27,387 nucleotides of DNA from positions 1 to 27,387 of the IMG/VR virus record IMGVR_UViG_3300006916_000295; one strand, given 5' to 3'. The stretch's first letter is position 1, and every line of letters starts with the position of its first letter. The position numbers and the translations under genes are program-made. The notes below the pieces were generated by a model. It was not told the origin of the DNA, searched no databases, and worked only from the letters and a program-made list of their open reading frames with translations. Below are positions 1-27,387 of this stretch, piece by piece. The stretch comes from a virus.

Positions 1-1098
1 CATTGCCTTTTCTATGGTTTTAAAGGATGCATATTTTTCGCGCACCTTATTCCACGTTTTTGCCATGCTTTTGGGGATTGCTCTTTCTGCCGCGTCATCC
101 AAGGCAATTTTTAAATCACGGGCTAGCATTGCCTTTAGCGGGTCTGTATCCTTGTATGCGATATTCGATAGCGCGCTGCGGGTGTTCTGGTATGTTTTTC
201 CATCAATCTTTCCACCGCCTTCTAAAATGTCATCAATATAGCTCATGATGACGCGGGAGCCGTCTTTTCCATAACGCTTGGTTGATTCGTGCGCGATTTC
301 AGACATGCTTTCCAGCAATTCATCGTCCACCCTAACCCCTGTTTTTTTGGTCAGGTTGCTAAATATCTTTCCGAAGCGCTCGCTCCCCGATTGCAGCACT
401 TCCGGTGTAGCGCGGGTTCCCTTTATTCCGGCCTTCTTTAGGGCTTGTTCGGTGAATTGGCCTAGCTGCCTCTCAATAATCTTTCTTTGTTTACCAGCGG
501 TAAACGGAAGATTCTCGAAACCAGCCTCAACCATTTCCAGCGCCCGATTGCCCGTTTTCTGTGCTGGCGTAAGGTCAACCCCTAATTCTTGCAGTTCTTT
601 AGCGTTCTTTGATACGCCTTCTGACACAGGCTTCATAATCTTTTGAGCAAGCGCGCCCGTGGCAAGCGACATGATGCCCTCCAACCCCGCCTGCTTAATA
701 TTCTCTGTTAAATCGCCCTCGATTTCCCCTGTTCCGCGAGTAACACCGGACAACGCGCCCGTGGCAGCGACACCCTTCAATAGATTCTGCGAGCCTCCCG
801 CAATAGGTAAATAGCTTAGTGGGTCGCCTAGCGCCTCTGCCACAACGCCACTAACTCCTGTTCCCTCACCCTGTCGCTGGTATTCTCTCTGAATTGCCGC
901 TAAATCTTCCCTATAAGGCTCCAAGCCCTCCACACCGAAGCCTTCTGCGAGCTTTAACCCAAGCTCTCCTATGCCTGCCGCCCGTTTTTTGGCTCCCAAT
1001 GCCACGTCACCTAAAAATGTATCGCCGCCCGTTTTCGGCAGCCGAATGTCATCGCTTTGAGGTGCATCTAAGACAAATCCTTCAGGAAGTTGGGGCAT
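1..1098 (-). CDS. Putative ejection (internal virion) protein, partial: C-terminus beyond window
   Basis: This frame stays open for 366 codons from ATG at 1098 to base 1, so the gene continues off the left edge. The start overlaps the stop of the upstream gene as TAATG, which supports it. The visible part has a hydrophobic Gly/Ala-rich stretch at about residues 93-120 (DPLSYLPIAGG followed by a GALSGVTRG region). Next come long amphipathic helices with a segment reading GVDLTPAQKTGNRALEMVE (about 173-191). LTPxQ...G segments of this kind recur, to my knowledge, in large phage proteins injected with the DNA. Its place last in the virion operon, after three similar helical proteins, fits a DNA-ejection protein analogous in position to P22 gp16/gp20. 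The specific role is inference. No lysozyme or transglycosylase motif is seen in the visible portion. Confidence 0.72.
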   Translation of the reverse strand, partial: MPQLPEGFVLDAPQSDDIRLPKTGGDTFLGDVALGAKKRAAGIGELGLKLAEGFGVEGLEPYREDLAAIQREYQRQGEGTGVSGVVAEALGDPLSYLPIAGGSQNLLKGVAATGALSGVTRGTGEIEGDLTENIKQAGLEGIMSLATGALAQKIMKPVSEGVSKNAKELQELGVDLTPAQKTGNRALEMVEAGFENLPFTAGKQRKIIERQLGQFTEQALKKAGIKGTRATPEVLQSGSERFGKIFSNLTKKTGVRVDDELLESMSEIAHESTKRYGKDGSRVIMSYIDDILEGGGKIDGKTYQNTRSALSNIAYKDTDPLKAMLARDLKIALDDAAERAIPKSMAKTWNKVREKYASFKTIEKAM

Positions 1099-2168
1099 TA
1101 CATAGGCTCCCATTTTCCATTGCGAAGGACTAGCTTTTCGCCTGTCTGCGGGTTAGTAGCCGTTTGCCCTTCTGCATAAGACGATTGCGCGTCGGAGACA
1201 TCTCCCGCCCTATCAAGGAAGCCTTGAATTTGCATTAGGTTCTGCCGCAACACATCCTCGCCAAGACTGGGGTCTAGGTCTGCCACCATCGCGCCCAGCA
1301 AGCCTAACTCCGTATCGCTTAAAGCGCCGAAGGTTGCTCCCTGCTTTTTGGCTTCGATAAGAGAATCAATGCTTAAATTTGCCTGAATAGTTTTTACGGC
1401 GCTTCTAAGTTTTGCGGCATCGCTGCTGCTCTTAACAGACGCAATGGTGTCTGACAGCATACCAGTTGCACTGTCCAGCACGTCCTTATCCATAATGTCA
1501 ATAGCTTCTTTGACTTTTGTGATAGCTTGATTTCTTAACTTATCGCCGCGCGCCCTGCCCTCTTCCGCTTCCGCCTGTTTTGCGCTCTCTTCCTTGCGTT
1601 TCTGCTTTATCTGGTAAAGCATCTCGCCTTGTTTTTGGGTTTCGGGGTTGCCCATCATGGCCAGAATGGCTGCATCACTTACATTTTCCGGGTCTACGTC
1701 ACCCCCCATACCGCCCATGCCGCCAAGCAATCCTTGGATGCTCTGACGCTGCGTGTCTAGGCTTTGCTGTTGAGCCTGTTTTTGTGCGATTGCGATAACT
1801 TCCTGCGCTGTTTCCAGCGGAATACCTGATTCCATAAGCATTCCAAGGCTGGCCGTTGGATTGGTTATATCAACCTGTTTAATTAATTCGGGCAGCATTG
1901 CCTGCTGCGAAGCCATCTTCTGCTCTTGTCTGCGCTGTATGGCAATTTGTGCTAATTCGGGATTCACACGCGCAATCTGTAAAATAGTGTCATCATCTAA
2001 ATTGCCTGATTCCATTAAGTCCATCGCCTGACGCTCGCCAGCGCGTTGATAGGCTACTTGCCCCTGTTGCGGGCTGGAACCGAAGGCGCTAGCAATGCTA
2101 CGGGCTAATGCCGGGTTGCTTGCCATGCGGTTAGTGCTTTCAAGTAATTTGTCTAAAATGTCAGCCAT
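1098..2168 (-). CDS. Putative internal virion / ejection protein (Gln/Met-rich helical)
   Basis: This is a 356-residue protein with no enzymatic motif that I recognise. It is mostly predicted helix. The centre (about residues 80-165) is very rich in Gln, Met and Gly, including a GGMGGMGG run near 150. A charged coiled-coil-like stretch follows at about 185-215. The C-terminus (NPQTGEKLVLRNGKWEPM) resembles the short tails seen on phage structural proteins. Start and stop both overlap neighbours by one base (TAATG), so translation is probably coupled. The position downstream of the tail-hub genes suggests a protein packaged in the head and injected with DNA. Function is inferred from context and composition only. 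Confidence 0.75.
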   Translation of the reverse strand: MADILDKLLESTNRMASNPALARSIASAFGSSPQQGQVAYQRAGERQAMDLMESGNLDDDTILQIARVNPELAQIAIQRRQEQKMASQQAMLPELIKQVDITNPTASLGMLMESGIPLETAQEVIAIAQKQAQQQSLDTQRQSIQGLLGGMGGMGGDVDPENVSDAAILAMMGNPETQKQGEMLYQIKQKRKEESAKQAEAEEGRARGDKLRNQAITKVKEAIDIMDKDVLDSATGMLSDTIASVKSSSDAAKLRSAVKTIQANLSIDSLIEAKKQGATFGALSDTELGLLGAMVADLDPSLGEDVLRQNLMQIQGFLDRAGDVSDAQSSYAEGQTATNPQTGEKLVLRNGKWEPM

Positions 2169-3247
2169 TATAAGAAGCTCCCGACTACATCTTTTACCAA
2201 TCCACTAGCCACGCCCGCCCAGCCAGCCGCTTGACCTGCGCTGCTGGGTTGCGTGCTTTGCTGAACCGTACTAGCATATGGGCCTAATAGCTGCTGCGTT
2301 GCCGCAATATTCTGGCGAGGGTATAGCTGGTCTTGCAATAGCTCATTTTGAATAATGTCGTTAACCGTTTGGTTGTATCCACGAACAGCACCGCCCGCCT
2401 GTAATTGTCTATCGGTTGCGAGATTCTGCGCCGTGGTTAAATTAGCGCCCGCTGTGGTTAGGGCGTTAGGAATTGCTAAGGCGTTGTTAAATCCAGTTCC
2501 ATAAATACTCTGGGCACCCGTGGCTGCGGAAGTCGCGCCGCTTCCCAAACCGCTAAAGCCAGCGCCCGCTTGGAAGTTGCGTTGTCTTTCCTGTTCAGCT
2601 CGTGTCGCTGCGTCATTATAGCCCTTGTAACGAAATTCAAACGGGATGCGGTCAAGCTCAGACATACGAACGCCAGTTGCCGTATCGCCAAACGAAGCCG
2701 CCCCACGTTGCCCTACATTAGATAGAATAGCCGCCTTGGCTTTCTCGCCAGCGTATTTTATGACATCCTCTTCATAAGGATTATATTTCGCCATAATATC
2801 CTGACCAGTGATAGGTGCTTGCCCTGCATCATAAGCCGTGGCTGCTTTATCATAATATTGGCCAGTGCGCTGCATCATGGCCTTAGCTTCAGGCGAAATA
2901 TACGCTTGTGCTGCGGCTGGATTACCCATCAGATTCTGCAAATAAGACATAACCTGCTGCATGGCAGGGTCGCCAGCGCCTTGACCGCTGCCCATTTGTG
3001 TTAGTGCGGTCTTTTCAAACTGATGTAACGGTTCAATACCCATCGGCATAACGCCGGATGTAGATGGCTGCGCCGGATTATTAGGCGCATATAGCACTTG
3101 TGGCTGCGGGGTTGACACTAGCTTTCCCCATGCCTCTGCTGCCTGTGGGTTTGCATTGATAGCCGCCATGCTTTGTGCTTCCGTGCCGCCTAGCGGAATA
3201 TTAAAACTCTGCAAGAATTGATTGGCTTGTTCCGGTGTAACTGCCAT
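2168..3247 (-). CDS. Putative internal virion / ejection protein (Ala/Gln-rich)
   Basis: The 359-residue product is rich in Ala, Gln, Gly and Thr. The first 110 residues are low-complexity and Pro/Gln-rich. A helical middle contains PITGQDIMAKYNPYEEDVI (about 145-163). A Gly/Ala/Thr-rich region follows at about 225-290, and then a short hydrophobic end (WAGVASGLVKDVVGSFL) that could insert into a membrane. Podophage ejection proteins often combine low-complexity segments, long helices and a membrane-active end, so this is a good candidate for one. No catalytic residues are visible. It overlaps both neighbours by a single base. The assignment is inference from composition and operon position. 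Confidence 0.75.
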   Translation of the reverse strand: MAVTPEQANQFLQSFNIPLGGTEAQSMAAINANPQAAEAWGKLVSTPQPQVLYAPNNPAQPSTSGVMPMGIEPLHQFEKTALTQMGSGQGAGDPAMQQVMSYLQNLMGNPAAAQAYISPEAKAMMQRTGQYYDKAATAYDAGQAPITGQDIMAKYNPYEEDVIKYAGEKAKAAILSNVGQRGAASFGDTATGVRMSELDRIPFEFRYKGYNDAATRAEQERQRNFQAGAGFSGLGSGATSAATGAQSIYGTGFNNALAIPNALTTAGANLTTAQNLATDRQLQAGGAVRGYNQTVNDIIQNELLQDQLYPRQNIAATQQLLGPYASTVQQSTQPSSAGQAAGWAGVASGLVKDVVGSFL

Positions 3248-4086
3248 TATTGCCCCGCCCTTCCGATAAGACTTGATGCGGCCTTGCCCGCGATATTGCC
3301 TGCAAGGGTTGAGCCTGTCAATCCGCTAACCGCTGGTGCTACCGCACCCGCTATAGGAGCGCCAATCGCCGCTAAGGCCGCCATAGGGATAAGCTTTTGC
3401 ATTAGTGAGCGTGTAGGGTCGTAGATGGCATTGCCGCCTTGTTGGTATAGCGAGCTAAAGTCGCCTGTAGAAATCGCATCCAACGCTGCCTGTCTATCGA
3501 ACTTACGCCCCGTGTACGGGTTAACGCGGCCAGATTCTGTCATCATAGCCGGTGTAAGCCATTCGCTGCCCTGCATTCTGCGGCCAGCCCTACTAAACAT
3601 ATCTTTTATATCCGCACCAATACCAGCCGCTTCAGCCGCACGTTTCCCCGCTTCACCTTGGATTACTTGACCAAATGGCGTCATATATGAATCGGTTTCA
3701 GCATTATAGCCGGGGAGTGAGCTGGTTACATCATTGCCGTAATTATCAATAACCACGTCTTTGCGCTGCATTTCTGGTGTAAATGGCGGTGTCATAGCTC
3801 TTTGCATACCTAAACGCGCTTGAGAGCCGAAAATAGGCTCCAATGCTTCCGCCTCGGTATATTCGCGCATGATAGGCTTAGGTCGTGGCATGTTGTATTG
3901 CGCCACAATATCGGGAAACATTTCTTTTAGTAAGAAGTCCTGAACCTGCCCCGGCAGCGCGTTAAATCCAGACCTTCCGGGTGTCGTTACTGTATCACCG
4001 GCCATTGCCTGCGAGTAGGTGTCAAGCAAATTCCCTGCTACGCCTGCAACCTTGCCTAATGTGGATTGTTCTTTTTCTTCAGCCAT
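3247..4086 (-). CDS. Putative virion protein with Gly/Ala-rich hydrophobic C-terminus
   Basis: The product has 279 residues. The N-terminal 200 residues are soluble-looking and contain aromatic and proline patches (for example NALPGQVQDFLLKEMFPDI near 43-61). The last 60 residues form a hydrophobic Gly/Ala block beginning at LIPMAALAAIGAPIAGAVAP (about 232-251). Such Gly/Ala-rich C-termini are common in phage proteins that enter the host envelope during DNA delivery. It sits between the small post-hub gene and the two Gln/Ala-rich proteins, and probably belongs to the same ejection set. No database family is recognised from reading alone. Confidence 0.72.
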   Translation of the reverse strand: MAEEKEQSTLGKVAGVAGNLLDTYSQAMAGDTVTTPGRSGFNALPGQVQDFLLKEMFPDIVAQYNMPRPKPIMREYTEAEALEPIFGSQARLGMQRAMTPPFTPEMQRKDVVIDNYGNDVTSSLPGYNAETDSYMTPFGQVIQGEAGKRAAEAAGIGADIKDMFSRAGRRMQGSEWLTPAMMTESGRVNPYTGRKFDRQAALDAISTGDFSSLYQQGGNAIYDPTRSLMQKLIPMAALAAIGAPIAGAVAPAVSGLTGSTLAGNIAGKAASSLIGRAGQ

Positions 4087-4095
4087 AATTGAATC

Positions 4096-4365
4096 CTACG
4101 AAACTGTAATTGCTATGCGTCCCCATTGTTTCACGTTGGATTCATTCGTGAAGGCCAGATATATATACCCGGAACTATAAACGAAATCACCCACTTTGTC
4201 ACCCTCTGATAGCGGGTCGCCCGCAGATGGAACTGCTCTTAATCCGGTACGCTCGCGCCCGTTTTGTTTATTCTGTTGTAATTTATCAACTGTTGCCACG
4301 TCATTGCGGCGCTCAGCTATAATAGTCTGCACAGTAGCGTCATTGCCGAATAGATTCATTGTCAT
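4096..4365 (-). CDS. Small virion-associated protein, unknown
   Basis: This 89-residue ORF starts inside the end of the tail-hub gene (ATGA overlap at 4362-4365), so it is probably translated by coupling. The N-terminus (MTMNLFGNDATVQTIIAERR) is helical. The C-terminal half looks like beta strands (GDKVGDFVYSSGYIYLAFTNESN). Nothing catalytic is visible. Context suggests a small tail or hub accessory protein. Confidence 0.6.
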   Translation of the reverse strand: MTMNLFGNDATVQTIIAERRNDVATVDKLQQNKQNGRERTGLRAVPSAGDPLSEGDKVGDFVYSSGYIYLAFTNESNVKQWGRIAITVS

Positions 4366-6413
4366 CTTAAACCACCCCCCATTGCCCTAAAGTCAAGCTT
4401 TGCGCCCTGAAGTGTCACATCTGAGCTACCAGAGAACTCTAAGGCCATCAACTTACCCGCCCCGCGCACGGTTTTATAGCCATCCGCTGTTGTCAAGGTG
4501 TAAGTTCCGTTACTTACCTCTGTTCCTTGCGGGGTTTCTTTTGAGTATATCTGAATATTAACCGAGCCGCTGCGATACATATCAGGCATAATAGAAGTCA
4601 GTTTAAACCGATTCACGCCGTTAATGTAGAAATAAGCACTTTTGGCCGACCATGCAAATTCAGACGTGCCGGACTGAAAATGAGAATAGGCATCCGACTG
4701 ATTCATCATGTAAAACTGTGTATCAATGATGGCTGGTTTTTGACAGGATGTCCTATCTTGCTCGCCAAGCGTGAAACTGGATGGAATATCTCCTGCGCCA
4801 GAGTTAAATATCACATATTCGTTAGGGTTGTCACTTGAGCCGGTAGGAAAGTATAAATATGCCTGTGAATGCTTCTGGTCGGCCATCATAAACGTAGTCC
4901 AGATAGCGTTACGGTTTATATTTTCCCAAATATACTCGCCATTCTGCTCATTCTTGATAGTCTGGACGTTAGAGCCATTAAAGAAATAGAAATTACCATC
5001 CTCACCATACCATAAAAGCCCGTCTTTGTACTTACAGGCCGCATTCGGCGCAGCTATAGCAAACTCAATGCCTAGTTCTACGAAATCCCACTCACCCCCT
5101 ACAAAGCGCAGTAAGTAAGGGTCAGGCGCAAAGATTACCGCCTGCTTTTCACCTACGGGGAAGCCCGATAATAGGCGGGATGTACGTTGAACCGTGACGC
5201 TGTAGGTCGTTAATCCACTCCAAACTGTCGCGTTTCCAATCTCTGAAACCTTCACCTGCGAATCACAGAGAGCCACTACAGCGTTATTCAATACAAACGT
5301 CCAGTTGCAGTTAGTCGGGGCATTCGTGAGCACGGTCGGGGCTATGTCGGTATCCTGATTCCAAAAATATATCTTTTGCCCGTCGCCTTCGTTGTAATCA
5401 CCCGGGCAGAAAACAATATCGTTTCCGAAATTGTCAAAGGATGCAATGCGTGGATAGGCTTGCTCAGTGTCAGAGAAGCCGCCAATGCCAAAGATGCCAA
5501 GGCCAAAAATTCCATAACCCCAACCGCTATTTAATTGCTGTACGTCGATACCAGCCGCAATCTGGCGATAGATTCTAACCACACTCCCGCCGCCTGTAGT
5601 GGTGCTGGTCGCTGCGGTTGCCTCAAATTCAAACGTGTTTGCGTCCGTAACCACCGTCACGATATGCTCAGCATTCAATGTTGCCGCCGTTACCCCGCCC
5701 GTTGCCGTAGCACCTTGTAACATGAACCTGTCACCTACAGTAAAACCGTGGTCGGTGTAAGTTACCACAACCGCCGTTTCGGTATCCGTAACCGATAGCG
5801 GGTCAGTTCCTAATGTGTCATCTAGCGCAATAGACGAAGCTATTACCGCATCGCCGCCGCCTGTAGCGGTGCTTCCCGCCGTGGTGCCTAACTCTACCGT
5901 GAAAGTATCAGCCGTTGGTACAGTATCCACGACATGACCGATATTGATATAGGTTGCCGCCACGACAGAGGCCGCATCCGTCGCGCCGGAAAGCACCACA
6001 TAATCACCAACCGACAGCCCGTGCGCCGTCCATGTAACGGTCATGGTCGCATCTGTGCTAGCAAACGACAGCGGGTCGCTGCCAAGTAGTTCAGACTTTT
6101 GCCCCTCTAATGGTGTGATATTGTATAAATCACCACGGAATAGTGAATAAAAATGGCTATGCGTGCCGAAATAATAGTAAGCGCCGGAGTCGGAATCACC
6201 GCCGCGCTTGCGTGCTGCCCATTGTGCGCGGCATATCCCCTCCAAATCACCAGCAACCGTCAAGAATGTTGTGCTGAAAAAGTTAGGCAGCGGTGTGAGC
6301 TTCCCATCGGGGAAATTTACAAGCGAAGTCTCCTCAAAAGCCGCTTGGCTGCTTTTGGTATTCTGCGGGTTTTTTATCGTGCCCGGTATATATCTAAAAT
6401 CTGCTATCGGCAT
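4362..6413 (-). CDS. P22 gp10-like tail-hub / packaged-DNA stabilisation protein
   Basis: The 683-residue product is beta-rich. The opening (MPIADFRYIPGTIKNPQNTK, then SLVNFPDGKLTPLPNF) and repeated WxGLxxY/FAPDPYLLRF/LLWYGEDGNFYFFNG patches are typical of the beta-propeller hub proteins of short-tailed phages, for which P22 gp10 is the model. These form a ring under the adaptor and hold packaged DNA in place. P22 gp10 is about 470 residues. The extra length here comes largely from two tandem inserted domains at residues 113-191 and 204-280 that resemble FCCH-type beta modules. The start overlaps the upstream propeller gene by one base. Family assignment is from pattern recognition of the hub architecture and the adaptor gene upstream, not from alignment. 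Confidence 0.72.
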   Translation of the reverse strand: MPIADFRYIPGTIKNPQNTKSSQAAFEETSLVNFPDGKLTPLPNFFSTTFLTVAGDLEGICRAQWAARKRGGDSDSGAYYYFGTHSHFYSLFRGDLYNITPLEGQKSELLGSDPLSFASTDATMTVTWTAHGLSVGDYVVLSGATDAASVVAATYINIGHVVDTVPTADTFTVELGTTAGSTATGGGDAVIASSIALDDTLGTDPLSVTDTETAVVVTYTDHGFTVGDRFMLQGATATGGVTAATLNAEHIVTVVTDANTFEFEATAATSTTTGGGSVVRIYRQIAAGIDVQQLNSGWGYGIFGLGIFGIGGFSDTEQAYPRIASFDNFGNDIVFCPGDYNEGDGQKIYFWNQDTDIAPTVLTNAPTNCNWTFVLNNAVVALCDSQVKVSEIGNATVWSGLTTYSVTVQRTSRLLSGFPVGEKQAVIFAPDPYLLRFVGGEWDFVELGIEFAIAAPNAACKYKDGLLWYGEDGNFYFFNGSNVQTIKNEQNGEYIWENINRNAIWTTFMMADQKHSQAYLYFPTGSSDNPNEYVIFNSGAGDIPSSFTLGEQDRTSCQKPAIIDTQFYMMNQSDAYSHFQSGTSEFAWSAKSAYFYINGVNRFKLTSIMPDMYRSGSVNIQIYSKETPQGTEVSNGTYTLTTADGYKTVRGAGKLMALEFSGSSDVTLQGAKLDFRAMGGGLR
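5574..6077 (-). repeat. Tandem duplicated beta module inside the tail-hub gene
   Basis: Two successive protein segments align well. Residues 113-191 begin DPLSFASTDATMTVTWTAHG, and residues 204-280 begin DPLSVTDTETAVVVTYTDHG. Both continue with (S/T)VGD...L.GAT, a NI/NAEH strand, DTFTVE/NTFEFE, and end in (A/T)TGGG. The DNA also repeats locally (CGCCGCCTGTAGYGGTGCT near 5588 and 5854). The pattern matches, to my eye, the FCCH-type module often decorating phage hub and fibre proteins. The pair is inserted after the first propeller segment. Confidence 0.8.
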
Positions 6414-7240
6414 TACAAACTAAACTGCGCTACATAATCTTGGTTATTGCTAATGGTAAACATGCGCCCGCCACTAGCGCGGAAAGCCAATCCCGTTGGT
6501 GGGTCTGCCTGAGCCGATACATCAACACTCACACTGTCATAAGAGCCTGTCTGGACTTCCCATGCAGTGCCAAGGCTATATTGATAAATGGTGTCATTTG
6601 TCTGGCCACCAATATACATCTTTGTGCCGTTAGGATTGAAAGCCAAAGCCTCCGGCACACTTTCTTGCCCGAATATGTACAGGCTTTTGCTCGCGTAGCT
6701 GGCTGTACTCAAAACCCATCCACTAGATAAGACATATTGATAAACCCGGTTTGTGAAATTATCAGCCACATAGAGTCCGGTTCCATCGGTTGAGAATGCC
6801 ATTGAGCCGCAATCCGCGCCGGGGCTAAGGGTAATAGTTACAGAATCATACGATAGCGTGTCCGTATCCCACGGCGTTGATAGGCTATATTGATATATTT
6901 TATCGCGTTGTGTTGATGCTGAGCCACCCAAAAGATACATCTTAGTGCCATCAGATTTAAAGAATATTCCGCTACAAAAAGCAAGCTGGCCAGTAAAATC
7001 AAAGCTCTTGCTGGCATAGCCGCCACCCGTTAAAAGCCATGATGTCGATAGGTTAAACTGGTAAACCTTACCTGTGGCGTTATCGGGAACATAAAACTTG
7101 GAGCCTGAGTCGCCAAAGAATATATCACTAGGCTGGGTCGCCTGACTTGACACATCAAGGTTAATGCTATCATAGGAGGCGTTGGCAATATCAAAACCAC
7201 CACCGCCTGTGATAATACCGCCACCTAATCCCATTAACAT
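6413..7240 (-). CDS. Five-repeat beta-propeller-like virion protein
   Basis: After a short Gly-rich start (MLMGLGGGIITGGGGFD) the 275-residue protein is made of five repeats of about 48-54 residues. Each reads roughly SYxSxxxxxxxQ...P..LAF..DGTKMY.......IYQYxLSTxW. The repeats alternate: numbers 1, 3 and 5 begin SYDS and numbers 2 and 4 begin (G/S)YASKS. GTKMY and YQYxLS recur almost unchanged. This is the hallmark of NHL/YVTN-like propeller blades found in phage virion proteins. Five blades in one chain would give either an unusual five-bladed ring or a multimeric assembly. The position next to the hub and adaptor suggests an exposed tail or head ornament that may bind glycans. That function is inference. 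Confidence 0.75.
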   Translation of the reverse strand: MLMGLGGGIITGGGGFDIANASYDSINLDVSSQATQPSDIFFGDSGSKFYVPDNATGKVYQFNLSTSWLLTGGGYASKSFDFTGQLAFCSGIFFKSDGTKMYLLGGSASTQRDKIYQYSLSTPWDTDTLSYDSVTITLSPGADCGSMAFSTDGTGLYVADNFTNRVYQYVLSSGWVLSTASYASKSLYIFGQESVPEALAFNPNGTKMYIGGQTNDTIYQYSLGTAWEVQTGSYDSVSVDVSAQADPPTGLAFRASGGRMFTISNNQDYVAQFSL

Positions 7241-7692
7241 TAAATGTCCTCGCCTAATCCCGTCCGGTTTGCGTAAAGTGTGATTGTAATGCGTTCTACC
7301 GTTCCGCTAATACTTGAAAACGTCACCGTCACGTCATCGCCTTGCGCCGCAGAATTAGCGCCCGTTGCGTTAGTGTTTTGCTCAGTTGATGTAACAGACA
7401 GCGCATCTAGGCTGGTCACGCTTGTGGTGTTTATTTTAATATCCGCCGTGGCTGTTCCAGCGTTGGTCTTATAATATGCACGCTCAATATCAAATGGAAA
7501 GCGCGTTGCCATGATTAGCGGGTAAGCAACACCATCTTCCGGCGCAATGATAGTCCACGTTCCAAACATACGCTCTACGCCATCCTGAGCAGCCAGAATG
7601 CCATTAATAAGGCTATCGGCATAGTTATCTTTAAACGCCGGGTCTTTAGGCGTCGGAATGGCGGGGGTTGAAAATGGCAGGTTAGTCGTCAT
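7240..7692 (-). CDS. Small virion protein with beta-sandwich-like C-terminus
   Basis: The 150-residue product has an N-terminal helical arm (FKDNYADSLINGILAAQDG, about 20-38). It then has a beta-rich region with alternating Thr/Ser/Val, including RAYYKTNAGTATADIKINTT (about 70-89) and a final strand ITITLYANRTGLGEDI. Similar 'KTxAGT...I.INGT' domains occur in phage fibre and virion proteins. It overlaps the next gene by one base and lies two bases after the adaptor gene. Its precise role is unknown; tail-associated decoration or fibre attachment are plausible. Confidence 0.65.
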   Translation of the reverse strand: MTTNLPFSTPAIPTPKDPAFKDNYADSLINGILAAQDGVERMFGTWTIIAPEDGVAYPLIMATRFPFDIERAYYKTNAGTATADIKINTTSVTSLDALSVTSTEQNTNATGANSAAQGDDVTVTFSSISGTVERITITLYANRTGLGEDI

Positions 7693-7694
7693 GG

Positions 7695-8291
7695 TTAATA
7701 CGTCCTAAATTGTCGGTGCTTTTCGTTTAATATTTGTGTCGCAATGGTTACTTCATTCAGGCTTGCGCTCTCCTGCTCCATTGGGCCAACGCGCATGAAG
7801 TAGGTTGCTTGTGCGCGCACAAGGTCAAACCCGTCATCGCCAAACCATACGCTTGTATCCGTATCAAGTGTCGGCAGGGTTTCGTCGCGAATGTAATAAG
7901 TGGTTGGCAGCGTGTAAACTTGGTCTGCCGTGTGTGAAAAATACAGTGTGCGATTGACTTTAGAATAAGCCTCCGGAACACCAGACGTAATCGGGTCTTC
8001 CAAGTAATACCGCGCTTCTAATTTTTTATAAGGGATATTGGCAAGCTCAGAACGCTGGCCGGAGCGGATTAGGTCAATTCGCTCAATGTCTCCATAAGAT
8101 GCAGGAAAGCTGACGCTAGAGGAATCCAGCTCCAACGTCAGCGTCCCTACGCGCTCAAGAAACCAGAGCTTATCCTGATTTCGAGAGCGGAGAACTTGCC
8201 GAATGCAATCGTCAATATCAGTGTCATAAACTGTGTCGTTTAGAACCAGCTTACGTTTAACCGCATTACGAACATCCAGCAGGGTTGTCAT
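7695..8291 (-). CDS. Head-to-tail adaptor protein (SU10/P22 gp4-like)
   Basis: This is a 198-residue helical protein. The start MTTLLDVRNAVKRKLVLNDT followed by DIDDCIRQVLRSRNQDKLWF is the typical opening of podophage adaptors (SU10 adaptor, T7 gp11/P22 gp4 group). They bind the portal ring and link it to the tail hub. A central beta part (residues about 48-125) includes FPASYGDIERIDLI and EARYYLEDP. The C-terminal helices include FDLVRAQATYFMRVGPMEQE. Length is close to family members. Gene order capsid - small protein - adaptor - hub supports it. Confidence 0.75.
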   Translation of the reverse strand: MTTLLDVRNAVKRKLVLNDTVYDTDIDDCIRQVLRSRNQDKLWFLERVGTLTLELDSSSVSFPASYGDIERIDLIRSGQRSELANIPYKKLEARYYLEDPITSGVPEAYSKVNRTLYFSHTADQVYTLPTTYYIRDETLPTLDTDTSVWFGDDGFDLVRAQATYFMRVGPMEQESASLNEVTIATQILNEKHRQFRTY

Positions 8292-8314
8292 GAATTACCC
8301 TTTACGAGTAATTC
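8292..8314 (-). promoter_or_regulatory. Hairpin with ribosome-binding site in its loop, in front of the adaptor start
   Basis: On the minus strand GAATTAC (8314-8308) pairs perfectly with GTAATTC (8298-8292). The 9-base loop contains the stop codon of the upstream gene and most of the purine-rich AAAGG. The stem ends immediately before the ATG at 8291. Such a structure could tune coupling between the 152-residue protein and the adaptor. This is inferred from base pairing only. Confidence 0.4.
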
Positions 8315-8760
8315 TTGGAAACCAAGCGGAAGTAAAGGTCAATCCAAATGTCACCAGCGGTTGCGCCAGTGGCAGGATTGGCAGTTACATCAAGCTCAAG
8401 CGTGTCACCTGTAATAACGGTCTGGTTTTTAATCAGGTCGCCATCACCAAAATAATTCACTTGAGACGCAAGGCTGTTCTGCAGTGCTACGGACATGGCT
8501 TTAGTAGTCAAAAGCCCGTCCTTATCATCTGTCGTGCCAAGCGTGTACGTGCCGGTTGGGGTTGCATTAGTATCAGCGTTAACACCATATAGCTGCACAT
8601 CTTCTACAACGGAATAATAGCCATCAATAAAAGGAGTGAAGGTATAGCTATTAGTTGTCGCTAATGCTTCGGTTAGTGTGAATAGAACCTTTGTATGGCA
8701 GACCTTGTCAAGGTCACCAATGCGCGGCTCTACTACAAGAGTACCAGTAAAATCAGTCAT
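8302..8760 (-). CDS. Capsid-associated protein, possible decoration protein
   Basis: The 152-residue product is entirely beta-like (TNSYTFTPFIDGYYSVVEDV at about 36-55; DTLELDVTANPATGATAGDI near 119-138). It has no enzymatic motif or signal peptide. The gene starts three bases after the major capsid stop, the usual place for a head decoration or stabilisation protein. That role is an inference from position. Confidence 0.65.
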   Translation of the reverse strand: MTDFTGTLVVEPRIGDLDKVCHTKVLFTLTEALATTNSYTFTPFIDGYYSVVEDVQLYGVNADTNATPTGTYTLGTTDDKDGLLTTKAMSVALQNSLASQVNYFGDGDLIKNQTVITGDTLELDVTANPATGATAGDIWIDLYFRLVSKNYS

Positions 8761-8763
8761 CTC

Positions 8764-9954
8764 TTATGCTCCTGTGTGTACGTCAATGGTGTAGGTTGCC
8801 CAATCAGTGGCAGTACCCGTTGACTTGTTTGGAATTTGCGCTTTCTTGCCACCAAAAGCACCCTGCGCCAGACCGAACGATTTAACGCCCAGAGGCTTCC
8901 AGTTGTTGTCAACTTTAACAACAAACGGAGAGGATACATCTTTACCCGCGTTGATGCGTCCGAAGGCAACATCAAGCGCGTTACGGCCAAGGATGAACAA
9001 GCGGCGCGTATTAGCAACAGAAGAGGAATCAGCAGTAGAAACTGCGGCCTCAAAGTAGCTATCCGGCAGAACCCAGAACTTGAACGGAATGCCCGGCATG
9101 GTGAATGAGTGGATGATACCGCCAATCTCTTTGGCATCTTTTGCCTGAATCTGGCGTTGGTACACATCACCAAACACATAGTTGTTGCCGATAGACACGC
9201 TTTGGTTCATCAGGTTGAACAAATCAGACTGTGCAATAAACACACAACCTAGCTCGTTAACACTCTTAATGTTCCAGCGCGTCAGATTAGCGCGAGTCTT
9301 GCCAATTTCTGTGGCAGCTTTCATCAACATGCCAACCGTCAAAGTGTCAGATGATGTCAATGTCTGTGGCGTTTTTGATGCCACAAGCTCACCGGCAACC
9401 TGATGATATTCACCAGATGGCGCGATGGCTGCATTACCCATTGTCAATTTAGTGCGGTCAGTTCCCGTGATACCAGAAAGGTCAAGGTCAGGAGAGCTTA
9501 AGCTCAAGTTCGTTGCCGAACCGCCCTGAGTCATCAATCCCTTCAAGAACAAGTCAGCGAAGTAGTTCTTGTAGTTTTCTGGGTGGAACTTTTGCAGGTC
9601 AATGCTGGTCATTTGCTGGCTGAATGAAGTAGGACGGTCAAACTCAAAGCTTTTCCAGAACTTATTGATATTCAGCGAGCGGTTCCCGTATTTAGGAACG
9701 TCAGCGTTTTCATAAGGGTCGCCATCACCTAGATTAGGCAAGCCGCCCGGACGATAAAGATTACGGATATTGACTTCAACACCAGCGCCAGAAACTGTTT
9801 CCAGTTTGCGCTCTATATTGACAATACCCTCGTTTTTCATTGCTACCAGAATCTCATTCGCATGAGTCATATCAGTAGATAAGTCACTACTGGCCTGTGG
9901 TAGCACAAAACCCGTTTGCGAAGACGCAAGCGAGCCGATTGCTGCTACTGTCAT
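8764..9954 (-). CDS. Major capsid protein
   Basis: A 396-residue protein directly follows scaffold and portal. Visible features are an N-terminal helical arm (about 1-55), a beta segment VEVNIRNLYRPGGLPNLGDG (about 57-77), and an E-loop-like region with NINKFWKSFEFDRPTSF (about 94-110). A long central domain and FILGRNALDVAFGRINAG (about 318-335) follow, close to the C-terminus. 'GRNAL..A.G' near the end is typical of HK97-fold coats, including N4 gp56/DUF4043-type and P22-related capsids; I cannot decide which. Start choice is supported by GGAG eight bases before the ATG. A 163-base upstream gap holds a probable extra promoter, as expected for the most abundant virion protein. Confidence 0.82.
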   Translation of the reverse strand: MTVAAIGSLASSQTGFVLPQASSDLSTDMTHANEILVAMKNEGIVNIERKLETVSGAGVEVNIRNLYRPGGLPNLGDGDPYENADVPKYGNRSLNINKFWKSFEFDRPTSFSQQMTSIDLQKFHPENYKNYFADLFLKGLMTQGGSATNLSLSSPDLDLSGITGTDRTKLTMGNAAIAPSGEYHQVAGELVASKTPQTLTSSDTLTVGMLMKAATEIGKTRANLTRWNIKSVNELGCVFIAQSDLFNLMNQSVSIGNNYVFGDVYQRQIQAKDAKEIGGIIHSFTMPGIPFKFWVLPDSYFEAAVSTADSSSVANTRRLFILGRNALDVAFGRINAGKDVSSPFVVKVDNNWKPLGVKSFGLAQGAFGGKKAQIPNKSTGTATDWATYTIDVHTGA

Positions 9955-10084
9955 AATATTACTCCATAGTAATAGGTTATTAGGTTAAATACTCAGCCTA
10001 AATCCCCATCCGTGGGTCGCGTACCAGCTCAATCGGCTAAAATATCACCGGTAATCCGCCGTTATCCCGCCGCGAATCGCGTAA

Positions 10085-10112
10085 ATTATGACAGTTTATC
10101 CCGCACTGTGAA
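10085..10112 (-). promoter_or_regulatory. Probable sigma70 promoter in front of the capsid gene
   Basis: On the minus strand TTCACA (10112-10107) lies 16 bases from CATAAT (10090-10085), each five of six to consensus. Transcription would start near 10078 and give a leader of about 120 bases before the capsid ATG at 9954. The leader begins with a near-palindrome CGCGAATCGCG (10071-10081) followed by two imperfect direct repeats (GTAATCCGCC and GTTATCCCGCC, 10051-10071). It would boost capsid over scaffold and portal. Confidence 0.45.
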
Positions 10113-10117
10113 GCGTA

Positions 10118-11080
10118 TTAGAGGTCAAACATCTCGCTAGGGTCATATCCACGCTTTTTGGCCGTGGCCTCGAAATTGTTTGGCCCCTTAGAACCAACAG
10201 GTGCTACGTTGTAAGACGGTTTGCCCGCAGTGTCTCGCAGCTCCTGCAGTTTATTAATATCAATATCATCCTGCTTTGGCAAGTCTTTCTTAGGCTTGTA
10301 CCCCATAGCCTTGGCATACTCATAGACAGCAGCCGCAGGGTCTTGACCTGTTTCAGCAGCGGAAATCATCAACGCACTGGCCGCCGATATAGCCCGCTGT
10401 GCCGCATCTTCATCGCTCAGTTTCTCGCCCGATTGATTGGCTAGAAGTTTGTACTCTTGTGACTTCACGCTAGCAAAGTGTTTCATTGCATCTTGAATGT
10501 CAGGGGTTGTTTGCTTGGCGGCTACAATAGATGATTGAATGGTATTGGCCATCATCTGCCCGCGCAAGGCGTCAACCGATTGCATAGTCTTTCCTGAATT
10601 CTGTAGAATCTGGATGACTGTGTCTTTATCGACAATATCGTCAGGGTTAAAGCCATTCTGCTTTAAGAAGGCATCCTTTTGCTCTTCAGTAACATCCTCT
10701 TCGCTTTTGCCGGATAGTTTGTTCTTAAGTAAATCCTCTAAATTTTTATTTTGCTCCTGCAGCGCGGCAAGCTGGCGCTCTGTCTCAACCCGCGCAGCCT
10801 CTTCACGCCTTGCGCGCTCTGCTTCACGTTTCCAGCGAGGCTCACGCTTTTTGGGCTTTTCTTCCTCTTCTGGCTTTAGCTCCTCAGATTCTTCACCTTC
10901 GGACTCTTCCTCCTCTTCGTCAGGCTCGTCACCTTCCTCAACTTCTGTAGCTGGCTTTTCTTCAGATTCGGGCGTTTCAAGGTTTAAGGGTTCATCGAAA
11001 AACTCATTGGTGATTGCTTCCTCTGTCTGCTCTTCAACGGTTTGTTCAGCCTCTGGCTGCTTTTCTGCGGATTCGGTCAT
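10118..11080 (-). CDS. Scaffolding protein
   Basis: The 320-residue product has an extremely acidic, disordered N-terminus (about 1-75; runs of Glu such as EEEEESEGEESEELKPEEEE). A basic patch follows (KPKKREPRWKREAERARREE, about 75-95), then a coiled coil with heptad-like RQLAALQEQNKNLEDLL (about 102-118). The C-terminal half is helical. This composition, and the position between portal and major capsid, is characteristic of phage scaffolds that direct procapsid assembly and then leave or are degraded. No protease motif is seen. Start lies ten bases after the portal stop with a GGAAT/AAGGA-type site. Confidence 0.85.
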   Translation of the reverse strand: MTESAEKQPEAEQTVEEQTEEAITNEFFDEPLNLETPESEEKPATEVEEGDEPDEEEEESEGEESEELKPEEEEKPKKREPRWKREAERARREEAARVETERQLAALQEQNKNLEDLLKNKLSGKSEEDVTEEQKDAFLKQNGFNPDDIVDKDTVIQILQNSGKTMQSVDALRGQMMANTIQSSIVAAKQTTPDIQDAMKHFASVKSQEYKLLANQSGEKLSDEDAAQRAISAASALMISAAETGQDPAAAVYEYAKAMGYKPKKDLPKQDDIDINKLQELRDTAGKPSYNVAPVGSKGPNNFEATAKKRGYDPSEMFDL

Positions 11081-11090
11081 GGTGGATTCC

Positions 11091-13190
11091 TTATTGTTGC
11101 ATTATATTTTCGACTGGCTTCATCATAGCGTTAACAGTTTCAACGTCAACCTTCTCAGTTTCCGCCATTTTCTTTGCTGCATCAGCCTGATATTCAGCAG
11201 ATTGTGCCATATTTTTACGAATCTCGCTCAGCGCTTTCTCGATGCGGATAATTGCTTCGCGCTCACTCACATTTGCCTCGCCCTGCAATTGTGCGGCCTG
11301 CGCCTCAATCATAGAGATGCTGGCCACGCGCTCACGCATTGCAAGCTGTTGCTCTACTGGGTCTGGTGGTGGCGGAGCTTTGGGGGCTAGCGCCTCTTTT
11401 GCGTCACGCTTCATCTCGAAGCTAATCGGCATATTCTCAACAATGATAGGCGTTAATGCCGCGCGCTCCTGTTCTGGCAACAGTGCCGCACCCTCAATAA
11501 GCAGACGGAAATCACGCTTCTTGGCATCCTCTGTCGCGGGGCGCTCGCGCAAGACAGCCGTGTAACTACGGGCGAAGTTTTCTTTCGTGAACTTGATATA
11601 GTCTTCCTCTGAATGGTGCGGGGTGATGGCGCGGATTAGCCTTGTATCGCCCGTGTCAACCATTTTACGAGCAAGGTCTAACGAGATATAAGCCTGCTGG
11701 CGTAACTGGCTGTTGCTGCTGTTCATCACGTAAAGCAGTGCAACATTCATCCGCTCAACCATCGCACGTACTAAACCCTCGCCAGTATCTTTTGTAGATA
11801 GTGTGGCTAGAATTTCAGGCGGCACGCCTAACAATGTCGGGATGGCCTCTTTATACTCAGCAATCAGAGAAACAAATGCCTGCGTGGTGTCTGGTAAGCC
11901 AATGGAGTTCACAGAGCCATTTTCCGGCGCAGAAACAACGCTACGCTTACGACGCAACTGGTCAACTAATTGCTCTATACCATCTCCGCCGCCAGCTACC
12001 GCAACCGTGCCACCCACTTCTGCGCGCATTGCGTAATTGTGGAAGGCTGTCATAGCCTCATCCTGCATTATTTGCGCCTGTGCAGCGCTACGCATTAAGC
12101 CGTAGTGATAACCCAAAGTTTCGTCATAGAAGCCAGCAATAAATGAAAGCGCGTGCCCTTTCTGGCAGAATGACGGTGCCTTTTTAACTACAGTGCCCCG
12201 GATGATTTCTGCTTGTTGGTAGAATTTAGTCTCACGTTCAGAGCGCTCAAGCTTCTGGATATTCATTCCAGTGCGCTCGCGTATATTCTCAATGAAGTAA
12301 TCAACCTCCTGAAGGCCATCTTTATCCAATGTCCATAGACTTGATTGTATCTGCACACCCAGAGCGTCACTCATTTTCTCAAGTAGCGCGTACACACCTT
12401 CGTCATTTTGTGCGGCTTCCTGAATTTGCTGCGCCCGCCCCATATACGGGTTTACTACGTCATAAACTTTCTTATGGTCATGCCAGTAATATTTATGGGC
12501 AAACTCCAGCAAACCCTCATTCTCTGGATTGCAGTATTCCAGATAATTCCACATGAACGAATCGCCACCGCCGTTCAGTTTCTCAGGGTCGATACCGCGC
12601 AATCGCAGGTAACTATCTAAATCCTCCAGCGCAACCGGGTCAGCGTAAGAACACCACGAGGCATGGGCGTTGATGTCATTTGCACGCGGGGCAGTGTCAT
12701 AGGCCGCAAAGAACTTGCGCTCAATTGATGGCTTTCCGGCAGGCATCCCGGCCACCGTCGTATCAAGCTGCGTAACCACAGCGCCAAAGCCACGAGTTAG
12801 GGAGTCCAGAAACGCCACAGGGCGGCTAAATTCATATCCACCCTCAAATTCCACATAATCCTTAATATCGTTGCCAATGTCTATCTGCGAGTCAAACTCA
12901 AGGTCATTGGCTAGCATTTCCACAATCTTACCATGTTGAATGGCATTACCCACAATCGCGTCAAGGTATCGCGCCACACGGTTGATAACCACAGGCACCC
13001 GATAATTCTCTGCATCATCCTCAATAGCCATCCGCTGCCCTCTATCATAAGGCGAGCGTGGAGGGGTGACGACATGGCCATCCCTAATCTGGTACATTAT
13101 CTGCGATTCTTGGCGCTGCGCGACAGTCGTGGAAAAGTAGTCGGTCATACGCCGGTTGAATTTATCTAAAATCTCATCATCAGAAATCAT
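11091..13190 (-). CDS. Portal protein (P22 gp1-like)
   Basis: The 699-residue protein is close in length to P22 gp1 (about 725). It opens with MISDDEILDKFNRRMTDYF and then NYRVPVVINRVARYLDAIVG (about 58-77), the 'N.....V..V.G' helix typical of P22-type portals. Other features are FGAVVTQLDT (about 135) and WSLYADP-like HASWCSYADP (about 187-196). There is a crown/barrel part with PPPPDP near residue 605 and a long Ala/Glu-rich C-terminal helix (about 615-699). It forms the dodecameric ring through which DNA is packaged. The ATGA overlap with the terminase gene and the adjacent scaffold and capsid confirm the packaging/head module. Confidence 0.88.
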   Translation of the reverse strand: MISDDEILDKFNRRMTDYFSTTVAQRQESQIMYQIRDGHVVTPPRSPYDRGQRMAIEDDAENYRVPVVINRVARYLDAIVGNAIQHGKIVEMLANDLEFDSQIDIGNDIKDYVEFEGGYEFSRPVAFLDSLTRGFGAVVTQLDTTVAGMPAGKPSIERKFFAAYDTAPRANDINAHASWCSYADPVALEDLDSYLRLRGIDPEKLNGGGDSFMWNYLEYCNPENEGLLEFAHKYYWHDHKKVYDVVNPYMGRAQQIQEAAQNDEGVYALLEKMSDALGVQIQSSLWTLDKDGLQEVDYFIENIRERTGMNIQKLERSERETKFYQQAEIIRGTVVKKAPSFCQKGHALSFIAGFYDETLGYHYGLMRSAAQAQIMQDEAMTAFHNYAMRAEVGGTVAVAGGGDGIEQLVDQLRRKRSVVSAPENGSVNSIGLPDTTQAFVSLIAEYKEAIPTLLGVPPEILATLSTKDTGEGLVRAMVERMNVALLYVMNSSNSQLRQQAYISLDLARKMVDTGDTRLIRAITPHHSEEDYIKFTKENFARSYTAVLRERPATEDAKKRDFRLLIEGAALLPEQERAALTPIIVENMPISFEMKRDAKEALAPKAPPPPDPVEQQLAMRERVASISMIEAQAAQLQGEANVSEREAIIRIEKALSEIRKNMAQSAEYQADAAKKMAETEKVDVETVNAMMKPVENIMQQ

Positions 13191-14611
13191 TGGCCGAGCG
13201 CCTTTAACAGTTGTTGCCTGTATGCGTCATTTTTATCCTTAGACCGCCACCAGTTAAGAAATTGACTTGTGCTGTCTACCATATCGTATTTTTCCGTGTT
13301 TGGGAAGCCCAGTATTTGTGTTTCATATTCAGCCAACCAAGGTGCTTGATTGGGCAATGATACGCGGCCCGCTTCCACTAAAAAGCTAGATGTCTCAGCT
13401 CTTGTTATTTTACTACCCTTAGGAGTTATCGCTATAACCGGCAAATTGGTATATTGTTTTGTGTCCTGTATAAGCTGTTGCCCACTATCCTTATCCTCAA
13501 TCAATATAGCATCAGGCGGGTACATTGACGCAATTTCTGCAACCTTCTTTTTAAGTTCTGGGTATAGCATACGCTTATTAAAGACAAATTTAAGCATTGC
13601 CCTGTTGTTCGCATCATCAATCATCCAAACAGTGCATGCGCTAGGGTCGTTTCGCTCCTTGTCTTTGCTTGCGGTATCCCAAGAATGAATGCACTTTGTT
13701 ACCGGTTCAGGTATATTGCTATGGCGCAGGAACCAGCTATATTTATACACGTCACCGTCTGGCATCATAGGGTTTTGCTGGTAAAGCGATTCAAAGTTAA
13801 GGGAGCCGAGTATTTTTCTGCGCTTCTCAATAAACTCTAATGATTTATGCTCTGGAAAAAGAGCCTCGCCTGCTTTGCGGTGCTTTTCATCCTCTGTGGC
13901 AATAGCTCTATATTTTAGAACCTTTATGTTAGGCTCAGCTTTTAATAGCCTTCCTATAGGGTCATCTACATGCCAGCGGGTCAGAATAGCAAGAAGCCCT
14001 GCATTTTCATCAAAGCGGGTAAAAAAGTCATCCGTAAACCAATCCCAAGTCTTTTCACGTATTGTTTCAGAGTTTGCTTGCTCCCTACCCTTCATAGGGT
14101 CATCAATTACGCCAAGGTTTAGCGTTTCACCCGTGATTGAACCCATGACAGTGGTGTTTCTGAATAGTCCATCATTGCCGCTGTACTCTAGCAAGTTCAT
14201 GTTCATAGTGCTGCCTTTTGCGCCTATAACAAAATCAGGGAATACTTGCTTAAACTTTTCACTTCTGAATATACGGCGCAATCGCAAATTAGCCCTTGCA
14301 CCCAGCCTATCAGAGAAGCTTGCATAAATAGTCTGAAGCTCAGGGTGCTTTCCTGATAGCCAAGCGATAAACTCAATAACCGCCACGCTTTTTCCATGCT
14401 GCGGCGGAGCCTCTATAATAAGTTCTGGTTTCTTGCCAGCTACAAGGTCGTCATAGAATTGCTGTAAGTGCCAACATAAATCACGCACAAACCAGCCTGT
14501 TTTAAGCGTGCGGCCTTTATTTACTTTCGTGCTGATGTGCTGCCTAAACGCATAAAATGATTCTCTAGCCTCATGTGCTGCTAGTATATCGAGCGCCTGT
14601 ATCGCATCCAT
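13187..14611 (-). CDS. terL: Terminase large subunit (packaging ATPase-nuclease)
   Basis: The 474-residue protein carries all expected signatures. Walker A is APPQHGKS (68-75), Walker B is LGVIDDP (166-172), and the coupling motif AILTRWH is at 208-214. The RNase H-like nuclease contributes HSWDTA (309-314, Asp312), IEDK (371-374) and YDMVDS (442-447). It cuts concatemeric DNA and pumps it through the portal. The length is normal. It overlaps the small subunit stop by one base and the portal start by four. The motif set is intact, so it should be active. Confidence 0.95.
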   Translation of the reverse strand: MDAIQALDILAAHEARESFYAFRQHISTKVNKGRTLKTGWFVRDLCWHLQQFYDDLVAGKKPELIIEAPPQHGKSVAVIEFIAWLSGKHPELQTIYASFSDRLGARANLRLRRIFRSEKFKQVFPDFVIGAKGSTMNMNLLEYSGNDGLFRNTTVMGSITGETLNLGVIDDPMKGREQANSETIREKTWDWFTDDFFTRFDENAGLLAILTRWHVDDPIGRLLKAEPNIKVLKYRAIATEDEKHRKAGEALFPEHKSLEFIEKRRKILGSLNFESLYQQNPMMPDGDVYKYSWFLRHSNIPEPVTKCIHSWDTASKDKERNDPSACTVWMIDDANNRAMLKFVFNKRMLYPELKKKVAEIASMYPPDAILIEDKDSGQQLIQDTKQYTNLPVIAITPKGSKITRAETSSFLVEAGRVSLPNQAPWLAEYETQILGFPNTEKYDMVDSTSQFLNWWRSKDKNDAYRQQLLKALGQ

Positions 14612-15030
14612 TATTTCTCGTAAACGTCAGTCGGCAACCCAAGCTCTTTGAGCTTAGCTATAACTTCGTCTATTGATGGCTCAACATTCTTAAATGCTAG
14701 CGGGTTCGATGAATCGCCGCCTAATGTCTGCTTATTTGCATATCCATGATTATTTGCCATGTCAAATATTAGGCCAGCAGTCGAATAGTCTTTAGACTCC
14801 AGTTTTTCCGCCTTAGATGCCTCTATTCTTACCTTGGCTCTTTTAATCGTACCAAAAAACTCTTCTTTTCCTGCATAGTTGCGAAGAGTTTCTGTGTCGC
14901 AGTCTAGGTGGTAGGCAAGGCTTGCCAGTGTGTAAGGGCGCTTGCTATCATCAGCATGAGCAAAGTATTCATCTATCTTTGCCTGCAGCTCTTCAGGCGA
15001 TTCAAACTTTAAAGGACGCCCACCAGCCAT
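14611..15030 (-). CDS. Terminase small subunit (gp3-like DNA-packaging protein)
   Basis: The 139-residue product has an N-terminal basic start (MAGGRPLKFESPEELQAKID) and a helix-turn-helix-like stretch (YTLASLAYHLDCDTETLRNY, about 33-52). Coiled segment KVRIEASKAEKLESKDYSTA lies near 66-85, and DMANNHGYANKQ follows. This pattern, including 'TAGLIFDMANNHGYANK', is that of P22 gp3/Terminase_5-like small subunits that recognise packaging sites. Directly upstream of terL with TAATG overlap. Confidence 0.85.
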   Translation of the reverse strand: MAGGRPLKFESPEELQAKIDEYFAHADDSKRPYTLASLAYHLDCDTETLRNYAGKEEFFGTIKRAKVRIEASKAEKLESKDYSTAGLIFDMANNHGYANKQTLGGDSSNPLAFKNVEPSIDEVIAKLKELGLPTDVYEK

Positions 15031-15386
15031 TAGTAGCCCAAATTCACAAACGCATCAATAATAGCCTGCTCGGTCAGGCCTTTAGTGTTGATGCCGTGGA
15101 TTAACGTTCCTGTGTTTTTGCCTTCGCTGTTCATAGCGGGCTTGGATAGTGTGAAATACTCGTCCTGCTTAAAAATAACCACGGCACCTAGCTGGCGCGC
15201 AATAGTCTCCGGGCTAACCACGTCATGAACAGGTTCAGCCACTTCTTTCACTACTTCTGTAGAGGTTTCTTCTTTTGCTGACGGGGCTTCTTTTTTCTTG
15301 CGCCCGCGCTTCTTTGGTTTTTCTTCCTCAACAAGAGGGGCTTCAACAGTAGGGATTTCTTCGCCTAAGATGGTTTCTTCAGTCAT
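15030..15386 (-). CDS. Small late protein with basic KKRGRKKK patch, unknown
   Basis: A 118-residue protein precedes the small terminase. The first 60 residues are disordered and charged: an acidic start, then KPKKRGRKKKEAPS (about 23-36), which resembles an AT-hook-like DNA-binding patch, then more Glu/Val-rich linker. The C-terminal half looks folded (ARQLGAVVIFKQDEYFTLSK, about 63-82; GLTEQAIIDAFVNLGY at the end). It may bind DNA near the packaging machinery, but this is speculation. Start overlaps the stop of the 13-residue leader ORF as ATGA; stop overlaps the small terminase start. Confidence 0.68.
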   Translation of the reverse strand: MTEETILGEEIPTVEAPLVEEEKPKKRGRKKKEAPSAKEETSTEVVKEVAEPVHDVVSPETIARQLGAVVIFKQDEYFTLSKPAMNSEGKNTGTLIHGINTKGLTEQAIIDAFVNLGY

Positions 15387-15424
15387 TTCTTTTTACCGCC
15401 GTTTGATTTCTTTTTACAAGCCAT
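15383..15424 (-). CDS. 13-residue Lys-rich leader ORF at the head of the late operon
   Basis: ATG at 15424 opens MACKKKSNGGKKK and stops in an ATGA overlap with the next gene (15386). The late promoter's -10 box ends six bases before this ATG, so the transcript probably starts on it. The peptide (seven or so lysines, one Cys) may simply load ribosomes for the next gene, which has only a weak site (GGCGG) of its own. Evidence is the exact fit between promoter, ATG and overlap. No homolog is known to me. Confidence 0.5.
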   Translation of the reverse strand: MACKKKSNGGKKK

Positions 15425-15430
15425 GCCGTG

Positions 15431-15459
15431 ATTATGGCCGCAACGCCGCTTTCTGTCAA
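15431..15459 (-). promoter_or_regulatory. Late-operon promoter
   Basis: On the minus strand TTGACA (15459-15454, perfect -35) is followed after exactly 17 bases by CATAAT (15436-15431, five of six). It is the best sigma70-like promoter in the window and heads the 15-kb terminase-to-ejection operon. The spacer contains CGTTGCG (15445-15439), one base off the CGTTGCA motif of the other phage promoters, so it may be under the same control. Confidence 0.72.
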
Positions 15460-15513
15460 CTGGTCATTCTTTCAGCGCCGTTTCAATCTTCCGTATCTTC
15501 TTGCGCAGGTCTT

Positions 15514-15672
15514 TCAGCTCTTTAGCTGGTGTGAGGTGTATTGTATTGTCTCACGGGTTGAGAATCTTTCCTTGCAGGCAACGCAAACACGCTTACGCAC
15601 CACACAGAAGCCGTTGGTTTCTTCCTTTCGGCGGCTTTCGATTATCTTGCTGTTGTAATGCCCGCAGGTCAC
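15514..15672 (-). CDS. NrdR-like zinc-ribbon small protein (GTG start)
   Basis: A GTG at 15672 overlapping the TGA of the lipoprotein gene opens a 52-residue ORF. The sequence reads MTCGHYNSKIIESRRKEE at the start and then RKRVCVACKERFSTRE (about 26-41). The order 'C..SKxIxSRR...R.R.C..C..RF.T.E' is that of the N-terminal zinc ribbon of NrdR-type regulators. The ATP-cone is absent. The first metal pair is degenerate (C3-H5 instead of CxxC); the second is C30-C33. The likely C-terminal helix (KELKDLRKKIRKIETALKE) lies in the -1 frame, ending at 15464. The gene may be frameshifted or shortened here. Possible role: nucleic-acid-binding regulator. Confidence 0.6.
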   Translation of the reverse strand: MTCGHYNSKIIESRRKEETNGFCVVRKRVCVACKERFSTRETIQYTSHQLKS

Positions 15673-15821
15673 TTTCCCTCCTTCGGTATTTCCGGCTTTC
15701 TCACTTGCCCTATGTCGTACAGCTCACCGTTTCCGCGCCACCAGTCGCCCGGTGTGGCGTGACGGGTGCAGGCCTGTAACCATACGCTTGACATGATTAG
15801 AATGATTATAGGCAGGGGCAT
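15669..15821 (-). CDS. Small lipoprotein
   Basis: The 50-residue ORF begins at 15821 in a TAATG overlap with the preceding mini-gene. Residues 1-14 are hydrophobic (MPLPIIILIMSSVW) and end in LQAC (15-18), a valid lipobox with Cys18. The mature part (TRHATPGDWWRGNGELYDIG and on) is short and polar with a Trp pair. It is predicted to be an outer- or inner-membrane lipoprotein. In phages this could be an o-spanin or a superinfection-exclusion protein. It is not Pro-rich and not nested in an Rz-like gene, and it lies with the early small genes, so exclusion or envelope modification seems likelier. That is inference. Confidence 0.62.
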   Translation of the reverse strand: MPLPIIILIMSSVWLQACTRHATPGDWWRGNGELYDIGQVRKPEIPKEGK

Positions 15822-15886
15822 TATCCCCTCCACTCTGTAAAGTTAACTGCTGCGATTGCCAGTAGTATCAGTATCATGGCTGTCAT
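15821..15886 (-). CDS. 21-residue membrane mini-protein
   Basis: ATG at 15886 overlaps the TGA of the previous gene (ATGA) and the TAA overlaps the next ATG (TAATG). The peptide MTAMILILLAIAAVNFTEWR plus one Gly is mostly one hydrophobic segment (residues 3-15) with a polar tail. GTGGAGGGG near its end serves as ribosome-binding site for the lipoprotein gene, so the ORF may matter mainly for coupling. The exact overlaps on both sides argue it is translated. Confidence 0.45.
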   Translation of the reverse strand: MTAMILILLAIAAVNFTEWRG

Positions 15887-16119
15887 TTTATTACCGTCCA
15901 TATATAACCTGAAAACCAAGTGCATGGCTTAAACAAGTTAAACTCTACCATACGCTTCATGTAGCCGTATTCAATAACCCAATCGGCGTTACTGGTCATA
16001 TGCTTATCGCATCCCACACAACGCCTCGGCAAGAAAAACGGACTTAGAAACCTCCTGTCATCACTCGCCTTATTAAGAGAGCCACAAGAGCTACATAATG
16101 CTCTATAATACTTTTCCAT
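15883..16119 (-). CDS. Cys-rich zinc-finger-like small protein
   Basis: A 78-residue ORF; I take ATG 16119, which overlaps the upstream TGA (TGATG), over GTG at 16122. It contains CSSCG (about 9-13) and CVGC (about 34-37), a two-pair CxxC arrangement spaced about 22 residues apart that would make one zinc ribbon. The C-terminal half is aromatic (EYGYMKRMVEFNLFKPCTWF). Function unknown. It is one of a run of small overlapping genes. Confidence 0.6.
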   Translation of the reverse strand: MEKYYRALCSSCGSLNKASDDRRFLSPFFLPRRCVGCDKHMTSNADWVIEYGYMKRMVEFNLFKPCTWFSGYIWTVIK

Positions 16120-16436
16120 CACTCACTCGCTTTATTGTGGTTTAGGGTTTTTTCGATTCTTTTTAATGCGCTCTCGCCTGTGGTTATGCCTTTCGGATAA
16201 TGCGCTATTTGTATGGCGTTCTGGGCAATTACGAGAGTAGTTTCCAGCTCCGCATTCTCTCTGCATTTCGCTGCATACTTGTCAGCCCATTGCTTGAAGA
16301 TATCTCGCTGGGCGGCATGGCTGGCTTTGAGGGCGGTTAGGAGGTCTTCCATTAGATTTAACGCATCTATCGGTTGCTTCGGGTTGTTCGTCTTAAATTC
16401 CCATAGCCGCGCCTCTAGTTCTTCAATCGTGTTCAT
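16119..16436 (-). CDS. Small helical protein, unknown
   Basis: The 105-residue product is almost all amphipathic helix (MNTIEELEARLWEFKTNN; then ALNLMEDLLTALKASHAAQR at about 25-44; AAKCRENAELETTLVIAQNA at about 55-74). It probably forms a coiled coil. Phage genes of this type (small coiled coils in the early region) are common but uncharacterised. Start overlaps the end of the upstream ORF by 14 bases, and stop overlaps the next ATG. Confidence 0.6.
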   Translation of the reverse strand: MNTIEELEARLWEFKTNNPKQPIDALNLMEDLLTALKASHAAQRDIFKQWADKYAAKCRENAELETTLVIAQNAIQIAHYPKGITTGESALKRIEKTLNHNKASE

Positions 16437-16635
16437 TGGTTTTGCTCCCGTATTTAGCCCTATTCAGAATAGTGTCTGCCACGCAATATAGCTTGTGAGC
16501 GACAGCCTCTAGTCCATCGTCTTGCGTGAACTCGGCCATAATATGCCAGTCATCGGAAAAATCTATTTGCACTCTTTTCGGGTCTTTTGGCTTATATTGC
16601 CACGTGCTGATATGGTAAAATCTAGGATTCATCAT
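16423..16635 (-). CDS. Small protein, unknown
   Basis: A 70-residue ORF. The chosen ATG (16635, followed by a second ATG at 16632) follows AAAAGGTAGG at good spacing and overlaps the upstream TGA. Features are a Tyr/Trp-rich start (MMNPRFYHISTWQYKPKDPK), then a beta/acidic part (VQIDFSDDWHIMAEF) and a final helix (AVAHKLYCVADTILNRAKYG). No motif is recognised. Longer in-frame starts upstream lie within the previous gene and are unlikely. Confidence 0.55.
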   Translation of the reverse strand: MMNPRFYHISTWQYKPKDPKRVQIDFSDDWHIMAEFTQDDGLEAVAHKLYCVADTILNRAKYGSKTNEHD

Positions 16636-16841
16636 TCGCCTACCTTTTCCGCAATTTGTCCGCATTTGACGCATACGTCGTGGATATATCTCTTAACAAC
16701 CAATAAGTCTCTCAAAGCAGAGGCACTCACACCACGCATTCCACTGAATGTATAGCCAGATGGCTCCTCACTGTATCTCGGCTCAAACCTATGGCCATGT
16801 ATTTTGCAATCATGCTTAAACATCACTCACCCACCTTTTCC
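16630..16841 (-). repeat. Imperfect 21-bp direct repeats flanking the 63-residue gene
   Basis: Bases 16630-16650 and 16821-16841 match at 18 of 21 positions. On the minus strand each copy holds GAAAAGGT (ribosome site), the last codons EKVGE, the TGA stop and the overlapping ATG of the next gene. The three mismatches are all silent third-codon changes. One gene fits exactly between the copies, as expected for a cassette moved by recombination at the junctions. Confidence 0.7.
16632..16823 (-). CDS. Small zinc-binding-like protein ending in EKVGE
   Basis: The 63-residue ORF from ATG 16823 has C6/H9 (DCKIHGHRF) and CVKCG near residue 51-55. This is a possible two-pair zinc site framing a helix (ASALRDLLVVKRYIHD). 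Its last five codons encode EKVGE, the same as the end of the preceding 28-residue ORF with three silent differences. Its boundaries are therefore a duplicated junction. GTG 16826 is an alternative start. Function unknown. Confidence 0.55.
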   Translation of the reverse strand: MFKHDCKIHGHRFEPRYSEEPSGYTFSGMRGVSASALRDLLVVKRYIHDVCVKCGQIAEKVGE

Positions 16842-16909
16842 AAATCCTTGCCCGCCAGTATCTCTGCGGCCAGTTTGTCATACTGTTTTTGTGCTTGGGT
16901 TTTGTTCAT
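16823..16909 (-). CDS. 28-residue mini-gene
   Basis: ATG at 16909 overlaps the preceding TAA (TAATG) and its TGA overlaps the next ATG (TGATG). The peptide is a charged helix (MNKTQAQKQYDKLAAEILAG then KDLEKVGE). The double overlap and good internal codons support translation. Its tail supplies the AAAAGGTGGG ribosome site for the next gene. Function unknown. Confidence 0.48.
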   Translation of the reverse strand: MNKTQAQKQYDKLAAEILAGKDLEKVGE

Positions 16910-17133
16910 TACTTCCTCACTCTCCAAATGCGTACATTCTCACCATCCTCTTGCAGGCGGCTTACCAGTTTAACACCGTGCTTGCGGCCAGTGGTTAGAA
17001 TGTTGCCCCGTTTTTCCTCTGGCGCAAGAAAACTATCACCAACCTTTAGCCCTCGCAGAAAGCCAGACAATGAGCCTTCTTTCCTGCCACGCCCCTCTGG
17101 CGCGACTTCAATTCCTTTTTCGATTTTATACAT
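16909..17133 (-). CDS. Small phage protein, first gene of the CGTTGCA-controlled operon
   Basis: The 74-residue protein (MYKIEKGIEVAPEGRGRK...) has a central 'LKVGDSFLAPEEKRGNILTT' and a C-terminal 'ENVRIWRVRK'. This resembles, to my knowledge, a small family frequent in phages (DUF7303-like: VGDSF..P..KR......A.K.G.K...R....VRVWR). It is probably a single compact beta domain of unknown function. The start is well supported by AAAGGAGAAACGTT before ATG 17133 and by the upstream promoter. Confidence 0.65.
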   Translation of the reverse strand: MYKIEKGIEVAPEGRGRKEGSLSGFLRGLKVGDSFLAPEEKRGNILTTGRKHGVKLVSRLQEDGENVRIWRVRK

Positions 17134-17158
17134 AACGTTTCTCCTTTGTTAGAACCCT

Positions 17159-17202
17159 TTTATGCAACGGATGCCGCATAAGGTCAAGCATTAATTGCAA
17201 CG
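17159..17202 (-). promoter_or_regulatory. Promoter with two CGTTGCA operator-like motifs
   Basis: On the minus strand TTGACC (17187-17182) and CATAAA (17164-17159) are separated by 17 bases. CGTTGCA occurs at 17169-17163, overlapping the -10 box, and at 17202-17196, just upstream of the -35. Binding at the inner copy would block RNA polymerase. The transcript would start near 17152 and read the small-gene operon. Confidence 0.6.
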
Positions 17203-17227
17203 AATATAAAAAAACCACGCTAAGAAT

Positions 17228-17264
17228 AAAAAAAAGACCGCCGGGAACAAACAACCGACGGTCT
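17228..17264 (-). terminator. Rho-independent terminator (minus strand)
   Basis: On the minus strand AGACCG-T-CGG and CCG-C-CGGTCT form a 9-bp stem with one mismatch and an 11-base loop, followed by eight T residues. It lies about 30 bases after the 57-residue ORF and separates it from the promoter of the next operon. Confidence 0.7.
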
Positions 17265-17294
17265 AGTTGGGAGAGGTCATCATGCACAAAAAAC

Positions 17295-17468
17295 CTATTG
17301 AAACACCATCTGCGCTAACGCCGTTGCGCTTATTGGCCTTCCATCCAGAATGAAGCCCGTTTTCTGGGTGTAGCGGATACGCTTGCCGTAAATCGCCTTT
17401 AGGCGCTCGGTAAACGTCATACCTTCCCAGATTGGCAGGTTGTAGGATTCTTCTGTAAGCTTTTGCAT
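17295..17468 (-). CDS. 57-residue small protein, unknown
   Basis: ATG 17468, preceded by AAGGTAGAG, opens a 57-residue ORF (MQKLTEESYNLPIWEGMTFT..., ending ISATALAQMVFQ). The 'GMTFTERLKAIYGKRIRYTQ' part is basic and helical. It is followed after about 30 bases by a terminator and sits beside the repeat-rich origin candidate, so it is a stand-alone unit. Short proteins next to origins can be regulators, but nothing in it proves a DNA-binding fold. Confidence 0.55.
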   Translation of the reverse strand: MQKLTEESYNLPIWEGMTFTERLKAIYGKRIRYTQKTGFILDGRPISATALAQMVFQ

Positions 17469-17540
17469 TTCTCTACCTTACCCGGTTGTTTCTTATTTGC
17501 AACAGAAAAGCCCTCCAAAAAGCAAGAAAACAGACTTCAA

Positions 17541-17880
17541 TTGAAATGGGTCAGAATTCAACGGTCTATTTTGAAATAGAAACTGTTATAAAACAATACT
17601 TTACTTACAAATTCAATATTTCAATATAATATAATAATAATAATATATAACGCGCGCGTGAGATTTCTCCCCCGTTCTATACTAGACCCCCCATATTTCA
17701 ATGAAATGGGCTTTTATTTATAAATAGCAATAACTTACGCCGTTGAAATGGCCGTTGAAGTGCTTGAATTTCAAAAGTTAACAAAACCTTAACAGCAAAA
17801 AAGGGATTCTGCGCAAACGGAACCCCCTGAAATATTGAATTATAGCCCAAGCTATTGTTTTATAAAGCGTATGATTTCAA
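17541..17880. other. Candidate replication origin (iteron-like repeats, AT-rich)
   Basis: The 416 bases from 17469 to 17884 hold no convincing gene. Within them the 7-mer TTGAAAT or its complement occurs exactly at 17541, 17571, 17618, 17695, 17743, 17768 and 17874, with near copies at 17702, 17752 and 17827. Two form palindromes: ATTTCAATGAAAT (17695-17707) and TTGAATTTCAA (17764-17774). Between them lies a very AT-rich run (about 17610-17650, TATAATATAATAATAATAAT) followed by CGCGCGCG. Clustered iterons plus an unwinding-type AT tract beside the primase gene are the usual makeup of a phage origin. Confidence 0.6.
17797..17826 (-). terminator. Rho-independent terminator after the primase gene
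   Basis: On the minus strand GGGGTTC (17826-17820) pairs with GAATCCC (17809-17803), one G-T pair included, with a 10-base loop and then six T residues (17802-17797). It ends the regulator-primase transcript within the origin candidate, so transcription stops before most of the iterons. Confidence 0.7.
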
Positions 17881-17884
17881 AGTG

Positions 17885-19948
17885 CTAAATTGAAAAATAA
17901 GTAACCCCTTGTTTTTCTTCAATTCTTATTTCATCGGCTTCAATCAAGTCATTAAGCACTTCTACCCGTCGCATACGTTTCAAGAATTGCGTCTTGCGGG
18001 TTAAATCGCTTTTGGAAATCGTGCCAGCCGTTTTAATAATCTCTCTAACCCGAACATATTCGGCCTGCGCTTCATTGTCTGATAGCAGCCCGGCAAAGTC
18101 CATAATGCAGTTGTTGGAATACGAAACCACCTTAATAGCAGCATTCACATCCTGAATACCGATGGTGTCATCCTCGCATATGGTAAGGGCTACCTTTTCC
18201 ACATGCTCAGCACAACGCGCATAAAGTGCACTTAACGGATATTGCGCCTCGCTAACCATCTTATCCATGTCGTTACGGTACTTATCAAATATATCCCACG
18301 CTTCCGGCGTAAACTTCACCACAACGGGAACGGCCAAGCCGCTATACGGCTCGTATTTACGCTGTGACGCAATCTCGCGTATTTTTGAGATAAGCCATGC
18401 AGGCGGCTCTTTCTTGCTTTTATCGTATGGCTGCCGCAACCCTCTGTCATGTGTGGCCATAACCAGCCAACGGTTTAGAAAGCCATCAATAACCTCACTG
18501 CTGGAACATGCCTCACGAAAGCGCTCTAAAACAGTGGAGCCGAGGCAGCAAAAATGCGGCTCTACAATATCAATCGTAGGATTCTTTTTGCTATCGGCAT
18601 ATTCCCTGCCCTTTAAAACGCTACTGGCGCAAGAGAATGTCTTGATAATATAGTCAATAATCTCCCGCTGATGCGTCCCTGCATTACGGTGGCTGGTATT
18701 AGACAGAAACCTACCCATTTCATCCATCACCCATATTGCCACCCTGCCCCTATCATTAAGCGCACGTAGAAACCCGGTGCCTGATGTAGGCTCACCCATA
18801 AGCTGTTCATCCATTTCACATTCGCGAATAAGCTTTCTCAGGCAGGCTTGCGGATGTTCTTTACCGCCACCTGTAGGGGCAAGTGACATCGCAAGCAGAT
18901 TGGTTCTAAGGCCTGTTTTGCCTTCGACTACATGACCTTTCAGCATACCAACAAAAGTTAGCGCAGCGGCAAGGGAAAGAATAGGCTGTGGTCTAATGGC
19001 GCTGGCAGTAATCCAGTCGGCAATTTCACCCACTAAGCCATGCACTGAGAGTGGCTCGTTTTCTTGCTGCGCTTCCCGCTTATTGCGTTCATCCAGCGCC
19101 TTTATATAGGACAAATCCACCATAAAGCCGCCGCTTTCGCTTTTAGCCATGTGAACCCAGCCATTTTGCTTGGCCATGTGGATGATAGTGCCAATGGTCA
19201 CGCCGTTATTCGTAAAGCTACGCCATACAGCCTGCGCTTCATTATGCACATAGCGGCTGCCTGCCTTGCGGCTCCAGCGATGCCACAAATCGCAAGCGGC
19301 ATCGCCAAACTCATCACGCAAAGCCATGCCAACGCTTATCCAATCATCACGCGAGCAATCCGAGCTAATGAAATCAAGCATGTCCTCAGCATCAGCCAGC
19401 TCAATCTTTTCAAATTCAGACAGGTTATAAGTGACTGGCGAAACCTTGCGCACAGGGCGCGGGTAAAGCGCGTCCATCAGCTTATTAAAATCAGGGCTGA
19501 GGATTGGTAAATCCACACCATCAAGCAAGCCAACGCCATCCATCCAGATATAAGGCTCGCCCGTTTTGCGATGCGGGCTAGGCGGGATGGTGGTCAATCG
19601 CTTATGCGATAGCAGTTCTACAATCGGGCTTTTATCATCTTTGCGTTTCCAATTTGTGCTGGCCTCGCCGTTATATTTGTAAAAGGCTGTAAAGCCCTTA
19701 CTGCCCTGCTTCCTTACTGGAGTTTCGCCTGCAAGATGATAGATGCGCTCGCCTTCATCACCATCTATATCAATATCAAGGCCGATAACGCCGCTAACCT
19801 CGCCGCAAACCAAGGCATATTCATTACCTGACCATTGATAGACCTCATCGCCGGGCAGCTCATTAAAGTATCGGCTCCACTCAATCAATGGAATCCCCTT
19901 GCGCAGTGGAACCACGCAAAGACCCGCCTCCCTGAACTTATCAAACAT
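17885..19948 (-). CDS. Bifunctional primase-polymerase with helicase-like C-terminal domain
   Basis: The 687-residue protein has three parts. Residues 1-160 are an AEP prim-pol domain: FREAGLCVVPLRKG, the metal motif GLDIDID (56-62) and TIPPSPHRKTGEPYIW (120-135), the typical third motif. Residues about 187-265 form a PriCT-type helical domain (DDWISVGMALRDEFGDAACD, then TIGTIIHMAKQNGW). Residues about 300-640 look like a DUF3987/primase-helicase ATPase with LAPTGGGKE as Walker A (356-364) and VAIWVMDEMG as Walker B (403-412). The C-terminus (about 640-687) looks like a winged helix. It probably primes and unwinds at the adjacent origin. AGGAGG lies before ATG 19948; the regulator gene's stop overlaps this site. 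Confidence 0.85.
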   Translation of the reverse strand: MFDKFREAGLCVVPLRKGIPLIEWSRYFNELPGDEVYQWSGNEYALVCGEVSGVIGLDIDIDGDEGERIYHLAGETPVRKQGSKGFTAFYKYNGEASTNWKRKDDKSPIVELLSHKRLTTIPPSPHRKTGEPYIWMDGVGLLDGVDLPILSPDFNKLMDALYPRPVRKVSPVTYNLSEFEKIELADAEDMLDFISSDCSRDDWISVGMALRDEFGDAACDLWHRWSRKAGSRYVHNEAQAVWRSFTNNGVTIGTIIHMAKQNGWVHMAKSESGGFMVDLSYIKALDERNKREAQQENEPLSVHGLVGEIADWITASAIRPQPILSLAAALTFVGMLKGHVVEGKTGLRTNLLAMSLAPTGGGKEHPQACLRKLIRECEMDEQLMGEPTSGTGFLRALNDRGRVAIWVMDEMGRFLSNTSHRNAGTHQREIIDYIIKTFSCASSVLKGREYADSKKNPTIDIVEPHFCCLGSTVLERFREACSSSEVIDGFLNRWLVMATHDRGLRQPYDKSKKEPPAWLISKIREIASQRKYEPYSGLAVPVVVKFTPEAWDIFDKYRNDMDKMVSEAQYPLSALYARCAEHVEKVALTICEDDTIGIQDVNAAIKVVSYSNNCIMDFAGLLSDNEAQAEYVRVREIIKTAGTISKSDLTRKTQFLKRMRRVEVLNDLIEADEIRIEEKQGVTYFSI

Positions 19949-19956
19949 AGCGCCTC

Positions 19957-20115
19957 CTAATTGTTTTTATTTTTTAAGGCTTGCTCAATAAGCAAGGTAA
20001 TTTGCCCCGAAATGGTGCGGTGTTCCTTGGCTGCAATTTCCCTGACCTTCTTTAATGTCTGGCTTTCAATAAACAAATGAATGCGCTGCTTCGCCTTTAT
20101 TGTCTTTGCTTCCAT
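19957..20115 (-). CDS. Ribbon-helix-helix regulator (Arc/CopG-like)
   Basis: A 52-residue ORF: MEAKTIKAKQRIHLFIESQT then LKKVREIAAKEHRTISGQIT and LLIEQAL. A short strand (RIHLFI), helix (LKKVREIAAKEH), turn and helix (SGQITLLIEQAL) are exactly the Arc/MetJ layout. Such proteins bind DNA as dimers and often repress their own promoter. It begins the operon containing the primase, whose ribosome site overlaps its stop. Likely role: control of replication transcription from the divergent 20.12-20.23 kb region. Confidence 0.75.
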   Translation of the reverse strand: MEAKTIKAKQRIHLFIESQTLKKVREIAAKEHRTISGQITLLIEQALKNKNN

Positions 20116-20138
20116 ATTTTTTCTGCCTTTTCTTATTT

Positions 20139-20185
20139 TGTGGGTTGACTACAACACACAACCACACTAGAAAGGCAATGTCAAA
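20139..20185 (+). promoter_or_regulatory. Divergent promoter/operator region between primase and recombination operons
   Basis: On the plus strand TTGACT (20145-20150) and TAGAAA (20168-20173) are 17 bases apart and read toward the 20233 gene. On the minus strand a perfect TTGACA (20184-20179) points at the regulator gene, but its -10 is poor. An imperfect inverted repeat GTGGGTTG / CAACCAC (20140-20165) covers the rightward spacer and is a candidate operator for the ribbon-helix-helix protein. Downstream, ACGACA-rich copies recur at 20202 and 20223, 21 bases apart. Confidence 0.5.
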
Positions 20186-20232
20186 CAGACAAAACCTAAA
20201 AACGACAAACCATAGAAGAAAGACGACAGACT

Positions 20233-20601
20233 ATGACTAACGACAAAGAAGAACAGCTTATTTGGGAGCAATTAATCTCCAAACAGGCGGCTTATAATGA
20301 AGCAAAAAAGATTGCTGAAAAAGCAAAATCTGAAGCCGATAAAATCAAATTTGAATTAGAAGAACTAGAACAAGCCGCCAAGGATTATATGCTAGGCAAC
20401 GGCGTTGTGGATTCTGAGCATTTCTCGCTGCGTGTAAGCGAGGCGGTTATTGTGCCAGATATTGATGCGCTGCCTGATGAATATATCCGCATCAAAAAAG
20501 AGGCCAATAAGCAGCTAATTAAAGCAGCGCGTCCACAGGCTAACTGGTACGGGGTGGAGAAACGTTATAACTTACAAGTGAAAGGTGAGAAGGTAATATG
20601 A
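20233..20601 (+). CDS. Gp157-like recombination-module protein
   Basis: The 122-residue protein has a long N-terminal coiled coil (ISKQAAYNEAKKIAEKAKSE, about 15-34). It then has a beta segment HFSLRVSEAVIVPDIDALPD, EYIRIKKEANKQLIKAA and a closing YNLQVK. This 'long coil, then ...P.EY.R.K...K..IK.A' order is that of siphovirus Gp157-like proteins and some Gam-like proteins, often linked to phage recombination genes. Biochemical role is uncertain. It is the first gene of the rightward operon and overlaps the 59-residue ORF. Confidence 0.62.
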   Translation: MTNDKEEQLIWEQLISKQAAYNEAKKIAEKAKSEADKIKFELEELEQAAKDYMLGNGVVDSEHFSLRVSEAVIVPDIDALPDEYIRIKKEANKQLIKAARPQANWYGVEKRYNLQVKGEKVI

Positions 20602-20781
20602 TGGAATTAATTATGCGTTACTTAAATTGCGAAGCTGACAGGCTTCGCATGATAATTGATAAATACTATATAGATGGCGAGTGGCACTATGAAAAAATGG
20701 ATGAAGTTAGTAAATCGCTATATACCAGAATGAGTGCGTTTGAAGAAATAGCAAAATATTTAAGAGAGGTAATATGATGGA
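20591..20781. repeat. 15-bp perfect direct repeats bracketing the 59-residue gene
   Basis: AGGTAATATGATGGA is found at 20591-20605 and again at 20767-20781, a period of 176 bases. Each copy contains the ribosome site, the ATG of the following gene and the stop of the preceding one. Recombination between copies would remove the 59-residue gene and leave a perfect Gp157-like/Sak4 junction. Confidence 0.85.
20598..20777 (+). CDS. 59-residue cassette gene, unknown
   Basis: ATG 20598 (a second ATG follows at 20601) overlaps the stop of the Gp157-like gene, and the TGA overlaps the next ATG. The protein is helical (MMELIMRYLNCEADRLRMII, then DKYYIDGEWHYEKMDEVSKS and LYTRMSAFEEIAKYLREVI). No family is recognised. 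It is exactly bracketed by a 15-bp direct repeat carrying ribosome site, stop and start, so it looks like a removable insert in an otherwise conserved gene order. Confidence 0.6.
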   Translation: MMELIMRYLNCEADRLRMIIDKYYIDGEWHYEKMDEVSKSLYTRMSAFEEIAKYLREVI

Positions 20782-21514
20782 CTTTGTAGAAACCAAGGCA
20801 GGGCAATCAAAAGAAATGCCTGCGAAAATGGCGATATATGCTGAGCCTAAAATTGGTAAAACAACCTTTTGCGCACAAATTCATGATGTATTCTTTATCA
20901 ATATCGAAGGTGGCCTTGACTATCTGGGCAATAAAGTGCGCTCAACTCCGAAGCTAAACAGCTATGATGAAGTTATTGGATGGCTTCGCCATATTTATGA
21001 AAACGATGATTTTACGGCTGGACGCATTGCGATTGACTCGCTGGACTGGCTGGAAACATTGGCGCAAAAAAAGCTTATTAAGGAGCATAACGCCAAATCA
21101 ATCGTTGACCCTAATGTCACAGCTTTTGCCTATTACAAAGGGGTTATGGAGGCATCAGAAATGGCGGCCAAGGTAATCGGCTGGCTTGATGCTATTTATG
21201 AAAAGAAAGGTATTCCGGCCATTGTTATTGCACATAGCGAGGTAAAGACAATCGACCTGCCTAATCAAGAACCTTATTCGCGCCATCAGCTAAAGCTTTC
21301 TAAATGGCTGGGCGCAAAAACAAATGAATGGGCAGACCTTATTTTATTTGCCGCATTTAAGTTTCATGTTGCTGATAAGGGGAAAACCATCAGCCAGCCG
21401 CAGCGTGTATTGCTGGCTGGGGATGATGTTTCTTTTGTCGGAGGTGGCCGCATGAAACTACCAAAAGAACTGCCACTAGATTATAACAAGCTTAAAGAGG
21501 AGATTACAAAATGA
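20774..21514 (+). CDS. Sak4-like / AAA_24 recombination ATPase
   Basis: The 246-residue protein has Walker A AEPKIGKTT (23-31), a beta strand plus acidic segment FFINIEGGLDYL (about 39-50), and Walker B-like RIAIDSLDW (about 79-87). A later strand is GIPAIVIAHSEVK (about 149-161). This is the RecA-like core of phage Sak4/AAA_24 nucleotide-binding proteins that promote single-strand annealing with an SSB partner. The next gene encodes just such a candidate. Short spacing (ATGA overlap) supports joint function. Confidence 0.78.
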   Translation: MMDFVETKAGQSKEMPAKMAIYAEPKIGKTTFCAQIHDVFFINIEGGLDYLGNKVRSTPKLNSYDEVIGWLRHIYENDDFTAGRIAIDSLDWLETLAQKKLIKEHNAKSIVDPNVTAFAYYKGVMEASEMAAKVIGWLDAIYEKKGIPAIVIAHSEVKTIDLPNQEPYSRHQLKLSKWLGAKTNEWADLILFAAFKFHVADKGKTISQPQRVLLAGDDVSFVGGGRMKLPKELPLDYNKLKEEITK

Positions 21515-21921
21515 GCATGTATGGATTTGAAACAACCGATGACATTCAATTAGATAAAGTCGGCTTGCCGATTGGCACCTATAAGGCCATGATTGTTAGC
21601 GAAGAGCCTTATGCAAAAGAGGGTAAGCAGCTCGGCGTTGTCGCAGAGTTTGAGGCCGTTGAAGGTATCAATAAAGGGCAGAAGGGAAAGGTGTGGTTTT
21701 TGACTACGCACCCAAACGAAATGACTGCTAACATTGCTCGTCAGCGCATCAAGCGCATTGCCGATGCGACAGGCAGCGCCGTGAGTAGCAGCGCGCCACT
21801 GAAAGGCCGTGTTTTGACTATTGAGGTGGTTAAGCAGAAAAATAACCCTGATTATACTGAAGTTAAGCGGTTTTTGCCAGAAAATTATCAGGCAGAAACC
21901 AATGATGAACCGCCTATGTAG
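21511..21921 (+). CDS. ssDNA-binding protein (DUF669-like)
   Basis: The 136-residue product starts MSMYGFETTDDIQLDKVGLP and continues with IGTYKAMIVSEEPYAKEGKQ, GVVAEFEAVEGINKGQKGKV and a later KGRVLTIEVVKQKNNPDYTE. These are the strands of DUF669-type phage SSBs, which have an OB-like fold. The tail (QAETNDEPPM) is acidic, as in SSBs that recruit partners. It overlaps the Sak4-like gene by four bases, a common SSB-annealase pairing. Confidence 0.72.
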   Translation: MSMYGFETTDDIQLDKVGLPIGTYKAMIVSEEPYAKEGKQLGVVAEFEAVEGINKGQKGKVWFLTTHPNEMTANIARQRIKRIADATGSAVSSSAPLKGRVLTIEVVKQKNNPDYTEVKRFLPENYQAETNDEPPM

Positions 21922-21930
21922 GGGTGAATA

Positions 21931-23583
21931 ATGCAGTTTACGCTTAGAGATTATCAAAAAGCGGCTGTAGATGCTGCCATGTCCTTTGTGAAATATCGCT
22001 CAGGGCATGGCTACATCACTGCGCCGGGTGGCAGCGGCAAGAGCATCATGATTGCCAAGCTGGCAGAATTGTTGGTTGATATTGGCTTTCAGGTTGTGGT
22101 TTTGGCTCGCAATGAAAAACTGCTAACACAAAACAAGGCGAAGCTATCGCCTTCTTATCAAGAAAGGGCAGGCATTTACTGCGCAGGGCTGGGCTTTAAG
22201 GAAGATGATAAACTGATAACAATTGCCAGCGCGCAATCCATTTATGGCGTTACGCTGCCAAAAATAGAGGATAGGGAATTAATAGCGCTGGTTGATGAAT
22301 GTGATGAAATTAACCCTGATAGCGAAGGCGAAACACAATACTGGCAGTTCTTCCGCAACAATGGCAACCCGCGCATTATCGGCTTTACTGCCACACCATT
22401 TAGACTGAGTAGCGGCGCTATTTCATGGGGTGAAGAGATTATACGCATTCCGTTAGATGCACTGATAAAAAAAGGCCATATAGTGCCACCAGTAAACAAG
22501 GCCAGCGAGGTTGACCTTTCCAGCGTCCCGGTTACCAGCCTTGGCGATTACAGCGCACCGCACCTTGATGAAATTTATGATGACCCTGATTTGCTAAAAG
22601 TCAGTATGGATTTGCTGCTAAAATATGCACATGACCGCCATCATGTTCTAGTATTCTGCCAGTCATTAAAGCACTGCGACGCCGTTACCAATGCGCTTGA
22701 ATATGCGAATGAAGGCGTAAGGGTTGTGAGTGGCGACACACCAAAGGACGAGCTTTCTGATATTTTAGAAGACTTCCAGCGCGGCTGTTTTAAGTTCCTT
22801 GTTAACTGCCAGCTTTTGACCGTTGGTGTGGATTTGCCATGTGTAGATATGATTGCGTTATTCATGGCCACAAAGAGCAAGCGCAAGTTTGAGCAAGCGG
22901 TTTATCGTGGTACGCGACCATATCCGCAGAAAGATAATTTCTTATTGCTTGATATGGGAAACAATCTTTATGAGCATGGCGCGCTTGGTAGCCCGATACG
23001 CGATAAGAAGAAACGCAAAGAGCAGTTACCGCAGCAAGGCAAGATATGCCCGCAGTGCGAAACATGGATGGAGCAAGCACTAGCTAGAGAATGCCCGGAT
23101 TGCGGCTTTCAGTTCCCAGAATCAGAGCTGGCGAAGGTGCGCCATGCTTATGAGGCAGATAATACTAGTGTTGCCTACCATTCAGAAGAAAAGATTATTC
23201 AGCGCTATGAGGTTTTTGACGTTACCTATAAGCAGAAGAAGTCAAAAAGCGGCAATGAAATGATTGTCGTAGAGTATCATTGCGACTATGGCAAATATGG
23301 CACTATTGCAGAATTTCTGTTGCCACACCATGAAAGCGATTTTGTGCAAAGTAAGGCGCGCAGTTTCTTTAGTCAGCGGGGCATAGAGCTGTTCGGTGAT
23401 TTGCGTGGGTTTCCCATGATTGAGTTGCTTGACAAGGCCGAAAATTCAAAGAAGCCGACTAGCATCATTGTTGACCATAGCGAAGAATGGCCACGGGTGA
23501 AGTTTGTTTATTTTGATGAACCAAAAAGCGAGTCCGTAATGGATAGCAGCGAGGTGCTGGATGGCGATGAAATCTTGTTCTAG
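21931..23583 (+). CDS. SF2 DNA helicase with C-terminal zinc ribbon
   Basis: The 550-residue protein shows LRDYQKAAV (5-13, Q-like motif), Walker A APGGSGKS (31-38), motif II VDECDE (121-126) and motif III GFTATPF (151-157). The second RecA domain contains VLVFCQS, VVSGDTPKDE, LTVGVDLP and FEQAVYRGTRPY (about 319-330, motif VI variant). A treble-clef-like zinc ribbon follows at about 372-396 (CPQC...CPDCGFQFP). Related phage helicases remodel forks or act in recombination. Motif II is DECD rather than DEAH/DEAD; motif VI has YRGTRP instead of QRxGR. A C-terminal domain (about 420-550) of unknown fold follows. Confidence 0.85.
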   Translation: MQFTLRDYQKAAVDAAMSFVKYRSGHGYITAPGGSGKSIMIAKLAELLVDIGFQVVVLARNEKLLTQNKAKLSPSYQERAGIYCAGLGFKEDDKLITIASAQSIYGVTLPKIEDRELIALVDECDEINPDSEGETQYWQFFRNNGNPRIIGFTATPFRLSSGAISWGEEIIRIPLDALIKKGHIVPPVNKASEVDLSSVPVTSLGDYSAPHLDEIYDDPDLLKVSMDLLLKYAHDRHHVLVFCQSLKHCDAVTNALEYANEGVRVVSGDTPKDELSDILEDFQRGCFKFLVNCQLLTVGVDLPCVDMIALFMATKSKRKFEQAVYRGTRPYPQKDNFLLLDMGNNLYEHGALGSPIRDKKKRKEQLPQQGKICPQCETWMEQALARECPDCGFQFPESELAKVRHAYEADNTSVAYHSEEKIIQRYEVFDVTYKQKKSKSGNEMIVVEYHCDYGKYGTIAEFLLPHHESDFVQSKARSFFSQRGIELFGDLRGFPMIELLDKAENSKKPTSIIVDHSEEWPRVKFVYFDEPKSESVMDSSEVLDGDEILF

Positions 23584-23914
23584 GCGACCCACCCGCAGGA
23601 AGGTCGAAGATGCCATCCAGAAAGAATTAATTCGTTGGATAAAAGAAACCTATCCGCATGTGATGGTTTTTGCCACGCGCAATGAAGATAGTTATAAGCG
23701 CTCAGATGAAATTGAGGCTGGCTTGCCTGATATTATTATTAGATGGCCACATGGTGACACACGATACTTTCTTTATTTTGAGGTGAAAACAAAAGCCGGA
23801 AGGCTTAGCGCGTCACAAAAAAAATGGGCAGAAAAAGATAGATGCGCTAATGAGCTATATGCTGTTGGCTATGGCTTAGAAGACTGTAAGAAAGAAATAG
23901 CGGCGCTACTGTAA
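23561..23914 (+). CDS. VRR-NUC domain nuclease
   Basis: A 117-residue ORF with the full small-VRR-NUC pattern: VEDAIQKELIRWIK (15-28, with the N-terminal acidic residue), AGLPDIII (53-60, Asp57), and YFEVKTKAGRLSASQKKW (72-89, Glu74/Lys76, then 'G..S..Q'). These are Mg-dependent structure-specific nucleases, often paired with an SF2 helicase in phage operons. The start is uncertain: ATG 23561 sits in the end of the helicase gene behind GAGGTG. ATG 23567 is also possible. Confidence 0.83.
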   Translation: MAMKSCSRRPTRRKVEDAIQKELIRWIKETYPHVMVFATRNEDSYKRSDEIEAGLPDIIIRWPHGDTRYFLYFEVKTKAGRLSASQKKWAEKDRCANELYAVGYGLEDCKKEIAALL

Positions 23915-23919
23915 AAACA

Positions 23920-23952
23920 CGTTGCAATATGTTTCTGATGTGGTACGTTGCA
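23920..23952 (+). promoter_or_regulatory. Paired CGTTGCA operator-like motifs before the methyltransferase gene
   Basis: CGTTGCA occurs at 23920-23926 and 23946-23952, 26 bases apart, in the 62-base gap upstream of the methyltransferase. A weak promoter (TTGCAA with TACGTT, 16 apart, and a TG before the -10) may overlap them. The same motif pair occurs at two other promoters in this window. Confidence 0.5.
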
Positions 23953-23976
23953 AGGGCAGAATTAAGGGGGTAAGGC

Positions 23977-24729
23977 ATGACATATAAGCGCAAAGAAACT
24001 ATAGGCGACTGCGAGCTGTATCTGGGCGATTGCTTGAGCGTTATGCCTACGCTGGGTAAGGTTGATGCGCGGGAGGGTTGGGCAATCCTAACTGACCCGC
24101 CTTATGGGATAGGGGCTGATAAAGGTCATACTGGTGCATCTAGTTTTAATGGTTCAAAAAAAATACAGCATAGAAGTTATAAAGGTGGATGGGATAGTGA
24201 ACGACCATCTGAGGCTATACAGTTATTCGCATCCATAAAATGCCCTCAAATAATATGGGGGGGGAATTACTTGGCTGATTTACTTCCTGCAATGGGTAAA
24301 TGGCTATGGTGGGATAAATGCCAAACAATGCCCACTTTCGGTGATGGAGAACTTGCTTGGACAAACCTTAAAGGCGCAACCCCACGAAAATTTACCCTTG
24401 CTAATAACCAGTTATTCGCTGACAGAGTGGAGAGGTTTCACCCTACTCAAAAACCGCTTAAACTCATGCAATGGTGCATAAACCACCTTCCCGACAACTG
24501 CGACACCATCTTAGACCCCTTCATGGGCAGCGGCACAACGCTAGTGGCTTGCGCGAAAATGGGCAGAAAGGGAATAGGCATAGAGTTAGACCCTGATTAC
24601 TTCGAGATAGCTTGCAAACGTGTAGAGGATGCTTATCGCCAGCCGGATTTATTCATAGCACCGCCGGAAAAGCCAGAAATGGAGCAGGGCGAGTTTTTAA
24701 CCACAAAGCTTGCAGAAGGTGATTTGTAA
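23977..24729 (+). CDS. Site-specific DNA methyltransferase (beta class, DPPY)
   Basis: The 250-residue enzyme has catalytic TDPPYG (39-44), HPTQKP (155-160) and the SAM site DPFMGSGTT (180-188), with GIGIELDPDYFEIA after it. Catalytic motif before SAM motif is the beta-class order. DPPY favours N6-adenine, though N4-cytosine cannot be excluded. Between them lies IIWGGNYLADLLPAMGKWLW (about 92-111), common in phage orphan methylases. No restriction partner is adjacent; the upstream nuclease is the VRR-NUC type. It probably protects phage DNA or regulates it. AAGGGGGT sits before the start. Confidence 0.88.
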   Translation: MTYKRKETIGDCELYLGDCLSVMPTLGKVDAREGWAILTDPPYGIGADKGHTGASSFNGSKKIQHRSYKGGWDSERPSEAIQLFASIKCPQIIWGGNYLADLLPAMGKWLWWDKCQTMPTFGDGELAWTNLKGATPRKFTLANNQLFADRVERFHPTQKPLKLMQWCINHLPDNCDTILDPFMGSGTTLVACAKMGRKGIGIELDPDYFEIACKRVEDAYRQPDLFIAPPEKPEMEQGEFLTTKLAEGDL

Positions 24730-24743
24730 AACAGGAGCATAAA

Positions 24744-25541
24744 ATGACAATAGAATACTTTTTCACCGATGACGGCCAGTTTGATTACGAAACCATCTAC
24801 AATCCAAACAGCGTAGAGCAGATGTATGGCTATAAGGCTGTTGGCTGGAATACTGATTTCAGCATGACAGGATGGTGGCAGGGACAGAATGTCTTTGCGC
24901 TGACCACAGACAGCCCGTTATACGACCCAAACAACGGCAGGCCGGATGCTCACTCTCAGGCAATACAGTTGCAATACACATGGGAGTCCGGGGATGAAAT
25001 GCCGTGGCTGTGGACAAATAGGGGGCAGGATTACACTTTCACGATTGAGGGCGACCTTTCCGTGCCCGTGAGTTGGGGAGACAACCTACAGCAAGGCTTA
25101 ATGCTTACCCGGTTTGGGGATGTCAGCAGCGGCCAAAAGCTATGGGTGCAATTTAGAATGTTCGACAATCTATACCCCGGCAGGCCGATTGATATTTTCA
25201 GCGACCCTCACACAAATTATGAGGATATTGTGGTTAATATCGACATCGTGAAAGACAGTTACAATCAGTTTGTGAGCTTTGCCAATTCGGCAGAGATTGA
25301 AACCGATGCGTTTTCAGACGTGCGGCATTTTGAAGCGAATATGAGTCGCCAGCAGTTTACAGACTTGCTGATTCATGCGGAGCAAACGCTGGGCATAGAT
25401 ATACAGAATGAATCTGGCTACTGGTCTTTGGTTCAGGCCGGGTTTAGCCCAGAAATGGCCAGCGGGTTTCCGCAATGGGGCATTGGCGACACAGGTGCCA
25501 TGCAGGCGGCAATGGATAACATTAGTGTGTGGGGTGAATAA
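24744..25541 (+). CDS. Unknown 265-residue Trp-rich protein
   Basis: The ORF starts 14 bases after the methyltransferase with ACAGGAG. The product has about eleven Trp and many Asp/Gly residues; the first two-thirds read as beta strands (DGQFDYETIYNPNSVEQMYG; LQYTWESGDEMPWLW near 85-99; GDLSVPVSWGD). A helical C-terminus follows (RQQFTDLLIHAEQTLGIDIQ, about 208-227). No signal peptide and no known catalytic motif are seen. It might be a carbohydrate-binding or virion-associated protein, but nothing proves this. Confidence 0.7.
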   Translation: MTIEYFFTDDGQFDYETIYNPNSVEQMYGYKAVGWNTDFSMTGWWQGQNVFALTTDSPLYDPNNGRPDAHSQAIQLQYTWESGDEMPWLWTNRGQDYTFTIEGDLSVPVSWGDNLQQGLMLTRFGDVSSGQKLWVQFRMFDNLYPGRPIDIFSDPHTNYEDIVVNIDIVKDSYNQFVSFANSAEIETDAFSDVRHFEANMSRQQFTDLLIHAEQTLGIDIQNESGYWSLVQAGFSPEMASGFPQWGIGDTGAMQAAMDNISVWGE

Positions 25542-25687
25542 TGAAGCGTGTATTGGCGGCGCTGGCTTTCACATCCTTCCTTTTTGCCATTAAGGCGGAA
25601 GCTGATGGCGATATGCAGGACGCTATGCTAAGCGTGGGGCATGCTATATTTCTATGGCTTGCCGCAGTACAGTGGGATTATTTTTAA
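25541..25687 (+). CDS. 48-residue exported/membrane small protein
   Basis: ATG 25541 overlaps the previous TAA (TAATG). Residues 1-20 look like a signal peptide or membrane anchor (MKRVLAALAFTSFLFAIKAE). The end (HAIFLWLAAVQWDYF) is a second hydrophobic segment. A two-helix membrane mini-protein is likely. A lysis or host-envelope role is possible, but only hydrophobicity supports it. Confidence 0.5.
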   Translation: MKRVLAALAFTSFLFAIKAEADGDMQDAMLSVGHAIFLWLAAVQWDYF

Positions 25688-25701
25688 GAGGAACAAAACC
25701 A

Positions 25702-25947
25702 ATGACATACGGAGCACAAATAGCACCTGAAACAGCCCCGGCAAAGGTTCTGAAATACCTGCAAGGGCTGGATAAACCACCCGCAAGGGCTAAGATTGTG
25801 GCAGATTGCGATTATGTAAGTAGTGGCGCTTTAGGGTGTGCTTTGGCTGCGTTGGTGAAATATGGATATTTAGCACGTCCGCGCTGCGAATGCTGCGGCG
25901 CTATTGTTTATGCCTTGACCGATGAGGGTAGGGCATGGTCTGAGTAG
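25702..25947 (+). CDS. Winged-helix-like small protein
   Basis: I start at ATG 25702, behind AAGAGGAAC, rather than at 25654, whose extra residues overlap the previous gene. The 81-residue protein has helices (ETAPAKVLKYLQGLD; AKIVADCDYVSSGALGCALA; LVKYGYLA) and a wing-like strand with CECCG (62-66, Cys62, 64 and 65) leading to YALTDEGRAW. The order helix-HTH-wing is like the small winged-helix proteins of phages. It may bind DNA or a metal. Confidence 0.6.
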   Translation: MTYGAQIAPETAPAKVLKYLQGLDKPPARAKIVADCDYVSSGALGCALAALVKYGYLARPRCECCGAIVYALTDEGRAWSE

Positions 25948-26098
25948 AAATCTCACACTCACGCGCTACGTCTGCCACAAAGCGGCAAATAATGTCTATT
26001 TCTCTTACAGTGATTTCATGCAAAAAGTCGCTACGCCTTAGATAAGGCTGGGCTGGCAACTCAGGGATAGGCGCATCAATATTTATGCGCGGCTCCAT
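25901..26098 (-). CDS. Small protein downstream of the repressor
   Basis: A 65-residue ORF whose ATG overlaps the repressor TAA (TAATG), which supports it. It starts MEPRINIDAPIPELPAQPYL and has a helical part (EITVREIDIICRFVADVARE). Its last 47 bases overlap the end of the rightward gene on the other strand, an uncommon convergent overlap in this otherwise compact genome. No motif is recognised. It may be a repressor partner or an anti-repressor. Confidence 0.5.
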   Translation of the reverse strand: MEPRINIDAPIPELPAQPYLRRSDFLHEITVREIDIICRFVADVARECEISTQTMPYPHRSRHKQ

Positions 26099-26307
26099 TA
26101 CACCAATTCCAAGCCCTTGTCATCGGCCAGCTTTACCAATGCAGTCCATAGCTCCAACGCTGTTTTGTCGCGTGTTTCGTGCCTTTGTGTTACAGCTCGC
26201 ATGATGGTGCTGCGTGGTACGCCTGCGTATCTTTCCAACGCATAGTAGCTAATGCTATGTTCACGCATGTTGCGGCTGATTTTTCGTAGTGTATCTGTCT
26301 TATCCAT
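26098..26307 (-). CDS. HTH repressor (Cro/CI-like, 69 residues)
   Basis: I take ATG 26307 (MDKTDTLRKISRNMREHSIS...) rather than upstream alternatives, because a promoter fits just before it. The HTH spans about residues 21-40 (YYALERYAGVPRSTIMRAVT) in the lambda-type Q/Y-A-L...G.P.ST pattern. A second helix bundle (ALELWTALVKLADDKGLEL) ends the protein. There is no separate dimerisation or cleavage domain, so it is Cro-like in size. It reads opposite to the 26401 gene over CGTTGCA motifs, the classic switch layout. The alternative starts at 26331 and 26442 would add residues that overlap the promoter. Confidence 0.75.
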   Translation of the reverse strand: MDKTDTLRKISRNMREHSISYYALERYAGVPRSTIMRAVTQRHETRDKTALELWTALVKLADDKGLELV

Positions 26308-26313
26308 AAGGGC

Positions 26314-26379
26314 AATATAAATGCTTTTTTTCATAAGTGCAACGTTTTTCCTTGCATTGTTTGCAACGCTTGTTATTAT
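26314..26379. promoter_or_regulatory. Divergent switch promoters with CGTTGCA operators
   Basis: Leftward: TTGCAC (26342-26337) and TATATT (26319-26314), 17 apart, with six bases to the repressor ATG, so the mRNA would begin on that codon. Rightward: TTGCAT (26352-26357) and TATTAT (26374-26379), 16 apart, toward ATG 26401. CGTTGCA motifs (minus strand) sit at 26344-26338, over the leftward -35, and 26368-26362, within the rightward spacer. AAGTGCA (26335) and TGCACTT (26379) form an outer inverted repeat. Confidence 0.6.
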
Positions 26380-26400
26380 GCACTTAACAAAGGAGAGAAC

Positions 26401-26613
26401 ATGAAACATGACCCTAACAACAAACACACTTGGCCATTTCACCCGGTTAACGAAATTATGCTGTCAACTTGGCAGAGCTGGGCTGATGAGCCAGATATTA
26501 CTAAGGTTTTGCTGAAACTGTTAAACGATGAGATGGATTTGGCTAATATTCGGCAGGAGATATTACACAGCCGGGATGAATTAGAATTAGCGGAGCCAAA
26601 GGAGGCAACATGA
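26401..26613 (+). CDS. Unknown 70-residue protein, first rightward gene of the switch
   Basis: ATG 26401 follows AAAGGAGAG at ideal spacing. The protein is acidic and helical (MKHDPNNKHTWPFHPVNEIM, then KVLLKLLNDEMDLANIRQEI and SRDELELAEPKEAT). No motif is recognised. As the first gene of the operon opposite the repressor it occupies the place of lambda cro, but it has no clear HTH. Confidence 0.62.
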   Translation: MKHDPNNKHTWPFHPVNEIMLSTWQSWADEPDITKVLLKLLNDEMDLANIRQEILHSRDELELAEPKEAT

Positions 26614-26774
26614 AAATTCGCATGAAAGAGGACAAAACAATCGCCGCTGGTGGTTTGCGGTTGATTACAGCGCGCAAGGGTGAAATCTACGACATCAGCC
26701 CGCGTGAGGCGCATTATTTAATTGCGTATAACCATGCAGAAGCAGCGGAAGAAAGTGAGGCAGAGAATGATTAA
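26610..26774 (+). CDS. 54-residue small protein
   Basis: ATG 26610 overlaps the previous TGA (ATGA), with GGAGG upstream. The sequence reads MKIRMKEDKTIAAGGLRLIT and then ARKGEIYDISPREAHYLIAY, ending in an acidic tail. It looks like a small beta domain (basic strands, turn, helix). The pattern resembles small phage proteins with no assigned role. The end overlaps the next start. Confidence 0.55.
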   Translation: MKIRMKEDKTIAAGGLRLITARKGEIYDISPREAHYLIAYNHAEAAEESEAEND

Positions 26775-26979
26775 GGGATTAAGCTTACAGCCAAAGCTAA
26801 CACTGGTTGACGTGTTGTTCTGGGGCTTTCTGGCGCTAGTGGCGTGTGGTGTGTCTTTCTACATGGGCTACGATAATGCGAAGCGTGAACAGTTAAGTGA
26901 GTTGCGTATGTCTGGTCTGTGCGAGGCAAGCGGGTGGACTCCTGAGCTGAAAGAATATTGCGGCGGGGTGAAGTCATGA
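26767..26979 (+). CDS. 70-residue membrane protein
   Basis: I start at ATG 26767 (MIKGLSLQPKLTLVDVLFWG), which overlaps the previous stop by eight bases; the in-frame ATG at 26722 would overlap too far. One transmembrane helix is clear (VDVLFWGFLALVACGVSFYM, about 14-33), followed by a charged soluble part with two Cys (CEASGWTPELKEYC). The Cys pair could be a disulfide if the tail is periplasmic. Function unknown; early membrane proteins of phages often act in exclusion or host takeover. Confidence 0.6.
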   Translation: MIKGLSLQPKLTLVDVLFWGFLALVACGVSFYMGYDNAKREQLSELRMSGLCEASGWTPELKEYCGGVKS

Positions 26980-27083
26980 AACACGAAACACTTGCAGAGC
27001 TTATGCTTGTCATTGGCTGCGTTTTACTGGCGCTGGCGATTATTAGCGGATGGTTTGCTTTATTGCCGGGGATTGTATTATGA
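26976..27083 (+). CDS. 35-residue membrane mini-protein
   Basis: ATG 26976 overlaps the previous TGA, and its TGA overlaps the next ATG. The peptide MKHETLAELMLVIGCVLLAL then AIISGWFALLPGIVL is essentially one membrane helix. Tight overlaps on both sides support translation. Function unknown. Confidence 0.5.
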   Translation: MKHETLAELMLVIGCVLLALAIISGWFALLPGIVL

Positions 27084-27238
27084 ACGCTCGCAAAATAGGA
27101 AAGCTGCGTCGTATTGTTAACCAGCACTTTGCCAACAATGGCAGCGATGTGAAATTGCAGGATATTATTGACAACGCTTGGCATCAAAAAGAGTTATTTG
27201 AGGCACTAAAGAAGGAAATGGAGAAACAAAATGGCTGA
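27080..27238 (+). CDS. 52-residue helical basic protein
   Basis: I start at ATG 27080 in an ATGA overlap; the longer start at 27050 lies inside the previous gene. The sequence (MNARKIGKLRRIVNQHFANN, then GSDVKLQDIIDNAWHQKELF and EALKKEMEKQNG) is helical with a basic N-terminus, suggesting nucleic-acid or protein binding. No motif is recognised. Confidence 0.55.
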   Translation: MNARKIGKLRRIVNQHFANNGSDVKLQDIIDNAWHQKELFEALKKEMEKQNG

Positions 27239-27387
27239 AATATTACTACACCCTGCGGCAGAAACAGAACCGATGCACGCTTATGCTGTGCGGGCTATGT
27301 ATGCTGGCGAAATGCAAGAAGTTACGGTCTGGGCATATGATGAAGATGATGCAATGGATATAATTAAGGCAATGTACGAAAATGGAG
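27231..27387 (+). CDS. Partial small protein, runs off the right edge
   Basis: ATG 27231 overlaps the previous stop by eight bases and the frame is open to the end (52 codons). It reads MAEILLHPAAETEPMHAYAV, RAMYAGEMQEVTVWAYDEDD, AMDIIKAMYENG. The visible part has a strand and an acidic Asp-rich stretch. Function unknown. GGAAATGGAG lies upstream as the ribosome site. Confidence 0.55.
   Translation, partial: MAEILLHPAAETEPMHAYAVRAMYAGEMQEVTVWAYDEDDAMDIIKAMYENG

Follow-up and report, generated by a model that had tools for sequence, protein, structure and literature searches.

Three promoter regions of this phage carry the exact heptamer CGTTGCA in pairs, and a single DNA-binding specificity common to all three is well supported. 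The heptamer occurs six times in the window (the whole stretch of 27,387 nucleotides that was analysed), and the same six copies, with none in addition, are present on the complete genome, a 34,254-bp circle closed via a near-identical contig (34,377 bp, with a 123-bp terminal repeat). They form three same-strand direct pairs in three promoter gaps, here called A, B and C, with spacings of 33, 26 and 24 bp; the positions that the original prediction had given for them match exactly, and the window holds no further exact copy. On balance we favour the reading that the three pairs would be composite operators of one sequence-specific regulator, the likeliest candidate being the phage's 69-residue HTH protein of the Cro/C1 type.

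As had been anticipated, placement outweighs number: dinucleotide shuffles of the window contain 5.13 copies on average against the six seen, an ordinary figure, whereas six copies paired within gaps were never reached in the shuffles. With gaps on the circle defined by hand-curated genes, intergenic 7-mer positions make up 5.0% of it, three among the 11 gaps that exceed 20 bp carry the pairs, and CGTTGCA is unique among all its 7-mers in this paired intergenic placement. Six paired intergenic copies of any 7-mer were reached in 0 of 400 and 0 of 3,000 shuffles (maximum four in both), and the same holds for an annotation-free statistic, a 7-mer with six copies that are all paired (0/3,000, maximum four); a looser measure, at least six paired copies with unpaired ones allowed, was reached in 90 of 3,000. 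An all-paired word in at least two places was found in none of 41 TerL-related stretches (671,731 bases in total, with each stretch at 10–21 kb against 34 kb for the circle). The shuffle tests and this last count took in 7-mers with at least three different letters and left out the rest. Many exact copies inside genes would have spoken against a regulon; scanning of the complete circle revealed no coding copy, against 5.0 ± 2.0 expected from synonymous shuffles, two of 400 of which also gave zero (the set comprised 56 CDS, with 27082–27238 entered two bases off its true start at 27080, the 26976 gene left out and overlapping genes counted twice). The proposed scan for copies with one mismatch turned out otherwise, giving 87 matches against 101.6 by chance, that is, no enrichment. 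Coincidence, an expected number of copies paired by chance, can point to that figure, to the ordinary copy number and to the 90 shuffles that reached the looser measure, but the placement is unmatched by any 7-mer of the genome, by the shuffles or by the 41 related stretches, and we regard this explanation as extremely improbable. What has been borne out of the earlier idea of a single regulator is thus its shared-specificity part, through the confinement of the heptad to three paired gaps, the shuffles, the coding depletion and the related stretches.

The phage has almost no sequenced relatives. Among 50,697 phage records, nothing matched its portal or major head protein at E 1e-5, and nothing matched the HTH protein at E up to 1. 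In IMG/VR the HTH relatives are near-identical copies only, and the matches of the primase, the portal and a left-operon gene are likewise limited to near-identical contigs; the helicase has 18 loci (2 near-identical, the others at 21–33%), and TerL has 78 at 40–52% plus two near-identical. A search for the HTH protein in 40 TerL-related records returned none, without a positive control, so that the empty answer shows nothing, and the sole match in genome_contigs (L230) lies inside an 808-aa Chloroflexi MAG protein, kinase-like by eye, and was rejected as spurious. Since no diverged HTH relative was found, footprinting across relatives is not possible. A CGTTGCA pair is present in one of the 50 TerL-relative records examined (G028, with no copy called intergenic), and an intergenic pair in five of 81 loci among the IMG/VR matches listed (L208 included), from a scan of at least 120 stretches in which 80 loci were kept; two intergenic pairs were found in 0 of these 81, by a crude longest-ORF caller that takes gaps A and C here for coding sequence. 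The mislabelling probably stems from an ORF (17126–17287) that extends across a strong terminator and from an upstream extension of the HTH ORF (26098–26442). In the literature, the matches listed for CGTTGCA as a repressor operator included no phage title.

The HTH gene (26098..26307, minus strand, 69 aa) had been placed beside one of the pairs, and it does directly adjoin pair C; the candidate -35 of the gene falls in heptad C2. Its start may lie at 26334 instead of at the annotated position, which would give a protein of 78 aa. The protein matches phrog_4441 (HTH, 3.3e-4) and the Pfam family HTH_26 (Cro/C1-type, E 0.0019, with 18.9 bits below the curated cut-off of 22), and has no NCBIfam match. 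Its structural model is of low confidence (pLDDT 68); five of the six solved structures that the protein matches, weakly, are Lac repressor headpieces (E 0.56–0.93), in which Arg37 is aligned to LacI Arg22, and the fold matches to Aca11 and Aca1 are weak, all with E >2. C2 (26338..26344, minus strand) overlaps the -35 of a candidate promoter for this gene, TTGCAC-17-TATATT (26314..26342, minus strand, score 9.0, fair), and C1 (26362..26368, minus strand) falls within the spacer of a candidate rightward promoter, TTGCAT-16-TATTAT (26352..26379, plus strand, score 9.7), which has an extended -10. By sequence only, the region 26308–26400 resembles a lambda-type switch in having a divergent promoter pair with shared putative operators beside an HTH gene. 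To the left, a 65-aa ORF that belongs to no family (25901..26098, minus strand) overlaps the end of the HTH gene and is probably co-transcribed with it; to the right, the first gene of a rightward small-gene operon, also of no family, diverges from it (26401..26613, plus strand). Adjacent to the heptads and placed for autoregulation, the 69-aa protein is a plausible reader of them. A winged helix was considered for the 81-aa product of 25702–25947, and its model (pLDDT 47) was uninformative.

In region A, heptads A1 (17196..17202) and A2 (17163..17169), both on the minus strand, lie 62 and 29 nt upstream of the start codon (17133) of the first gene of a leftward small-gene operon (16909..17133, minus strand; 74 aa, no family). 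A2 overlaps the -10 CATAAA (17164–17159) of a weak candidate operon promoter, TTGACC-17-CATAAA (17159..17187, minus strand, score 7.5), and promoter scoring offers an alternative -10, TATATT, abutting A1 (17208–17203, minus strand). Upstream of the pair lies an intrinsic terminator (17227..17264, minus strand; a stem of 10 bp followed by a run of U), whose fold of -16.6 kcal/mol (z -4.84) was equalled by 0 of 200 shuffles and whose loop of 10 exceeds the limits of a stricter consensus scan. At random places the promoter scores, which rest on textbook sigma-70 frequencies, have a median of 5.5, a 90th percentile of 8.0 and a 95th percentile of 9.2, and the candidates at A (7.5) and B (7.4) lie between the first two; a stricter consensus promoter scan placed no promoter over any of the six exact heptads. 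The two promoter overlaps originally claimed fare differently: the -35 at 26342 is fair (9.0) and the -10 at 17164 is weak (7.5). The variant CGTTGCG reported at 15445–15439 is real and sits in the spacer of a near-consensus late promoter, TTGACA-17-CATAAT (15431..15459, minus strand), but it is not significant, a one-mismatch match within 30 bp being expected about one time in 10 by the observed density, and the membership of this promoter in the regulon is uncertain. Equally uncertain is a single one-mismatch site, TGTTGCA (17498..17504, minus strand), whose distance to the start codon at 17468 is 29 nt. RNA elements were also considered and set aside, with no Rfam match at the gathering score in the window and fold z values of -0.84 for region A and 0.75 for the methyltransferase leader.

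Pair B precedes a DNA methyltransferase gene of the N6_N4_Mtase family (23977..24729, plus strand; PF01555 2.6e-23, phrog_67 6.6e-47). B1 (23920..23926, plus strand) overlaps a -35-like TTGCAA, and B2 (23946..23952, plus strand) overlaps an extended -10-like TACGTT (23944–23949) and ends 24 nt before the start codon. The methyltransferase gene itself bears a pair, and four of the six heptads extend to the palindrome TTGCAA; both would suit a reading in which the heptads are methylation sites of the phage N6/N4 enzyme and the promoters are controlled by methylation. The palindrome is missing from the other two copies, however, and TTGCAA, present 12 times in the genome (five of them intergenic), shows no striking avoidance (24 on both strands against a Markov expectation of 28.1). 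GTTGCA was also absent within 110 bp upstream in all 12 other methyltransferase relatives examined, with crudely chosen starts and with two of 16 loci, cut at contig ends, left out. We hold this reading to be highly improbable.

The form of the site bears on what reads it. No dyad partner of the heptad was found at any offset, the best offset being equalled by 12.9% of shuffled flanks, so that the recognition unit would be the single heptad; a two-fold symmetric operator for a dimeric HTH repressor was rejected on the same figure. C1 alone has an imperfect inverted partner (26350–26356), giving CCTTGCA-N5-TGCAACG, and the sequence at B2 reads CGTTGCAAGG. The description of the operator as half-site-like accordingly stands, since, besides having no dyad partner, CGTTGCA equals a published CytR half-site. 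In that study (PMC3454398), one form of the optimal CytR site ends in GC-GTTGCATT, of which C-GTTGCA, that is, six octamer bases and one spacer base, is identical to the heptad; the site is also described there as TTGCAA palindromes, half-site spacing may range between zero and three helical turns, and CytR also binds direct repeats. The heptads could then be sites of a host regulator of this LacI-family type, with three phage transcripts wired to a nucleoside-sensing repressor. When the six copies are compared with the GTTGCATT half-site, though, all carry GTTGCA, without sharing the octamer's final TT. According to the same study (PMC3454398), CytR sites in nature are both weak and degenerate, while the six copies here are exact; long spacers favour whole turns and were not seen in nature, while those of B and C measure 2.48 and 2.29 turns; known direct repeats have short spacers; and CytR is limited to Enterobacteriales and Vibrionales. 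CytR, moreover, works with CRP sites, and the three gaps hold one CRP-like match (26374, three mismatches); with up to three mismatches the window has 89 such matches against 88.2 by chance, a density equal to background, and the idea of a CRP-CytR cassette was dropped. No paper was found linking bacteriophage, CytR and a phage promoter. We consider a host CytR-type regulator decidedly unlikely.

Lambda CII, with its TTGC direct repeats, and T4 MotA recruit RNA polymerase to weak promoters, and the heptad might similarly be an activator or middle-promoter box bound by a phage protein. Its co-orientation with one gene in all three regions, where 29, 24 and 30 nt separate the proximal copy from the start codon, would fit such a box, as would the weakness of the candidate promoters at A and B. 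Conversely, the spacing from heptad to hexamer varies between regions, the promoters of region C are fair unaided, two copies 24–33 bp apart would be unneeded, and co-orientation in three regions has about a 1 in 4 chance of arising anyway; on these grounds we judge an activator box unlikely. The phage also encodes a second DNA-binding candidate, a ribbon-helix-helix protein of 52 aa (19957–20115), which counts against the HTH protein being the regulator. Proteins of this kind read short subsites in repeats and usually autoregulate; this one matches RHH_5 below the cut-off (E 2.9e-5, 24.2 bits against 26), has no PHROG or NCBIfam match, and has no exact CGTTGCA in its own promoter gap (20116–20232), which makes it a very unlikely reader.

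We return to the phage's own HTH protein. Each heptad would be read by one recognition helix, and two bound units 24–33 bp apart would act jointly, because a bacterial chromosome holds hundreds of copies of any single 7-bp site (14 bits), too many for one site to address the phage alone, as a pair could. The pairs are spaced by 3.14, 2.48 and 2.29 helical turns at A, B and C. In two of the three, the heptads thus do not share a helical face, a point against simple side-by-side cooperativity. In region C, bound protein would cover the -35 and the spacer of the two divergent promoters, one serving its own gene and the other the right-hand small-gene operon; in region B it would cover promoter-like hexamers ahead of the methyltransferase gene, and in region A the left small-gene operon's promoter region. 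Building up early, it would limit its own synthesis and, as infection proceeds, turn the transcripts down or delay the methyltransferase and the left operon. The outcome would be a circuit of lytic timing and not the lysogeny-type circuit first proposed, which finds no support: compared with PHROGs, in a scan where many small products have no family, the 57 genes (a 28-aa ORF near 16827–16910 left out) include no integrase or other lysogeny-maintenance gene and no CI-like repressor with a cleavage or oligomerisation domain, only the small HTH and ribbon-helix-helix proteins. The weak HTH matches, the low-confidence model, the A and B promoters below the 90th percentile of random places, the stricter scan with no promoter over an exact heptad and the searches that turned up no diverged HTH relative weigh against the HTH reading. 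With more doubt than belief, we would venture further that a single-domain HTH protein reads non-palindromic half-sites of LacI/CytR type in direct pairs, at a variable spacing of 24–33 bp and not on one helical face, without the LacI effector domain and with specificity from pairing alone. In a bolder variant, the host CytR half-site would have been borrowed, and phage genes would answer to the host nucleoside state.

Taken together, these results provide a sharply defined and testable candidate regulon, one that would tie the phage methyltransferase to a small-gene operon and to a divergent operon, in a phage showing no lysogeny genes, and the six exact 7-bp sites offer an unusually clean case of how a very small HTH protein might gain specificity from half-sites. 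Several known systems share part of this arrangement. As with CI and Cro at OR and OL of lambda, there are several operators per promoter region (20–24 bp apart in the lambda record), and a small HTH regulator is encoded beside a divergent promoter pair; the lambda spacings of 23, 24, 24 and 20 bp are close to the 24 and 26 bp seen here. Unlike this phage, in which no CI-like protein or integrase was found and the site is an exact asymmetric heptad with no dyad partner, lambda has degenerate 17-bp operators, and of the 10–21 copies of the operator 7-mers examined two are paired in lambda, against six of six here. The CytR regulon (PMC3454398) shares the half-site C-GTTGCA, variable spacing and the possibility of direct repeats; in contrast, the phage protein has 69 aa and no effector domain, CRP sites do not exceed background, and the sites are exact rather than weak. 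Anti-CRISPR-associated (Aca) autorepressors are likewise small phage HTH proteins encoded beside their own promoter, whereas here three separate transcripts share the site. Finally, for lambda CII, P2 Cox and 186 Apl, too, several promoters carry a short asymmetric word as direct repeats, but these lie about one helical turn apart, and those of this phage are separated by 24–33 bp.

All six exact copies of the heptad CGTTGCA, which the original prediction had placed in pairs at 17163-17202, 23920-23952 and 26338-26368 (pairs A, B and C), were recovered in the window at exactly those coordinates. Their number is ordinary (six versus a chance mean of 5.13), and copies with one mismatch show no enrichment (87 versus 101.6 by chance), so that the signal is carried only by the exact word. 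The 27,387-bp window, itself a virus record, is matched at 99.97-99.99% in two wrap-round pieces by a near-identical contig of 34,377 bp (IMGVR_UViG_3300007345_000017) whose ends share a 123-bp terminal repeat, and the resulting circle of 34,254 bp, the window plus 6,867 bp, is the complete phage genome. This closure made a complete-genome scan feasible: the circle holds the same six copies and no others, all of them intergenic. Two further near-identical fragments carry subsets of the heptads (two in L003's contig, four in L082). The phage is nearly an orphan: its portal and head protein find no match among 50,697 phage records (E 1e-5).

The placement of the heptad on the 34,254-bp circle was analysed with hand-curated genes (SIGNIFICANCE). 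Intergenic bases make up 1,843 of the 34,254 bp, and 6/6 copies are intergenic and paired, on the same strand and at most 45 bp apart; CGTTGCA is alone among all 7-mers of the genome in having more than three paired intergenic copies. In dinucleotide shuffles that treated each gene and each gap separately, and with every 7-mer of three or more different letters counted, six paired intergenic copies of any 7-mer arose in 0/400 and 0/3,000 cases (maximum 4). An annotation-free test, with six copies of one 7-mer all paired, also gave 0/3,000 (maximum 4), and a looser count (at least six paired copies, unpaired ones permitted) was reached in 90/3,000. No all-paired word of at least four copies in at least two places occurred in 41 real stretches from TerL relatives, comprising all those of 10 kb or more in L004-L081 (671,731 bases in total), none of them as long as the 34,254-bp genome. 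In coding sequence the heptad has 0 copies versus 5.0 ± 2.0 expected from synonymous shuffles, of which 2/400 gave zero. With six exact, paired and intergenic heptads unequalled in 3,000 shuffles, the proposal of one regulator common to all three regions is highly likely to be correct.

Region A (gap 17134-17294) lies past a strong terminator (z -4.84) and ahead of a leftward series of small genes, A1 abutting TATATT and A2 overlapping a weak CATAAA. Region B (gap 23915-23976) lies ahead of the methyltransferase gene, and both hexamers of its candidate promoter, TTGCAA-16-TACGTT with an extended -10, overlap heptads. Region C (gap 26308-26400) separates the divergent HTH gene (26098-26307, minus strand) and rightward small genes; the candidate leftward promoter, TTGCAC-17-TATATT, has its -35 inside C2, and C1 lies within the spacer of the candidate rightward one, TTGCAT-16-TATTAT with an extended -10. 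The candidates score 9.7 (rightward) and 9.0 (leftward) in C, 7.4 in B and 7.5 in A, compared with 5.5 (median) and 8.0 (90th percentile) for random places; a stricter promoter scan listed none of them. Of the two predicted overlaps with promoter elements, the -35 within C2 is a fair match and the -10 under A2 is the weak CATAAA. In 3/3 regions the heptads share the orientation of one gene, the proximal copy ending 29, 24 and 30 nt ahead of its start codon (A, B and C).

Two one-mismatch sites, TGTTGCA (17498), 29 nt ahead of the gene at 17468, and the CGTTGCG in the late promoter, present as predicted, are not statistically secure as regulon sites. The sequence at 15431-15459, the sole window match to TTGACA-16/18-YATAAT (0.03 expected by chance), precedes the virion gene block and is probably a late promoter of the host sigma-70 type.

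Across the six copies only the seven heptad positions are fully conserved (best flank column: A at -3, 5/6; several further columns 4/6), and no inverted or direct partner rose above shuffled flanks at any offset (12.9%). The pairs are spaced by 3.14, 2.48 and 2.29 helical turns, and are thus not confined to a single helix face. Seven bases contain 14 bits, equivalent to ~500 copies per ~4 Mb bacterial chromosome, so a single site cannot address the phage, but a pair can; chiefly from this information argument, we infer that the pair is the functional unit.

The common regulator would likely be the 69-aa HTH protein encoded beside pair C, which matches an HTH PHROG (3.3e-4), falls slightly below the cut-off for Pfam HTH_26 and has no match in NCBIfam. 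Six solved structures matched the protein: five Lac repressor headpieces (E 0.56-0.93), in which its Arg37 aligns to LacI Arg22, and 8fre, the top match (E 0.011), where no stretch is individually significant. According to PMC2978694, Arg at the Arg22 position pairs in the LacI family with G at NT-6, and by our own alignment TGCAACG, as a LacI half-site, would carry that G. One published form of the CytR optimal site (PMC3454398) ends in GC-GTTGCATT. Because the fold model of the HTH protein is poor (pLDDT 68) and its top Foldseek match, a LacI-family protein, has an E of 2.1, these LacI and CytR resemblances are leads only.

The circuit had been proposed to be of a lysogeny type. A PHROGs scan covering 57 curated genes (every one apart from a 28-aa ORF; some also searched in Pfam and NCBIfam) matched the portal, head protein, both terminase subunits, a DNA-ejection protein with a lysozyme domain and an endolysin, with weak spanin and holin matches, together with a primase, a Sak4-like annealing protein, an SSB-like protein, a helicase, a VRR-NUC protein and the methyltransferase. 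Many small products lacked any match, and no integrase or CI-like repressor was found among the 57 genes scanned in PHROGs; lysogeny is thus unsupported, and the heptad circuit more likely provides timing control in a lytic phage.

Other features were also noted. The 416-bp gap at 17469-17884 (34% GC), adjoining the primase gene, holds 7/11 genome copies of ATTTCAA/TTGAAAT and long inverted repeats, with a 14-nt perfect pair (17610-17623 / 17828-17841), which mark it as a candidate origin of replication with words resembling iterons. A 52-aa ribbon-helix-helix protein (19957-20115; RHH_5 match slightly below cut-off) is encoded beside a second divergent gap, 20116-20232, which contains no CGTTGCA; the two possibly form a separate regulatory circuit. 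In the late operon beyond the window, L086:16053-16535 encodes a protein of 160 aa whose domain resembles Thoeris anti-defense 2 (PF11195 4.9e-24; phrog_872 6.2e-64), a candidate anti-Thoeris gene adjoining the lysis genes. L086:16825-17022 encodes a 65-aa product, lipoprotein-like by eye, that weakly matches Cor superinfection exclusion (phrog_1119, E 0.0026).

As a yardstick, the lambda operators would fail such a placement test, the operator 7-mers listed pairing 2 of 10-21 copies. The closest known kind of system is the phage repressor regulon, from which the present arrangement differs in its exact asymmetric heptads, set in direct pairs with variable spacing.
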